A DNA stretch of 64,000 nucleotides. It comes from Thermococcus thioreducens (lineage in GTDB: Archaea; Methanobacteriota_B; Thermococci; Thermococcales; Thermococcaceae). Position 1 is the first letter of the stretch. Each line of letters begins with the position of its first letter. Shown piece after piece: positions 1 to 64,000 of the stretch. The stretch is taken from positions 248,001 through 312,000 of the forward strand of contig NZ_CP015105.1 in assembly GCF_002214545.1 (NCBI RefSeq), read 5' to 3'. Both the position numbers and the translations under genes were made by a program. A model generated the notes under the pieces. The model did no database searches, had not been told where the DNA came from, and saw nothing but the letters and a program-made list of their open reading frames with translations.

Positions 1-919
1 CGATGATCGCCATTACCTCGCTGATTTTATCTCTCCCGCAGATACATCCCAGAACTTCCCTCTTGCCGCCGGCGTTGGCTCCGAGGGCCCTAACGCGTTC
101 TATTATCTCGGCCACATTTATCATCTCCGCTTCCTTCGCGGAGATCCTGAAGTACACCTGGCCCTTCCCGTGGAAGTTCCCGTTGATGACCACCGCGCCC
201 CTGTAACCGAGCTCCCAGACGAGCTTCCTCGCGACCTTGGAGATTACGTTGAAGGGGCTCTCAAAGTGAACGATGGCGAAGCCGTCCCGCTCCTCGGCGT
301 TTGAAACTGCCCCCTCTATGGCCTCTCTGATCGCTTCCACCTTCTTCACCCACGGCTCGTATTCGAGGAGCTCTTTGAGGTCTCTGCTTAAGAGAACCTC
401 AACCGCTTTCCCCACAGCTTCCCTCTCCATGGCGATATAGTTGGAGTCGATGAGCTCAACGAGCCTCAGCGCATCTTCCCGCGAGATTCCCTCCCTTTCC
501 AGGAGCTTTCTGACCTTATCCAGCTCAAAGGCCTTCTTCCCTATATCCCCAACGACACCGAGGGCGCTCCATGCGTTCCATATCCCGAAGTGCTCCGAGA
601 CGACGAGCGAGCAGGAGGGGTAGTACTCCCCACCGAGTGAGGGATTCACCTGCTCAACAAGTGGGTTTTTGATTCTCGGCTGGGTGTGGTGGTCTATGAA
701 CAGCGTCGGGATGTTAACCTTCTCGACCTCTCCCGGAACGTTGAAATCTAAAACGTAGAGCCTCTCGGTTTTCTCAACAGCCTCCCATATTCTCTCGTCG
801 AAGCGGAACTCACCTATCGGTGCCGTCATGTTGGTGAACCCTTCCATCTCCAGTGCCCTTACGAGAAGCGCCGCCGAGGTTATCCCATCGGTGTCCCAGT
901 GGTGGATGATTAGATGCAC
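1..919 (-). CDS. DHH-family phosphoesterase, C-terminus beyond the window
   Basis: The 306 visible codons start at GTG 919, behind the RBS GGGGTGAG. The N-terminus reads HLIIHHWDTDG, and a later FIDHHTQ gives the paired Asp/His metal ligands of DHH phosphoesterases. Near the left edge a Gly-rich stretch (ALGANAGGKREVLGC) resembles the DHHA1 substrate-binding domain. DHH enzymes cleave small phosphoesters such as nanoRNA, pAp or cyclic dinucleotides. It lies 28 bases downstream of sat on the same strand. A role in clearing 3'-phosphoadenosine 5'-phosphate from sulfate assimilation is therefore plausible, but this is inference. The family is sure; the substrate is not. Confidence 0.85.
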   Translation of the reverse strand, partial: MHLIIHHWDTDGITSAALLVRALEMEGFTNMTAPIGEFRFDERIWEAVEKTERLYVLDFNVPGEVEKVNIPTLFIDHHTQPRIKNPLVEQVNPSLGGEYYPSCSLVVSEHFGIWNAWSALGVVGDIGKKAFELDKVRKLLEREGISREDALRLVELIDSNYIAMEREAVGKAVEVLLSRDLKELLEYEPWVKKVEAIREAIEGAVSNAEERDGFAIVHFESPFNVISKVARKLVWELGYRGAVVINGNFHGKGQVYFRISAKEAEMINVAEIIERVRALGANAGGKREVLGCICGRDKISEVMAII

Positions 920-947
920 CTAACTCACCCCGCAAAAAATAATGAAA

Positions 948-2087
948 TCACTCCACGAACGGGTTCTCGAAGCTCCTCACGACTTCGAAGACCTCAGGCC
1001 TCATCATGTACTCCGGCGGCTGTTCTCCGGTCATTATCATCTTCCTGAGCTTGGTGCCGCTTATGTGGACGTGGAACTCTTTGCTGTGGGGGCATATCTT
1101 CGCGTTGACCATGCCGCCGCACTTCCTGCAGTAGAAGGACTCGCGGATGAACATCGGGGTTATCCCCAGGTCAGGGAACTCTCCGAAGAGGTCCCAGGCC
1201 TCGTAGGGGCCGTAATAGTCGCCGACTCCAGCGTGATCGCGGCCGACTATAAAGTGCGTCGCGCCGAAGTTCTTCCTCATTATCGCGTGGTGGATAGCCT
1301 CCCTCGGGCCTGCATAGCGCATCTCGTAGCGGACTGTCGCCAGTGTTGCCGCATCCCTGGGATAGTAGTGCTCGAAGAGCGTCTCGTAGGCCTTGATTAT
1401 AACCTCATCCCTGTAGTCGCCCTTCTTCTTCCTTCCCAGGACAGGGTTGATGAAGAGGCCATCGACGAAGGTCAGTGCCGCTTTCTGCACGTACTCGTGG
1501 CCGAGGTGGGGCACGTTCCTCGTCTGGAACGCAACGATGGTCTTCCAGCCGCGCTCCTTGAAGAGAACCCTCGTCTCGACCGGCCTGAGGGTGTACTTGG
1601 CGAAGGGGTTCGGGAGCTCGTTGAGGAGCTCTATCTCTCCGCCGACGAGGTAGTCCCCCATGTCCATAACTCTTGAAACGCCAGGGTGGGCCGGGTCATC
1701 CGTCTTGAAGACCTTGACCGCGAATTCCCTCTTGTCGTAGGTATATATCTCCTCGACGTGCATCCTCGCTATCGGCAGGTCGTCGTAGTAAAGGAGGATT
1801 GCATCGCCCTCGTCGAAGGTTTTCTCTTTGATATCGAGCACTATCGGGATCGTCCAGGGCGTGTCGTCGCTCAGGCGCATGTGGTCGAGGACGCTCCCGA
1901 AGTCGTCGCTCGTGAGAAAGCCCTTGAGGGGGGAATAAACGCCGTGGGCAATGTTTTCAAGGTCTATAGCGCGACCATGCTCGATCCGGACGCGAGGATA
2001 TTCCTTCTGCTCGCTCAGGATTCTCTCGCGGGTCCTCTCGGCAACGAGCCTCCTGACGAGCCTGCCTCCGTGGGGCTTTGAGACCAT
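948..2087 (-). CDS. sat: Sulfate adenylyltransferase (ATP sulfurylase)
   Basis: The 379-residue protein has the usual length of archaeal ATP sulfurylases and makes adenosine 5'-phosphosulfate from ATP and sulfate. The substrate-binding motif QTRNVPHLGHEY lies near residue 190 and the second active-site motif GRDHAGVGDYYG near 270. The C-terminal third carries a zinc-ligand set (CRKCGG...CPHS) just before a KLRKMI motif. It is the middle gene of a three-gene minus-strand set: ribbon-helix-helix protein, sat, DHH phosphoesterase. The start is ATG 2087. Sulfate assimilation is the natural role. Nothing is odd in the reading frame. Confidence 0.95.
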   Translation of the reverse strand: MVSKPHGGRLVRRLVAERTRERILSEQKEYPRVRIEHGRAIDLENIAHGVYSPLKGFLTSDDFGSVLDHMRLSDDTPWTIPIVLDIKEKTFDEGDAILLYYDDLPIARMHVEEIYTYDKREFAVKVFKTDDPAHPGVSRVMDMGDYLVGGEIELLNELPNPFAKYTLRPVETRVLFKERGWKTIVAFQTRNVPHLGHEYVQKAALTFVDGLFINPVLGRKKKGDYRDEVIIKAYETLFEHYYPRDAATLATVRYEMRYAGPREAIHHAIMRKNFGATHFIVGRDHAGVGDYYGPYEAWDLFGEFPDLGITPMFIRESFYCRKCGGMVNAKICPHSKEFHVHISGTKLRKMIMTGEQPPEYMMRPEVFEVVRSFENPFVE

Positions 2088-2112
2088 GGTACCACCTCAA
2101 AAAGGAAAGGCC

Positions 2113-2340
2113 TCAGTCGAGGTAGCCGAGTGCCCTGAGGCGCTCCTTGACCTTCTCTTCCTCCTCCTCGGTGAAGACTTCCTCCTTCTCCTCCTCTTCG
2201 AGGCTTGCCAGAACCTCGCGGAGGACGTAGGTGACGTAGTCCGAGACTGAAGTGAATCCGGTGCCCTCTATCCTGGCTTTAATCTTGTCGTAGAGGGGCT
2301 TCGGTATGGAAACGGTCGTGTACTTCTTCTCCTCTGCCAT
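2113..2340 (-). CDS. Small ribbon-helix-helix DNA-binding protein
   Basis: The start is ATG 2340, with AGGAGGTG seven bases upstream; an in-frame GTG at 2349 lies inside that RBS and is unlikely to be used. The 75-residue protein opens with a basic beta-strand (KYTTVSIPKPLYDKI), continues with two helices (TSVSDYVTYVLREVLASL) and ends in a very acidic Glu-rich tail (about residues 47-66). This is the ribbon-helix-helix (CopG/MetJ-like) fold with an added acidic helix. It lies 25 bases upstream of sat and is probably co-transcribed with it. A role as local regulator of the sulfate genes is inference. Confidence 0.8.
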   Translation of the reverse strand: MAEEKKYTTVSIPKPLYDKIKARIEGTGFTSVSDYVTYVLREVLASLEEEEKEEVFTEEEEEKVKERLRALGYLD

Positions 2341-2361
2341 AACAGACACCTCCTGTCTTAA

Positions 2362-2384
2362 TGATATTTAATTACATTTAATTA
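2362..2384 (-). promoter_or_regulatory. AT-rich promoter with tandem 9-base repeats upstream of the RHH-sat operon
   Basis: Two perfect direct copies of ATTTAATTA (2366-2374 and 2376-2384) lie 10 bases apart, one helical turn, immediately upstream of the RBS of the ribbon-helix-helix gene. The stretch also supplies the only TATA-like sequence for the operon. RHH dimers often bind tandem short repeats, so autoregulation is a reasonable guess. Confidence 0.45.
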
Positions 2385-2439
2385 AACGATGAGCTGAGAA
2401 TATAAAGATTTCGCATCGGGGGAGGAATCAGAGGCGGGT

Positions 2440-4812
2440 CTATCCGCCTTCAGTCCCGTGAAGGACGTCGTCTATTCTGAACACGCCCCTGTCGAGCACG
2501 GTCTTCTTCTGGACGTAGGTGTAGCGGACGACGACACTCCCGTTCAAGTTACCGGGCAGGGTAAATTTGTCCTTTCCTTTAACCCCGTACCACTTCTTGA
2601 AGACGAGGGTGCCGTTGTCGAGGTAGCCGTAGATGCCGATGCCAGTTCCCGTGGCGTTTGTGAACCTGAGGACCACTGAGCCGTTCTCGGCGGTAACAAC
2701 AACGTTGGGGTGCTCAAACCGGAATATCTTGATGTAGCCCCCGTCGGAATAAAATGGCTCGTACTCTTCAGGATACTCATCGGTGAACATTAGCCTCGCC
2801 AGCGGTGTGTTGAATGCTTTCCCGTTCATCAGCACGGCGTAGCCGTAGTTCAGGTTGATGTAAACGTAGGCATCGGCGTTCGGCCTGCCAGTGAGAGCCA
2901 CACTCTTCAAGGATTTTTCTCTCTCAACGAAAACTTCTTGCGGGATCACTATGGCGCTCCCTACGTTGACCTGAACGCTCCACCGGTCGCCCTTGGGCAC
3001 TGCCATTATCGAATACCCCCTGGAGGAAAAGAGGAGCATCCCGCCAGCCGATGACACCAACGGCAGGGGGATCATGGCGTACTCGGAGGGTGAGGCTCCC
3101 GCCGTGTTGAGCACCGAGCCGAACTTCATTATGATATCGTATGAAACGATTATGTAATCAACTCCAAGATTCATAAGGTATCTCTCGTTCTTCAGTCCGA
3201 GGTAGTACTGGGCAACTGCCCTGTTTGGACCTCCCTGGGCAACGGGCGCTCGTCCAGCGAAGTAAGTCACCCAGTGCCCCTGATCCCACCAGCTCAGGAC
3301 GACGTCGTTCATATTGGAGTTTTCTTTTAGATGGCTCAAAGCTTTCTCCCAGTATTCGTTGGTCAGAGGTTCAACCCCAAGGGTGGCCTGGAACCCCTGG
3401 TAAGCTCCCACGAGGGGTATGAGGATCAGTAGCCCAGACAACGCCAGTGCGGAGCTTTTCTTTGGAGAAAACCTTGAATGGAGAACCTCGTAAAGTGCGA
3501 TTAACCCAATTCCAGCACTTAGTGCTATCGAAATAGAGCCTATGAACAGGAACCTCGTCCACAAGATGACCATTGGAACCTGAACCAGAAGGGTTCCGAG
3601 GAGAAGGAAATCGCCGAGTTTTACCCTGGATGGGGAAAACCTCAATGCAAAGAGCGGTAGGATGACTCCTCCTAAACCATAGGCTTCCCACCAGTCTTTA
3701 AAGGCTGTTCTCTGTGTCTCGACTATTGGCGCCTCCGGGAACAGTCTCAGGAGGAGTTCGCTGACCCTTCCGTAGTACGTCACCGCTAGCCACAGAAACA
3801 CGACGAATCCGATACCAACGACCAGTATCCGAGTCTTCTTCCCTCTGAGAAACCTCGAAATAACAAGGAGCAGCAGGATGGTCAGAACCGCCAGAGGGAT
3901 TGCGTACTTCAGGTAAGCCAGCAGGAATGCATCTTTTATCCACCCAAAGTTCAATCCTAGTTCTTCTGCCAGTTTCTTGCCCAGCCAGCGGTTGTAGCCA
4001 ACCATTCCGTACCCGAATATTCCCCCGAGAGAGTTTGCAATCACTGCCCCGAGGGCTGTTGAGGCCGCGAGGATCAATGAGTCTATCAGATAGCCCTCTC
4101 TTTCGAGGAGAAAGGCCCCTACAGAGAGTAAGACCGCGTTCGCCAGGAGAAACGCGAATATCGGGTAGTAGGCCTGCCAGAATATCGCCGAAAAACCACC
4201 TGCAAGGGCAGGTATCAGGTAAAATGCCAGCCTCCCGTACCTCCATTTTCTCGGCTTCCAAGTTAGGGCTAGTGCAATCCCAGACAGGGCCACGCTGTAC
4301 CAGAAGAGCATGTAGTTATCTCCCCTGTAATAGCCGGCCATCGAGCGGAAGACATGGCCGAAGAGAACCGCCAGAAAGAACGCCGAGAGAAAGGCCTCCT
4401 TCTTTCCATAGAGCCTCAAAATGGCCAGATACGTGAACAGCACAGTCAGAACCCCAAAGATGACAGGCGTTATTCTGAATGCATCATAGAGAGACACTCC
4501 AAAGACTGAAAGGAACTTATTCACGTAAGCTGGGGTCATCCAGAGACCGAGGGGGTGGAAATTGTGTATCTGGAAACCCCACGGACCGATAGCATAGGGG
4601 AAAAAGTTCACCCACTCCCCCTTCTCCAACGCATACCTTATGTATGCGAGGTGGAAGTAGGGGTCATAGCCGAGGAGGTATTTAAAACGCATCGGGAGGA
4701 GCCTGATAGCGGAGGCTAAAACCGTTAGAATAACGGCAGCGTACTTAGGGGTTAAAATCAGGCCACACACCACAGCAAGCCTCTTTCTGATCTCGTCAGC
4801 ATCCATCAACAT
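2440..4812 (-). CDS. aglB: AglB/STT3-type dolichyl-phosphooligosaccharide-protein glycosyltransferase
   Basis: The 790-residue protein transfers lipid-linked glycan to Asn of N-x-S/T sequons on the outer face of the membrane. The N-terminal ~480 residues are a multi-span membrane domain with the catalytic DPYFHL motif near residue 50 and a TIxE-like PIVETQ segment near 365. The soluble C-terminal part carries the hallmark SWWDQGHW (WWDxG) near 505 and a DIIMKFGS segment matching the archaeal DK-type motif. The start is ATG 4812 or ATG 4806, the latter better spaced from GAGGGGG. It follows the nucleotidyltransferase gene by six bases, so the two are almost certainly one transcript. A small hairpin (GGCGG/CCGCC, 2432-2447) overlaps its stop codon. 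Confidence 0.93.
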   Translation of the reverse strand: MLMDADEIRKRLAVVCGLILTPKYAAVILTVLASAIRLLPMRFKYLLGYDPYFHLAYIRYALEKGEWVNFFPYAIGPWGFQIHNFHPLGLWMTPAYVNKFLSVFGVSLYDAFRITPVIFGVLTVLFTYLAILRLYGKKEAFLSAFFLAVLFGHVFRSMAGYYRGDNYMLFWYSVALSGIALALTWKPRKWRYGRLAFYLIPALAGGFSAIFWQAYYPIFAFLLANAVLLSVGAFLLEREGYLIDSLILAASTALGAVIANSLGGIFGYGMVGYNRWLGKKLAEELGLNFGWIKDAFLLAYLKYAIPLAVLTILLLLVISRFLRGKKTRILVVGIGFVVFLWLAVTYYGRVSELLLRLFPEAPIVETQRTAFKDWWEAYGLGGVILPLFALRFSPSRVKLGDFLLLGTLLVQVPMVILWTRFLFIGSISIALSAGIGLIALYEVLHSRFSPKKSSALALSGLLILIPLVGAYQGFQATLGVEPLTNEYWEKALSHLKENSNMNDVVLSWWDQGHWVTYFAGRAPVAQGGPNRAVAQYYLGLKNERYLMNLGVDYIIVSYDIIMKFGSVLNTAGASPSEYAMIPLPLVSSAGGMLLFSSRGYSIMAVPKGDRWSVQVNVGSAIVIPQEVFVEREKSLKSVALTGRPNADAYVYINLNYGYAVLMNGKAFNTPLARLMFTDEYPEEYEPFYSDGGYIKIFRFEHPNVVVTAENGSVVLRFTNATGTGIGIYGYLDNGTLVFKKWYGVKGKDKFTLPGNLNGSVVVRYTYVQKKTVLDRGVFRIDDVLHGTEGG

Positions 4813-4818
4813 TCCCCC

Positions 4819-5814
4819 TCATTCTCCCCTCTGTATCTTCGCGTGCCCTCCAACCAAACTCTTCCGCAGCTCAAGGTTTCTTATCTCGCACTTCTCATCT
4901 ATGATTGAGCGCCATATGGTCGAATTGCGTATTATCGTTCCACGGAATATTATCGAGTCGCTTATGTCGGAGTTCTCTATGACGCACTCCTCCCCTATGT
5001 AGGCGTAGGGCCCTATCATCGACCGGCCGAGTATTTTGGCACCGCGCTTTATGACAACCGGAGGTATTATCTTCGCGTAGGGACTGATCTGGATCTCCTC
5101 CACATGGCTTTCCTTCAGGAGGGTCTTCAGTGCCTCAAGGTAGCTATCGGCGGAACCTATATCGTACCAGTACTCTGAAAAGCGGTACGCCCTTATTTCC
5201 TCGCCCCTTTCGAGTAGCCACTGGATGAAGTAGCCGGGAGAATCACGGTTGCCGTTGGAGAGGTACTCGTCTATGCGCTCCATAACCCTTCTCGGAAAGA
5301 CATAAACGCCGGTGCTCACGAGGGTTGACCTTGGTGCAGCAGGTTTCTCCTGGAAGGAGATAACCCTGTCGCCCTCAAGAACCACAACACCGTAGCGCTT
5401 AGCGAGCTCAAGGTCACCGACGTCGTAGACCGCTATAAGAGTCCCCCCGTCGTAGGAGTTCAGAAAGTCCCGGAGGGAAAAGGAGAACAGGTTGTCCCCT
5501 GCTATCACGAGGTAGTCATCTGGGCCAAGCTCATCCAGTGCGTTTTTTAGCGCCCCGATTGTCCCAAGCTTTTCATCCTCGTGGAGGGTGTCCTCGACTA
5601 TCAGGCCCACCCCATACCGCTCCGCATACTGCCGGAAGTGTGCTTCAAAGAACCGGTTCGTTGAGACGTATGTATCCAGTTCCAGCTCCCCCGCCTTCTC
5701 CAGAATATAGTCGAGTATCACGCGGTTCCCAACTGGAAGCAGGGCCTTGGGATTGTCCTTTGTGATCGGCCACAACCTCGTGGCATATCCACCGGCCATG
5801 ATTAGAACTTTCAT
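4819..5814 (-). CDS. Sugar-phosphate nucleotidyltransferase (NDP-sugar synthase)
   Basis: The start is ATG 5814, preceded by GGTGGT and followed at once by the strand and G-loop MKVLIMAGGYATRLWP. The protein has 331 residues. The N-terminal ~230 residues form the nucleotidyltransferase domain, with the signature GGYATRLWPITKDNPK, the AGDN metal/nucleotide motif near residue 110 and the EKP motif near 165. The rest looks like left-handed beta-helix hexapeptides (PYAKIIPPVVIKRGAKILG). Such enzymes make dTDP-, UDP- or GDP-sugars; the sugar cannot be read from sequence. It is upstream of aglB and divergent from an epimerase, which places it in supply of N-glycan sugars. Confidence 0.88.
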   Translation of the reverse strand: MKVLIMAGGYATRLWPITKDNPKALLPVGNRVILDYILEKAGELELDTYVSTNRFFEAHFRQYAERYGVGLIVEDTLHEDEKLGTIGALKNALDELGPDDYLVIAGDNLFSFSLRDFLNSYDGGTLIAVYDVGDLELAKRYGVVVLEGDRVISFQEKPAAPRSTLVSTGVYVFPRRVMERIDEYLSNGNRDSPGYFIQWLLERGEEIRAYRFSEYWYDIGSADSYLEALKTLLKESHVEEIQISPYAKIIPPVVIKRGAKILGRSMIGPYAYIGEECVIENSDISDSIIFRGTIIRNSTIWRSIIDEKCEIRNLELRKSLVGGHAKIQRGE

Positions 5815-5861
5815 AGCTACCACCGGGGTCGTCTCTAGAGCTGAAGGGGGATATGCCCCAA

Positions 5862-5878
5862 ATGTATTTAAATTATTC
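5862..5878. promoter_or_regulatory. Single AT-rich element between divergent glycosylation genes
   Basis: Only 89 bases separate the two start codons (5814 and 5904). They contain one clear TATA-like element, ATGTATTTAAATTATT, which reads as a TATA box on both strands. It lies about 34 bases upstream of the epimerase ATG and about 55 upstream of the nucleotidyltransferase ATG. Both genes may share it or compete for it. Confidence 0.5.
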
Positions 5879-5903
5879 CGTTTCATCAACTGCGGTGGTA
5901 GGA

Positions 5904-6857
5904 ATGAAGGTTCTCGTCACTGGGGGTGCAGGCTTCATCGGTTCCCATCTCGTTGATGCCCTGATGGAGAGGGGATACAATGTTAGGGTTCTCGACGACC
6001 TGAGTGCTGGAAGTCTGGACAATATCAAACGTTGGCTTGAGCATGAGGGGTTCGAGTTCATAGAGGGGGACATGAGAAAGAGGGAAATTGTGGAGAAGGC
6101 CGTTGAAGGCGTAGATGCAGTCTTCCACCTAGCCGCCAACCCTGAAGTAAGGATCGGCTCCCAGAGTCCCGAACTGCTCTACGAGACCAACGTCCTCATA
6201 ACGTACAACCTGCTCAACGCAATGAGGGGTTCCAGCGTCAGATACCTTATATTCACGTCATCATCGACGGTCTACGGTGACGCCAAGATAATACCCACCC
6301 CTGAGGATTACGGCCCCTTGGAGCCGATAAGCGTCTATGGTGGGGCAAAGCTCGCCGCCGAAGCCCTGATAAGCGGCTACGCCCACACCTTCGGGTTCAG
6401 GGCCCTGATCTTCCGCCTGGCAAACATCATAGGCGAGCGCTCCAATCACGGCGTCATCTACGACTTCATAAACAAGCTGAGAAGAAACCCGGAGGAACTT
6501 GAGATACTCGGGGACGGAACGCAGAGGAAGAGCTACCTGCACGTGAGCGATACCGTTGATGGAATGCTCCACATTTTCGAGCACTTCGGGAAGGAAGGCA
6601 AAACCTATGACGCTTACAACCTCGGAAACAACGACTGGATAACGGTAAGGGAGATAGCTGAGATAGTCAGCGAGGAAATGAAACTAACGCCGGTCTTCAG
6701 GTTCACCGGCGGCGTCGACGGTGGCCGCGGCTGGAAGGGCGACGTCAAGTTCATGCGCCTGAGCATAGAGAAGGCAAAGAAAACGGGATGGAAACCGAAG
6801 CTCAACAGCTATGAAGCCGTGAGGAGAACTGTTAAGGAACTCCTGTCGCATCGTTAG
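5904..6857 (+). CDS. NAD-dependent nucleotide-sugar epimerase (GalE-like, extended SDR)
   Basis: The start is ATG 5904 (GGTGGTAGG just upstream), giving 317 residues that open with the Rossmann NAD-binding loop VTGGAGFIGSHL. The catalytic set of extended short-chain dehydrogenases is present: TSSSTVYGD near residue 115 and YGGAK (YxxxK) near 145. Members interconvert UDP-glucose/UDP-galactose or the N-acetyl forms. Position next to an NDP-sugar synthase and aglB suggests a role in N-glycan sugar supply. The exact sugar is unknown. Confidence 0.88.
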   Translation: MKVLVTGGAGFIGSHLVDALMERGYNVRVLDDLSAGSLDNIKRWLEHEGFEFIEGDMRKREIVEKAVEGVDAVFHLAANPEVRIGSQSPELLYETNVLITYNLLNAMRGSSVRYLIFTSSSTVYGDAKIIPTPEDYGPLEPISVYGGAKLAAEALISGYAHTFGFRALIFRLANIIGERSNHGVIYDFINKLRRNPEELEILGDGTQRKSYLHVSDTVDGMLHIFEHFGKEGKTYDAYNLGNNDWITVREIAEIVSEEMKLTPVFRFTGGVDGGRGWKGDVKFMRLSIEKAKKTGWKPKLNSYEAVRRTVKELLSHR

Positions 6858-6873
6858 ACCGTGAGAATAGTGA

Positions 6874-7030
6874 GGGGCACTGTACGAAAGAGGCCGGAGT
6901 GAAGTTCCACTCCTTGCAAATCCTTCCCTGTTAATTGCGGTTCCATGTTCCGTTGTGGCTCATGAAACCACTCGGGTCAGGTTTGTTCCGGGGTGAAGCT
7001 TTCGCTTCAGTCTCCCCCGCACGGTACCCC
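6874..7030 (-). ncRNA. Putative structured non-coding RNA, about 157 nt
   Basis: This 394-base gap has no credible protein gene. Read on the minus strand it folds well. A 12-position closing stem pairs 7030-7019 with 6885-6874 (one C-A mismatch, two G-U pairs). Inside are a hairpin with a GAAA tetraloop (TGAAGC 7009-7004 / GCTTCA 6999-6994, extended by GGGG/CCCC), a nine-pair hairpin (6969-6961 with 6947-6939), a CCTG/CAGG helix (6981-6978 with 6930-6927) around it, and a six-pair hairpin (6913-6908 with 6901-6896). TTTATATA at 7063-7056 lies the right distance upstream for a start at the first G of the closing stem. Its identity is unknown; Hgc-type RNAs of hyperthermophiles are one possibility. 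Confidence 0.6.
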
Positions 7031-7052
7031 TCAAATACTACTGGGGGCTTTA

Positions 7053-7065
7053 ACTATATAAACCT
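7053..7065 (-). promoter_or_regulatory. TATA box of the putative minus-strand RNA
   Basis: Minus-strand GGTTTATATAGTT has a consensus archaeal TATA element. About 26 bases downstream lies the first base of the closing stem of the putative RNA. The element can also be read as TATATAAA on the plus strand, but no gene follows there before the tRNAs. Confidence 0.55.
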
Positions 7066-7215
7066 TCGCTTTTATTTATTGCAAAATTTTATACTAACTT
7101 TTCGAAATAATTTCACAGAATTGGGTATTCTCCACTGTTCTGGGGGCCTTTTTACTGCGGTTTTATGAACCCTGCCGTTATTTATCTACCCTGACCGTTG
7201 GAGGTTTACCGAAAT

Positions 7216-7224
7216 CTTTTTAAA
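7216..7224 (+). promoter_or_regulatory. TATA box of the tRNA transcript
   Basis: CTTTTTAAA lies about 30 bases upstream of the first base of tRNA-Glu, the normal spacing for an archaeal tRNA promoter. It presumably drives both tRNA genes, which are only 13 bases apart. Confidence 0.65.
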
Positions 7225-7251
7225 CCCTCCCTCCTCCCTAATCTCGGACGC

Positions 7252-7329
7252 GCCCCGGTGGTGTAGCCCGGTCAATCATGCGGGACTCTCGATCCCGCGA
7301 CCCGGGTTCAAATCCCGGCCGGGGCACCA
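7252..7329 (+). tRNA. tRNA-Glu (anticodon CTC)
   Basis: The cloverleaf is complete: acceptor GCCCCGG pairs with CCGGGGC, the anticodon stem CGGGA/TCCCG closes the loop CTCTCGA (anticodon CTC, reading GAG), and the T arm is CCGGG-TTCAAAT-CCCGG. The terminal CCA is encoded. No intron is seen. Confidence 0.95.
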
Positions 7330-7342
7330 GAATCCTTCTCGT

Positions 7343-7420
7343 GGGCCCGTGGCTCAGCCTGGTCAGAGCGCCCGCCTGATAAGCGGGAGGTCCGGGGTTC
7401 GAACCCCCGCGGGCCCACCA
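7343..7420 (+). tRNA. tRNA-Ile (anticodon GAT)
   Basis: The cloverleaf is complete: acceptor GGGCCCG pairs with CGGGCCC, the anticodon stem CCCGC/GCGGG closes the loop CTGATAA (anticodon GAT), and the T arm is CGGGG-TTCGAAC-CCCCG. The CCA is encoded. It starts 13 bases after tRNA-Glu and is probably co-transcribed. A perfect 10-bp hairpin begins four bases after the CCA and could help end or process the transcript. Confidence 0.95.
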
Positions 7421-7423
7421 TAA

Positions 7424-7975
7424 GAAACTTTTGCCAAGCAAAAGTTTCATCAAAGTTGGTAGCTCCTTTTGGAAAACTAAATCCTTGGGTGATTTCTCAC
7501 CCAATGGCCGTTTTAAGTGTGAGAACTTTTCAAGTTGCTCCTCCGGTGAGGGTTTAACTTTAAATCGGCGCCCTTTGGGCGTCAAGAAGAGAGTAACCCC
7601 TTTTGAGGTTTATCCTCAACATGTTCTCGCTGAAGAATGGACACTTGTTGGTAAAAATCCCTTCATCTGGGCATTTCACGAAGAGCTACGTGCTTTTGGT
7701 GAAGCTTTTTCCAAAAGCTTCAGCGCTGGCGGAAAATTAAGCGCTCTTTTAAAGTGGGCTCATTTAAGTAGGGTGTCTTTTGACTTGCTCTTCTGTGCGT
7801 GTTTCTCTCTAAAAATGCGCCCAAAGGGCGCCGATATTGAAGTCAAAACCGTTTAATAATCTGTATCTGGAAACGCAAACACTCACAAAAGGGCTCCTTG
7901 CTAAGAGGAATCATAAACTTGATGAAACTCTGCCCAGCAAAGTTTCTTTGGTGAAGCTTTTTTCAAAAGCTTCAG
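7424..7975. repeat. Palindrome-rich intergenic repeat block
   Basis: About 550 bases hold related palindromes. A 10-bp perfect hairpin sits at 7424-7448, and a diverged inverted copy of it at 7924-7946. TTGGGTGA/TCACCCAA forms a hairpin at 7485-7504. A 16-base element CGGCGCCCTTTGGGCG at 7566-7581 recurs exactly, inverted, at 7818-7833, with similar flanks. A hairpin TGAAGCTTTT/AAAAGCTTCA at 7700-7722 recurs directly at 7952-7974. An open frame at 7431-7856 could encode 141 residues but has an odd composition, no clear RBS and spans the palindromes, so I treat it as doubtful. The layout suggests a degraded miniature mobile element or a Thermococcales intergenic repeat family. Confidence 0.6.
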
Positions 7976-8051
7976 CAGGAGAAAGGTTTATAAGCCAACT
8001 CCCTCAATGCCCACCAGTGATTAAAAACCACCTTTCTCGGAGGTGTTCGCA

Positions 8052-8231
8052 GTGGAAGCCAAGTTCGAGATACCCGTATGCACATCATGCGGAAAGGAGA
8101 TAACCCCAAGGGAGCACGCCACTCACTTCGTCTGCCCGAACTGTGGCGAGGAGATCATCTGGCGCTGCGAATCCTGCAGGGTGTTAAGCGTCCCCTACAA
8201 GTGCCCCAACTGCGGCTGGGAGGGGCCGTGA
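8052..8231 (+). CDS. Small zinc-finger protein next to aEF1-beta
   Basis: The start is GTG 8052, six bases after GGAGGTG; the GTG at 8043 lies within that RBS. The 59-residue protein has four zinc-knuckle half-sites: CTSCG, CPNCG, CESC and CPNCG. This is the small CPxCG-type protein commonly found directly upstream of the archaeal elongation factor 1-beta gene. The role is not established; RNA or ribosome association is a common guess. TATA GTTTATAAG at 7985-7993 is its likely promoter, and the next gene follows after 19 bases. Confidence 0.85.
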
Positions 8232-8250
8232 AGTTTAGGAGGTGAAAAAG

Positions 8251-8526
8251 ATGGCTGACTTCAACCTTGTTGGTGTTATAAAGGTCATGCCGACCGACCC
8301 GGAGGTCAACCTCGACGAGCTTGAGGAGAAGCTGAAGGCCGTCATCCCCGAGAAGTTCGGCCTGGCAAAGGTCGAGCGCGAGCCTATCGCTTTTGGCCTC
8401 GTCGCCCTCAAGTTCTACGTCCTCGGTAGGGACGAGGAAGGCTACTCCTACGACGAGGTGGCGGAGCTCTTCAGGCAGGTCGAGAACGTCGAGAGCGCGG
8501 AAGTTGAGACCGTTTCGAGGATCTGA
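8251..8526 (+). CDS. ef1b: Translation elongation factor 1-beta (aEF1B)
   Basis: The start is ATG 8251, with TAGGAGGTG upstream; the GTG at 8242 overlaps that RBS. The 91-residue length is typical. The protein begins with VGVIKVMPTDPEVNLDELEE and ends with VENVESAEVETVSRI, the conserved ends of archaeal EF1-beta. It is the nucleotide exchange factor for aEF1-alpha in the cytosol. It is co-transcribed with the zinc-finger gene. A T-rich tract follows the stop codon. Confidence 0.93.
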   Translation: MADFNLVGVIKVMPTDPEVNLDELEEKLKAVIPEKFGLAKVEREPIAFGLVALKFYVLGRDEEGYSYDEVAELFRQVENVESAEVETVSRI

Positions 8527-8686
8527 ATCCTTTTCTCTTCCTTTGATTTGGAGGGCTTCTGTTTTCTTGTTCTGTACTTGCGGTGTCCTTCATTGCGTGT
8601 TATGAACGCTGTTGGATGTGTCCTCATTCCAAAGGGATGTGCCAAAAATCAAAAAGTTTTTATAAAATCTTTAACAATTTAGCACG

Positions 8687-9643
8687 ATGATTGGCATGCT
8701 AACCCGGGCAGAGCTCAGGGTTCTCTCAGTCCTGCATGGGCCGGCCACCCTCAAAGAACTCTCTGGGCAGCTCGGGGTTTCCCGCTCTCGCCTTTCGATA
8801 ATCGCCCGTTCCCTAGAGCAAAAGGGCCTTATTGGGCGGCAGAAGGATGGAAAGGAGATTCTACTCATTCCTTCCAGCTCCAAGCCCCTCGAACTCTTCC
8901 ACGAGCTTCTAACGAGGTTTCCTCATGTTAACTTCATCTCTCTCTTGGCAGGTAGAAAGCTTAAGGTCATAGGCGGAATGGCCGTTGAGGAGCCCAGGCC
9001 GGTGTGGGAAATCTCCCTGAGATCCAACGTTAACCGCTACACTGTCCACCACGTCCTAAAGGAGCTGATGGAAAGGCTCATCGTCGGGAAAAACGAGGAG
9101 GGGTACTTTATTTCGGAACGGTTTTCGCTCGTCAAAGAGTTCGCCGACGAATACTTTCGCCTTCAGAACTCAATAAAGGCAAAGAGCTTCAGTCATGATT
9201 CGGTAGTCCTCTGGAGCGGTGTTAATGAGTTCATCCTCGCTACGGGGAGCTTCAAAGGCTTGGCGGTGGATTCCTTCCAGCTTACCGGCATCCCTCGCTT
9301 TTCAAGCTACGGCCTCAGTGTAATATCTGGGGGAGTCTACCACTATTACTGGCCTTCCAGGGGGATAACGCTCGAGGAGGTCATTGTTCATACCCTGGCA
9401 GTTGGGGCTGGTGCGAGGGAGCTCCTCTACGTCGTAACCATCCTAAAAGCCAGGGGTTTTAACGTTGAGCGGCTCAGACGTCTGGCCATTAAGTTTGATG
9501 TCCTTGGAGCCGTTGACGAGATTATTGAGTATCTTGGCGGAAAAGAGAAAGGTTATCCGTTCCCTTCCAGGGATGAAGTTGAGGAGCTCTACCGTCAGTA
9601 CTTTGGAGGTTCCGTAGATGATAACGAGAGAAAGGTTGGTTGA
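8687..9643 (+). CDS. Winged-helix DNA-binding protein, candidate antitoxin of an AbiE-like pair
   Basis: The 318-residue protein has an N-terminal winged helix (residues ~8-65, LKELSGQLGVSRSRLSIIARS), then a second helix-turn-helix-like segment near 105-145 (VWEISLRSNVNRYTVHHVLK). The ~170-residue C-terminal part is not one I recognise. TTTTTATAAAA at 8657-8667 is about 25 bases upstream of ATG 8687, so translation may be leaderless; ATG 8696 is the alternative. The next gene, a nucleotidyltransferase, starts inside its last 26 bases. A DNA-binding protein coupled to a nucleotidyltransferase is the AbiEi/AbiEii arrangement, but the match is by layout only. Confidence 0.65.
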   Translation: MIGMLTRAELRVLSVLHGPATLKELSGQLGVSRSRLSIIARSLEQKGLIGRQKDGKEILLIPSSSKPLELFHELLTRFPHVNFISLLAGRKLKVIGGMAVEEPRPVWEISLRSNVNRYTVHHVLKELMERLIVGKNEEGYFISERFSLVKEFADEYFRLQNSIKAKSFSHDSVVLWSGVNEFILATGSFKGLAVDSFQLTGIPRFSSYGLSVISGGVYHYYWPSRGITLEEVIVHTLAVGAGARELLYVVTILKARGFNVERLRRLAIKFDVLGAVDEIIEYLGGKEKGYPFPSRDEVEELYRQYFGGSVDDNERKVG

Positions 9644-10360
9644 AGAGTTTGCTCTGCTGGACGAGAAAGCAGCTCTATTGGCCTCTTGGGGAGTTATCCC
9701 GAGGAAATAAGGCTTTACCTTATAGGTGGTGGCAATCTTGCATTGAGGGGCATAAAAGACGCCACCGCAGACGTAGATGTGGTGGTTGAGAACGTTCGGG
9801 TTCTGGGATTCCTTGATGAAGTTCTCACGAACCCTTCACCCGAACTTAAAGTAGGCCAGGGTGTCAGGGTTATCTACGTGAAGAGGGTTGCGCACGAATA
9901 CAAAGTTAAACTGGGGGCATTCTCAGTTTACAAGAAGCTCGACCCAGAGATGCGTGATTTCAACTTGGATGTCTTTGTGAAAAGAGTCTTAGGAGGGCTC
10001 ACGCTGTCGGAGGGTATGAAAACCCGGTCTGCACTTCCCAGCGAGTTTAAGGATTTCAGGGCCCTTAAGGTTCGGCTGATGTCCCTTGAGGACATTTTCC
10101 TGTTCAAAGGGGTTACCTCTCTCGGCAGGGCCAAGGACATTGATGATTTGCTTCGCCTGCTTGAGCATGGTGTTGATTTTGAGGTGATGCTCGGTGAGCT
10201 CAATCATCAAAGGACAATTATTGAGCCGGAGAGGTTTGAATGGCTCGTGGGGCTCCTTTATGAGAAGTCATTGATCCTCAGAGACATACTCGCTGAAAAA
10301 GGACTCAGAAGCAGGGGCTTAGATAAGTTCATTAAGGTGCTGAAACTCTCTTTCGTTTAA
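9618..10360 (+). pseudogene. DUF6036/AbiEii-type nucleotidyltransferase with a -1 frameshift
   Basis: An ATG at 9618 opens a frame reading MITRERLVEEFALLDEKAAL up to a stop at 9708-9710. From about 9686 the neighbouring frame reads GSYPEEIRLYLIGGGNLALR to 10360. The break falls in the run GGGG (9688-9691); one more G would join them into a single protein of about 247 residues. The second part has the nucleotidyltransferase pattern: IGGGNLALRG followed by DATADVDVVVE with paired Asp. Such proteins act as toxins modifying tRNA in type IV systems. The copy is probably inactive unless the run is miscalled or slips. Confidence 0.65.
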
Positions 10361-10371
10361 ATGGGGGAAAA

Positions 10372-11400
10372 TCAAAGCCCCAAGCTCAAACTCGGCTTTG
10401 GCCTCTTCCACTCGTCGAGAATCGAGCGAAGATCCTCGTTTTCCACCCTGGAATACAGCTCATCGAAGCGCTCCTTTGCCCCATCTTCTCCAGCCTTCCA
10501 GCGCGCCAATTCAGCAATCGCCCTGAAGAAGTACGCAGTGTCGTCCTCGAAGAGCTCCGCAAAGGACTCCATGTTATTGGCAATAGTTTCATAGGCACTT
10601 TCGTTGAAGAGTCCCTCGATAAAGTCAACGAGCGTGTCGAAGACGAGGCCAAAAATCTCATCGCTCGCATTGACTGCCTTGAGGAGAGCGTCCCGTATGG
10701 CTCTGAACGCCTTCCCGTACTCCTCCCTGCCCGCGAATATCTCGGCCTCAACAAGCCGGGCGTTTATCTCTATCTCGTCCTCCCGTGGGTTTCCGAGAAC
10801 CTCCTTTATAAGCGCCTCTGCAGCATCGTAGTCGCCGAGCTCGTACCTGAAGTGCGCTAAATCGAGAAGGCTTATCATGTGGTTCTTTTCATCGCCGAGC
10901 CTCTCGAATATGTCCCTCGCGCGCTCCATGAGCTCGATGGCCTTCTCGGTCTCGCCAATCTCGTCGTAGTTCACCGCAATGTTGGCCAGCGTAAGCGCTA
11001 TCTCCCTCTCGTTCTTAAGAACATCCTCCTCAAGTTTAAGGAGCTCTTCGTAGGTCTCTATCGCCTTCTCCGGCATGCCGAAGTGCTCGTAGGCGTCGGC
11101 CAGGTAGTAGAGGGCAGTCGCGTACTCCTCCGGATCTTCCTTTTTCTTCTCGGCTATCCTCTTGTAGAGCTCAATGCCGCTCTCGGCGTCGTCGAGATGA
11201 GCATATACGTGGGCTATCTCATGCGCTAAATCGTAGGGGTTCTCACACTCGATGACGACTTCCTCAAGCTTCTTCAGCTCTTCCCTCAGCTTCTCCTCAT
11301 CTTCGATGCCTTCGATGTAGTCGTCAAAAAGCTCGAGCAGTTTCTCGCAGTTCTTTTCGCTCAAAGCTTTCTCCCACTGGGCTTTAACGTCGGCCATTTT
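10372..11400 (-). CDS. TPR-repeat protein
   Basis: The start is ATG 11400, with GGTGAT upstream; GTG 11409 is the in-frame alternative within that RBS. The 342 residues are almost all helix, highly acidic, with repeated 34-residue TPR units, for example ALYYLADAYEHFGMPEKAIE, ALTLANIAVNYDEIGETEKA and LLDLAHFRYELGDYDAAEA. No membrane segment or signal peptide is seen, so it should be a cytosolic scaffold. The partner is unknown. It is convergent with the nucleotidyltransferase gene, 11 bases away. Confidence 0.8.
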   Translation of the reverse strand, partial: KMADVKAQWEKALSEKNCEKLLELFDDYIEGIEDEEKLREELKKLEEVVIECENPYDLAHEIAHVYAHLDDAESGIELYKRIAEKKKEDPEEYATALYYLADAYEHFGMPEKAIETYEELLKLEEDVLKNEREIALTLANIAVNYDEIGETEKAIELMERARDIFERLGDEKNHMISLLDLAHFRYELGDYDAAEALIKEVLGNPREDEIEINARLVEAEIFAGREEYGKAFRAIRDALLKAVNASDEIFGLVFDTLVDFIEGLFNESAYETIANNMESFAELFEDDTAYFFRAIAELARWKAGEDGAKERFDELYSRVENEDLRSILDEWKRPKPSLSLGL

Positions 11401-11539
11401 TATCACCAATTCTGGTTAGCTGGGCGGGTTAAAAAGGTATGTGGATGATGGTTCTGGCCTTTCTTCCGCTAACCGAACCCTTGGAGTAACTGCAGTTTGG
11501 ACTTGCCGTCTTTACCATCGTTGCGGTTTGAAAATCGAA

Positions 11540-11595
11540 AAGCTTTAATATCATTTTGGATATAATGCCCACACTCCCACCCCCCGTATGGGGGG
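11540..11595 (+). promoter_or_regulatory. Promoter and 5'-leader hairpin of the alkaline phosphatase gene
   Basis: GCTTTAATA at 11542-11550 is a good TATA box. The transcript would begin near 11575, so its 5' end would carry the hairpin CCCCCC-GTAT-GGGGGG (11580-11595), six G-C pairs. The RBS GGTGGT follows at about 11607. Confidence 0.4.
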
Positions 11596-11615
11596 CCGTG
11601 CGGAAGGTGGTGGCC

Positions 11616-13127
11616 ATGGACGTGAAGAAGGTTCTGGGTCTGGTACTGCTTGTTGGCGTACTAGTATTTTCCCAGGCAGGAACAGCGACCACTCCTGTGG
11701 CGGGAGGCAGTATCTCAGCGCCCCACGGCGTCAAGAACGTCATCCTCATAATCGGGGACGGTATGGGCTTTGCCCATCTCCAGCTCACGAGGCTTGTCTA
11801 CGGCCCACTGAACATCGAGAAGATGCCGTACAGCGGCGTTGAGATGACGTACTCCCGGTCGGGGGAGGTTACCGATTCCGCGGCCTCTGCAACCGCCCTC
11901 GCCACTGGCATCATGACGTACAACGGCATGATATCAACGGTCAAAGAAGGCGGGAAAACCTACACGCTCACCACAGTTCTTGAGCTTGCCAAGGCCCTTG
12001 GCAAGTCCACAGGACTCGTCACCACGACGAGGATAACCCACGCCACCCCTGCTGCCTTTGGAGCCCATGTTGAGGACAGGGACATGGAGGCCGAGATAGC
12101 CAAACAGCTCGTTGAGAACAGGGTCAACGTCCTCTTCGGAGGGGGCAAAAAGTACTTTGACGATGAGACGCTGAACCTCGCGAAGGCTTATGGCTACCAG
12201 GTCGTCTTTGACAAGGCCGGCCTTGAATCGGCCAGCGGTGACTATGTGCTTGGCCTCTTTTCCTCAAGCCACATACCGTACGTCCTCGACAGGACTGAAA
12301 ACGATGTCGGGCTCCTCGACATGACCAAGAAGGCAATCGAGCTCCTTGAGAAGAACCCCAACGGCTTCTTCCTCATGATAGAGGCCGGAAGGATAGACCA
12401 CGCCAGCCACGGCAACGACATAGCGGCAGCCCTCGCCGAGACCAAGGAGCTTGACGACGTGGTGGGCTACGTCCTTGAGTACGCCAGGCAGAGGGGCGAC
12501 ACGCTGGTTGTAGTCACCGCTGACCACGAGACGGGCGGCCTCGCCATGGGAACCAACTACGGAAAGGTCGTTGATGTCCAGGGAATCCTCAACATAAAGG
12601 CCAGCACAGGCACTATGGCGGCAGAGATCAAGAACGGTGGCGACATAAAGGAGGTCGTCAAAAAGTACACCGGCATCGAGCTGAGCGACGATGAGGTGGC
12701 CTACATCCAGAAGCGCGCGGAGGAGGATCCGAAGTACGGTCTCTCCAACGGCATCGGCGAGGTGCTGGCTGAGAGGCTCGGAGTTAGGTTCGCGTCCCAC
12801 AAACACACCGGCGAGCCGGTGCCCCTCTTTGCCTACGGCCCCGGCGCCAGCAAGTTCATCGGCTTCCACCACCACACCCAGACCGGAAGGCTCATCGCCG
12901 AGCTGATGGTCTACGGCGTCGGCACCATAAACGTCGCCTTCGCAGGCACCAGCACCGTTGAGGGCGACCTGAACGGAGACCACAGGGTGGACGCCAAGGA
13001 CGCCTACCTGGTTCTCAGGCTGTTCCTCGGTGCCACTGTGGACGATGACACTGAGAGGGCCATCGACATGGACGGCAACGGCATAATAGACCTCGGAGAC
13101 GTTGTTGCAATCCTGCAGGGGGCCTGA
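11616..13127 (+). CDS. Secreted alkaline phosphatase with C-terminal dockerin-like calcium repeats
   Basis: The start is ATG 11616 behind GGTGGT. The 503-residue protein has a signal peptide (about 22 residues, VLGLVLLVGVLVFSQA). The catalytic domain shows IIGDGMGFAH, the nucleophile motif DSAASATALATG, IDHASHGND, and TADHETGG, the metal and Ser sites of alkaline phosphatases. The last ~60 residues hold two EF-hand-like units, GDLNGDHRVDAKDA and IDMDGNGIIDLGD, each followed by a helix, the pattern of a type I dockerin. The phosphatase would release phosphate outside the cell; the tail could anchor or assemble it through a cohesin-like partner or simply bind calcium. No cohesin is in the window. 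Confidence 0.9.
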   Translation: MDVKKVLGLVLLVGVLVFSQAGTATTPVAGGSISAPHGVKNVILIIGDGMGFAHLQLTRLVYGPLNIEKMPYSGVEMTYSRSGEVTDSAASATALATGIMTYNGMISTVKEGGKTYTLTTVLELAKALGKSTGLVTTTRITHATPAAFGAHVEDRDMEAEIAKQLVENRVNVLFGGGKKYFDDETLNLAKAYGYQVVFDKAGLESASGDYVLGLFSSSHIPYVLDRTENDVGLLDMTKKAIELLEKNPNGFFLMIEAGRIDHASHGNDIAAALAETKELDDVVGYVLEYARQRGDTLVVVTADHETGGLAMGTNYGKVVDVQGILNIKASTGTMAAEIKNGGDIKEVVKKYTGIELSDDEVAYIQKRAEEDPKYGLSNGIGEVLAERLGVRFASHKHTGEPVPLFAYGPGASKFIGFHHHTQTGRLIAELMVYGVGTINVAFAGTSTVEGDLNGDHRVDAKDAYLVLRLFLGATVDDDTERAIDMDGNGIIDLGDVVAILQGA

Positions 13128-13150
13128 TCCCTTTCTTCTTTTTCTATCTC
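13128..13150 (+). terminator. T-rich termination tract after the phosphatase gene
   Basis: Immediately after the stop codon the plus strand reads CCCTTTCTTCTTTTTCTA. Pyrimidine and T-run tracts of this kind end transcripts in Thermococcales. No stem precedes it. Confidence 0.4.
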
Positions 13151-13190
13151 CCCCCACTTCTGCGGATTCCCGGCCACCCCTAACCGCAAA

Positions 13191-13200
13191 ATTTATAAAT
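13191..13200 (+). promoter_or_regulatory. TATA box of the thermosome gene
   Basis: ATTTATAAAT lies 88 bases upstream of the thermosome ATG, which leaves an untranslated leader of about 60 bases, longer than usual here. The segment just downstream (TCCAAAGGA inside 13201-13216) has partial dyad symmetry where a heat-shock regulator would be expected, but I cannot assign a site. Confidence 0.5.
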
Positions 13201-13287
13201 AGTCCAAAGGAACCATAAACCGGAAACACTAATTGTAACTAAAAGTCCTCCGTCGAAGAAAATAAAAACGGACGGAGGTGAGCGGAG

Positions 13288-14925
13288 ATGGCCCAGCTCG
13301 CAGGACAGCCGGTTGTTATTCTGCCTGAGGGGACCCAGAGGTACGTTGGTAGGGACGCCCAGAGGCTCAACATTCTCGCCGCGAGGATCATAGCCGAGAC
13401 GGTCAGGACGACCCTCGGCCCGAAGGGAATGGACAAGATGCTCGTCGACAGCCTCGGTGACATCGTCATCACCAACGACGGTGCAACAATCCTCGACGAG
13501 ATGGACATCCAGCACCCTGCTGCTAAGATGATGGTTGAGGTTGCGAAGACCCAGGACAAGGAGGCCGGTGACGGTACCACCACTGCCGTCGTCATTGCTG
13601 GCGAGCTTCTCAGGAAGGCTGAGGAGCTCCTCGACCAGAACATACACCCGAGCATAGTTATCAAGGGTTACGCCCTCGCTGCCGAGAAGGCCCAGGAGAT
13701 ACTCGACGAGATAGCTAAGGACGTTGACGTTGAGGACGTTGAGATGCTCAAGAAGGCTGCCGTTACCGCCATCACCGGAAAGGCCGCCGAGGAGGAGCGC
13801 GAGTACCTGGCCAACATAGCTGTGGAGGCCGTCAAGCAGGTCGCCGAGAAGGTCGACGGAACCTACAAGGTCGACCTCGACAACATCAAGTTCGAGAAGA
13901 AGGAGGGCGGTAGCGTCAAGGACACCAGGCTCATCAAGGGTGTCGTCATCGACAAGGAAGTCGTTCACCCGGGAATGCCGAAGAGGGTTGAGGGAGCTAA
14001 GATCGCCCTCATAAACGAGGCCCTTGAGGTCAAGGAGACCGAGACAGATGCAGAGATCAGGATCACCAGCCCGGAGCAGCTCCAGGCCTTCCTTGAGCAG
14101 GAGGAGAAGATGCTCCGCGAGATGGTCGAGAAGATCAAGGAGGTTGGAGCGAACGTCGTCTTCGTCCAGAAGGGCATTGACGACCTCGCCCAGCACTACC
14201 TGGCCAAGTACGGCATCCTCGCCGTCAGGCGCGTCAAGAAGAGCGACATGGAGAAGCTTGCCAAGGCCACCGGCGCCAAGATCGTCACCAACGTCCGCGA
14301 CCTCACCAGCGAGGACCTCGGTGAGGCCGAGCTCGTCGAGCAGAGGAAGGTCGCCGGCGAGAACATGATCTTCGTCGAGGGCTGCAAGAACCCGAAGGCC
14401 GTAACCATACTCATCCGCGGCGGTACCGAGCACGTCGTCGATGAGGTTGAGCGCGCCCTTGAGGATGCCGTCAAGGTCGTCAAGGACATCGTCGAGGACG
14501 GCAAGATACTGGCAGCCGGCGGTGCCCCGGAGATCGAGCTCGCCATCAGGCTCGACGAGTTCGCCAAGGAGGTCGGCGGTAAGGAGCAGCTCGCCATCGA
14601 GGCCTTCGCCGAGGCCCTCAAGGTCATCCCGAGAACCCTCGCTGAGAACGCCGGTCTCGACCCGATCGAGACCCTCGTTAAGGTCATCGCCGCCCACAAG
14701 GAGAAGGGACCGACCATCGGCGTTGACGTCTTCGAGGGCGAGCCGGCCGACATGATGGAGCGCGGCGTCATCGCCCCGGTCAGGGTCACCAAGCAGGCCA
14801 TCAAGAGCGCCAGCGAGGCTGCCATAATGATCCTCAGGATCGACGACGTCATCGCCGCCAGCAAGCTTGAGAAGGACAAGGACAACAAGGGCGGAAGCGA
14901 GGACTTCGGAAGCGACCTCGACTGA
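13288..14925 (+). CDS. Thermosome (group II chaperonin) subunit
   Basis: The 545-residue protein starts at ATG 13288 with GGAGGTGA upstream. Conserved parts are [13 protein letters not shown] and [11 protein letters not shown] near residues 45-75, [15 protein letters not shown] near 95, and [11 protein letters not shown] near 405. It forms the double-ring chaperonin that folds proteins with ATP in the cytosol. The tail is hydrophilic and ends [11 protein letters not shown] rather than in a Gly-Met run, so it resembles the CpkB-like type of Thermococcus subunits more than the GGM-ended ones. Codon use is strongly biased, fitting high expression. Thermococcus often has two subunits; the other is not in this window. 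Confidence 0.96.
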
Positions 14926-14996
14926 GGGTCTTTGACCTCTTCTTTCCTTTCAACACCTCCGAAAAGCATTTTTAGTCCAATGGGAACTTTTCTTGT

Positions 14997-15878
14997 ATGC
15001 CCTCGGTTGAAGTAAGAGGCCTCTCCAAATGGTACAGCTCAAAAAAGGCCCTCAGCGACGTTTCCTTCACCGTGGAAGATGGTGAAATAGTCGGGGTAAT
15101 CGGCCCCAACGCCGCAGGAAAGACGACGCTTATAAGGATTCTGAGCTGTCTTCTGAAGCCCGACTCCGGTGAAGTCAGGATTTTTGGGAAGAAGCCCTGC
15201 CAGGTAAAAGGCCTTTTCGCGCTCCTCCCCCAGGACGTTAAGGCCCACTTCTACACGCTCACCCCGAGGGACTACGCCTACCACTACCTCCGGATGAGGG
15301 GGCTCGGGAGGGAGGAAGCCAGAAGGACTGCGGACGACGCCATGAAGCTCTTCGGAATAGACTACGCGGACGAGCCCATGTCCACCCTCTCCGGAGGCAT
15401 GGTCAGGAGGGCCCTGCTGGCCATGGTACTCTCAGCCGATGCCGGGCTTTACTTCCTCGACGAACCCACCGTTGGCCTTGATGTCGAGAACAGGCTGAAG
15501 CTGTGGGATGTCATCAGGAAAAAGGCCGAGGAATCAACGATAGTCCTTACCAGCCACTACCTCAACGAGATATCGAGCGTCTGCGACCGCGTCCTGCTCC
15601 TGAAGGGCGGTCGAGTGAGGGCCTTCGGAAGGCCTGAAGAGATAGCCCGGGAGTACCTGAGCGGACTTCACTCTAAGGTCGTTGCCTTCGGAGATGTCAC
15701 GCTTGAGGGGTTTCTCCTGAAAAAGGCCGGGAGAAATACCTACATCTACGCCCGCTCCGGACATGAGGAAAAGGAGATAATGGAAGCCCTTGAAAGCGCG
15801 GGAATACCCTTTCGGAGGGAGAGTCTGACGATAGAGGACGTCTTCATTGCAGGTGGTCTCGGTGATGGGGATCGTTGA
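14997..15878 (+). CDS. ABC transporter ATP-binding protein
   Basis: The 293-residue ATPase shows a Walker A GPNAAGKTT (residue ~38), signature LSGGMVRRALLAM (~130), Walker B LYFLDEPTVGLD (~152) and a switch His in LTSHYLNE. It is of the subfamily that energises small exporters or resistance pumps (CcmA-like). TATA-like ATTTTTAGT lies ~25 bases upstream of ATG 14997, so the transcript may be nearly leaderless. It overlaps the permease gene by 14 bases. Substrate unknown; the Cys-rich peptide locus lies about 0.2 kb beyond the permease on the same strand. Confidence 0.9.
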   Translation: MPSVEVRGLSKWYSSKKALSDVSFTVEDGEIVGVIGPNAAGKTTLIRILSCLLKPDSGEVRIFGKKPCQVKGLFALLPQDVKAHFYTLTPRDYAYHYLRMRGLGREEARRTADDAMKLFGIDYADEPMSTLSGGMVRRALLAMVLSADAGLYFLDEPTVGLDVENRLKLWDVIRKKAEESTIVLTSHYLNEISSVCDRVLLLKGGRVRAFGRPEEIAREYLSGLHSKVVAFGDVTLEGFLLKKAGRNTYIYARSGHEEKEIMEALESAGIPFRRESLTIEDVFIAGGLGDGDR

Positions 15879-16545
15879 GTACTACGCGAGGGCCCTAACA
15901 CGGGGAAGGTTCTCCCTCATTAGCTTCGCGATCCAGCCGCTCTCCTTCATCTTCATAGTCTACATCGTGAGCGGGGGCAGGTTTTTGAACACCGCTTTAG
16001 CCGGAGCAATCGTCAGCTTCATAGCCGGGGTTGGTATAGCAGACCTTGCGATAGAGCTGGTCGGAATGAAGACGCGCTCGCGGTTCTATGACATCATCAT
16101 GAGCCTTCCCGGGAGTAACTGGAGGAAGGCCCTTGGCATCTCCGTCGGAATGAGCGTTCCGGCCTTTCCCTATGTGGTTCTTTTGACGGCGATACTCCTC
16201 TGGAGGCTCGGAGTTGGGGCTTTTCCCAGAATGCTTGGGGCGATAATTTCATTGTGGCTCTGGAGCGTAGGAGTTGGCTTCCTTTTGGGTGTTAAAGGGA
16301 AAGAGCCTGTTCAGGTGATGAGGCTCTCGAACCTTCTGGTTACTGGCCTTACGGTCTTCCCACCGGTTTACTATCCAGTGAGCGTCCTTTCGGAGTGGCT
16401 CGCAAAGGTTCTCATTTTCTTCCCGACGGTGAGTGCCTCTCAAGTTCTGTCGGGAGCGGGTGGGAGCGCGCCCCTTATAACAACGCTCCTCTGGGGAATC
16501 CTCGGTCTGGTCTTCCTCCTCAGATTTAAGGGGCTTGAGGGGTGA
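15865..16545 (+). CDS. ABC transporter permease
   Basis: The start is ATG 15865, seven bases after AGGTGGT and inside the end of the ATPase gene. The 226-residue protein is largely hydrophobic with about six membrane spans, for example FAIQPLSFIFIVYIVSGG and IISLWLWSVGVGFLLG. It fits the ABC-2 type permease, which would dimerise with two copies of the upstream ATPase. Direction of transport is probably export, judging from the lack of a binding protein. Confidence 0.8.
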   Translation: MGIVEYYARALTRGRFSLISFAIQPLSFIFIVYIVSGGRFLNTALAGAIVSFIAGVGIADLAIELVGMKTRSRFYDIIMSLPGSNWRKALGISVGMSVPAFPYVVLLTAILLWRLGVGAFPRMLGAIISLWLWSVGVGFLLGVKGKEPVQVMRLSNLLVTGLTVFPPVYYPVSVLSEWLAKVLIFFPTVSASQVLSGAGGSAPLITTLLWGILGLVFLLRFKGLEG

Positions 16546-16578
16546 GCTTCTATATGTCGAACACCAAGACATTTATTG

Positions 16579-16750
16579 ATGAAAGAGATGAAGGAAATTG
16601 AGGCCATCTACGAGGAAGGCGTATTTAAGCCTCTCAAAAGCCCCATCTCGTGATAATGAGGGGGTAGTGCTGGTCGTCAAGGAAAAAGTAGTAACCGGGA
16701 AGTTCCTTAGAAAGCTTGAGGAGCTCAGCGAGAGCCTGCCAGAACGGTAG
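16579..16750 (+). pseudogene. Broken DUF104-type antitoxin
   Basis: From ATG 16579 the frame reads MKEMKEIEAIYEEGVFKPLK and stops at 16651. The next frame continues the same protein as NEGVVLVVKEKVVTGKFLRK and ends LEELSESLPER at 16750. The first part is the typical N-terminus of small archaeal DUF104 (AF2212-like) antitoxins, as in the intact copy at 48479. One extra base around 16643-16657 separates the halves. No PIN toxin follows; the downstream Cys-rich frame begins within it. Confidence 0.7.
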
Positions 16751-17588
16751 TTCCTGCGGTGCTTTTAATACGAGCGCTCACGTTAATGTCTCAATAATCA
16801 CCCTGTACAACATGACAAGGGATCATGAACAGTTGTTGTTCGTCAAGGTTACTGCCTACAATGCCACCGTTAACTATACCATATATAACCTTGTTTATAG
16901 AGCCGAGAGAAGTCAGTATAATTTTACGCTAATCACTAAAATCCTAACCGACCCGGAGACTGGGGAGTACAGGGCTTTTGTTACTGGGATGAACATCGCT
17001 CCCCATGATAAGGATAAAGCTCTTCCTGTCGGGGATACTGTGCTGGTGCTCGGTAACCTTACGCTTTCAGATTACTACTGGACTCTGAACAAGGTTCTTA
17101 TGAAGCTTCGCAGGGGTGACGAGACGGGCTGGATTTGGGGCAGGAGTGCTTACGAGTTAAGGCACCTCTCGCACCTAGTGAGGCTTAAACTACCTGAGTA
17201 CAACAGCCAAGGAAAACTTGGTTATGCAATAATCATGGACTCATATTCTGCGTGTTCACATATATGTGATCTTGCATGTACCTCTGCCTTTACCGTGATA
17301 TGTTTGGCCGCAACGGCTTCCAGTGGGGGGTGGCTTGGAGTGGCCTGTCTCCTTGGTGGAGTATTTTGCACAGTAGGATGCAATGCCTTATGTGGCTCCG
17401 ACTGGGGATGGAATACAGTCATTAGCGGGGGTTGCTCGTATGCCTGTAGCGAACTCTTTATAAAGGCGGGTGTATGTGGAAAGCTTTGTCCTGGGTTTAT
17501 CCCCGGATGCCGTAGTGGTTGTGCTGCAGTCCTAACCCCAATATTCTGCCCCCAAATATGTGCAGCTATAAATGCTTTAGTGTCTTGA
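16716..17588 (+). CDS. Halocin C8-like cysteine-rich precursor, N-terminus unclear
   Basis: The open frame encodes about 290 residues but has no convincing start: 16716 is a TTG inside the broken antitoxin and the first ATG is 16813. The first ~170 residues are polar and carry many glycosylation sequons (NVS, NMT, NAT, NYT, NFT, NLT), so this part is probably extracellular. The last ~113 residues hold 16 cysteines with Gly/Ala-rich hydrophobic stretches (VICLAATASSGG, CLLGGVFCTVGCNALCG). Length, layout and the Cys-rich tail recall ProC8, the precursor of halocin C8, whose C-terminus is the peptide and N-terminus the immunity protein. No signal peptide is visible, so the 5' end may be lost. 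AT-richer than its neighbours, hinting at transfer. Confidence 0.6.
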   Translation: MRSSARACQNGSSCGAFNTSAHVNVSIITLYNMTRDHEQLLFVKVTAYNATVNYTIYNLVYRAERSQYNFTLITKILTDPETGEYRAFVTGMNIAPHDKDKALPVGDTVLVLGNLTLSDYYWTLNKVLMKLRRGDETGWIWGRSAYELRHLSHLVRLKLPEYNSQGKLGYAIIMDSYSACSHICDLACTSAFTVICLAATASSGGWLGVACLLGGVFCTVGCNALCGSDWGWNTVISGGCSYACSELFIKAGVCGKLCPGFIPGCRSGCAAVLTPIFCPQICAAINALVS

Positions 17589-17651
17589 AAATATTTTTAA
17601 CTAACTTTTTTACTTGATGAAGGATGATGGCGGGTTGATAGGTGAAGCCCT

Positions 17652-17924
17652 ATGCGGGGAAAGAAGGGATTTGTAATGATTATTTTCACGATGCTGATCA
17701 CTGTTGCATTATGGGGTTTTGTATGGGTACATCAAGGAAACATCACTTTTGAATGGATTCTCACCATGATAGTGTTTTTTGCTCTCATTATTCTTTCGAT
17801 GACATTTTTCATTGGTAAAATTCTTGAGAAACATGGCTATAGAAAGAAAGACCTCAAAAAGTTACATGTAATTTTAGAAGAACATTGGACAGATCCGTGG
17901 GAGCAGGGATACCTTTTAATATGA
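17652..17924 (+). CDS. Small membrane protein next to the Cys-rich gene
   Basis: The start is ATG 17652, six bases after AGGTGA. The 90-residue protein has two membrane spans (about residues 6-26 and 35-57) and a basic then acidic tail (RKKDLKKLHVILEEHW). I do not recognise a family. It lies 63 bases after the Cys-rich gene, and its stop overlaps the ATG of the next gene (ATGA), so all three are likely one unit. An immunity or export role is possible but unproven. Confidence 0.65.
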   Translation: MRGKKGFVMIIFTMLITVALWGFVWVHQGNITFEWILTMIVFFALIILSMTFFIGKILEKHGYRKKDLKKLHVILEEHWTDPWEQGYLLI

Positions 17925-18426
17925 TGTACAAAGGAGTATTATTTATCATCTCCTTCTTTGGGGATTTTTGGGCACAATTCTACTGCAATTCAAAGATTTT
18001 TCTTTGGTACTAGTTTCGTTTGTTAGCATAATTTTCATGTTAATCGAGATATATCCTCTTTTTGCTACTATGGTAGCATGGCTTCTGTGTATCCCGCTGT
18101 ATCTCTTCGGGAATGAAAAGTCTGAGGGGCTCTTTGAGTTTATTGCCCTGTCGTCTCTTGTTGGGGCCTCTGGAATCCTCTTAATCTGGAGTATAGCAAG
18201 TCACTTAGTTACAATCAAATATCCTCAACCCGTATCCAATATGTTTCTGACCGAATCGAATCTATTTATCGTCAAAAACTTATTGGTCCTCTCAATTCTA
18301 AATGTCTTCTTTGGAATGTCTGGCCTTTATCTTCCTCAACGGGTCGGTAGAAAACAAACAGGAGCTATCTTACTCATGATCGCAATGTTCATGCTCCTAG
18401 TTGTGTTGAACCTCTTTGCAAGGTAG
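17921..18426 (+). pseudogene. Membrane protein with a probable -1 frameshift near its start
   Basis: An ATG at 17921 overlaps the upstream stop codon and reads MMYKGVLFIISFFGDFW before stopping at 18011-18013. From about 17968 the neighbouring frame continues as a well-formed membrane protein (LGTILLQFKDFSLVLVSFVS...) to 18426, with four spans in about 153 residues. The break falls in a run of five T (17965-17969); one more T would fuse the frames. If the frames are separate, translation would need TTG 17968, which lies 31 bases from the only RBS (AAAGGAG, 17930). No family recognised. Confidence 0.55.
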
Positions 18427-18460
18427 AGGTTAATATTTTAAATAGTATTCACTTTCCTCG

Positions 18461-19054
18461 CTAATTTCTTAACTTTTCAATCTCTTCCTCCAGCCTCTTC
18501 AGCTTCCCCTTAAACCTTCTCACCTGCTCGTTCGCGATGTCCACGATTCTCTCGATGTACTCCTCGCTCACCCATAACTCGCCGTCCTCGCCGAGCGGGA
18601 CGTCCATCCTCTCTGTCGAGCGTATCTCAACGAGGAGCTTCTTGTGGCTGACGCTCTTTATGTTGGAGTACTTGAAGCCGAGGCCGATGGCGAGGTTGAG
18701 CAGTTTAACCGCGTCCTCCATCGTCCTCGCGCCGACGTGCAGGATTGGACTCCTCACGAGGAACCACAGCTGGCCGGAGCGGTGCCTCCTAACCGCCTCC
18801 ATTACCTCCTCAAAAGCAACCTCCCTGTGCCACTTGCCGAGCCAGACCGAATTGAGTTTATCGCCGAAGTGCGGCATCTCCATGACCGAAATCCTGCCGG
18901 AGCAGGAGGAGGTCGTGAAGTAGTTCTCAAGGGAGTTGATTTTCTCAAGAAGTGAAATGATGTCCTCGTCCACCTTGCCCTCCTCTAAGGCCTTCCTCAG
19001 GCCCTTCATCGCTTTAGCCTTCTGCTCGTCGAAGTTCTTCGAGTAGAGGAACAT
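18461..19054 (-). CDS. taw3: tRNA(Phe) wyosine methyltransferase Taw3
   Basis: The 197-residue protein matches the archaeal TYW3 family in length and motifs: YFTTSSCSGRISVMEMP near residue 45, LWFLVRSPILHVGAR near 95 and the conserved RSTERMDVPLG near 150. It methylates N4 of the wyosine intermediate at position 37 of tRNA-Phe. The C-terminus is a coiled-coil-like basic helix. A second wyosine enzyme, Taw1, lies at the right end of the window. Confidence 0.93.
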   Translation of the reverse strand: MFLYSKNFDEQKAKAMKGLRKALEEGKVDEDIISLLEKINSLENYFTTSSCSGRISVMEMPHFGDKLNSVWLGKWHREVAFEEVMEAVRRHRSGQLWFLVRSPILHVGARTMEDAVKLLNLAIGLGFKYSNIKSVSHKKLLVEIRSTERMDVPLGEDGELWVSEEYIERIVDIANEQVRRFKGKLKRLEEEIEKLRN

Positions 19055-19084
19055 GGTTTCGGGTTGTGAGAAGAGTTTAAAGGC

Positions 19085-19417
19085 TTAACGTTTGAGAAGA
19101 ATCAGTTTTAGAGACGAGACTCTAGCTATCTCTTTGAAGTCCGAATCGTAAGTTATCAGCTCTTCGCCTCGATTAATTCATATAGCCGCTATGAGTAAAT
19201 CTGCAAAGCCCTTTGGGGTGCCCCTCTTGAGAAGTTTTTCCTGAATCTCGTGGGCGAGAAGGTAATCGTCAAGATTTGGAAACAGGACATCCCCTTTGAA
19301 ACGCGGGTACCTCACGACCCTTGGAAACTCCACGAAGGTAACTCCAGTTATGCTCTCATCTATTTCCGCTCCTCTCCTGAGACGTTCTATGGCAACGTTT
19401 GTGTCTATGACAGCCAT
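19085..19417 (-). pseudogene. VapC-type PIN toxin interrupted by an in-frame TGA
   Basis: The frame starts at ATG 19417 with MAVIDTNVAIERL, the first catalytic Asp of PIN nucleases, and runs 79 codons to LLIAAI. There a TGA (19178-19180) stops it. The same frame continues without further stops as INRGEELITYDSDFKEIARV and ends at 19085. That second part holds the conserved TYDSDF motif with the last acidic residues. A TGT or TGC at the TGA would give a normal 110-residue VapC. The start overlaps the antitoxin gene by 13 bases. The truncated toxin should be inactive. Confidence 0.8.
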
Positions 19418-19626
19418 TTAATCCGCTCCCTGTCCTTTTTCCTTACGTTCTCAGCTTCTTTGGGAACTTCAATTTCGTCTTCGGTCTCTTTAATTCCGAG
19501 TAACTTTCTGAGCTCCTCTGCGCTCAGTCTCTCGGGGGTACTCTCCAATAGTGCCCTCATAAAGGCTTCCTTGAACCTCTTCTCATCAACCCAGTCAGGA
19601 ACGGAAAGGGTTATGATTTTGCTCAT
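19405..19626 (-). CDS. VapB-type antitoxin
   Basis: The 73-residue protein begins SKIITLSVPDWVDEKRFKEA, the short strand-helix of archaeal VapB antitoxins, and ends in a charged tail that would wrap the toxin. It directly precedes and overlaps the PIN toxin gene, the usual order. Because the toxin is cut short by a stop codon, this antitoxin may now be an orphan. Confidence 0.75.
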   Translation of the reverse strand: MSKIITLSVPDWVDEKRFKEAFMRALLESTPERLSAEELRKLLGIKETEDEIEVPKEAENVRKKDRERIKWLS

Positions 19627-19662
19627 CTCAACACCCGTTAGGACTTTTGTTTTTGAAAGATT

Positions 19663-21654
19663 TTAACCTTTCTCCTTAGATTCTTCCAACGTGGCAATAT
19701 CAACCAAAGTCTCCCTCTCCTTTACGAACTCCACCAGCCTCTTGTATGTCGGGTGGGCACTCAGCGTTGAGGAGTCGCCTATGAGGATCAGCTTCCTCTT
19801 GGCCCTCGTCAGCGAGACGTTCAAGCGCCTCAAATCCTTCAGGAAGCCGAGTTCTCCTTTTCTGTTGGAGCGGACGAAGGAGAGGACTATTACTTCCTTC
19901 TCCCTGCCCTGGTAGCCGTCAACGGTTTTAACCTCGACCTCCTCAGGAAGGAGGGAGCTTATCAGGTCGCGCTGGTCGTCGTAAGGGGTTATCACACCTA
20001 TCCACTCCGGCTCAACACCGAGTCCCAAAAGCCTCTCGACGGCCTCCTTCACGAACCTCGCCTCAAGCGGGTTTTCCCTGCTCTCGCTTCCACGCCTCTG
20101 CCTCTCGAAGCGGTTTTCGAGCCTTGCGGTGTCTATGAAAACCAGCACGTTCTCGGGCTTTAGAACCTCCCCCCATGGGCCGTTCTCAGGGCTTTTAACA
20201 CCTAAATCGGTGAGCGTTATGTTCTTCACACCCTCATCTGCTTTGACCTTTCCGTCGTAGAACTCCCCGCTTGGAAACTCCATGAGCCTTTCGTTCATCC
20301 TGTACTGGACGGTGAGCATCTCGCTCTTCACGGGATAACGCTCGATCAGGCCCTCGAAGAGCGTCTTACTCAGCTCCTTGGCCTTCTCGCTGAGTATCGT
20401 TGGTGGCAGCTGCCTGTGGTCGCCGGCTAAGACAAACCGTCTCGCCCTGTTTATCGGTATCAAAACGCTTGGAATCGTAGCCTGCGTCGCCTCGTCTATT
20501 ATCGCCACATCATAGGAACCGTAGTCAACGACATCAAGGCCGGCAGAGGCGTTTGTCGTTAGAACAACGTCCGCCTCCCTGATGATTTCCCGGGCTATTC
20601 TCTCCTCGAGTTTTCTGGCATCGTCGAAGGTCTTCTGAACCTGCTGGTTAATCTTCAGCCACTCCGCCATCTCCCTGATGAGCCTCGCCGGAACGCCCCT
20701 TACGCCTATCCCCTTCGAGGCCAGCCTGAGTATTTCGCGGTCGCTCAGCCCCCGCCTGTACTTCGGTGCTGGCTTTGTGAAGGTGTCCCTCTTTTCCTTG
20801 AGGTTCTGGCCGATTACGCGAAGCTCCCTCAGCTCGCCGTATAGCTCGTGCTGGGTGATGAGGTAAGCCAGGGTCGTCTCGTGGAGGCTCCTTGAGACCC
20901 TGCTCGGGTGGCCAACGCGGACAACTTTAATCCCCGAGTCAACGAGCCTCTCCACGAGGTTGTCAACGGCAACGTTGCTTTCCGCTGTCGCTAATACCTT
21001 GTTGCCCCTTGCCACTTCCTGCCTTATCAGCTCGGCCAGGGTTCTCGTCTTGCCCGTCCCGAACGGCCCGTGGATGAGGAAGAAGTCCCCGCTCCCGAGG
21101 GCTCTCGCTATTGCCATCCTCTGGCTCGCGTTGAGGCTTCTATCGAAGGGCTCGAACTCGACGGGTTCACTCTCCCCAGGTTTCCTAAGGCCCAGGTAGA
21201 GCTCCAGCGCCTTTCTCCCGCTCTCCCTCAGATTGTTCAGGTTCTCCAGCCAGCGCTTGAAGGTGATGTCGTTGGCGTAGAGGTCTATCCTAACGCCCTT
21301 CAGCGCCCACTCAGGGACGGTCTCTAGAGCAACCGTCAGAAAGCGCTTCCCCTTCTCGACGACTGTTCCAACGAGGTCGCTCTTGAGCGGGTCGTGCCTG
21401 CTTATGACCACTAAATCGCCCACGCTTATCTCGGTCTTCATCTCCCTCTCGCGGCCGTATCTCACCAGAAAGTATCCCAGCTCCTCGCCAACAATCCTCC
21501 CGTTCAAGCCCAAAACGGCCCTTCCGACCTTCTCCCTCTCCCTTCCGGAGAGCCTTTTCATCTCCAGGCGCATGGCCTCTATCTCGGCCTTTCTCTCAAG
21601 CTCCACGAGTTCCTTGAGGTGAGCAATGAACTTTGAGGGCATCCCTTCTTCCAT
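19663..21654 (-). CDS. SF1B DNA/RNA helicase (IGHMBP2/UPF1-like)
   Basis: The 663-residue protein starts at ATG 21654 (GGGAG upstream); ATG 21642 is an alternative. Helicase motifs are in order: [15 protein letters not shown] (Walker A, residue ~200), [13 protein letters not shown] (Walker B), [10 protein letters not shown] (III), [10 protein letters not shown] (IV), [13 protein letters not shown] (V) and [14 protein letters not shown] (VI). The N-terminal ~170 residues hold a beta-barrel insert typical of the UPF1-like family. Archaeal members unwind DNA or RNA 5'-to-3' and are thought to act in repair or RNA metabolism; the precise role here is not known. Confidence 0.9.
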
Positions 21655-21786
21655 TTTCACTCCCGGTTCGGGAAAGAACGAGCGCCTTAAAAGGGTTGGG
21701 GGTGGTCAGCCCATGCGAGTTTCCTCACCGCTCGGACGAAACTTCCCTCATCATCCCGGAGAAAGTAGAAAAGAAGGGTTAAAAAG

Positions 21787-22141
21787 CTAAGCCCTCCTGG
21801 AGTAAACAACTGAGACTATGTCCCTGTGAAAGGACTTGAGGGCCTTCCAGTGGCGTTTTTCAATTTCCCCACTCCACGAGACCCTCTTGTAGAACCTTTC
21901 CAGGTCGTCGAGCAGGTACTCCAGGTATTCCCTGCGCCTGTTGTCGACACCGATGCCGTTGCTCAGGAGCTTGCCCCTCAGAAACGGGATCACTTCCGAC
22001 GGCCGGCCGAGGGCCGCCCAGAACAGACCTTCCTTCAGGATTTCGCCCAACAGCTCCTCAAAACCGAGGTTTCTTTTGAGGCTCCCATCAGCGGAGGGTT
22101 TGGCCCTCCCCCCTTATGTTCAACCTTACAGTTGCCTCCAT
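21787..22141 (-). pseudogene. Unknown small protein with a frameshift in a G6 run
   Basis: Good expression signals precede ATG 22141: an AT-rich TATA-like stretch near 22165-22180 and GGTGATACCT. The frame reads MEATVRLNIRGEGQTLR and stops. In the neighbouring frame a protein continues as ADGSLKRNLGFEELLGEILK to 21787, with EYLEYLLDDLERFYKRV further on. Removing one G from the G6 run (22113-22108) joins the parts into about 117 residues. I do not recognise the family. The downstream part alone lacks a start with an RBS. Confidence 0.5.
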
Positions 22142-22279
22142 AGGTATCACCACGGTTAAGGGGTGCGTTTGACTATTTTAATTTTTTCCAAGTTTCTCCG
22201 TCATTTTGTCAGGATAAGAAAAAGAAGGGGCAAAATTTTGAATGACTGTTAAACAATGAAATCGGATGATGGATTATCG
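22142..22279. other. Gene-free stretch
   Basis: This stretch, with the flanks of the mini-gene below it, separates the minus-strand genes from guaB. It holds the promoter of the frameshifted gene and a T-rich tract that, on the minus strand (TTTTGCCCCTTCTTTTTCTT, about 22236-22217), could terminate the mini-gene. I see no other structure. Confidence 0.4.
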
Positions 22280-22357
22280 TCAGGCAATTATGAGGATGAG
22301 CGCCGCTATGGCTATGGGAGCCAGGTGGGCGAGTGCCTTTGCAAGGTTCATGGACAT
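22280..22357 (-). CDS. 25-residue single-span mini-protein
   Basis: A short frame reads MSMNLAKALAHLAPIAIAAL then ILIIA and stops. It has one hydrophobic segment after a short basic N-terminus. The start ATG 22357 (or GTG 22360) follows CAGCGGTGATG. A minus-strand TATA box CTTTTAAAG at 22383-22391 lies about 26 bases upstream of the expected transcript start. A T-rich tract follows. The combination of promoter, start, clean hydrophobic segment and terminator suggests a real tiny membrane protein. Function unknown. Confidence 0.5.
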   Translation of the reverse strand: MSMNLAKALAHLAPIAIAALILIIA

Positions 22358-22511
22358 CACCGCTGGTGAGAGGCGCCCCAACTTTAAAAGCTTTACGTTT
22401 GTAAAACCCGGATGAATACAGTTGGAAGTTCGGAGTTTTATCCCGAAGGCCGATAAAGGTTCGGTTGGAGGAGTGGGAAACCCTTAAAAACCCATGCCAT
22501 GTTCATGTTAA

Positions 22512-23996
<1,485 letters not shown>

Positions 23997-24059
23997 TTCC
24001 TTCTTCATCTTTTTGAAAACCTTATAAGGCGTTTCTCCCAGTCCAGCCTGGGGAGAGTT

Positions 24060-25460
24060 ATGGCCAGCGTTGGAATCATCGGGAGCGGTGCCGCGGGGTT
24101 GACCGCTGCAATAGCCCTCGCGAGGCGCGGCTTTGATGTCACTGTCATCGGGAAGGGGTTCAAAAACACTAACTCATACCTCGCCCAGGCGGGGATAGCC
24201 CTGCCCATCTTGGAGGGCGACTCCATCAAGGCCCACTTCATCGACACGGTTAGGGCAGGTAAATACCTCAACGATGAAGAGGTTGTCTGGAACGTCCTGA
24301 GCAAAGCCAGCGAGGCCTACGACTTTTTGACTTCAATCGGCATCGAGTTCGAGACCAATGAGACCGAGGGCGGTCACTCCTTTCCCAGGGTCTTCACGAT
24401 TAAGAACGAGACCGGAAAGCACATGATGAAGGTTCTCCACATGGCTGCTAAAGAGGCAGGAGTGCACTTCGTTGAGGGCTTCGCTGAAGAGCTCGCCGTG
24501 AGGGAGAGGAAGGCCTACGGCGTCTTTCTCGAAGGGGAGCTCATGAAGTTCGACGCGACTGTAATAGCAACGGGGGGCTTTGCGGGGCTCTTCAAGTACA
24601 CCGCGGGTTCTCCGCTAACTATCGGCCTTCTCATCGGCGATGCCGTAATGAAAGGCGCCCCCGCTCGCGATTTGGAGTTCATCCAGTTCCACCCAACCGG
24701 CTACATCGGGAAAAGCGGCGTTTTCCTCGTCAGCGAGGCCGTCCGCGGGGCAGGGGCTAAGCTGGTGACGGAAGACGGGAAGCGCTTCGTCAACGAGCTC
24801 TCCACCAGGGACATCGTTGCGAGGGCGATATACAGGCAGATGCTCGCTGGAAAGGAGGTCTACCTCGACGCCACCTCGATAGAGGACTTCAAGAAAAGCT
24901 TCCCCCAGATATACGCCTTCCTGAGGAAGGACGGCATCGACCCGTCGAGGGACTTAATTCCCGTCTCGCCAATAGCGCACTACACGATAGGCGGGATGGC
25001 CGTTGACCTCTGGTACAGGACGGCCATCAAGGGCCTCTATGCTGTGGGCGAAGCGATGAGCAACGGCTTCCACGGGGCGAACAGGCTGGCCAGCAACTCG
25101 CTCCTTGAGTGCATCGTTTCTGGCCTCGAAGTCGCGAGGACGATAGCGAGGGACAGGCCAAAGCTCGGCGAAGTTCGGGAGATTCAATATCACTTCGATT
25201 CACAGGGGGACGTCGATTCCCTCAGGGAGATACTCTGGAAGCATGCGGGCATAGTGAGGAGTGGTTCATCCCTGAGGGAGGGCTTAAAGAGGCTTGATTC
25301 GGTTGAGGCGGACCATAGGTTAAAGCTGCTCGCCAGGGGAGTCCTTGAGTGTGCCCTCGCGAGGGAAGAAAGCAGGGGCGCCCACTACCGCGAGGACTTT
25401 CCAGCTGTGAGGAAGGCCTTCGAGAGGCCGAGCTTCTTCGACGGGATGTGCAGGCTCTAA
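24060..25460 (+). CDS. nadB: L-aspartate oxidase
   Basis: The 466-residue flavoprotein begins with the FAD-binding VGIIGSGAAGLTAAIALAR. Further motifs are NSYLAQAGIA, IQFHPTGY (catalytic His), REDFPA and HGANRLASNSLLE near residue 340, all of the succinate dehydrogenase/aspartate oxidase family. It makes iminoaspartate for NAD synthesis. TATA AACCTTATAAGG lies ~35 bases upstream. nadA and nadC follow on the same strand, separated by a membrane protein gene, which supports this function over fumarate reductase. Confidence 0.93.
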   Translation: MASVGIIGSGAAGLTAAIALARRGFDVTVIGKGFKNTNSYLAQAGIALPILEGDSIKAHFIDTVRAGKYLNDEEVVWNVLSKASEAYDFLTSIGIEFETNETEGGHSFPRVFTIKNETGKHMMKVLHMAAKEAGVHFVEGFAEELAVRERKAYGVFLEGELMKFDATVIATGGFAGLFKYTAGSPLTIGLLIGDAVMKGAPARDLEFIQFHPTGYIGKSGVFLVSEAVRGAGAKLVTEDGKRFVNELSTRDIVARAIYRQMLAGKEVYLDATSIEDFKKSFPQIYAFLRKDGIDPSRDLIPVSPIAHYTIGGMAVDLWYRTAIKGLYAVGEAMSNGFHGANRLASNSLLECIVSGLEVARTIARDRPKLGEVREIQYHFDSQGDVDSLREILWKHAGIVRSGSSLREGLKRLDSVEADHRLKLLARGVLECALAREESRGAHYREDFPAVRKAFERPSFFDGMCRL

Positions 25461-25499
25461 CCAAAGCTTTAAATTCTCATCGAATCCTTATCATGCTCG

Positions 25500-26696
25500 G
25501 TGAAACGAGTGGAACTGCTCTATCTCATCGCCTCCTTCGCGGTAGTAATAGCCCTCATCTGGCTTAAAATCAACATCGGTGTCTCAATATTTGTCGGCTC
25601 CATAGTGCTGGCCTTCCTGTTTGGAATGAGTCCTGAGGATGCCGCTGTGACCCTTTACCGCTCCGCCACCTCGTGGGAGACGATAAGGCTGGTGCTCATA
25701 ATAGCCTTTATCATGGGCATGACCTCAGTCTTCTCCCAGATAGGCTACCTGAAGGACATGGAAACTGCCGCGAGCAACCTCTTTCCCAAGGCCAAGTACT
25801 CTTTGGCCATGCTTCCCGCCCTCATCGGACTTATGCCGATGCCAGCTGGCGCACTGGTCTCGGCCCCCATGATAGAGCCGGTCGCCGGGAAGTTCGAGAT
25901 GAAAGCTGAAGACAAAACCCTCGTCAACTACTGGTTCAGGCACATATGGGAGCACTCGTGGCCGATGTATCAGGCCATAGTCATCGCCTCGGCTCTCGTT
26001 GGAATCTCGATACGGGAGATGAGCACCAAGATGTTTCCCCTGACGGTTCTTATGGCACTCATCGGTTACGTCCTCCTTATCCGCCCGCTTCCCGATGCCG
26101 GTTCCGGAAAAGGAAACGTCAAAACCGGCCTCATACTTCTCCTGAAGAGCACGTACCCTATACTGGTTATCATACTCGTTTCAATCGTTCTGGGCATCGA
26201 CATGGTCTACGGTGCTTTTCTTGGCTTCCTCTCGGCTCTCATTCCTAACCTGAAGAGGGTGAGCCTGAAAGGGGTCATTGCTCATGCTCTCCAGCTCAGG
26301 ATAGTCTTTCTCCTCGTTGCGGTGATGTATTTCAAATACGTGCTCCAAACTACTGGAGCCGTTGAGACGCTCCCAAAAGCAATGATATCGATGAACCTGC
26401 CGGTGGTTCTCGTCCTCATGGTGACGCCCTTCATCGTCGGCCTTATGACGGGCATAAGCTTCGCCTACGTGGGGATGACCTTTCCCCTGCTCCTGCCCTT
26501 CTTCACGGGCTTTGACCACATAGCCCTCGCTTACCTGAGCGGCTACATGGGGATGCTCTTCAGTCCCGTGCACCTCTGCTTTGTGTTCTCCGCCGAATAC
26601 TACGGGGCCGAGCTCCGGAGGACCTACCTGCGGCTCCTTTCTCCGGCGCTGCTCCTCTTCGCCGGGGGCGTTGCCTATATTGCCCTCTTTCTCTGA
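25500..26696 (+). CDS. DUF401-family multi-span membrane protein
   Basis: The likely start is GTG 25500, about 30 bases after AGCTTTAAATTC, so leaderless; GTG 25509 is possible. The 398-residue protein has roughly ten membrane spans. Conserved polar patches include LIGLMPMPAGALVSAPM, NYWFRHIWEHSWPMYQA and GFDHIALAYLSGYMGML, which look like the anion transporter-like DUF401 family. It sits between nadB and nadA with its own promoter. A link to substrate uptake for NAD synthesis is only guilt by association. Confidence 0.75.
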   Translation: MKRVELLYLIASFAVVIALIWLKINIGVSIFVGSIVLAFLFGMSPEDAAVTLYRSATSWETIRLVLIIAFIMGMTSVFSQIGYLKDMETAASNLFPKAKYSLAMLPALIGLMPMPAGALVSAPMIEPVAGKFEMKAEDKTLVNYWFRHIWEHSWPMYQAIVIASALVGISIREMSTKMFPLTVLMALIGYVLLIRPLPDAGSGKGNVKTGLILLLKSTYPILVIILVSIVLGIDMVYGAFLGFLSALIPNLKRVSLKGVIAHALQLRIVFLLVAVMYFKYVLQTTGAVETLPKAMISMNLPVVLVLMVTPFIVGLMTGISFAYVGMTFPLLLPFFTGFDHIALAYLSGYMGMLFSPVHLCFVFSAEYYGAELRRTYLRLLSPALLLFAGGVAYIALFL

Positions 26697-26738
26697 AAGC
26701 TTTTATACCCTGGAACATAGGGTTCCATAGGTGAGACC

Positions 26739-27647
26739 ATGAAGATGGAGGAGCTCGTGCGGGAGATTGAACGTCTGAAGGAGGAGCGCAACGCTATAAT
26801 CATGGCCCACAACTACCAGCTGCCTGAAATCCAGGAGATAGCGGACTTTCTCGGCGACAGCCTTGAACTCGCGAGGAAGGCCGTAAAGGTGGATGCCGAC
26901 GTCATAGTCTTCGCGGGAGTGGACTTCATGGCAGAAACGGCAAAAATCCTCAACCCCGAAAAGACCGTCCTGCTCCCGAGTAAAAGGGCCACCTGTGCGA
27001 TGGCCAACATGCTCAAGGTGGAGCACATCCTCAAGGCCAAGGAGCAGTACCCGGACGCGCCGGTGGTTCTCTACGTGAACACCACCGCCGAGACTAAGGC
27101 CTACGCCGACGTCACGGTTACCTCAGCCAACGCGGTCAAGATAGTTGAAAAGCTCGATTCCGATGTCATCATCTTCGGGCCGGACAAGAACCTGGCAAAC
27201 TATGTGGCCAAAAAGACAGGCAAGAAGGTCATTCCCGTGCCGGAGTACGGGCACTGCTACGTCCACAGACAGTTCACCGTTCGAGATGTGGAGCGCGCGA
27301 GGAAGCTCTACCCCAACGCCAAGCTGATGGTTCACCCCGAGTGCGAGCCGGAGGTTCAAGAAAAGGCGGACATCATAGTCTCCACCGGCGGGATGATACG
27401 AAGGGCTAAAGAGTGGAACGAGTGGGTCGTCTTCACGGAGCATGAGATGGTCTACCGCCTTCAGAAGCTCTATCCAGATATTAAGTTCTACCCGGCTAAG
27501 GAAGATGCGGTCTGCATCGGCATGAAAGCCATAACGCTCAACCACATATACGAGGCACTCAGGGACATAAAGTACGAGGTTGAAGTGCCGGAGGAGATAG
27601 CCCGAAAGGCCAGGAGAGCCATCGAGAAAATGCTTGAGATGAGCTGA
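26739..27647 (+). CDS. nadA: Quinolinate synthase
   Basis: The 302-residue enzyme condenses iminoaspartate with dihydroxyacetone phosphate. The three cysteines that bind the [4Fe-4S] cluster are visible: [10 protein letters not shown] (~82), HPECEPEV (~202) and EDAVCIGMK (~257). The N-terminus [20 protein letters not shown] carries the conserved substrate-binding His and Tyr. GCTTTTATACC at 26699 is the TATA box and GGTGAG the RBS. It uses the product of NadB. Confidence 0.96.
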
Positions 27648-27705
27648 GGTGTTAAGTTGAGAGGGAAAGATTCCGAGGTTTTTGTTGAGTGTGGAGGGAA
27701 ACTTT

Positions 27706-28539
27706 ATGATTCCTCTTCATTACCTTCTCCGCTTCATTGAGGAGGACGCCCCCTTCGGCGACGTCACGAGCGAGGCGGTTATACCTGAAGGAACGAAGGC
27801 AAAAGCGGTAATCATTGCGAAGCAGAACGGGGTCATAGCGGGAGTCGAGGAGGCCAAAGCCCTCTTTGAGCACTTCGGGGTTGGAGTTGAGGTCCGGAAG
27901 AGGGACGGCGAAGAAGTGAAGAAGGGGGACATCATACTCAAGCTGACCGGTGATGCGCGCGCGATACTCCTCGTCGAGAGGACGGCTTTGAATGTCATGG
28001 GCAGGATGAGCGGGATTGCGACAGAGGTCAGAAGGCTGGTTGATAAGGTTAAGGCCGTAAATCCCAAGGTTCGCGTTGCAGGGACTAGGAAAACCCTCCT
28101 CAAGCCGATAGACAAAAGGGCCATACTCATCGGTGGAGGAGAGCCGCACCGCTTCTCGCTGAGCGACGCAATACTCATAAAGGACAACCACCTCGCTCTG
28201 GTCCCGCTCGAAGAGGCAATAAGGCGCGCCAAAGAGTTCAGCGTCTACAAGGTTGTCGAGGTCGAGGTCGAGAGCCTTGAGGATGCCATTAAAGCGGCAA
28301 GGGCGGGCGCGGACGTGGTTATGCTCGATAACATGACGCCCGGAGAGATAGCAGAGACGATAGAGGCTCTAAAGCGCGAGGGCCTCCGCGATGGGGTGAA
28401 GATCGAGGTCTCCGGTGGGATAACCCCGGAGAACATCGGGGAGTATGCGAAACTCGACATCGACGTCATAAGCCTCGGCTACCTCACGCACTCGGTCAGG
28501 AACTTCGACGTCAGCCTTGAGATAATTGGAAAGGCCTGA
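27706..28539 (+). CDS. nadC: Nicotinate-nucleotide pyrophosphorylase (quinolinate phosphoribosyltransferase)
   Basis: The start is ATG 27706, seven bases after GGAGGG, giving 277 residues. The enzyme converts quinolinate and PRPP to nicotinate mononucleotide. Motifs: EDAPFGDVTSEAV at the N-terminus, LNVMGRMSGIAT and VAGTRKTLLKPIDKRAILIG near 110-135, and the barrel strands EVEVESLEDA and VSGGITPENIGEYA. It closes the de novo NAD set nadB-nadA-nadC. Confidence 0.95.
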   Translation: MIPLHYLLRFIEEDAPFGDVTSEAVIPEGTKAKAVIIAKQNGVIAGVEEAKALFEHFGVGVEVRKRDGEEVKKGDIILKLTGDARAILLVERTALNVMGRMSGIATEVRRLVDKVKAVNPKVRVAGTRKTLLKPIDKRAILIGGGEPHRFSLSDAILIKDNHLALVPLEEAIRRAKEFSVYKVVEVEVESLEDAIKAARAGADVVMLDNMTPGEIAETIEALKREGLRDGVKIEVSGGITPENIGEYAKLDIDVISLGYLTHSVRNFDVSLEIIGKA

Positions 28540-28610
28540 ACGAGGGCTTTTCTGCTCTGCCTTATTTTTCCTGAAGTTTCTTGGGGGCCGGTGCGGCTTT
28601 TCCGCGGCAA

Positions 28611-28660
28611 GGTTTATATTCAAGTTTTTTCTTGAATAATATTGCAAGCCAAAACTTGAA
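28611..28660 (+). promoter_or_regulatory. pdxST promoter with an inverted repeat
   Basis: GGTTTATATTC at 28611-28621 is the TATA box. It runs into a perfect 6-bp inverted repeat TTCAAG-TTTTTT-CTTGAA (28619-28636), and half of it (CTTGAA) recurs at 28655-28660 just before the RBS. A repressor bound here would cover the transcript start. Confidence 0.45.
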
Positions 28661-28672
28661 ATGGTGGTGTCC

Positions 28673-29680
28673 ATGGGAAAGCTCCACGTTATAGAGGCTA
28701 AGGGTACCGAGAGGCTCAAGAGGGGCTTCGCCAAGATGGTCAAGGGCGGAGTGATAATGGACGTCACAAACGCTGAGCAGGCCAGAATAGCCGAGGAAGC
28801 CGGCGCGGTTTCTGTCATGGCGCTCCACATGGTTCCCGCGGACATAAGAAAGACCGGCGGCGTTGCCAGGATGGCCCCCGTTAAGAAGATCCAGGAGATA
28901 ATGGACGCGGTTACGATTCCGGTTATGGCTAAGGTCAGGATCGGCCACGTCGCGGAGGCAAAAATTCTGGAAGCTTTGGGCGTTGACATGATAGACGAAA
29001 GCGAGGTTCTGACTCCCGCCGATCCGTATTTCCACATAGACAAGAGAGAATTTGCCGTTCCCTTCGTCTGCGGCGCCAGGAACCTCGGCGAGGCCGTGAG
29101 GAGGATATGGGAAGGCTCGGCCATGATAAGGACGAAAGGTGAGGCCGGAACCGGCAACATCGTCGAGGCAGTAAGACATGTCCGCCTCGTCGCAGACAAC
29201 ATAAGACTCCTCCAGAGGATGACCGATGAGCAGGTCTACGGAGTAGCTGAAAAGTTCGCCGAGCCCTACCTGAGGCTGGCCGCCAGCATAAGGGACATCA
29301 GTGGGATTCCCAAGCAGATACTCGAAAACGAGCCGGTTTACGGCCACTACACCTACGGCGAGATAGTTGAGGGGCTCTACAGGATTCTCCTGGAGATAAA
29401 GAAGCTCGGCCGCCTTCCGGTCGTCAACTTCGCCGCCGGAGGAGTTGCCACACCTGCTGATGCCGCCCTGATGATGGGGATGGGTATGGACGGCGTCTTC
29501 GTTGGGTCGGGAATCTTCAAGAGCTCCCGGCCCGAGAAGATGGCGAGGGCCATAGTTGAGGCCGTCAACCACTGGGATGAACCCGATGTCCTGGTCGAGA
29601 TAAGCAGGGAAATCGGCGAGCCGATGCGAGGCAGGGACATTGAAGAGCTGGAGGTTCGCCTTGAGGAGAGGGGCGTTTGA
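28673..29680 (+). CDS. pdxS: Pyridoxal 5'-phosphate synthase, lyase subunit
   Basis: The start is ATG 28673 (GGTGGTG upstream; an ATG at 28661 is less likely), giving 335 residues. PdxS is a TIM barrel that builds PLP from ribose 5-phosphate, glyceraldehyde 3-phosphate and ammonia. The segment [20 protein letters not shown] holds the first Asp, [14 protein letters not shown] the swinging Lys, and [19 protein letters not shown] the phosphate site. It is followed by pdxT, its ammonia-supplying partner. Confidence 0.96.
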
Positions 29681-29715
29681 TCTCTTTTCCTTCCCTTTTC
29701 AATGAGGTGGTGGGA

Positions 29716-30309
29716 ATGGTTAAGGTAGGCGTTATAGGCCTTCAGGGCGACGTCAGCGAGCACATCGAGGCGAGCAGGAGGGCTTTGGAGAACCTCGGGG
29801 TTTCCGGAGAGGTCATCTGGCTCAGGAAGCCGGGGCAGCTGGAGGGAATTTCCGCAATCATAATCCCCGGCGGCGAGAGCACGACGATATCGAGGCTCAT
29901 GGTGAAGAACGGCCTTTTTGAACCCATCAAAGAGCTCGGCGAGAAAGGTCTGCCCATAATGGGCACCTGTGCCGGTCTAATAATGCTCTCGAAGGAGGTA
30001 ACCGGTGCAACGCCAGAGCAGAGGTTCCTCAAGTTGCTCGACGTTCGCGTTAATAGAAACGCCTACGGCAGGCAGGTGGACAGCTTCGAGGCACCGATAA
30101 AGCTGGCCTTCAGCGACGAGCCCTTCCCCGGCGTCTTTATCCGCGCCCCGAGGATAGTAGAACTCCTCAACGACAAGGTGAAGCCGATAGCATGGCTCGG
30201 CGACAGGGTCGTTGGAGTCGAGGCCGGCAACGTAATCGGGCTGGAGTTCCACCCGGAGCTGACTGATGACACAAGGGTTCACGAGTACCTCCTGGAGAAG
30301 GCGATATAA
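29716..30309 (+). CDS. pdxT: Pyridoxal 5'-phosphate synthase, glutaminase subunit
   Basis: The start is ATG 29716 after GAGGTGG, giving 197 residues. The class I glutaminase elements are present: PGGESTTISRL, the nucleophile MGTCAGLI near residue 82, the arginine segment NAYGRQVDSFE, and LEFHPELTDD with the His-Glu pair. It hands ammonia to PdxS, and the two genes lie 35 bases apart. Confidence 0.96.
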   Translation: MVKVGVIGLQGDVSEHIEASRRALENLGVSGEVIWLRKPGQLEGISAIIIPGGESTTISRLMVKNGLFEPIKELGEKGLPIMGTCAGLIMLSKEVTGATPEQRFLKLLDVRVNRNAYGRQVDSFEAPIKLAFSDEPFPGVFIRAPRIVELLNDKVKPIAWLGDRVVGVEAGNVIGLEFHPELTDDTRVHEYLLEKAI

Positions 30310-30341
30310 TCTGAACATTTCTTCATCAATTTCTTCCAGAA

Positions 30342-30367
30342 AGCTTTTTATCTTTGCCATTCAAATG
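30342..30367 (+). promoter_or_regulatory. Formate dehydrogenase promoter with a TTTGCCAT(n5)TG element
   Basis: AGCTTTTTATC (30342-30352) is the TATA box. Directly after it lies TTTGCCATTCAAATG (30353-30367), the same spaced pattern found at purM/purT, purE/purD and purL. The transcript should start near 30372, which makes the ATG at 30365 unlikely as a start codon. Confidence 0.5.
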
Positions 30368-30382
30368 TTTATTGGTGGTGTT

Positions 30383-32380
30383 GTGGACGAACTTAGGACT
30401 GTCGTCTGTCCCTACTGCGGGTTTGGCTGCAGGCTTCTCGTTGACACCAGAACAATGAAAGTAAAGCCTTACGGTGGCGAGCCCAACAGGGGCAAGCTCT
30501 GCCCCAAGGGTCTCCACGCAACAGAGTTCGTTCTTTCCGGGGACAGGCTCAGGCGCCCCCTGAAGCGTGAAGGCTCTAGAATGAGGCCAATAAGCTGGGG
30601 GCAGGCCATCGAGGAGATAGCGGGCAAGCTCCTCGAAATCCGCGAGCTGTACGGTGCTGACGCTGTAGCGTTCATGGCATCGTCCAAGGTGAGCAACGAG
30701 GAAAACTACCTCCTCCAGAAGATAGCGAGGCTCTTCGGCACCAACAACATAGACAACTGTGCCCGCCTCTGCCACGAGGCGAGCGTCCACGCCCTCAAGA
30801 TGACCGTCGGCGCGGGGGCGCAGACCAACCCCTACGAAGACCTTGAGGGGTTCGGGGCAATACTCATCTGGGGCTACAATCCCGCTGAGACACACCCCGT
30901 TGTTATGGACTACATCCTGAAGGCCAAGAGGAATGGGGCCAAAATAATAGTTGTTGACGTCAGGGAAACCAGAACGATGGCCTTCGCGGACTATAAGCTA
31001 ATCATCCGTCCGGGGACCGACATAGCCCTCGCGAACGCCATGATGAACGTCATAATCCGGGAGGAGCTCTACGATGAGGAGTTCATAAAGACCAGAACCG
31101 CCGGCTTCTCCGAGGTGAGGATGGCGGTGATGAAGTACACTCCGGAGTACGCGGAGAAGGTAACGGGAATTCCGGCTGAAACTATCAGAGAAGTTTCGAG
31201 AACCTTTGCCTTGGCCGGAAGCGGCGCGATAATGTGGGGTATGGGTTTGACACAGCATGTTTCAGGCGTTGAGAACGTCATGGCCGTTATAGACATAGCA
31301 CTCCTCCTGGGCTATATCGGGGAAAAAGGTGGCCTATACCCCATGCGCGGTCAGAACAACGTCCAGGGAGCGGCGTACATGGGTGCGCTGAGCGAGTTTC
31401 TGCCGGGCTACGTCCCGCTGACCGACGAGCGCTTTAGAAAGCGTGTGGCAAAGATATGGGGCGTGGAAGACCTCCCGACGGAGCGCGGGCTCTACCTCAC
31501 GGAGCTCTGGGATGCGATAGAGAGCAACGATATTAAAGCGCTCTACATAGTCGGGGAAAACCCTGCCGTCAGTGAGGCGGACTTCCTCAGGGTGAGAGAT
31601 GCCCTCAGGAAGCTCGACCTCCTCGTTGTTCAGGACGTTTTCATGAGCAGGACTGCCCGCTACGCCCACTACGTTCTTCCTGCGAGTGCCTTCTGCGAAA
31701 AGTCCGGAAGCTACATGAACAGCGAAAGAAGGATTCAGTGGAGCCATAAGATCTGCGAGCCGATGGGTGACTCCAAGCCCGACTGGGAGATACTTACCAT
31801 GCTCGGCAGGGCCCTCGGTTTGCCCGGGTTCAACTATTCGAGCGTTGAAGAGATAACGGGGGAATACTTCCGCCTCTTCCCCTCGCTGGAGGAAAGGAGC
31901 GTTGAGGAACTGAAGAACTCGGAGGGGATATTCCTTCCGAAGAAGAGGCTCCACACCTGGGAGTTCTCAACGCCAGACGGAAAGGCCAGGTTCATCGCTG
32001 TGGAGCAGGTGCAGCCCTGGGAGAGGCCGGACTACGAGTACCCCTTCATACTTACGACAATCAGGCTGATAAGCCACTACAACACCGGTGAAATGACCCT
32101 CAGGAGCCCATCTCTCGTCAGGCTGATGGGGGAACCGAGGGCGTTAATCAACGAACGCGACGCTGAGAGGCTCGGGATCAGCGATGGCGACTGGGTCGAG
32201 ATTGAGACGAGGCGCGGGAAGATACGAATGCGCGCGAAGCTCGGCGGTATTCCCTCCGGAGTGGTTGCGGTTCCCTTCCACTTCAAGGCGAACAAAATAA
32301 CGAGCCCTGCCCTGAACAAAGCCGGAACGCCGGAGCTCAAGTTCTCTGCGTGCAGGGTGAGGAAGCTCGAAAGAGGCTAA
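30383..32380 (+). CDS. fdhA: Formate dehydrogenase-type molybdopterin oxidoreductase, catalytic subunit
   Basis: I chose GTG 30383 (GGTGGT three bases upstream); ATG 30365 is in frame but precedes the expected transcript start. The 665-residue protein opens with CPYCGFGC and GKLCPKG, the N-terminal [4Fe-4S] ligands. NCARLCHEASV carries Cys where the Mo or W ligand (Cys or Sec) sits. Later come NNVQGAAYMG and the C-terminal cofactor domain (HYNTGEMTLRS...). It should oxidise formate. No beta or hydrogenase subunit is adjacent, so the electron partner is elsewhere. Formate is the one-carbon donor for PurT and PurP nearby. Confidence 0.88.
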   Translation: MDELRTVVCPYCGFGCRLLVDTRTMKVKPYGGEPNRGKLCPKGLHATEFVLSGDRLRRPLKREGSRMRPISWGQAIEEIAGKLLEIRELYGADAVAFMASSKVSNEENYLLQKIARLFGTNNIDNCARLCHEASVHALKMTVGAGAQTNPYEDLEGFGAILIWGYNPAETHPVVMDYILKAKRNGAKIIVVDVRETRTMAFADYKLIIRPGTDIALANAMMNVIIREELYDEEFIKTRTAGFSEVRMAVMKYTPEYAEKVTGIPAETIREVSRTFALAGSGAIMWGMGLTQHVSGVENVMAVIDIALLLGYIGEKGGLYPMRGQNNVQGAAYMGALSEFLPGYVPLTDERFRKRVAKIWGVEDLPTERGLYLTELWDAIESNDIKALYIVGENPAVSEADFLRVRDALRKLDLLVVQDVFMSRTARYAHYVLPASAFCEKSGSYMNSERRIQWSHKICEPMGDSKPDWEILTMLGRALGLPGFNYSSVEEITGEYFRLFPSLEERSVEELKNSEGIFLPKKRLHTWEFSTPDGKARFIAVEQVQPWERPDYEYPFILTTIRLISHYNTGEMTLRSPSLVRLMGEPRALINERDAERLGISDGDWVEIETRRGKIRMRAKLGGIPSGVVAVPFHFKANKITSPALNKAGTPELKFSACRVRKLERG

Positions 32381-32411
32381 CGTTTAAAAGTTTCTTCTCC
32401 AATCTTTAACT

Positions 32412-32600
32412 ATGTCCAAAGTGATAGTTGCCGTATACCGGGGAGACATCATAATTCCCCTCGAAAAGCTCAACATCCCCCAGGGCGCGAAGCTCCTGAT
32501 AAGGATAGAGAAGATTGAAGAGAAAGACGCCCTCAAGGAGATTGGATATCTAAAGCTCCTCAGGGAGGGAGAGGATGCCGAGGAGCTCTTTGAAATTTAA
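32412..32600 (+). CDS. DUF104-like antitoxin
   Basis: The 62-residue protein begins KVIVAVYRGDIIIPLEKLNI, the beta-strand pattern of DUF104/AF2212-like antitoxins, followed by a short acidic helix that could block a toxin. GTTTAAAAG around 32383 is a TATA box, so translation is nearly leaderless. It overlaps the MazF-like gene by 26 bases. Confidence 0.7.
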   Translation: MSKVIVAVYRGDIIIPLEKLNIPQGAKLLIRIEKIEEKDALKEIGYLKLLREGEDAEELFEI

Positions 32601-32934
32601 CCAGGGCGATATAGTTCTTCTGGAACTTCCTTTCACGGACTACCTGGGAAGCAAACTCCGGCCGGTTTTAGTGGTGAGTTCCGACGAGCTGAACTCCATA
32701 AGTAATGACCTTGTGGTGCTGAAGATCACGAGCAAACCCCATTTCAAGGATTTTCAGGTTGAGCTGGTTCAAAGTGACCTTCTACAGGGGAAGTTGAAAA
32801 AGAGAAGCTTTATCGACTGTTCCTCCGTTTTTACCGTGGAGAAATCCCTTGTAATCAAAAGAATAGCCAAGTTAACGCCCAAAAAGCTCCAGGAAGTTAA
32901 AAATATCCTCAAAAGGACTTTTGGCATTGATTAA
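32575..32934 (+). CDS. MazF/PemK-type toxin
   Basis: The 119-residue protein has the MazF plan: FNQGDIVLLELPFTDYLGSK, then RPVLVVSS, a loop, and FIDCSSVFTVEKSLVIKRIA. MazF proteins cut mRNA as ribosome-independent endonucleases. The gene overlaps the antitoxin, so the two are co-translated. The reading frame is intact, unlike several other toxin loci in this window. Confidence 0.8.
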   Translation: MPRSSLKFNQGDIVLLELPFTDYLGSKLRPVLVVSSDELNSISNDLVVLKITSKPHFKDFQVELVQSDLLQGKLKKRSFIDCSSVFTVEKSLVIKRIAKLTPKKLQEVKNILKRTFGID

Positions 32935-33021
32935 AGCCTGAACACCCACTTCGGACACTCGTAGGTGAGGACAACGTTATGTTTTTTAGGAAATTCAGCT
33001 CTATTCCTCTTGGTGGTCACT

Positions 33022-33281
33022 ATGGGAGAAGTCCTTGTTAAGGTTCCCTCTGATCTTATGAGAATCCTTCGTCTTGATGAAAGGGAGCTTTCACGGGCGG
33101 TTCGGGTATACCTGGCTATAGAGCTGTATCGCGAGGGTATCGTTAGCCTTGGAAAAGCCGCCGAGATAGCTGGGGTGGACAGATGGGAGATGATGGAGCT
33201 CCTCGCATCCAGAGGTGTTTCCCTGAATTACGATGAAGACGACCTTCAGAGGACATCAAGACCCTTGAGGGATTGCTATGA
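33022..33281 (+). pseudogene. UPF0175-type antitoxin with a frameshift near its end
   Basis: The start is ATG 33022 behind GGTGGTC. The frame reads GEVLVKVPSDLMRILRLDE through LGKAAEIAGVDRWEMMELL to DEDDLQR, the usual UPF0175 plan (strand, helix, helix-turn-helix-like part). It then runs into unrelated sequence. The neighbouring frame supplies the expected ending DIKTLEGLL and a TGA (33279-33281) that overlaps the ATG of the PIN gene. One missing base at 33247-33252 explains this. Most of the protein is intact, so a longer, altered antitoxin could still be made. Confidence 0.75.
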
Positions 33282-33766
33282 TTGTTGTCGCCGATTCCGG
33301 TCCGCTTATAGCCCTCGCGAAGATAGGGAAGCTTCACGTCTTACACGAGCTGTTTGGGACGGTGGTGATTCCGAGGGCAGTATGGGTAGAGGTTGTAGAA
33401 CGCGGCAAGAGAAAACCTGGTTCGGAAGAGGTCAGAAACGCTGAGTGGATTGAGGTTGTTGAAGTCAGGGACGTTCTCGGAGTTGAAATCCTTGAGAGAG
33501 AAATTGAGAAGGGAGAGGCTGAAGCCATAGTGCTTGCAAGGGAGCTAAACGCGCCCCTTTTGCTCCTCGATGAGAAGATTCCGGGGATAATAGCGAAGTC
33601 CCTCGGCCTTAAAGTTTCTGGAAGCCTCGCCGTTCTCTTTATGGCCAAGAAACGAGGGATTTTGAACGAGGATCTCGATTCGCTGATCAGAGAGCTAAGG
33701 CGTAAAGGGGTGTACTTCAGCGATGGAGTTGTGAAATCCCTGAAGGAGATGTATTCTAAAACCTGA
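33278..33766 (+). CDS. DUF3368-type PIN-domain toxin
   Basis: The 162-residue protein begins [19 protein letters not shown], with the first catalytic Asp, and has [13 protein letters not shown] and [18 protein letters not shown], matching the DUF3368 branch of PIN nucleases. These pair with UPF0175 antitoxins, here the overlapping upstream gene. In the last motif the more usual second Asp of DD is Glu. Its 3' end overlaps that of purF by 11 bases, tail to tail. Confidence 0.82.
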
Positions 33767-35090
33767 ACGCCCACTCCGGATACTCTCCGGTAAGGCACGC
33801 CATGCAGAGGTCCCTCCTCCCGACGGCCTTTTTCAGCCCATCTACGCTGAGGTAAGCCAGGCTGTCGGCGCCTATTGCCTTCTCCACCTTCCCGACGCTC
33901 CCAAAGGCCGCTATGAGCTCGTGCCTGGTAGGAATGTCCACCCCCATGTAGCACGGGTACCTTATCGGTGGAGATGCTATTCTCACGTGCACCTCCCTCG
34001 CGCCGGCCCTTCTAAGCATTACCACGATGCGCTTCATGGTCGTTCCCCTGACGATTGAGTCATCAACAAGAACGACGCTCTTGCCCTCTATTACCTCCCT
34101 CACCGGCGAGAGCTTGAGCTTAACCTTCAGCTCGCGGTAGAACTGGCCTGGGATTATGAATGTCCTTCCTATGTAGCGGTTCTTTATCAAACCTTCCGAG
34201 TAGGGAATCCCGCTGACCCTGGAGAAACCCAAGGCGGAAGCCCTTCCAGAGTCCGGCACGGCTATGACGACGTCTCCATTGGCGGGGCTTTCCCTTGCCA
34301 GTTCTTCTCCCATCCTGACCCTCGCAGTATAGACGTTTACACCGTCTATCGTGCTGTCCGGGCGGGCGAAGTATATGTACTCAAAGACGCAGCCGCGGTG
34401 CTCTCCCGTTGCCACGACCCTGCTTTCGATTTCATCCTCCGAGAGGAGGAAGACCTCCCCGGGCTTCACGTTCCTCACGTCGTCAACGAAGAGCCTCAGT
34501 GCGGAATCCTCCGAGGCGAAATAGTGGCCGTTTCTACTCCCGTAGCTTAATGGCCTGAAGCCGACCGGATCCCTGGCCACGAGTATCTTCCCGTCGAACA
34601 GGAATGCGACCGAGTAGGCCCCTTTAACCTCCTCAAAGACGGCCTTCATGGCCTCAAATTCATCTCCCGTCTCTTTTAGATGCCAGAGAAAAGAGATGCC
34701 CAGCAGCTCAGAGTCCACCGAGTGCCTGAACTTAACTCCCAGCCGTTCGTAGTACCGCCTGAGGGGGAGGAAATTCGTGAGGGTCCCGTTGTGGGCTATC
34801 GCGATGCTCTTCCCGCAACAGCCTGTCTCCAGCGGCTGGGTTTCCGTGAGGGAGCCGGAGGTGGAATACCGGACGTGGGCTATTGCCATTCCTGATTTCA
34901 GCTTCGCCACCTCGCCGTTCCTGAAGACCTCCGAAACGAGCCCCCTACCAGCTATCGTTTTTATCCTGTGCTTCCAGACGCTTATTCCCGCGCTCTCCTG
35001 TCCCCTGTGCTGCAGGGCTATGAGTGCGTAGTAGGCTTTCTTGGGGGCGTTCTCAGCAACGGCCGCAAAGACGCCGCACTTCTCCCTCAT
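33756..35090 (-). CDS. purF: Amidophosphoribosyltransferase
   Basis: The 444-residue enzyme commits PRPP to purine synthesis. The N-terminal glutaminase nucleophile is Cys5 in [11 protein letters not shown], so a four-residue leader must be removed. [13 protein letters not shown] and GNGTLTN-like [10 protein letters not shown] follow, and the PRPP loop [18 protein letters not shown] sits near residue 345. It is divergent from purC across a 160-base promoter region. Confidence 0.96.
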
Positions 35091-35103
35091 GAGGAACCCC
35101 GCC

Positions 35104-35217
35104 AGTTTTTGACGTGAATATGTTAATAAATATGGGTTCTATCACAATATTTTGGCCTTCTTGTGTTTAAAAGCTTTGCCCATTGATTAACATTTATATG
35201 CTTAAATAAGCCTTAAA
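35104..35217. promoter_or_regulatory. Divergent purF/purC promoter region
   Basis: For purF the minus strand has TATTTATTAAC (35132-35122) followed by CATATTCACGTCAAAAACT. For purC the plus strand has CCTTAAATATGG (35211-35222). A TTTGCCCATTGATTAACA segment (35175-35192) begins like the shared purine element but has an extra C and lacks the TG at the right place. Confidence 0.45.
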
Positions 35218-35251
35218 TATGGAGAAATTTTACATAAAAATGGTGAAGCCC

Positions 35252-35953
35252 ATGCAGGTTTACGAAGGTAAGGCCAAGAAGGTTATCCCTCTCGACGATG
35301 GAAATGCGATTATGGAGTTCAAAGACGATGCAACAGCCTTCGATGGTAGGAAGAAGGGTCAGTTTAGGGGCAAGGGCTGGCTCAACGCCCAGATAAGCGC
35401 GGTTCTCTTTAAAGTCCTTGAGGAGAGGGGCGTTAAGACGCACTTCATAGGCGTTGCAGGCGACAACAGGCTCATCGTTGAGAGGCTCAAGATGTATCCC
35501 CTTGAGGTAGTGGTTAGAAACGTTGTAGCGGGGAGCCTGAAGAAGCGCCTTCCCCTTGAGGAGGGAACCGAATTAAAAGAGCCGATAGTCGAGCTCTACT
35601 ACAAGGACGACGGCCTCGGCGATCCTATGATAAACCACCACCACGCAAAGGTTCTCGGGATAAGCCAGGATGAGATAAGGGAGATGGAGCGCATAGCCCT
35701 CAAGGTGAACGAGATCCTCAGAGAGTACTTCGCCGAGCGCGGGGTAATCTTGGTGGACTTCAAGCTGGAGTTCGGAAAGAACGGGAGGGGTGAGATAATC
35801 CTCGGCGACGAGATAAGCCCGGACACCTGCCGCTTCTGGGACGCTGAGACAAAGAAGAGCCTCGACAAGGACGTCTTCAGGTTTGATAAAGGCGACCTCG
35901 TTAAAGCTTACGAGGAACTCTACGAGCGTCTCACTGGCAGTTCGCTCTCATAG
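35252..35953 (+). CDS. purC: SAICAR synthetase
   Basis: The start is ATG 35252 (GGTGAAGCCC upstream); the ATG at 35219 lies at the transcript start and is unlikely. The 233-residue enzyme joins aspartate to CAIR. Motifs: YEGKAKKVIPLDDGNAIMEF at the N-terminus, VVRNVVAGSLKKRLPLEEGT near 90 and GDEISPDTCRFWD near 190. Its 3' end overlaps a small minus-strand gene by 34 bases. Confidence 0.96.
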   Translation: MQVYEGKAKKVIPLDDGNAIMEFKDDATAFDGRKKGQFRGKGWLNAQISAVLFKVLEERGVKTHFIGVAGDNRLIVERLKMYPLEVVVRNVVAGSLKKRLPLEEGTELKEPIVELYYKDDGLGDPMINHHHAKVLGISQDEIREMERIALKVNEILREYFAERGVILVDFKLEFGKNGRGEIILGDEISPDTCRFWDAETKKSLDKDVFRFDKGDLVKAYEELYERLTGSSLS

Positions 35954-36093
35954 GTTATGAGAACCGTGTAGCAGCCCTTCTCATCTTCCTCTATCACTAT
36001 TTTCCTCAGCCGGGTTCCGTATTCGCTTACGGCCTTTTCAACCAGCTCCGGCAGGTTTTCAAGGAACGCCTTCCTCTTTACCGTGATCTCCAT
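35920..36093 (-). CDS. Small conserved-looking protein downstream of purM
   Basis: ATG 36093 follows GGTGGTCGC. The 57 residues begin MEITVKRKAFLENLPELVEK and include GTRLRKIVIEEDEKGCYTVL, an alternating charged alpha/beta pattern expected of a folded small protein. It starts 31 bases after the purM stop on the same strand, so the two are probably co-transcribed. Family not recognised. Confidence 0.65.
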   Translation of the reverse strand: MEITVKRKAFLENLPELVEKAVSEYGTRLRKIVIEEDEKGCYTVLITYESELPVRRS

Positions 36094-36124
36094 GCGACCA
36101 CCGAAGAAAAGTTTCAGGAGGGGC

Positions 36125-37129
36125 TTAAAGCTTTACCCCGTAGTTCATCACTACTATCCCCGGTCTTTCTGTGACGGTTCCAAGCTCAAAGGCCTCAAAG
36201 TGCCTGTTGAGGACATCAAGTGCGTTCTCCCTCTCCTCCGCCGGCACTACAGCTATCATGCCAACGCCCATGTTGAACACCCTGAACATCTCCTCCAGGG
36301 GGACGCCGTTTTCGTGGATGAGCTTAAATATTCCTTCGATGGGTGGCATCTCAAGGGAAAAACCGTGGCTGGTGAGGCGCTTCAGGTTGGTCAGGCCACC
36401 GCCCGTTATGTGTGCCAATCCGTGAACCTCAACGCTCTCGATGAGCTCCAAGACTGCCCCCACATAAATCCTGGTCGGCTCCAGAAGCCACTCCCAGAGC
36501 TTTCTTCCCTCGTATTCGTAGTCGAGGCCGTACTTTGGGATGAGGAGCTTTCTCGCCAGTGTCAGACCGTTGGAGTGTATCCCCGAGCTGGCGATCCCGA
36601 TGACGGCATCCCCTGGCTTTATCTCCTCGCCGGTTATTACCTCTTCCTTCCTCACTATCCCGATGGCGGTTCCGGCCAAATCGAGGCCGTTTATCAGGTC
36701 GGGCATCACAGCGGTTTCGCCACCCACTATCGCTGTCCCTGCCTGCCTCGCCCCCTCGTAGAGGCCCTTGGCTATCCCGGCAAAGACCTTGTCGTCAGGC
36801 TCCCTCACGACGAGATAGTCAACGAGAGCTATAGGCTCGGCCCCAACGCAGAGCAAATCATTGACGTTCATCGCTACCATGTCTATTCCTATCGTGTCGA
36901 ACTTGCCGACGGCTTCCGCTACAAGAACCTTTGTGCCGACGCCATCAGTCGTCATTGCGAGGTAAAATTCTCCGAAGTCCATAAGCGCCGCGTAGTGGCC
37001 CAGGTTCTCGGCCGGTTCGCCGAGCTTTCCTTTTCTGAACCTGAACGTCTCCTTCGCGAGGCTTATGATTCCCCTGAGGGCCTTCGTGGTTTTTTCGTCA
37101 TCGACTCCTGCCTGGGCGTAGGTCAGCAT
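36125..37129 (-). CDS. purM: AIR synthetase (phosphoribosylformylglycinamidine cyclo-ligase)
   Basis: The start is ATG 37129 after GGTGGTGCTC, giving 334 residues. The enzyme closes the imidazole ring of AIR with ATP. Motifs: [20 protein letters not shown] near residue 65, [11 protein letters not shown] near 150, [16 protein letters not shown] near 190 and [13 protein letters not shown] near 255. It is divergent from purT. Confidence 0.96.
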
Positions 37130-37158
37130 GAGCACCACCGGTGAGAGTTCCACAGGGG

Positions 37159-37234
37159 GCTTAAAAGCTTTGCCATATTCATGCTTAAAAAGGCTTAAAT
37201 ATCATGAATTTTTAACATTTTAACGTCAAAATTT
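37159..37234. promoter_or_regulatory. Divergent purM/purT promoter region with the shared purine element
   Basis: For purM the minus strand has GCTTTTAAGCC (37169-37159). For purT the plus strand has GGCTTAAATATC (37193-37204). Between them lies TTTGCCATATTCATG (37169-37183), one of the four copies of TTTGCCATnnnnnTG in the window. CATTTTAACGTCAAAATTT (37215-37233) lies just before the purT RBS. Confidence 0.55.
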
Positions 37235-37246
37235 GGGGTGATGATA

Positions 37247-38533
37247 ATGATCAAGCCCCGGGACGAGCTCGGAACCGCTATGACGGATTCTGCCCAGAAG
37301 ATACTCCTCCTCGGAAGCGGTGAACTGGGAAAGGAGATAGCCATCGAGGCCCAGAGGCTCGGCGTTGAAGTCATCGCCGTTGACCGCTACGCCAACGCTC
37401 CGGCCATGCAGGTCGCCCACCGCTCCTACGTTGGAGACATGCGTAAGGCTGACTTCCTCTTCTCGGTCGTAGAGAGGGAAAAGCCCGACGCGATAATCCC
37501 TGAGATAGAGGCCATAAACCTCGACGCCCTCTTCGAGCTGGAGAAGGAGTATTTCGTCGTTCCCAATGCAAGGGCAACGTGGATAGCCATGCACCGCGAG
37601 AGGACGAGGGAGACCCTCGCGAAGGAAGCCAAAGTTCCCACTTCACGCTACGCCTACGCCACCACTCTCGACGAGCTCTACGAGGCCTGTGAGAGAATAG
37701 GCTACCCCTGCCACACCAAGGCCATAATGAGCTCCTCAGGTAAGGGTTCTTACTTCGTTAAGGGACCGGAGGATGTTCCAAAGGCCTGGGAGGAGGCCAA
37801 GAAGAAGGCCCGCGGCAGCGCCGACAAGATAATCGTTGAAGAGCACATTGAGTTTGACATTGAGATAACCGAGCTTGCCGTCAGACACTACGACGAGAAC
37901 GGTGAAATCGTCACGACCTTCCCGAAGCCGGTCGGCCACTACCAGATTGACGGGGACTATCATTCCAGCTGGCAGCCGGCGGAGATAAGTGAAAAGGCCG
38001 AACGCGAGGTTTACAGGATAGCCAAGCGCATTACCGACGTACTTGGCGGCCTCGGCCTCTTTGGCGTCGAGATGTTCGTGAAGGGAGATAAGGTTTATGC
38101 CAACGAGGTCTCGCCGAGGCCCCACGACACGGGCATGGTGACTTTAGCCTCCCATCCAACGGGCTTCTCCGAGTTCGGGCTTCACCTCAGAGCGGTTTTG
38201 GGACTTCCCATTCCCGGCGAGTGGGTTGAAGACTACCGCCTGTTCCCAATCCTAACGCCCGCCGCCACCCACGTCATCAAGGCCAACGGCTCCGGCTACT
38301 CCCCACGTTTCCGCGGGCTGGCTAGGGCTTTAAGCGTTCCGAACGCAACTGTGAGGCTCTTTGGAAAGCCTGAGGCGTATCCGGGCAGAAGGCTCGGGGT
38401 TGTGCTCGCGTGGGATAAGGATGTGGGGGAGGCAAGGAGGCGTGCCGAGCTGGTGGCACACACGGTTGAGCTTAGAACCCGGGGTTCGGGGTGGCACTCC
38501 CAGGACTACGAGAGGAGAAAACACCTCATTTGA
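37247..38533 (+). CDS. purT: Formate-dependent GAR transformylase
   Basis: The start is ATG 37247, with GGGGTGAT upstream (GTG 37238 and ATG 37241 lie in that RBS). The 428-residue ATP-grasp enzyme formylates GAR using formate and ATP. Motifs: LLGSGELGKEIAIEAQRLG, then KAIMSSSGKGSYFVKGPEDV and IIVEEHIEFDIEITELAVRH, and EVSPRPHDTGMVTLASH near the metal site. It replaces folate-dependent PurN. It shares its promoter region with purM. Confidence 0.96.
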   Translation: MIKPRDELGTAMTDSAQKILLLGSGELGKEIAIEAQRLGVEVIAVDRYANAPAMQVAHRSYVGDMRKADFLFSVVEREKPDAIIPEIEAINLDALFELEKEYFVVPNARATWIAMHRERTRETLAKEAKVPTSRYAYATTLDELYEACERIGYPCHTKAIMSSSGKGSYFVKGPEDVPKAWEEAKKKARGSADKIIVEEHIEFDIEITELAVRHYDENGEIVTTFPKPVGHYQIDGDYHSSWQPAEISEKAEREVYRIAKRITDVLGGLGLFGVEMFVKGDKVYANEVSPRPHDTGMVTLASHPTGFSEFGLHLRAVLGLPIPGEWVEDYRLFPILTPAATHVIKANGSGYSPRFRGLARALSVPNATVRLFGKPEAYPGRRLGVVLAWDKDVGEARRRAELVAHTVELRTRGSGWHSQDYERRKHLI

Positions 38534-38663
38534 TTAACACCTTGTTACAGTTCGACGGAAAAAGGAAAGATTTAAAAGGACTAAAATGTTCCAAAATGTG
38601 GCCTTGAATCAGGTGTTTCTAAAATAAAGTGAGGATTGAATAAGAGATTGTCCTGATGCGGGC

Positions 38664-39095
38664 CTATGCCCGCATCCTTTCCCTGTACTCTTCAAGCTTC
38701 TCCCTCAGCTTCTCGTCCTTTACCGCGAGGATCTCCACTGCAAGCAGTGCGGCGTTTTTGCCGTTGTCTATACCAACCGTTGCCACGGGGACACCAGGGG
38801 GGAGCTGGGCTATGCTCAGGAGGGCGTCGAGACCGTTGAGCTTGGCCGAAACGGGAACTCCGATGACGGGCTTGACGGTGTGGGCCGCTATAACTCCCGG
38901 TAAGGCTGCGCTCAGTCCGGCGATGGCTATGAAAACGTCGTAGTCCTTCTTCGCCAGCTCCTCAACCTTCTTCGGGTTCCTGTGGGCCGAGGCGACCTCA
39001 ACGTCGTACTCAACGCCAAACTCCTCGAGAACCTTCGTAACCTTCTCAGCTATATGGGAATCGCTCTTGCTTCCCATCACCACGAGCACCTTCAT
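38664..39095 (-). CDS. purE: N5-CAIR mutase or AIR carboxylase
   Basis: The start is ATG 39095, five bases after GGTGA, giving 143 residues. Motifs: [46 protein letters not shown] and [16 protein letters not shown]-like [17 protein letters not shown]. No purK is in the window, so it is unclear whether it works as a mutase on N5-CAIR or carboxylates AIR directly. It is divergent from purD. Confidence 0.95.
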
Positions 39096-39124
39096 GGACT
39101 TCACCGGATTGAGTTCCTCTTGAC

Positions 39125-39170
39125 CTTTATAAATTTTGCCATTTTAATGTAAAAACAAAGCTTAAAAACT
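39125..39170. promoter_or_regulatory. Divergent purE/purD promoter region with the shared purine element
   Basis: The minus strand reads AAATTTATAAAGG (39134-39125 region) for purE and the plus strand AAGCTTAAAAACTT (39158-39171) for purD. Between them is TTTGCCATTTTAATG (39135-39149), a copy of TTTGCCATnnnnnTG. It continues TAAAAACAAAGCTTAAAAAC, closely like the purL upstream region. Confidence 0.55.
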
Positions 39171-39200
39171 TAAGTTTTTGACAAATATATGGTGAAGCTC

Positions 39201-40517
39201 ATGAAGGTTCTGCTCGTTGGAGGCGGCGGTAGGGAGAACGCCATCGGTGAGGCGCTCGTGAGGAGCGGTGCCGAGCTGTACGTCATCTCAAAGCACAGGA
39301 ACCCCGGACTGGCCAGGCTTGCAAGGGGCTACGGACTGGCTGATGAAACGGATGTTGAGAAAGTCCTCGAACTCGCTCGGAAATGGGGGATAGAACTTGC
39401 CTTCATAGGCCCGGAGGCGCCTCTTGAGAAGGGTATAGTCGATTCCTTTGAGCGTGAGGGCATCCCGGCGGTTGGGCCGACTAAGGATGCCGCCCGGATT
39501 GAGACCAACAAGGCCTTCGCCCGCTCCCTCATGGAGGAATATGAGATTCCTGGTAGGAAGCTTTTCAAGGTTTTTGAAGACGTCTCAGAGATGCGCTCGT
39601 GGATAGACGACTTCGGAGGGCCCGTCGTTGTGAAGCCCCTTGGTCTGACCGGCGGAAAGGGCGTTAAGGTCGTTGGCTACCAGCTGCGGGACAACGAGGA
39701 GGCCAAGGCTTACGCTGAGGAGCTCATCAGAAAGGACGGAAAGGTTCTGATTGAAGAAAGAACCGACGGCGTTGAGTTCACCTTCCAGGTCTTCACGGAC
39801 GGGAAGAGGGTAATCCCAATGCCCCTCGCCCAGGACTACCCCCACGCCTACGAGGACGATAGGGGCCCCATTACCGGCGGCATGGGCTCTTACTCATGCG
39901 GGAACCACCTGCTCCCTTTTGTCACACGTGAGGACTACAAGAAGGCCCTTGAAACACTCAAGGCGACCGTTGAAGCCATGCGGAAGAACGGAACGCCCTA
40001 CCGGGGAATCCTCTACGGCCAGTTCATGCTCTCCAAAGACGGGCCAGTTCTCATAGAGTACAACGCCCGATTCGGCGACCCGGAAGCAATGAACGTCCTC
40101 CCCCTCCTGAAGACGAGCCTGGTTGATATCGCAGAGGGAATCGTGGACGGCAGCCTTGGAAAGGCAGAATTCGAGAAAAAGGCAACGGTCGTCAAATATT
40201 TGGCCCCAAAGGGCTATCCTCTGAACCCAATTAAGGGAGTTAGAGTTCAGGTGGACGAGGAGGCCATAGTCGAAGCCGGGGCAAGGATCTACTACGCCTC
40301 CATTGACGAGAACTTCACTCTCCTCGGCTCGCGTGCCATAGCGGTCGTTGGAATTGCGGATACTCTTGAAGAGGCGGGGAGAATAGCCGAGAAAGCCGTC
40401 CCCCACGTTAAGGGCGAGCTCTTCTACCGGGGAGACGTTGGAACGAGGGAGAGCGTTGAGAAGAGGATCAGGCTGATGAAAGAGCTCGGAAAGGATTTCG
40501 AGCCGAATTCATGCTGA
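39201..40517 (+). CDS. purD: Phosphoribosylamine-glycine ligase
   Basis: The start is ATG 39201 (GGTGAAGCTC upstream), giving 438 residues. This ATP-grasp enzyme makes GAR. Motifs: LLVGGGGRENAIGEALVRSG at the N-terminus, VVKPLGLTGGKGVKVVGY near 140, DYPHAYEDDRGPITGGMGSY near 215 and EYNARFGDPEAMNVLPLL near 285. The purP gene follows after 10 bases, starting a run of tightly packed pur genes. Confidence 0.96.
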   Translation: MKVLLVGGGGRENAIGEALVRSGAELYVISKHRNPGLARLARGYGLADETDVEKVLELARKWGIELAFIGPEAPLEKGIVDSFEREGIPAVGPTKDAARIETNKAFARSLMEEYEIPGRKLFKVFEDVSEMRSWIDDFGGPVVVKPLGLTGGKGVKVVGYQLRDNEEAKAYAEELIRKDGKVLIEERTDGVEFTFQVFTDGKRVIPMPLAQDYPHAYEDDRGPITGGMGSYSCGNHLLPFVTREDYKKALETLKATVEAMRKNGTPYRGILYGQFMLSKDGPVLIEYNARFGDPEAMNVLPLLKTSLVDIAEGIVDGSLGKAEFEKKATVVKYLAPKGYPLNPIKGVRVQVDEEAIVEAGARIYYASIDENFTLLGSRAIAVVGIADTLEEAGRIAEKAVPHVKGELFYRGDVGTRESVEKRIRLMKELGKDFEPNSC

Positions 40518-40527
40518 GGTGGTCCGG

Positions 40528-41670
40528 ATGATAAGCCGTGAGGAGATTTTGAGCGTTCTCGAAAGCTATAATCCGGAGAAAATCACCGTTGGAGTAATAG
40601 GGAGCCACTCCGCGCTGGACATAGGAGATGGAGCAAAGGAAGAGGGCCTTCCCGTATTGGTGGTTGCCCAGAGGGGCAGGCACAGGACCTACGCCGAGTA
40701 CTTCAAGCTGAGGAAGACGAGGGACGGTCTGACCAAGGGCTTCATCGACGAGGTTGTTGTCCTTGAGAAGTTTGCCCAAATCATCGACGTTCAGGACGAG
40801 CTGGTAAAGAGGAACGTCATCTTCGTGCCAAACCGCTCCTTTGTGGTCTACACCGGCATTGACAGGGTGGAGAATGACTTCCGCGTCCCGCTCTTCGGGA
40901 GCAGAAATTTACTCAGAAGCGAGGAGAGGGGCGAGGAGAAGAGCTACTACTGGCTCCTTGAGAGGGCTGGGCTTCCTTACCCTGAACCCGTTAAACCAGA
41001 AGAGATTGACGAGGTCGGTCTCGTCATCGTCAAGCTTCCCCATGCCAAGAAGAGGCTTGAGCGCGGCTTCTTCACGGCTGCAAGCTACAAGGAGTTCCGC
41101 GAGAAGGCTGAGAAGCTCATCAAGCTCGGTGTAATCACCGAGGAAGACCTTTCCAAAGCGAGGATCGAGCGCTACATCATCGGCCCGGTCTTCAACTTCG
41201 ACTTCTTCTACTCGCCGATCGACGGGGAGATAGAGCTTTTGGGCATAGACTGGCGCTTCGAGACCAGCCTGGACGGCCATGTTCGCCTGCCTGCTCACCA
41301 GCAGCTCACCCTTCCGGAGCACCAGTTCGAGCCCGAGTACACCGTAACCGGCCATGCCTCTTCAACCCTCAGGGAGTCCCTCCTTGAGAAGGTCTTCGAC
41401 ATGGCCGAGAGCTACGTGAAGGCAACCCAAAAGTACTATCCGCCGGGAATCATCGGGCCCTTCACGCTCCAGACGGCCGTTGATAAAGACCTGAACTTCT
41501 ACATCTACGACGTGGCGCCGAGAACGGGCGGCGGAACCAACATCCACATGGCGGTGGGTCACCCCTACGGCAACGCCCTCTGGAGGAGGCCGATGAGCAC
41601 AGGAAGGAGAGTTGCCCTTGAGATTAAGCGCGCGATAGAGCTGGACGAGCTTGAGAAGGTCGTCACGTGA
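40528..41670 (+). CDS. purP: PurP-family formate-dependent AICAR ligase (first of two)
   Basis: The start is ATG 40528 after GAGGTGG, giving 380 residues. PurP makes FAICAR from AICAR, formate and ATP, replacing PurH formyltransferase in archaea. Motifs: VGVIGSHSALDIGDGAKEEG, LVVAQRGRHRTYAEYF, VPNRSFVVYTGIDRVENDF, and VAPRTGGGTNIHMAVGHPY near residue 330. It is about 50 residues longer than the second PurP at 46448. Which paralogue is the main FAICAR synthetase cannot be told here. Confidence 0.9.
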   Translation: MISREEILSVLESYNPEKITVGVIGSHSALDIGDGAKEEGLPVLVVAQRGRHRTYAEYFKLRKTRDGLTKGFIDEVVVLEKFAQIIDVQDELVKRNVIFVPNRSFVVYTGIDRVENDFRVPLFGSRNLLRSEERGEEKSYYWLLERAGLPYPEPVKPEEIDEVGLVIVKLPHAKKRLERGFFTAASYKEFREKAEKLIKLGVITEEDLSKARIERYIIGPVFNFDFFYSPIDGEIELLGIDWRFETSLDGHVRLPAHQQLTLPEHQFEPEYTVTGHASSTLRESLLEKVFDMAESYVKATQKYYPPGIIGPFTLQTAVDKDLNFYIYDVAPRTGGGTNIHMAVGHPYGNALWRRPMSTGRRVALEIKRAIELDELEKVVT

Positions 41671-41680
41671 GGTGGTACTC

Positions 41681-41923
41681 ATGAGATGGAAGGTTACCGT
41701 CATCGTCCGCCTCAAGGAAGGCCTCAACGACCCGGAAGGGAGGGTTATAGGAAACGCCCTCAGGAACCTCGGCTACGCGGTTGAAAACCTCAGGGTTCCC
41801 AAGTACTTCGAGTTCGAGCTGGAGAGCGAAGAGCCCGAGCGGGAAGTGGAGGAGATGTGCAGAAGGCTCCTCGCTAACCCGCTCGTCCACAACTACGAGT
41901 ACAGCATCGAGCCGGTGAGCTGA
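41681..41923 (+). CDS. purS: FGAM synthetase small subunit
   Basis: The start is ATG 41681 after GGTGGTACTC, giving 80 residues. It begins [20 protein letters not shown] and ends [14 protein letters not shown], the standard PurS pattern. PurS bridges the PurQ glutaminase and the PurL synthetase. purQ begins two bases after its stop. Confidence 0.95.
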
Positions 41924-41924
41924 G

Positions 41925-42596
41925 ATGGTTCGCTTTGCAGTGGTGGTGTTTCCGGGAACCAACTGCGACTTTGAGACCGAGAGGGCCATAAGAAATGCTG
42001 GAGGAAAAGCGGAGCGCGTCTGGTATAAAGCAAATCTCAAGGACTTTGATGGAGTTGTTTTGCCCGGGGGATTCAGCTACGCCGATTACCTCCGCGCTGG
42101 AGCTATAGCCGCTCGACAGGAGATAATGGAAGAGGTTAAGGAGTTTGCCCGCGAGGGAAGACCTGTCCTCGGGATATGCAACGGCTTCCAGGTTCTGACG
42201 GAGGCGGGTCTCCTTCCGGGAGCACTGAGGCCGAACAGGATTCCGCGCTTCCTCTGCAGGTGGGTTCATCTCCGCGTTGAAGACATCCAGACGCCATTCA
42301 CCTCACTATACGAACCCGGTGAGGTTATCAGAATGCCGATAGCCCACGCGGAGGGCAACTACTACGTTGACGACCCATCGAAGGCCAGGGTGGTTTTCCA
42401 GTACAGCGACGAAAAGGGCAACGTAACCGAAAAGGCCAACCCCAACGGCTCGGTTCTCAACATAGCGGCGATAGCCAGCGAGAGGGGCAACGTCCTCGGG
42501 ACCATGCCCCACCCGGAGCGTGCGAGCGACCGCTTTTTAGGCAGTGAAGACGGCTTGAGGCTCTTCAGGAGCATGGTGGAGTGGGCGAAGAAATAA
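41925..42596 (+). CDS. purQ: FGAM synthetase glutaminase subunit
   Basis: The 223-residue class I glutaminase shows [38 protein letters not shown], the nucleophile in [19 protein letters not shown] near residue 87 and HPERAS near the C-terminus. It feeds ammonia to PurL with PurS. The gene order purS-purQ-purL is interrupted after purQ by a protease gene. Confidence 0.96.
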
Positions 42597-42677
42597 TCAC
42601 TACTAACCTTTCGGTTTTTTATACGGAAATATTTAAATACTTTCATTTGTTTTATGTGTCCCGTGGAGGTGTGAATT

Positions 42678-44224
42678 TTGAAAAGTCCACTCTCCAAAAT
42701 CATCCACCAGATCCTACCTCCACTCATAATCATACTACTCCTTTGTACACTTTTTGTGCACAGTATGTGGACTGGACAAAAAGCATTCCTTCAATTAAGT
42801 ATTGTCCCCACATCAGAATGCTTGGATAACATCTGTATTGAGGTAAACCCATACGTTGAACTGACAAACGTCGTCTTTTACCTTGCTGGCTGGGATTCCA
42901 GCAATAGTACACCCTATTCCCAAGAGGTTGAGTCTTACTTTTCCCCCTACAGAAATCACAGGGCAGTGCTTCTCGCCAGAAAAGCCCTGAGAGCGGGCCT
43001 ATCATACGATGCCATCCCTAAGTTTGCGCTGGAGCTGAACTTCACGGAATGGAGCGGGTACCTTATAGGGAGAGTTCATGGAAACAAAAAACTCCTCAAC
43101 GAACTCGCCATGGCCATAAAAGATTTCGCCCAGGACTCGAACTTTTCCACCTTCTACGAGAACCACGAAGCATTTTACAGGGTGCAGATAAGGCTCTTTT
43201 TAAAGGAGAATCCCGATGTCTTTAACATTCCCCACTTTGAGGAGAAGTTCTTTGGAGAGAAATGGAAGCGCTGGGTTTTCGTCCTTCAGCCTCTTGAGGC
43301 ATACTACAGCTACAGCGCTTGGAGAAACAACACCGTTTACGCCTTTCTTGGTGTCTGCTCTTTTTCCAACGGAACGCTCTACTACTGCAGTGCTTCCGCC
43401 CATGAGCTCGCCCACAGCTTCGTTAACCCTGCGGTGGAGAGACACTACTGGGAGTTCAAGAAGTACGAGGAAATGTTCTCACCTGTAAAGAATGTTATGA
43501 CCTCCATGGGATACTCCAGCTGGAAAACCTACCTGGATGAAACCTTTGTTAGGGCTTTCGAGGCCTACTACATACTCGAAACTCAGGATAATCAAAGCGC
43601 CGAGAGGTTCATAGAGAACCAAGAGAGCCTCGGTTTATACCTTGTAGGAAGAGTATACAATGCCTATCTCACAGATTACCTTCGAAACAGAGACAAATAC
43701 CTACCTTCGAGAGCTTTATGCCAGAACTCGCAAGACTCATGGATATCTGGTACAGAGAGGGCTTCTGGAGGAACGTTTCATCGGAACCAACAATCAGAAC
43801 GGTTTTAATTATGTTTAAAACGAAGGGCGTTAAGGTGTATTCTCCGAACCTCTCGGAGAGCACCTACGTGAAAAGCTACGTTAATATGCTTGAGAAGGCT
43901 GGATTTGAGGTGACGTTCACGAGCGGTCTTGAGAGTGGCAATCTGATTGTCCTTGCACCGCTAAGCTCTCCCGTTGTTCGTGAACTCAACAGGTACGTGG
44001 AGATACAAAGTAACCATGTCGTTCTCAACGGGGTTGAATACTCCAAGGGGATTTTCATCGTCGAAGCTCTGAACAATCCTGAGGGTGGAGGGTACGTCCT
44101 TTTAATAGCAGGATCACCTGACGTGTTCAAGAGGAAGCCCTCCGGAGGTGGGGATGAAAACCTGCTAAACTATCATTACTTTGTCTATATAACGAGCCTT
44201 AAAAGAGCCGTCGCTTTCGGATAA
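42678..44224 (+). pseudogene. DUF4932-like secreted metalloprotease with a -1 frameshift
   Basis: TTG 42678 is the start: GGAGGTG ends six bases upstream and AATATTTAAATAC (42627-42639) is the TATA box. An N-terminal membrane anchor or signal (PPLIIILLLCTLFVHSM) is followed by a polar domain with ASAHELAHSFVNP, the HExxH-like HELAH zinc motif, near residue 245, and a downstream Glu in DETFVRAFEAYY. The frame breaks at 43704-43707. One more T would join it to FESFMPELARLMDIWYREGF and the rest of a ~515-residue protein ending at 44224. It splits purQ from purL and looks like an insertion. Confidence 0.72.
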
Positions 44225-44231
44225 TCTTTTG

Positions 44232-44266
44232 TTTGCCATTTTTCTGTCAAAATAAACCTTAAAAAC
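44232..44266 (+). promoter_or_regulatory. purL promoter with the shared purine element
   Basis: TTTGCCATTTTTCTG (44232-44246) is followed by TCAAAATAAACCTTAAAAAC with the TATA box ACCTTAAAAAC (44256-44266). The run matches the purE/purD promoter region at most positions over 35 bases. Confidence 0.55.
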
Positions 44267-44309
44267 AAAACTTTTTTACACTAATTCGTCAATTAATGGA
44301 GGGTTCACG

Positions 44310-47443
<3,134 letters not shown>

Positions 47444-47466
47444 AACTGTCTAATTCCCGCTCGGAT

Positions 47467-47478
47467 AGGTTTATAAAT
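47467..47478 (+). promoter_or_regulatory. TATA box of guaAb
   Basis: GGTTTATAAATT is a near-consensus TATA box about 40 bases upstream of ATG 47512. The shared TTTGCCAT pattern is not present in this promoter. Confidence 0.6.
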
Positions 47479-47511
47479 TAGCACTCACATGTTGGCAAAA
47501 AGGTGGTGCTC

Positions 47512-48435
47512 ATGTGGGAGAGGTTCATCGAGGAGAAGGTTGAGGAGATAAGGAAGACGGTCGGCGATAGTAGGGCAATAATAGCACTCTCCGGAGGCGT
47601 TGACAGCTCGGTAGCTGCGGTGCTTGCCCACAAGGCCATAGGAGATAGACTCCACGCGGTCTTTGTCAACACCGGCTTCATGAGGAAGGGCGAACCTGAA
47701 TTCGTCGTCAAGACCTTCAGGGACGAGTTCGGTCTCAACCTGCACTACGTCGATGCCGGCGAGAGGTTCTTCAGTGGGCTTAAGGGTGTCACCGACCCCG
47801 AGGAGAAGAGGAAGATAATCGGCAGGGTCTTCATCGAGGTCTTTGAGGATGTCGCGAGAAAGATTGACGCCGGGTTCCTCATCCAGGGTACAATCGCCCC
47901 GGACTGGATAGAGAGTAAGGGCAAGATCAAAAGCCACCACAACGTTGGAGGCCTTCCAGAGAGGCTCAACCTCAAGCTGATAGAGCCGCTCCGCGACCTC
48001 TACAAGGACGAGGTCAGAGAGCTGGGTAAGGAACTCGGTCTGCCGGAGAATATATACAACAGGATGCCCTTCCCAGGGCCGGGGTTGGCGGTTAGGGTTC
48101 TTGGTGAGGTTACTCCGGAGAAGGTCGCCATCGTTAGAGAGGCGAACGCGATAGTCGAGGAGGAGATCGCGAAGGCCGGTTTAAGGCCGTGGCAGGCCTT
48201 TGCCGTTCTGCTGGGAGTGAAGACCGTTGGTGTCCAGGGCGACATAAGGGCCTACAAGGAGACGATCGCCCTCCGCGTCGTTGAGAGCCTCGACGGCATG
48301 ACCGCCAATGCCATGAACGTTCCCTTCGAGGTCCTCCAGAGGATAGCCTTCAGGATAACGAGCGAGATACCCGAGGTTGGAAGGGTGCTCTACGACATCA
48401 CCAACAAGCCTCCGGCGACGATAGAGTTTGAGTGA
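47512..48435 (+). CDS. guaAb: GMP synthetase, ATP pyrophosphatase subunit
   Basis: The start is ATG 47512 (GGTGGTGCTC upstream), giving 307 residues. It activates XMP with ATP and accepts ammonia from GuaAa. Motifs: [20 protein letters not shown] (PP-loop) near residue 25, [20 protein letters not shown] near 125, [16 protein letters not shown] near 185 and the C-terminal [13 protein letters not shown] dimerisation tail. The partner gene lies 0.7 kb downstream beyond a toxin-antitoxin pair. Confidence 0.96.
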
Positions 48436-48478
48436 AAGCTTATTTACCTTCGTTTCCAATTTTTACATGGTGGAGAGT

Positions 48479-48673
48479 ATGGGAGAAATTATCGAAGTGA
48501 TTTACGAAAACGGCGTGCTGAGACCCCTCAAGCCCCTCAAGCTGAAGGAGGGCCAGAGGCTCAGGGTGAGGATTCTGAGTACCGGGCTATCTGGATTCAT
48601 CAAGAGTGTCGAGGGGGAACTTGAAAGACCAGAGGAGGATCCCCTGGAACTCCTGGCAAGGGTGAGGGAGTAG
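48479..48673 (+). CDS. DUF104-type antitoxin
   Basis: The start is ATG 48479 (GGTGGAG upstream; ATG 48467 also in frame), giving 64 residues. It begins GEIIEVIYENGVLRPLKPLK, the standard DUF104 sequence, and ends with an acidic helix. The PIN toxin gene starts two bases after its stop. The pair is wedged between the two GMP synthetase genes. Confidence 0.85.
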   Translation: MGEIIEVIYENGVLRPLKPLKLKEGQRLRVRILSTGLSGFIKSVEGELERPEEDPLELLARVRE

Positions 48674-48675
48674 TC

Positions 48676-49113
48676 ATGAGGTTCGTCGTTGATGCTTCCC
48701 TGCTTATTGACGCTTTCTCCAAATTTAACGAGGAACGGCGAAGGCTTGCGCTGAAGGTCTTTGAAGCGATTGAAGGCCACGAGATCTATGTTCCCAGGAT
48801 ATGCATGATCGAGTTCGTGAACGTCCTGTCTAGATTTACACCGGAGGAAAAGGTCAGAGAGTTCCTGGAGGTTTTCGATTTCTTTAACCTAGTTGGGGAA
48901 AGTGAGTTCTTTGACGAGGCCGTTGAACTGGCCTTCAGGCTTCATTCGAGGGCGGCTGACACCTACTACATTTCAACTGCGATGATTGTTGGAGGCGTTC
49001 TGTTGACCAACGATAAGAGAATGGCAGAGAATGCCAGAGGTTCAGGTGTTGATGTGTATTACATCCTCAAAGAATCCGATCCCTTCTTTAAACTCCTGGA
49101 GGTGGATGAATGA
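48676..49113 (+). CDS. VapC-type PIN-domain toxin
   Basis: The 145-residue protein begins [20 protein letters not shown] and has [31 protein letters not shown] and [10 protein letters not shown], the four acidic positions of PIN nucleases. VapC toxins cut RNA. The frame is intact. Its stop overlaps the start of guaAa (ATGA), so guaAa translation may now depend on this gene being translated. Confidence 0.87.
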
Positions 49114-49679
49114 TAGTTATAATGGACAACGGGGGTCAATACGTCCACAGGATTTGGAGGACTCTGAGATACCTCGGCGTCGAGGCGAAGATAATCCCCA
49201 ACACGACGCCGCTTGAGGAAATAAAGGCAATGAAGCCGAAAGGCATCATCTTCTCTGGCGGTCCGGACATCGAGAAGACCGGCAACTGCTCCGCCATCTT
49301 GGAGCACTATGACGAGTTCAACGTTCCAATCCTCGGTATCTGCCTCGGCCACCAGCTCATAGCGAAGCACTTCGGCGGAAAGGTCGGAAGGGGCGAAAAG
49401 GCCGAGTACAGCCTCGTTGAGGTGGAGATACTGGAGGAGAACGATATCTTCCGCGGGCTTCCGAAGAGGCTCAAGGTCTGGGAGAGCCACATGGACGAGG
49501 TAAAGGAGCTTCCTGGGGGCTTCAGACTCCTCGCGATGAGTGAGACCTGCCCGGTCGAGGCAATGAAGCACGAGAGCCTTCCCATCTACGGCGTCCAGTT
49601 CCATCCCGAGGTCGCTCACACGGAGAGGGGGGCGGATATATACCGCAACTTCGCGGAGCTCTGCGGGGGGCTCAGCTAG
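49110..49679 (+). CDS. guaAa: GMP synthetase, glutaminase subunit
   Basis: The 189-residue class I glutaminase begins [20 protein letters not shown] and has [13 protein letters not shown], the nucleophile [13 protein letters not shown] near residue 80 and [13 protein letters not shown] near 170. It supplies ammonia to GuaAb. The 3' end overlaps a candidate antisense C/D box RNA. Confidence 0.96.
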
Positions 49680-49727
49680 TCGATCCTTTCGTCATTTTTC
49701 TCGGCAACGGGTTTTCTCATCATCGCT
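49668..49727 (-). ncRNA. Candidate C/D box guide RNA
   Basis: On the minus strand, box C GATGATGA (49724-49717) is followed by a 12-base guide (GAAAACCCGTTG), a D'-like CCGA (49704-49701), five bases, a C'-like ATGACGA (49695-49689), a 13-base guide (AAGGATCGACTAG) and box D CTGA (49675-49672). Box order, spacing and ~57-base size match archaeal C/D sRNAs. The second guide would pair with CTAGTCGATCCTT, which resembles a segment of archaeal 23S rRNA as I remember it. Terminal stem pairing is weak. It overlaps the guaAa 3' end by about 12 bases. Confidence 0.5.
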
Positions 49728-49833
49728 CTCCATCACTTTTAGGTCACCCCTGAAAAGCATTATTGGTTACGACTATAGATTGCAAATCAGAAAACTTTTT
49801 AAAATTTCTGCACTTACTCTTTATGGTGATAGC

Positions 49834-50109
49834 TTGGGGCACACGGTCTACTACGTCACTAGGATTGATAGATGGAGGGAGTTCAGGGATTTCCTGGAGA
49901 AGGTCTGTGGAGGGCTGGGTTTCCGTCTTGTCGAGGGAGAAGACACCGTTATGATCTTTCCAGAATGCCGGGGAGTCGAGCCCCTGGAGATGAAGAAAAA
50001 CGGTAAGGGATTCGTCAAGACGAACCTCGTTGAACCCTGCCACTCGATATATCTCCTCGTGCTTCATTCGGTTTCTTCCTTCGGCTCTGTCGAGCTCTGG
50101 GAGGACTGA
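49834..50109 (+). CDS. Uncharacterised 91-residue protein
   Basis: I place the start at TTG 49834, four bases after GGTGA and about 35 after CTTTTTAAAAT (49794-49804). The sequence GHTVYYVTRIDRWREFRDFL, then LGFRLVEGEDTVMIFPEC and a short beta-rich end look like a folded alpha/beta protein. Not recognised. Its 3' end overlaps the minus-strand DUF2101 gene by 46 bases, tail to tail. Confidence 0.6.
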   Translation: MGHTVYYVTRIDRWREFRDFLEKVCGGLGFRLVEGEDTVMIFPECRGVEPLEMKKNGKGFVKTNLVEPCHSIYLLVLHSVSSFGSVELWED

Positions 50110-50810
50110 TCCGTGAGATAGACCTCGATTATCCTTACCGGAACTGCCCCCTTGAGCTTCCTGTCCCCCACTATGAGCTTCACAACCCTGCCTACTTCCA
50201 GGTCTCCCACGGCATCAACCCAGTAGTGGCCGGGCTTGACGTTCGCCGCTATGTCGTCGTGAACAAAGACCCTGACGGCATCGCCCTTGATCTCCTCAAC
50301 GACGCCGTAGGTATAGTCTCTTCCGTATCTCTGCTTGAAGTACCACCGGAATGCCATGACCACCGCAAAGGCCGCTAAGAGGTATGCGTAGTAATGGTAG
50401 ATGCTCGTGGCTATCTTCCGTATCACGAGGTATCCCAGGAAAACGGCGAGGGAAATAAGGGATATTGCGTAGTAAAAGAACCTGTAGGGTTCATGCTCCA
50501 CAAAGAACTCCCGGTTCCTGACCAATGTGTAGCGGAGATAGAGGAAGTAAACCACCGCCACGCACACTAACCACAGTGGACTGGCCTTAATGAAGAGCAG
50601 GATTAGATTGGGAATAAGGTAGCTTAGAAAGGCCAGCTGGAGCTTGAGGCTGAGGTATTCGTGGGCAGTGAACCTCTTCTTCACGAGTCTGCCGAGATAT
50701 CTAAAGCTTGGCGGCTCCTCGGAGGGAGAGGGATGTATGAAATCAACGAGTCTTCTGATTCCTGAATCCACAGCCTCACCGATTCTGTAGAGGACGTCTT
50801 CCGTCGACAT
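50064..50810 (-). CDS. DUF2101-type membrane protein, last gene of the surface operon
   Basis: The 248-residue protein has an N-terminal cytosolic helix region, about five membrane spans between residues 55 and 160, and a C-terminal soluble beta domain (GVVEEIKGDAVRVFVHDDIA). The overall plan fits the archaeal DUF2101 family. It starts four bases after the stop of the 1124-residue pilin-like gene, so it belongs to that transcript. A role in assembly or anchoring of the surface proteins is inference. Confidence 0.7.
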   Translation of the reverse strand: MSTEDVLYRIGEAVDSGIRRLVDFIHPSPSEEPPSFRYLGRLVKKRFTAHEYLSLKLQLAFLSYLIPNLILLFIKASPLWLVCVAVVYFLYLRYTLVRNREFFVEHEPYRFFYYAISLISLAVFLGYLVIRKIATSIYHYYAYLLAAFAVVMAFRWYFKQRYGRDYTYGVVEEIKGDAVRVFVHDDIAANVKPGHYWVDAVGDLEVGRVVKLIVGDRKLKGAVPVRIIEVYLTDQSSQSSTEPKEETE

Positions 50811-50814
50811 GATT

Positions 50815-53800
50815 TCACCTCTTCAGCAGGTCTTCTGCTCCGGTTGGCCCAAGGATGGCCGCCGCCGTTTGATTGTCGAGGAAGAACGGCACAACGCTCA
50901 AATCGCCTGTGAGGGCGCTCGTACCGTAGGATATACCCCAGACACGATATGCTGGCGTCTTGTCCATCCTTCCGAAGTAATAGTTGAGGAAGTAGTAATC
51001 CACGCTGCTCTGCCCATCTTCTACCGTTATTCCAAAGTTGTTGAATATATCAAAGAGCTTACGGTCGTAGTCAGCATTGGGCACCATAAAGCTGACGAGC
51101 CCGATGGGATAGTATTCGCCTCCATATTTCATTCCCAGCTCGTCCTGCATCTCCTTTGCCAGCTGGAAGTATTTGGCATGGTTGGTCACACTGTTTTCAA
51201 GGCGTTCAAAGAACGATATTCCGTTATACGTCCCAAAGTACTTCTGATCTACTATACATGATATCAGTGGTTGCAGGTCGTAGGCACGGGCATTGTATGC
51301 ACTGCCTGTCTGGGGTGCCGATTCAACGGTGGTGGAGCTTACGGAGTCGGTTGTATAGTAGGGCATCCTGCCTATAACTATCCAATCGAAGTATGCGGCA
51401 TTTATGAGGGCGCCCTGGGGCTGGCTGTCAATCACGATGCCAACTTTTGTAGGTGATACGGGCTCTTTGTTTATTCTCACGGTGGCGCTTCTTAGTGGAT
51501 TGTCAACGTCCGTGAACTCAAGATCTACCCCGCCGGAAACAGGTGTAAATACAATCTGGTACCTGCGGTAGTCAGACAGCGTGGTGGGGTTGTCTGACAC
51601 CAAGCTGTTTTCCCAGTTTTCGAGTATGGCCAGCGTGTCCTCATTGTGGTCGCTGAATCCTGGATTGTCGTCGATAAACTGTACCTTCTCTGTCTCTGTT
51701 GTTGTTTGGGTACCTCCGGCTTGCGTTATGGTGTAGCTCAGGTACTCGTCCTCTAGGTACTTGCGGACGAATACCCAGTCATATTCGCTGGGGCCTCCAT
51801 TCCACTGCTCCAGGCCTACGGCGCGGTTGTTGCTGGCCCCAGCGTTGTAGGAGCTTCTCAGTGCCTTATTAGTCCAGTCTGAGAACTGGTATATGTCGGT
51901 CCAGAAGGGTGTTACTCTCAGTTCTATGTTCTGGAATGAGTTTAGTGTGTACTCCGTCGTACTGGAGTCATACCATCCAATCCAGTTGCTCGTCAGGACG
52001 TTGAACCACCACAGATACCCCCTTCCATCGCCGTAGTAGTTGATGTCCTCAATGCGGCCCCATCCCGTGCTCCTGCGGATGTTCCACATGATTCCAGGGT
52101 TGTCGACAAGCTTTCCTCTAATGTCCATTATGTATGTGCTCGGGAAAGTTGCCTTTGACCATATCCAGCTCCTGCTCGGAAGCCGGAGATAGCCGTTGCT
52201 TACGGTCGGATTTCCATGGGTGTCCCACTTCCCCGTATCCAAAGTTGTGCCTGTGAAGTCATCGAAGAACTCGAAGACCTGGTTCCCGTCTCCCCGGGTG
52301 AGTGTGCCCGTGTTGTATTTAATGTAAACTGTGGCGTTGTAGTGGTACACCCATCCGTTGCTCCAGGTTCTTCCGGTGTACGTGAGGTTAGTCTTTACCC
52401 ATATCTGGGCGCCGGCCGTGTCCCAGTATTCTATCCAGAAGGGTATCCTGTTCTGGAGGAGCGGGTCGGAGTATGTGAGTATCTCCGCTCTGTTAGTTGC
52501 GGGGTCGGCGTTTATGCCGCTTATATTTGCGGCGCTGAGACGTATTGGCACCTGAACGTTTGTCGTGTCTATGAGCTCCGGCCCATCGTAGCGTACGATG
52601 ACCTTAAGATAATTTCCTAAAGCCTGGGTTTCCGTGTAGTTGAACTCCGTCTCAACGCCTCCATCAAAGTCCAGAGCGGTGCTGTCCGGCTTCATCCTGA
52701 ACCTCACGAAAAATGCGCCGTCTATTGCGTTGACCGTCTGGAGGGCGAGCTTTTCAGTCCCGCCTGGAACAACGAGGTGGCCGTTCCCGTCAAGATACGC
52801 GTCGGCTAGGCTGCTCCACAGGACGGGATTTATTGAGGTGCCGTCGAACGTGTCAATGAGCCAGAACAGATACTCCTTGTTATATCCGTCGGTGGCATAG
52901 GACGGGCTGTCTGTAAAGTAAATCGAGTAGTCAGTGCCGCTGGCCCTTATCCATATCCAGACGTAGGAGGTTCCCCAGTACTCTATCCAGAAGGGCACCG
53001 GGGTGCACGCGATATCGGACTTTTCATAAATCATCATCGAGGCGGTTCCATCGGTGTGGTATATGCCGGGGAATATTGAGGCTGGTATTTTTAGGAGCAC
53101 AAGGCTTCCGTCAGCGTAGCTGGGTATCGTGATGTTAACCCTCCACTTGTAGTTGGATCCGCACCAGTGGTTAGTCGCACTAACATTGCCGAACACGAGG
53201 ACACCCACGTCATCGTCGTTGAAGATCTCAAGCGGAGAGATTGGGACGCCGTTTATTGTGGTATTGACGATTATCGGGGCGGTAATGCCGGTTATGTCCC
53301 CGCTGCGAAGCACGTATCCATCTGCCCCATCTCCGGGGTATGAGTTGCCGTAGAATATGTGTCCTGTGTCCCAGGCTGTGGAGGAGTACTTGCCGAGTAC
53401 ATGGTCACTGGTGCTGGTGCCGTTCCCGTAGAGTGTTTTAACGGGCCTATCCATGAGTTCAGGGAAGGTGTACTCGCAGGGTTCAATTGAGCGGTAGTAC
53501 CTGCCATAGGTGAGAGCCGAGAATATGGGATCCTCAAGGTTTTCGATTGAGATTATCGAGTAAACGTAGTTCTCCCTCGGTATTGGGCCGGTATAGACAA
53601 CCTTGCCTGAGACGTCTGAAATCGTCACGTCCTTTATTCTGGCACGTATGACGATCCTGAACGCGTCAAGGGGGGCAACGGTTAGTTCTATGCTGCTCCT
53701 GAGGAAACTGCTCCTCTGGGATACGCTCATAGCCTCGATTTCGGCAATGGTTCTGTTCGCTATCTTCAGCTCATAGCCCTGTTTTCTAAGTTCAGTTGAC

Positions 53801-54189
53801 ATGTTGCCGAGCCAGCCTAAGACGGTTTGGTCTCTCATCAGCCTTTCGGAATAGTTACTCGCGACTTGAGGTGACTGGCCGAACAAAACTAGGTCGCGTA
53901 TAGTGGCATTCGCCATACCGTCCGGGTCGTTTGGATCCAGAAAGTCCCGGGTGTTTGCAATGTAATCTACAACGGTAACTATCGCCCTCTTTCCGGATAT
54001 CTCAAGGGTTCTCTGGAAGTCCATCTCAACGTACGATACCACCCTGTACGTTCTCTCAACCTGGGTTCTCTCGCTCTGACTCATTATTATCTGGGATGAA
54101 ACGTCCTCATACGTGGCTAAGAGAAGCATGAGGGGTATCAGCAGGAGTATGGCCGTTGAGTTCATCAGAAATGCCCGCCGTTTCTTCAT
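50815..54189 (-). CDS. Giant pilin-like surface protein with DUF2341 and LamG-like domains
   Basis: The 1124-residue protein has a short positive N-terminus and one hydrophobic helix (KKRRAFLMNSTAILLLIPLM), like its smaller operon partners but with the class III motif worn down. Residues ~330-450 and ~535-650 are two DUF2341-type units (PFWIEYWGTSYVWIWIRASG; PFWIEYWDTAGAQIWVK). FDDFTGTTLDTGKWDTHG near 655 starts a concanavalin/LamG-like sandwich. These domains bind carbohydrate in other proteins. Many N-x-T/S sequons are present. It probably sits at the tip or along a surface filament as an adhesin. The start overlaps the upstream stop (ATGA). Confidence 0.72.
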   Translation of the reverse strand: MKKRRAFLMNSTAILLLIPLMLLLATYEDVSSQIIMSQSERTQVERTYRVVSYVEMDFQRTLEISGKRAIVTVVDYIANTRDFLDPNDPDGMANATIRDLVLFGQSPQVASNYSERLMRDQTVLGWLGNMSTELRKQGYELKIANRTIAEIEAMSVSQRSSFLRSSIELTVAPLDAFRIVIRARIKDVTISDVSGKVVYTGPIPRENYVYSIISIENLEDPIFSALTYGRYYRSIEPCEYTFPELMDRPVKTLYGNGTSTSDHVLGKYSSTAWDTGHIFYGNSYPGDGADGYVLRSGDITGITAPIIVNTTINGVPISPLEIFNDDDVGVLVFGNVSATNHWCGSNYKWRVNITIPSYADGSLVLLKIPASIFPGIYHTDGTASMMIYEKSDIACTPVPFWIEYWGTSYVWIWIRASGTDYSIYFTDSPSYATDGYNKEYLFWLIDTFDGTSINPVLWSSLADAYLDGNGHLVVPGGTEKLALQTVNAIDGAFFVRFRMKPDSTALDFDGGVETEFNYTETQALGNYLKVIVRYDGPELIDTTNVQVPIRLSAANISGINADPATNRAEILTYSDPLLQNRIPFWIEYWDTAGAQIWVKTNLTYTGRTWSNGWVYHYNATVYIKYNTGTLTRGDGNQVFEFFDDFTGTTLDTGKWDTHGNPTVSNGYLRLPSRSWIWSKATFPSTYIMDIRGKLVDNPGIMWNIRRSTGWGRIEDINYYGDGRGYLWWFNVLTSNWIGWYDSSTTEYTLNSFQNIELRVTPFWTDIYQFSDWTNKALRSSYNAGASNNRAVGLEQWNGGPSEYDWVFVRKYLEDEYLSYTITQAGGTQTTTETEKVQFIDDNPGFSDHNEDTLAILENWENSLVSDNPTTLSDYRRYQIVFTPVSGGVDLEFTDVDNPLRSATVRINKEPVSPTKVGIVIDSQPQGALINAAYFDWIVIGRMPYYTTDSVSSTTVESAPQTGSAYNARAYDLQPLISCIVDQKYFGTYNGISFFERLENSVTNHAKYFQLAKEMQDELGMKYGGEYYPIGLVSFMVPNADYDRKLFDIFNNFGITVEDGQSSVDYYFLNYYFGRMDKTPAYRVWGISYGTSALTGDLSVVPFFLDNQTAAAILGPTGAEDLLKR

Positions 54190-56294
54190 CCGTTCTCCCT
54201 CCAGACTCTAAGTGTTATTGTAATGGGCTGGAACAGGCCGGGTATGTTTCCCATCGACACGAAGACTATGTTTACCGTTGGTGGTAGCTGCACTAGTATT
54301 GGGTTTTCCTGCGTTCCATCTCCACCGAGGTTGCGGAAGAGCCTTATTATCGCATCATCAACGGCGTATCTGTCCATTCCATCGAGGAGATCCTGAGCGG
54401 TGACGTCACAGTACGGGGCATCTCCCGCGGTCACGTAGTGTGGTGATGTATCCCCGCTCCAGTAGTACGTTATGTTGTAACCGGAACAACCGGGCCTCAG
54501 AAGTTCCGGGAAAACGTCCCCATAGCCGGCGAATCCCTGAATAACGTATGTGAGCTCGCCATCTCCGTTGCTCGGCTGGAGGTAGTAACCCTGGCCGAGA
54601 TTGATGTTTATCGTATTGGTCCCGGGCGCTATCGCGTTGGGGAGGGGGTTGTACTGGTAATCGAAGGTGTCTCTGGTATAGCCAACCCTGGCGAGTGCGT
54701 AGATGAAGGGGTTCGGGGGGTGCTGGTATATGTAGGTGGGGTCTATCGCGGGATTGTCAACGCGGATTGACTGCGAGGGTTCCCCGTAGTTAACGTAGTA
54801 CAGCCACGGGAACTGGAACTTGACCCACAGTGGAGTGACGCCCTGGGGGACGTTGAAGTTTATGGTCACCGAGCGCGTCCAATCCTGGTTGGGAAGGGTG
54901 ATAGGCTCAGTCACGTCTATCGTGTAGGATGTGATAAGAACGCCTGGAGTGTAATCTGCATAGACGAACGATTCGTTCCCTATTAGGTGAATGTTCGGGC
55001 TGTACCTGGTGTTCTCATTTCCAGCCCTCACGATTAGTGTTGTGTACCTGCTGGATATGTGGGTGTAGTTGTATCCCGCACTGGCCAGCGCGTTTGCTAT
55101 CGTCGCGTTGTCCCAGTAGCACACTTTCACTCTGGTGGTGGAGTTGTACTGACATGGGGCGCTGAGCGGTACGGAGACCTCGTTGTTGAACATGAACGAG
55201 AGGGTAACCGGGGTGGTGGGTGAGACGTTCCCAACGGCTATCTGGACGCTGAGAGAGTCTATCTCGCCTGGAACGAAGAGGTACTTCCACGCGGTTATCC
55301 CATATCTGGCTGTGACGTCCTCGAAGTAGAATCTGTCAGTAAACCTGAGCGTGGATGGTATTGCCGTGCGGTATCTTATCCTTATATACTGAGCGCCGTC
55401 TTCACCGCCGTCGTATCCGGGCTTGTAAACCCTAACTTCGAACACGTTGTCTTCCCCGGGGTGGAAGTTCTCTATAAGGGCGTACCCACCGCTGGGGTTT
55501 GTATCCTGGATCAGCTGGTTGTTGTTAACGTACCCAGACCAGATAAGCTGGCCGTTGAGGTATATCTCGTAGTTGGATCCCACCCATGCGGGCTCTAGGA
55601 ACCACGTTATCTCCTCCACCTGCGCATCTCGCGGAATGGCGTCCGCAGGGACTATGTATCTGATTATGACCTCATCGTTTTGATTGTCCGTCCGGGAGTA
55701 TATGTACCCGCCCCTTATGGTGTACGTGTTCTCCTTGCTTCCCAGCTTGTTGAGAAACGCTCTCGCCATGTAGCCCCTCGGCGTCTGATTGTGGGCGTAT
55801 CCGCTCAGTATCAGGGTTGCCGGTGTTACGTCTCTGGCCGCGGAGTAGTTGGAGCCAACCTTCCGGAGGTACGGGCTGGTGTAGTTGTTTATCATCAGTT
55901 CGTAGTTGTAGTCCCTGAGGGTGTTGTTAAGTACGTACCCCAAAATTATTTCGGCCTTGTGCTTTAGGTCTGCGGAGGGAAAGAGCGGCGCCGTTGCCCA
56001 GTAAGTGGCGACTATATCTATCGGGGACATGTCGGGGGTCACAAGCGTTGTGTTGATGACGGGGTCTGGGCCGGTCATCCACTCCTCCAGCTTCTCTGGG
56101 GGAACCAGCTCCCTTAAGGGAAGGGTTCTGAACATGGTTAGTGCATCGTCAGCGACGTATTTTGACTGGGAGCGCATGTACGTGGAATAAACCTGGGTGC
56201 TGGGGTTAATCTGGGTTATACTGACCACGAACATGGTGACTAAGAGGAGGGCAAGTATGGCGTCCAGGGTGAATATAAAGCCTCGCCTCTTCAT
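54186..56294 (-). CDS. Large pilin-like surface protein, 702 residues
   Basis: It starts MKRRGFIFTLDAILALLLVT, a basic end followed by (F/L)TLDAxLAL, the pilin-like pattern with Asp in place of Glu. The remaining ~670 residues are rich in beta-strands, Asn and sequons. They include a galactose-binding-like segment (AWVGSNYEIYLNGQLIWSGY) near residue 240. No enzymatic motif seen. It overlaps both neighbours by ATGA junctions. It is probably a minor pilin-type subunit carrying a large exposed domain. Confidence 0.68.
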   Translation of the reverse strand: MKRRGFIFTLDAILALLLVTMFVVSITQINPSTQVYSTYMRSQSKYVADDALTMFRTLPLRELVPPEKLEEWMTGPDPVINTTLVTPDMSPIDIVATYWATAPLFPSADLKHKAEIILGYVLNNTLRDYNYELMINNYTSPYLRKVGSNYSAARDVTPATLILSGYAHNQTPRGYMARAFLNKLGSKENTYTIRGGYIYSRTDNQNDEVIIRYIVPADAIPRDAQVEEITWFLEPAWVGSNYEIYLNGQLIWSGYVNNNQLIQDTNPSGGYALIENFHPGEDNVFEVRVYKPGYDGGEDGAQYIRIRYRTAIPSTLRFTDRFYFEDVTARYGITAWKYLFVPGEIDSLSVQIAVGNVSPTTPVTLSFMFNNEVSVPLSAPCQYNSTTRVKVCYWDNATIANALASAGYNYTHISSRYTTLIVRAGNENTRYSPNIHLIGNESFVYADYTPGVLITSYTIDVTEPITLPNQDWTRSVTINFNVPQGVTPLWVKFQFPWLYYVNYGEPSQSIRVDNPAIDPTYIYQHPPNPFIYALARVGYTRDTFDYQYNPLPNAIAPGTNTININLGQGYYLQPSNGDGELTYVIQGFAGYGDVFPELLRPGCSGYNITYYWSGDTSPHYVTAGDAPYCDVTAQDLLDGMDRYAVDDAIIRLFRNLGGDGTQENPILVQLPPTVNIVFVSMGNIPGLFQPITITLRVWRENG

Positions 56295-57778
56295 GAGTCA
56301 TCCCACACCCACAGTTTTAGCACCGCCAGACTCGCCTGGGGCTTCATGATGGTATCAATCCCGTTAAGGTCTGTTATCTCGGCCGTCGCTATGTCCTTCA
56401 TCTCGTAGACCCAGACGTAGATGTCGAGGCTCTCTCCCGGGTTTATCTGGGTAAGGAACTCCTTCCAGGGGATTATCACGTAGTACGGATTCTCCGAGGT
56501 GTATGATTTGACATATGAGTTCCCGTTGACCGTCTGGTTTATGATCGCCTTGACGTTTGAATCGGCGGAGGTCTTGTATACCGCCATGACAGAGTACCCC
56601 GATATGTTGGTGCCCCTCATCCACGCCACGGCAACAATGTGGCCGGTGCTGTTGAATGCAACTTTGAGCGCCATGTAGTCGGGGATTGGAGTGTATATTG
56701 TCCCAACGTAGAGTTCAGCTGGGAGAGAATCGGCGGTGACGGTGTAGCTCCTGTTGTAGACCATCTTTGTCAGGGGGATCCTCCTCTCGGTGTATGTGAC
56801 CCATGGTGAACGCTCCCTGGAGGCCGTTATCGCTGCTGGGTCACTCACGAAAGTGCCGTTTATCATGGTTATGTTGTAGTCTGCGTTCACAACCCTGGTT
56901 GCGTAGACGTACCTGATCGTCAGGTTGGTTGAGGAGACTGTTCCCCCCTGTCCCCACCATACTGTTCCCGTCCAGGTGGTCCATACCTGCTGTCCCAGAC
57001 GGTGCAGGGGAATCCAGAGCTCGTAGGTGCCGTCGGCAAGCCTGTTCCATCCTATGAGAAGGTACCCTGTCTCAACGTCTATGTGGACGATTGAACCCGC
57101 TGGTATGTTGTAGTTCACCGGGCCTCCCTGATTTCCTGGGCCGACGAGGTCGAGCCTGACACTCCCGTCCTCCGCGAGCTTGAAGACGAAGCTTTCTCCA
57201 GCGGTTACATTTGTAACGTTCGCTATGTTCCCCACACCGGGAGCGTCGCTCCTCTCGGGGCTTATCCATTCAGCGATGAGCCCCAGTCCATATGCATATC
57301 CGGTGCGGGGAGTGACGGAGAGATGGCCCCCGGATGGGATGTCCACTGAGCCCTCGGTCTGGGGGGGTATGACTGTTACGTTCCCCTCAATCTCGACCCT
57401 TGTGAGGTAGAACCCCAGGGTGAAGTCCTTTCCCATGCTGATGTTTGCCAACAGCGCCCGTACTGTGGGGTCCTCGTTGGCAACGGCCTCACTGAGGGCT
57501 TCTATCTTCGCATAGTCTATGGTTGTGGGGTACTGGCTGTTCTCCAGCCCGATGAAAGCCAGATTGCTGGGGTCGGTCTGCCAGTTGTTCGGAGTTCCTG
57601 GGTTTTTGACGAGTATGTCCAGCATGTTGTCTCCCACGTTGGCCCGCTCGTACCAGCCGAGTACTGTTGTTATCTCACCTTTCAGGGTGCTTGAAGTGGT
57701 GGTTATAGTGCCAAGTAGCAGGATTATTATGACCATTGACAGCATAGCATCGAGCGAGAGTAGCTGGCCCCTCCTCAT
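56291..57778 (-). CDS. Pilin-like surface protein, 495 residues
   Basis: The N-terminus MRRGQLLSLDAMLSMVIIIL has the class III pattern (basic, then Q, then LDAxL and a hydrophobic helix). The rest is beta-rich with sequons such as NVTNVT and NLT. It includes AGSIVHIDVETGYLLIGWNR and TDGTYELWIPLH-like ADGTYELWIPLHRLG, suggesting a sandwich domain. Coupled to both neighbours through ATGA overlaps. Confidence 0.68.
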   Translation of the reverse strand: MRRGQLLSLDAMLSMVIIILLLGTITTTSSTLKGEITTVLGWYERANVGDNMLDILVKNPGTPNNWQTDPSNLAFIGLENSQYPTTIDYAKIEALSEAVANEDPTVRALLANISMGKDFTLGFYLTRVEIEGNVTVIPPQTEGSVDIPSGGHLSVTPRTGYAYGLGLIAEWISPERSDAPGVGNIANVTNVTAGESFVFKLAEDGSVRLDLVGPGNQGGPVNYNIPAGSIVHIDVETGYLLIGWNRLADGTYELWIPLHRLGQQVWTTWTGTVWWGQGGTVSSTNLTIRYVYATRVVNADYNITMINGTFVSDPAAITASRERSPWVTYTERRIPLTKMVYNRSYTVTADSLPAELYVGTIYTPIPDYMALKVAFNSTGHIVAVAWMRGTNISGYSVMAVYKTSADSNVKAIINQTVNGNSYVKSYTSENPYYVIIPWKEFLTQINPGESLDIYVWVYEMKDIATAEITDLNGIDTIMKPQASLAVLKLWVWDDS

Positions 57779-58248
57779 ACTCTCACCACATCAACGTTTA
57801 TCTCGATCTCTCTCCCGCCGAGGTAGAGCTTTCCATTCTGTTTGACCACGTTGGTCTTGGATATCAGGTCGTCCTCGATGTACTGTTTTATGTTCGCCTC
57901 AACGGTGCTTTCAGGAAGCCCGGCTCCAGTATAGGTTATCGTGACGTTGACCTGTATCGTGCCGTTAATCTCTGCCGTGCGCACCCCTGCGAGCTGAAAC
58001 GCCCTGTACGTGTAGTTACTGGCGTTTATTATTGCGTTCAGGGGAGTGTAGATGCTCTCGTTAATAATGACTCCGGTATTCAGGTAGGCGCATGCATCTG
58101 AGGCGGAACCCCTAATGTAGGATATTATCGAAGAAGCTGTGTTCTCGTCCAGATACGTGGGAACCACCAGAAGGATCCCTGCGAGAATTATCGCTGTTAT
58201 AAATAGAACCTCTATGGCCGTCTGTGCCTTACGGCGAGAGGGTGACAT
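57775..58248 (-). CDS. Pilin-like protein, 157 residues
   Basis: ATG 58248 follows GGAGGCTGG. The N-terminus SRRKAQTAIEVLFITAIILA matches a class III signal peptide: prepilin peptidase would cut before QTAIE, leaving the hydrophobic helix to polymerise. The rest is a small beta-rich head with sequons (NES, NAS, NYT, NGT). The start lies inside the last 20 bases of the upstream gene. Confidence 0.75.
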   Translation of the reverse strand: MSPSRRKAQTAIEVLFITAIILAGILLVVPTYLDENTASSIISYIRGSASDACAYLNTGVIINESIYTPLNAIINASNYTYRAFQLAGVRTAEINGTIQVNVTITYTGAGLPESTVEANIKQYIEDDLISKTNVVKQNGKLYLGGREIEINVDVVRV

Positions 58249-58669
58249 CCAGCCTCCCCCCCGTTTCGTTGTACGTTGCCACTATTTCAAAGTCCTTATC
58301 CGTCGCTGTAAGGGTCACAGAGGTGTTCTCGTATATCGGTACTGGGCTCTTCTGGATCACCCGGTATCCCCTCCCCCCTATTGTGGCGTTAACAACGACG
58401 CTGTCAGGGGCAACAAGACTGACGGTTACCCTGTCCCCCGCATCCAGGTTTATCGGGAGTTCCTTTCTCACGGTAAATCCCTCTCCGGCGGTGTAGACCT
58501 TGACAACTGAGTCCCTGACATCGATGGAAAATGCCTTCAGCTTTGCGATGGTGTCAAAGGTTTCGGAATGGGCTCTCTCGCTGTCGGCAATATAGGCTAG
58601 GTTGAGCATCGTGATGGTTATCAGGGTCACTGCAAAGAGGAAGTCAAGGCTAATCTGTCCCCGCTTCAT
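58229..58669 (-). CDS. Pilin-like protein, 146 residues
   Basis: ATG 58669 follows GGTGG two bases after the upstream stop. The N-terminus MKRGQISLDFLFAVTLITIT has the class III motif Q-x-S-x-D. The head is beta-rich (DRVTVSLVAPDSVVVNATIG) with sequons. It is probably a pilin subunit of the same filament. Confidence 0.75.
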   Translation of the reverse strand: MKRGQISLDFLFAVTLITITMLNLAYIADSERAHSETFDTIAKLKAFSIDVRDSVVKVYTAGEGFTVRKELPINLDAGDRVTVSLVAPDSVVVNATIGGRGYRVIQKSPVPIYENTSVTLTATDKDFEIVATYNETGGRLDVTLSP

Positions 58670-58671
58670 CT

Positions 58672-59304
58672 TCAGCCACCGGGTTTTATGTTTATGTGGA
58701 GCTCGCCAGTAGCTGAATCAAATGTCCATGAATTGGGGTTGTCAGGGTTCCACTCCACGACTATCTCAAGGGTTCCGGGAAGGTCGGTTGGATCGATCTC
58801 AAGGCCGTAAACTGTGGTTGCGTTGAACGTGGTACTTCCCGAAGGCGACCACACGGAAGGGCTGGTGTAAAGGACGGCCTGGTACATGGCACGGCTCCAG
58901 AATACGTTTTTATCCCCGCCACTGAGGACAGCATTAACATTGGTTCCCACGACGGTAACGTACGTACCGTTTCCTTCGGTGCTGTAGTTTCCGTATGTTA
59001 TGAATACCTTGGGGCTGTTCACACCCAGGCCTTTCAGGAGCATATCCGGGTCTCGCAGGTACGTGATCCTCACGTAGGTGGTCGACTTCGCTCCCGGACC
59101 CTGGGCGTAGACCTGGGAAATGGTGTTTGATATGGCGTTGGCGAGGTTCTTCTCTTCGAGGCTTATCTGGATGCGCAGGGTCTCGGTTGACGTGGAGCCC
59201 TCCCTGAAGGTTATGTTGTTTACCGAGTACAGCAGGAGGATGAGCATCATTCCGAAGATCAGCATGAACTCAAGTGAGACCTGACCGCGCTTTTTTATCA
59301 CCAT
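58672..59304 (-). CDS. Pilin-like protein, 210 residues
   Basis: The start is ATG 59304 behind GAGGGGAG. KKRGQVSLEFMLIFGMMLIL is a textbook class III signal peptide (QxSxExxxL), the best in the operon, so this may be the major subunit. The head carries sequons (NIT, NYS, NGT, NAT). It may have its own promoter (see 59336-59346). A C-terminal TGELHINIKPGG completes the domain. Confidence 0.8.
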   Translation of the reverse strand: MVIKKRGQVSLEFMLIFGMMLILLLYSVNNITFREGSTSTETLRIQISLEEKNLANAISNTISQVYAQGPGAKSTTYVRITYLRDPDMLLKGLGVNSPKVFITYGNYSTEGNGTYVTVVGTNVNAVLSGGDKNVFWSRAMYQAVLYTSPSVWSPSGSTTFNATTVYGLEIDPTDLPGTLEIVVEWNPDNPNSWTFDSATGELHINIKPGG

Positions 59305-59335
59305 ATTTCTCCCCTCAGTATGGTATATCTCTGAG

Positions 59336-59346
59336 CATCTATTTAA
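59336..59346 (-). promoter_or_regulatory. Possible internal promoter before the pilin-like genes
   Basis: Minus-strand CGATTAAATAGAT lies in the 38-base gap upstream of the 210-residue pilin gene, with spacing that would start a transcript near 59313. It could let the pilin genes be made at higher levels than the cytosolic genes before them. Confidence 0.4.
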
Positions 59347-59972
59347 TCGTTACTCCCGGGCTTTTCAGCGTTTACGACGGCGAAAAGACCTGTTCCAGCC
59401 TTTATAGTCATGACACCGAAGTAATCACCGCTGAATATTTTGAACTTATACCTCTCTGGCTGAAGGGAATGCTTTTCAATGAGCCCTTTCAGTTCATCAA
59501 TAAAGAACTGCGTCAGCTCGTAGTAGATTAAATCAAGCTTTTCCCGGGTGGAATCCCTTATCAGAAGAACCGTGGGGAGCACTGCAAGCCCAAGTATAAG
59601 GTAAGGCTGGCCCAGCACTGCGGTAGCGACTGATGCGGCAGCGATAAGCGCACCTACTGCGGCGTAGCTCATCCTTTCCCTCTTCTTCGCTTCCTTGATC
59701 TCCTTGACCTTCTGCTCCCAGATGTCCAGCAGGGCAGGGTTGTAAAAGTCAAACGCGGTATGGCGCTTTCCCTTCGCTATCCGCTCCCTGATGAGGTCGT
59801 CCCAGTCGTCCCTGTAGTAGATTACCTCCCCGTGGAGCTTTGCCCTCTCCGCATCGAGGGAGGATATAATCCTGATGATGTCCTCGGCGCTCTCGTGGGC
59901 TATGTGGGAGTAGACCTCCTTCTCGTCCAGCTCCAAGGCCACCTCCACGGAATCCCGGATGGGCTCAGTCAT
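59343..59972 (-). CDS. Cytosol-facing protein with two membrane spans
   Basis: ATG 59972 follows GGAGGGGG and overlaps the end of the tubulin-like gene by 8 bases. The 209-residue protein has an acidic helical N-terminus (SVEVALELDEKEVYSHIAHE), a hairpin of two spans (residues ~103-135, YAAVGALIAAASVATAV) and a C-terminal alpha/beta part. No family recognised. Its place between the GTPase and the pilins suggests a membrane adaptor joining the two, which is inference. Confidence 0.65.
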   Translation of the reverse strand: MTEPIRDSVEVALELDEKEVYSHIAHESAEDIIRIISSLDAERAKLHGEVIYYRDDWDDLIRERIAKGKRHTAFDFYNPALLDIWEQKVKEIKEAKKRERMSYAAVGALIAAASVATAVLGQPYLILGLAVLPTVLLIRDSTREKLDLIYYELTQFFIDELKGLIEKHSLQPERYKFKIFSGDYFGVMTIKAGTGLFAVVNAEKPGSND

Positions 59973-61134
59973 TCTCCCCCCTCCGGAGCTTCCTGATTAC
60001 CCCTTCTATGTCCCCTACCCCGTCGGGGAATATCTCCTTGAGCTCACTTCCCCCCTTAGCGTACACGTCGTCGAAGTCGGGCAGGCCGCTTAGGAGCTCT
60101 TTCTTTTTGGTCTCCGCTTCCTCCTTCGCTTCCATGAATGACTGGGCGTACCTCTTTGCGGTGATTATTATGTCCTCTATGCTCCTGCTCTCATAGATGC
60201 CGCTGAGGAGCGTAACGACCTCCACTTCCCTCTCGCGCGGGTCTGGATAGAAGCCCCGGAATATCTGCTTGCCCCTTATCTTGTTGGTGAGGTAATCTAG
60301 GGCCTCAAAGATCTCCGCCGCCTTCAGGGTCTCCGGCGGGCCGTGGATGGCGACCAGTCCGTAGAGCGCCGACTCAATGTTCGCCTCAAGGTACAGGCCC
60401 TCGCTCTCGAAGGACTTTATTATTAACCTGGAGAGGCTTTTGACTTTGTTCGCCTCGGCTTTGGCATAGCCGACTGTTGCAAAGCTTCCGAAGGCCTTCA
60501 GGACAAATTTCAAGTCGCTCGCATCCAGCGTCTGTTCGCCGGGGACGTCAACCAGGGCTAAGAGCGACGCTATCCTCTCAACGATGGTGTAGTTTATCCT
60601 CTCGTAGGCGCGCGTTATGTCATCACTGCCCTCCTTGAGCTTGTTGTTGTCTATGGCTATTATGGAATCGGCAATCTTGGAGAGCTTGTCGATGGTTATT
60701 GCGGCGTTTATGGTCGGTCTTATGCCCTCCTCTTTGAGGGGGAGCGCCCCTATCGCCACCACAAGGGAGTCTGGGTACTCCTCTTTGAGGGCTTTAGCTA
60801 AAACGGGCGTTCCCCCGGCGCCCGTCCCGCCTCCGAAACCGAAGGTCAGGAAGAATATATCGATGTCCTCGTAGCCTATTATTGAGCCTACTTTGCGCAT
60901 GACCAGCGGTAGGTCGCGCTTCATGGCTTCCCTGCCGAGTATCGGGTTCGCGTTGACCCCCTTGCCTCCGGTCAGGCTCTCGCCTATCAGTATCCTCCGC
61001 TCATGTGGGACGTGCTTGAGGTAATCCAGGTCTCCCTTCGACGTGTTTATGGCCAGAGCCTCAAAATCAACCAGAGCGAAGAGGTCGGCTATCTTCGTCC
61101 CGCACTGGCCGACCCCGATGATTAGAGCCCTCAC
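59965..61134 (-). CDS. Tubulin/FtsZ-superfamily GTPase, CetZ-like
   Basis: GTG 61134 is the start; its RBS GGGGTGA contains the stop of the gene upstream. The 389-residue protein begins RALIIGVGQCGTKIADLFAL and has the GTP-binding signature FGFGGGTGAGGTPVL near residue 103. GGGTGAG is the tubulin/CetZ form rather than the bacterial FtsZ GGGTGTG. The T7-loop region reads LDASDLKFVLKA near 205. After ~residue 330 the tail is charged and helical. CetZ proteins control shape and motility in haloarchaea. Here the gene is the second of a surface-protein operon, an unusual link. Confidence 0.85.
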   Translation of the reverse strand: MRALIIGVGQCGTKIADLFALVDFEALAINTSKGDLDYLKHVPHERRILIGESLTGGKGVNANPILGREAMKRDLPLVMRKVGSIIGYEDIDIFFLTFGFGGGTGAGGTPVLAKALKEEYPDSLVVAIGALPLKEEGIRPTINAAITIDKLSKIADSIIAIDNNKLKEGSDDITRAYERINYTIVERIASLLALVDVPGEQTLDASDLKFVLKAFGSFATVGYAKAEANKVKSLSRLIIKSFESEGLYLEANIESALYGLVAIHGPPETLKAAEIFEALDYLTNKIRGKQIFRGFYPDPREREVEVVTLLSGIYESRSIEDIIITAKRYAQSFMEAKEEAETKKKELLSGLPDFDDVYAKGGSELKEIFPDGVGDIEGVIRKLRRGEND

Positions 61135-61141
61135 CTCTTAA

Positions 61142-63361
61142 TCACCCCGCCACTATTACCCTCACCCTTCCGTTCTCGATGAGGAGAACCATCGCGTCTC
61201 CCCTTATGTATCTGATGAAGCCGGTGGTAAAGACTTCTTTGGCGATTCCTGCGTTCTCCGGTTCGTAGAGCACAAAGAGGACTACCCCCTTGGGGGTCTT
61301 ACCCGGGACGAGGACAACGGCTTTGTTGGTGGGTACGGTGATGTTTCCGACGGTGACGGTTCCTTCCTCCACGTAGAACTTCAGGTACGGGTTGTATGGC
61401 CTGAGCGGGTAGTCTCCAAAGTTTGCCATGACTATGTAACTGTCCTCGTCAATCGAGGTCGTGTTGAGCTGGATAAAGCCGCCGCTGAAGAGGTCGTTGA
61501 GGGTATTTATTATCTCCCCGACGCTCTCGTTGTCCATGCCGGGCGCTATTATTCCGAACACATCGCTGTCAAGAGCACTCCTTATGTCGTAGAGGCTCAC
61601 TGGAGGAACGTACTGGAAGCGTGAGAGGTAGTCTATTGCACTGGCAATCTCTATCGTCTTTTTGTCTATGGCACCGGAGTCTCTGGCGTTCATGACGAAG
61701 TCAAGGGTCTGGTTGGTGTAGTTGTAACCGTAGCCGATGAGGAGGTCGGTCGCCCTGACCGTGAGTTCAACTGTCGGGGTTCCGGGGAATTCCCTGTTCT
61801 TTTCCCAGACGTAGTACGTCTTCCAGTACGGCCAGCCCCCATTGAGTCTCTGATCGATGAGCCACTCGATATGGGGCTTAAGCTCTTCTGGGGTGGCTAT
61901 CCCCTCCAGGGCCTCCAGGACGGTTATGGTCGTCAGTACGTCCGGTTTGAGCATGTAGGAGTAGTACTCGGTGGTTACGTATGTCCCCCATCCGCCGTTG
62001 CTTATGCTCAGGAGCCAGTCCTTTGCCTTCTGGATAAGGGGATCGTTTGCGGAAACCCCGAGCTCACGGAGGGCCTTGATCGCCAGGGCGGTCTCGTAGG
62101 GTTGCGGCCCAAGTACAGTGTTGCCCCAGAGGCCGTAGTCGAGCTGGACACTCCGTATCAGTTCCTCCGCCTGGGCTTTCTCCTCGGTGGTTATGTTGCT
62201 GTACATGAGAAGCGTTTTAAGGGCGTAGTAGTATCCGACGGACATCCTGTGGTTCTTCTCCATCCAGGCCGCGTCGTTCTTAAATGCCTCCCTCGTCCAC
62301 GCGAGGGCCTTCTCTATGCTCTCCTCCTCAGGATAGCACGCCTGAATGGCGGTCAGTGCATAATAGGTGGCCTTTTCATCCGAGGGCTCGTTGAGTCCGA
62401 GGCCCCATCCGCCGTCAGGGTTCTGCATGTTTTTGAGCTCCTGACACGGCATCTCGTAGGGGTTCTTGACCTCCTTTGCAGGGGGCAGTTCGAAGGTGGT
62501 TGAAAGGGCCATGAGGGCGTAAGATGTGGTGGCTATGAGCTCCGTTGATGAGAACAGATCCGGAGTGTTCATCCAGTACACAAGGTCGTTTGTGCTTTTG
62601 CCGTATGATTCGAGTTTGATTAGTATTCTCGCGGTGTCAAAATCCACGGGAGTGTACAGGACAAGGGCGTACGTGAGCATGGCACGCTCCTTCATCTTCA
62701 GGCCGTCCTCGTTGAGGAGGAGCTCCTTTACGCTCTCCAACGTCTCGTTGGATACCTGGTAGCCTATGCTGTGGTAGGCTATGAGCCTGAGGGCGAGTGC
62801 CTCGTACTCGGGGATATCGCAGGTGGCGTTCTCCACGTACTCAACAGCGTTTCTGACTACCCTGCTGTTGTAGCTGTATCCGTTCTCGCCTAGGGCCCAG
62901 AGGGCCAGCAGCGTCGGATAGCAGGAGCTCGGTGTTCCGGGCACGTACCCCCAACCCGCCTTGTTTTCGGCAGAGAGAAGGTATGAAAGGCCGCGGTTGA
63001 GGGCTGATTTTATCTCCAGCCTCTCCAGGGTCTTGAGGTGCGGATAAGCCCTCTTGAGGGCTATGACGGCATAGGCCGTGTCGAGCACGTTGCTGGTCTC
63101 CCTGGGATAGAGACCCCATCCGCCGTCCGGATTCTGATAGCTGAGCATGCTGTTGACAAGGGTAACCAGGTCGGGTGTTATGTCCCAGTTCAGGTCACTG
63201 GCCCCCACCGAGAGGGCCATTATGGCCAGGCTTATCTCCCTCGTCTGTTGGGTGGATTTGGCGGCATCTTTGAGAAACCTTGCGGAGCCGTCTATTGCTC
63301 CGGCGCTAACGGCTGGAATCAGCATGAGAACAATCATTACTAGAGCCAGAACCTTCTTCAT
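61142..63361 (-). CDS. Secreted alpha/alpha-toroid protein (prenyltransferase/squalene-oxidase repeats)
   Basis: The start is ATG 63361 (GTG 63364 next to it), giving 739 residues with a clear signal peptide (VLALVMIVLMLIPAVSAGA). Residues ~60-560 carry repeats of the prenyltransferase/terpene-cyclase toroid: YQNPDGGWGLYPRE, MQNPDGGWGLGLNE, SISNGGWGTY and QRLNGGWPYW. No cyclase DxDD motif is seen, so it is more likely a binding scaffold than an enzyme. The last ~150 residues are beta-rich. It is the first gene of the surface operon. Confidence 0.8.
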   Translation of the reverse strand: MKKVLALVMIVLMLIPAVSAGAIDGSARFLKDAAKSTQQTREISLAIMALSVGASDLNWDITPDLVTLVNSMLSYQNPDGGWGLYPRETSNVLDTAYAVIALKRAYPHLKTLERLEIKSALNRGLSYLLSAENKAGWGYVPGTPSSCYPTLLALWALGENGYSYNSRVVRNAVEYVENATCDIPEYEALALRLIAYHSIGYQVSNETLESVKELLLNEDGLKMKERAMLTYALVLYTPVDFDTARILIKLESYGKSTNDLVYWMNTPDLFSSTELIATTSYALMALSTTFELPPAKEVKNPYEMPCQELKNMQNPDGGWGLGLNEPSDEKATYYALTAIQACYPEEESIEKALAWTREAFKNDAAWMEKNHRMSVGYYYALKTLLMYSNITTEEKAQAEELIRSVQLDYGLWGNTVLGPQPYETALAIKALRELGVSANDPLIQKAKDWLLSISNGGWGTYVTTEYYSYMLKPDVLTTITVLEALEGIATPEELKPHIEWLIDQRLNGGWPYWKTYYVWEKNREFPGTPTVELTVRATDLLIGYGYNYTNQTLDFVMNARDSGAIDKKTIEIASAIDYLSRFQYVPPVSLYDIRSALDSDVFGIIAPGMDNESVGEIINTLNDLFSGGFIQLNTTSIDEDSYIVMANFGDYPLRPYNPYLKFYVEEGTVTVGNITVPTNKAVVLVPGKTPKGVVLFVLYEPENAGIAKEVFTTGFIRYIRGDAMVLLIENGRVRVIVAG

Positions 63362-63396
63362 CACCTTACACCCCTAAGCTCATTCTAAGCGGCCAG

Positions 63397-63410
63397 AATA
63401 AATAAACTTT
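63397..63410 (-). promoter_or_regulatory. Promoter of the surface operon
   Basis: Minus-strand AGTTTATTTATTC lies about 40 bases upstream of the toroid-protein ATG. No other good TATA box is seen before the internal one at 59336, so this likely drives the CetZ-like gene and those after it. Confidence 0.5.
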
Positions 63411-63435
63411 TTCCATAATGGGGAGAAGAGGGGGC

Positions 63436-64000
63436 TCAGTGTCCTATGAACCTGCCTTCCCTGCCGGAGCCGTGAGAATCAACGTCGTCCCTCATGATGA
63501 GCACGACCCTGCTCGGCTCGTACTCGTCCTCGATGTGGTATCCGGGGAGGTGCCTGACGAGCTCCTCAGCGAAGGCCCGTATCTCCTCGTGGCGGGGCAT
63601 GTTGTTGATAGTCAGCCTGTTCCTCGAAAAGCCGACGAACATGTAAGCCTTGGCCTCAACGAACATCGGGTTGGCCAGCTTTATCAGCTTCGCGTAGCCC
63701 TCCGGGTTGTGCATGTTCTCGCCCTTGACGAGGGTGAGCCTGACCACCGTCCTCGTATCGGCGCTGCCCATAAGTCTGAGGAACTCCTTTATCTTGTCCC
63801 AACCATCTGGAATCATCGGCACGTTGACGCCCTTGTAGGTCTCGATGTCCGGAGCTGTCAGCGAGACGTAGAGCTGGGTCGGGAGCTTGTCCTCCCTGAT
63901 CATCTCCTCAAGCCTTTCCGGGACGGTTCCGTTCGTGACTATGAAGGTGGTAAATCCGCGCTTGTGGAACTCCTCCACCAGGTCACCCATGTAGGGGTAG
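63436..64000 (-). CDS. taw1: 4-demethylwyosine synthase Taw1 (radical SAM), N-terminus beyond the window
   Basis: The visible ~188 codons are the C-terminal half. Features of the TYW1/Taw1 family include FIVTNGTVPERLEEMI, YVSLTAPDIETYKGVNVPM, RLTLVKGENMHNPEGYAKL and VEAKAYMFVGFSR. The Fe-S cysteines lie upstream, outside the window. Taw1 condenses pyruvate with methylated G37 of tRNA-Phe to form the tricyclic base. Taw3, acting later in the same pathway, is at 18461. Confidence 0.93.
   Translation of the reverse strand, partial: YPYMGDLVEEFHKRGFTTFIVTNGTVPERLEEMIREDKLPTQLYVSLTAPDIETYKGVNVPMIPDGWDKIKEFLRLMGSADTRTVVRLTLVKGENMHNPEGYAKLIKLANPMFVEAKAYMFVGFSRNRLTINNMPRHEEIRAFAEELVRHLPGYHIEDEYEPSRVVLIMRDDVDSHGSGREGRFIGH

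Follow-up and report, generated by a model that had tools for sequence, protein, structure and literature searches.

What is encoded in the gap that follows an epimerase gene in Thermococcus thioreducens? An initial annotation of the stretch analysed here (64,000 nt of contig NZ_CP015105.1, hereafter the window) had proposed that this gap carries a minus-strand gene for a structured noncoding RNA, unassigned to any family. The epimerase gene itself (5853–6857, plus strand; Pfam Epimerase, E = 7e-58, NAD-dependent) converges on the proposed RNA, leaving only about 7 bp between the two 3′ ends. Further along, both on the minus strand, lie a sugar nucleotidyltransferase gene (4819–5889; Pfam NTP_transferase, E = 4e-41) and a gene for an AglB/STT3-like oligosaccharyltransferase (2440–4812), the latter with weak matches to the Pfam AglB/STT3 core under the curated cut-off. 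On the opposite side, the genes for tRNA-Glu(CTC) and tRNA-Ile(GAT) (7252–7420, plus strand) diverge from the RNA, which is one of the recurring positions described below.

To begin with the fold, the minus strand of 6874–7065, the span originally proposed, has a predicted folding energy of −75.8 kcal/mol (z = −4.8), which none of 200 shuffled sequences equalled; the plus strand of the same span folds more weakly (z = −2.9). Rfam 15 covariance models, including the Hgc and H/ACA families singled out in the initial annotation as well as all others, gave no match at the gathering cut-off or at E≤10, and none at the RNA in its relatives. The proposed span itself required revision, as it begins inside the promoter and loses the last bases of the closing stem. 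The RNA proper extends over ∼173 nt of the minus strand, from a 5′ end at about 7036, placed there because of the spacing from the TATA box, to a 3′ end at about 6864, where conservation stops abruptly past the last bases, CTCACTATTC. Two covariance models built from relatives, R1 (173 bits) and R2 (157 bits), match the window at 6865–7037 on the minus strand. The stretch had also been called GC-richer than its flanks. This holds against the upstream spacer (53% for the RNA, 40% for the spacer) and fails against the epimerase gene (53%) and the window as a whole (54%).

A TATA box had been predicted ahead of the closing stem, and the sequence TTTATATAG is found there (7062–7054, minus strand), some 20–30 nt before the predicted 5′ end and at the same distance in nearly all relatives. 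It belongs to a conserved promoter region of about 80 bp (7038–7117, minus strand) that includes a degenerate inverted repeat, TTTTGC/GCAAA. When 18 loci of genus g1 were compared in 15-nt bins, mean pairwise identity was 0.65–0.90 over the promoter and ∼0.2–0.4 farther upstream, and the BRE/TATA region was among the best-conserved parts across unrelated contexts. At the other end of the RNA in these 18 loci, directly past the last bases, identity goes from 0.90 down to 0.35 and on to 0.26. With identity running from about −80 through the start and falling sharply past the RNA, the conserved unit is discrete and consists of ∼80 bp of promoter and ∼173 bp of RNA. Judged from this pattern of conservation, the RNA gene very probably has a promoter of its own. 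The inverted repeat TTTTGC...GCAAA lies directly upstream of the TATA box (∼7065–7086) and occurs in relatives too, while another genus has TTTGAT...ATCAAA at the same site. The repeat looks like an operator and would be a candidate site for some regulator.

Relatives were sought in 94 Thermococcales genomes, of which about 30 contained clear relatives by BLAST. These were aligned as A1 (19 sequences from one genus), A2 (10 sequences, mostly from two other genera) and A3 (all 29). Model R1 was built from the aligned relatives, and a strict re-search with it matched 38 of the 94 genomes, spread over all six genera. A broader alignment of 27 diverse sequences, A5, gave model R2, which was run with looser filters on the genomes having weak or no R1 matches. 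This added intact copies in G086 and G092, bringing the total to ∼40 of 94, and also recovered decayed copies in G015, G022, G061 and G080. About half of the order is thus without an intact copy, and in genus g3, which we take to be Pyrococcus, only one of nine genomes has a match to R2. A pattern scan of 84,980 named species, a partial survey from which many isolate genomes are apparently absent, returned Thermococcales and one chance match, and no RNA was found in the phage and plasmid collections searched. The family is so far found only in Thermococcales. The short pattern also occurs in a Clostridia contig (L107) and two viral contigs (L110 and L111), which have no model match and were set aside as chance occurrences.

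The predicted fold is a closed, four-way-junction-like structure comprising a long stem P1, a nearly invariant hairpin P2, a variable arm P3 and a hairpin P4, all given here in minus-strand coordinates. The closing stem P1 had been reported with 11 of 12 pairs; it is present, and in full it covers 18 positions (5′ strand 7033–7016 with 3′ strand 6888–6871), with one C·A mismatch and several G·U pairs. Across relatives, 94–96% of P1 cells are paired and 10–11 of its pairs show double changes. An inner continuation pairs GAGACU (7014–7009) with GGCCUC (6895–6890). P2, the GAAA tetraloop hairpin of the initial annotation, lies at 7008–6995, has the sequence GAAGC-GAAA-GCUUC and yields little covariation because it is conserved by sequence. 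P3 (6985–6917) has a basal helix (6985–6980 with 6922–6917), an internal loop and an apical hairpin (6971–6937) that had been counted as nine pairs and has 11 bp; its helices carry double changes, and the arm varies between subgroups. Lastly, P4 is the six-pair hairpin GGAGUG-GAACUU-CACUCC at 6913–6896, as originally described. Its stem sequence varies by subgroup, and the apical motif around GRAACUUCAC is retained.

The alignment of Thermococcales relatives, which the initial annotation had named as a check, gave strong compensatory change. In A1, 93.8% of cells are paired, compared with 37–47% when one strand is slid by 1–3 columns, and both sides have changed in 18 of 55 pairs, a number reached by 2 of 500 shuffles. 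In the more diverse A5, 85.5% of cells are paired, 37 of 55 pairs have changed on both sides, and the covariation score is 0.429 versus 0.294 for shuffled and 0.10–0.16 for slid alignments. For P1 alone, parsimony reconstruction on the A5 tree gave 12 events in which both partners changed and the pair was kept, besides many single changes via G·U. The locus therefore combines conserved structure with compensatory change beyond the controls, as a structured RNA gene would. On this comparative evidence it is very probable that we are dealing with a real, independently transcribed structured RNA family.

The strand proposed for the gene was borne out as well, since the RNA strand outfolds its complement in all 14 homologues tested. 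The complement also folds well. Small open reading frames in the relatives differ in length and frame, and none is common to them. In many homologues, a rod and the junction fold have nearly equal energy, and the rod is favoured in some g5 copies. Several homologues (L081–L083, L092 and L095–L098) are nearly self-complementary from end to end, which lets the rod rival the junction and gives the opposite strand a covariance-model score as well. The size of the RNA, together with the rod-like fold of some subgroups in which a long hairpin competes with the junction, would suit a global transcription or translation factor, such as a 6S-like RNA that binds RNA polymerase, with its location among the glycan genes described below being incidental. 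We consider this improbable, as a global housekeeping RNA would not be expected to be missing, in intact form, from about half of the order.

Could the RNA be a modification guide of an unrecognised subtype, either H/ACA or C/D? Many guide RNAs are present in Thermococcales (PMC4247193) and the hairpins here are stable, but the family has no Rfam match at E≤10 and the hallmarks of neither class were seen by eye. An H/ACA RNA would have a hairpin with a pseudouridylation pocket, a K-loop or K-turn and a 3′ ACA; the 3′ flank of the stem instead reads CUCACU or CUCAUU in the alignments, and the RNA ends in CUCACUAUUC or CUCAUUUUU, with no 3′ ACA box. A C/D RNA would have boxes C (RUGAUGA) and D (CUGA) beside a guide stretch, and we saw no conserved boxes in A1, A2 or A5, nor any kink-turn or K-loop. 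A guide function is thus very unlikely. The orphan RNAs HgcC, HgcE, HgcF, HgcG and SscA/sRk33, known from hyperthermophilic archaea (Klein 2002, cited in PMC5316973; Phok 2011, PMC3124441), resemble the present RNA in being intergenic, structured and of unclear function. The present RNA differs in that it has no Rfam match, is patchily distributed, is sometimes present twice in a genome and has a tie to glycan islands.

This tie is seen in the genes around the RNA. A marker of glycan or PAPS metabolism lies within ∼6 kb on either side in 40 of 41 RNA loci. The same holds for 5 of 40 control regions, placed at round-number coordinates of RNA-carrier genomes; for this comparison the markers had been picked from the RNA loci themselves, and kinship was ignored. 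An AglB-like gene is nearby in 17 of 41 loci (1 of 40 controls), and an ATP sulfurylase or APS kinase gene in 23 of 41 (0 of 40 controls). Among near-complete genomes, ATP sulfurylase is encoded in 34 of 36 that are RNA-positive versus 19 of 38 that are RNA-negative (Fisher p = 2e-5, kinship ignored). Two exceptions lie outside recognised glycan islands: the intact copy L093 and the remnant in G015. A glycan-regulatory role is one that we propose tentatively, and its odds fall short of even.

No gene for a protein partner was constantly present beside the RNA. DUF234 ATPase genes, frequent but not constant, lie near it in 18 of 41 loci and AAA_14/DUF4143 ATPase genes in 5 of 41, compared with 1 of 40 controls each, and such genes directly adjoin the RNA in some loci (several within L063–L102). 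In L086 the directly adjoining gene (3114–5870) encodes a UDP-glucose dehydrogenase with an intein that has Intein_splicing and LAGLIDADG domains.

The orientation of the flanking genes is also recurrent. In 33 of 40 loci the gene downstream points towards the RNA, often stopping within ∼60 bp of its end, and in 32 of 41 the gene upstream is divergent; with this arrangement the RNA appears to form a transcription unit by itself. The same convergent layout keeps alive a role in cis, in which the element would form a boundary of glycan operons by ending, insulating or stabilising the converging 3′ ends, or would dampen the converging genes by convergent transcription. The good folding of the complement would fit such a role. 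However, a terminator needs neither a dedicated, highly conserved promoter nor a nearly invariant P2, the RNA strand outfolds its complement, and the RNA persists beside varying neighbour genes. We therefore regard the boundary role as rather unlikely.

How, then, did the RNA come to lie beside so many different genes? The position after the epimerase gene and next to the tRNA-Glu/Ile genes is shared by the window and its relatives. Elsewhere the RNA lies between the nucleotidyltransferase and aglB genes, or beside genes for UDP-glucose dehydrogenase, a MocA-type dehydrogenase, TauE or ATPases, among others. The nucleotidyltransferase/aglB site is empty in G000, G017 and G015: the gap between the nucleotidyltransferase and AglB-like genes is 6 bp in the window and ∼40–50 bp in G017 and G015. 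One copy per genome is usual. G043 has two, 28 kb apart and one at each main position, whose RNAs are 99% identical beside diverged upstream DNA, which suggests gene conversion or constraint. Two copies are also found in G040 and G087. Copies next to tRNA-Glu/Ile and copies next to aglB form direct repeats flanking variable genes, and in G040 and G043 they are 22–28 kb apart. In the decayed copies it is mainly the 3′ half that survives: L113 (G022, ∼1600–1660), L125 (G080, ∼1575–1640), L114 (G061) and L112 (G015). In the G022 remnant, which lies beside an intact aglB-like gene, an internal deletion has fused the promoter and TATA box to the 3′ half.

The main rival reading is a selfish or hitch-hiking unit, kept in play by the variation in position, the empty sites and the decayed copies. 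Here the promoter and RNA would be a cassette without any host role that moves, or is transported, from site to site, its closing stem serving as inverted repeats, and glycan islands would merely be where exchanged DNA accumulates. The discrete unit seen in several junctions, the empty sites in G000, G017 and G015, the remnants in G022, G061, G015 and G080 and the second copies in some genomes all agree with it. Such a cassette would nonetheless hardly be expected to occur usually once per genome and so seldom elsewhere (40 of 41 in glycan/PAPS loci). Additionally, its stem changes by compensation, where repeats recognised by a transposase would keep a fixed sequence; the promoter, which lies outside the stem, is equally conserved; and there is neither a constant protein partner nor, at the RNA units inspected, any target-site duplication. 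Miniature inverted-repeat elements are similarly short, noncoding and bounded by inverted repeats, and occupy several sites, as the present unit does, empty sites included; they differ in that the repeats of the present unit covary, its external promoter is conserved and it is nearly confined to one functional neighbourhood. On balance we think the cassette an unlikely explanation, though one to be taken seriously.

A host function linked to surface glycans is favoured by the near-confinement to glycan/PAPS islands, the usual occurrence in one copy, the compensatory changes and a hairpin that hardly varies. Our best reading, to which we assign a probability of roughly 40%, is an independently transcribed, stable RNA of ∼170 nt from a non-Rfam family that acts in trans and is tied to the expression of surface glycans. 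Transcription would start from its own BRE/TATA promoter, and the RNA would then act in trans as a ribonucleoprotein, which is probable because the neighbouring gene changes. P2 and the apical motif of P4 may be the protein-binding parts. The complex would adjust the expression of genes for cell-surface glycosylation and sulfation, and the RNA would be passed on, and exchanged, together with the glycan island to which it belongs. Because the adjacent gene varies, no single target is evident, and the absence of an intact copy from about half of the order indicates that the RNA is not essential there. As the copies form direct repeats around variable genes, the unit could both regulate an island and promote its replacement by recombination; that the RNA controls islands for surface glycans and sulfation, or marks them for exchange, is a more doubtful proposal than the trans-acting RNA itself.

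If the RNA does regulate glycan and sulfation genes, it would add an RNA layer to archaeal surface variation, with a bearing on virus receptors and self-recognition. Even without an assigned function, the alignment, fold, promoter and distribution describe a well-supported RNA family that Rfam-based annotation has missed. To our knowledge, orphan structured RNAs with such comparative support are rare in archaea, and we know of none tied to protein glycosylation. The linkage to glycan loci, the discrete unit at several positions, the patchy distribution and the decayed copies all go beyond what had been claimed from the window.

We found no description of the RNA in the main texts of openly licensed PMC papers. 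Three genomes, G026, G041 and G039, carry a second, divergent paralogue ∼150 bp from the first copy (L072 6237–6402, L074 6228–6392 and L075 6268–6433, all on the minus strand). These paralogues are 87–95% alike between genomes and ∼70% like their neighbour copies. G026, with its two copies, is presumably Thermococcus onnurineus NA1. In that strain, dRNA-seq yielded 57 intergenic ncRNAs, of which the text names only some, matched by Rfam (PMC5316973). One or two of the 57 may be the present RNA, already listed there without, as far as that text goes, a name or family.

Two further RNAs invite comparison. sRk48 and sRk52 of Pyrococcus abyssi are related to the 3′ ends of OrfB (IS607/IS200-605) transposase genes, include a K-loop and have copies in all Pyrococcus surveyed (PMC3124441). 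Like the present RNA, they are ∼130–190 nt long, have a BRE/TATA promoter and a stem-loop nearly invariant in sequence, and are repetitive in Thermococcales. By description they can be set apart, since the present RNA lies between glycan genes and its model is absent from eight of the nine g3 genomes.

Lastly, directly after the tRNA-Ile gene the window has a perfect 11-bp inverted repeat, GAAACTTTTGC-CAA-GCAAAAGTTTC (7424–7448). It occurs once in the window, is not expected by chance and is possibly a terminator or the remnant of a repeat.
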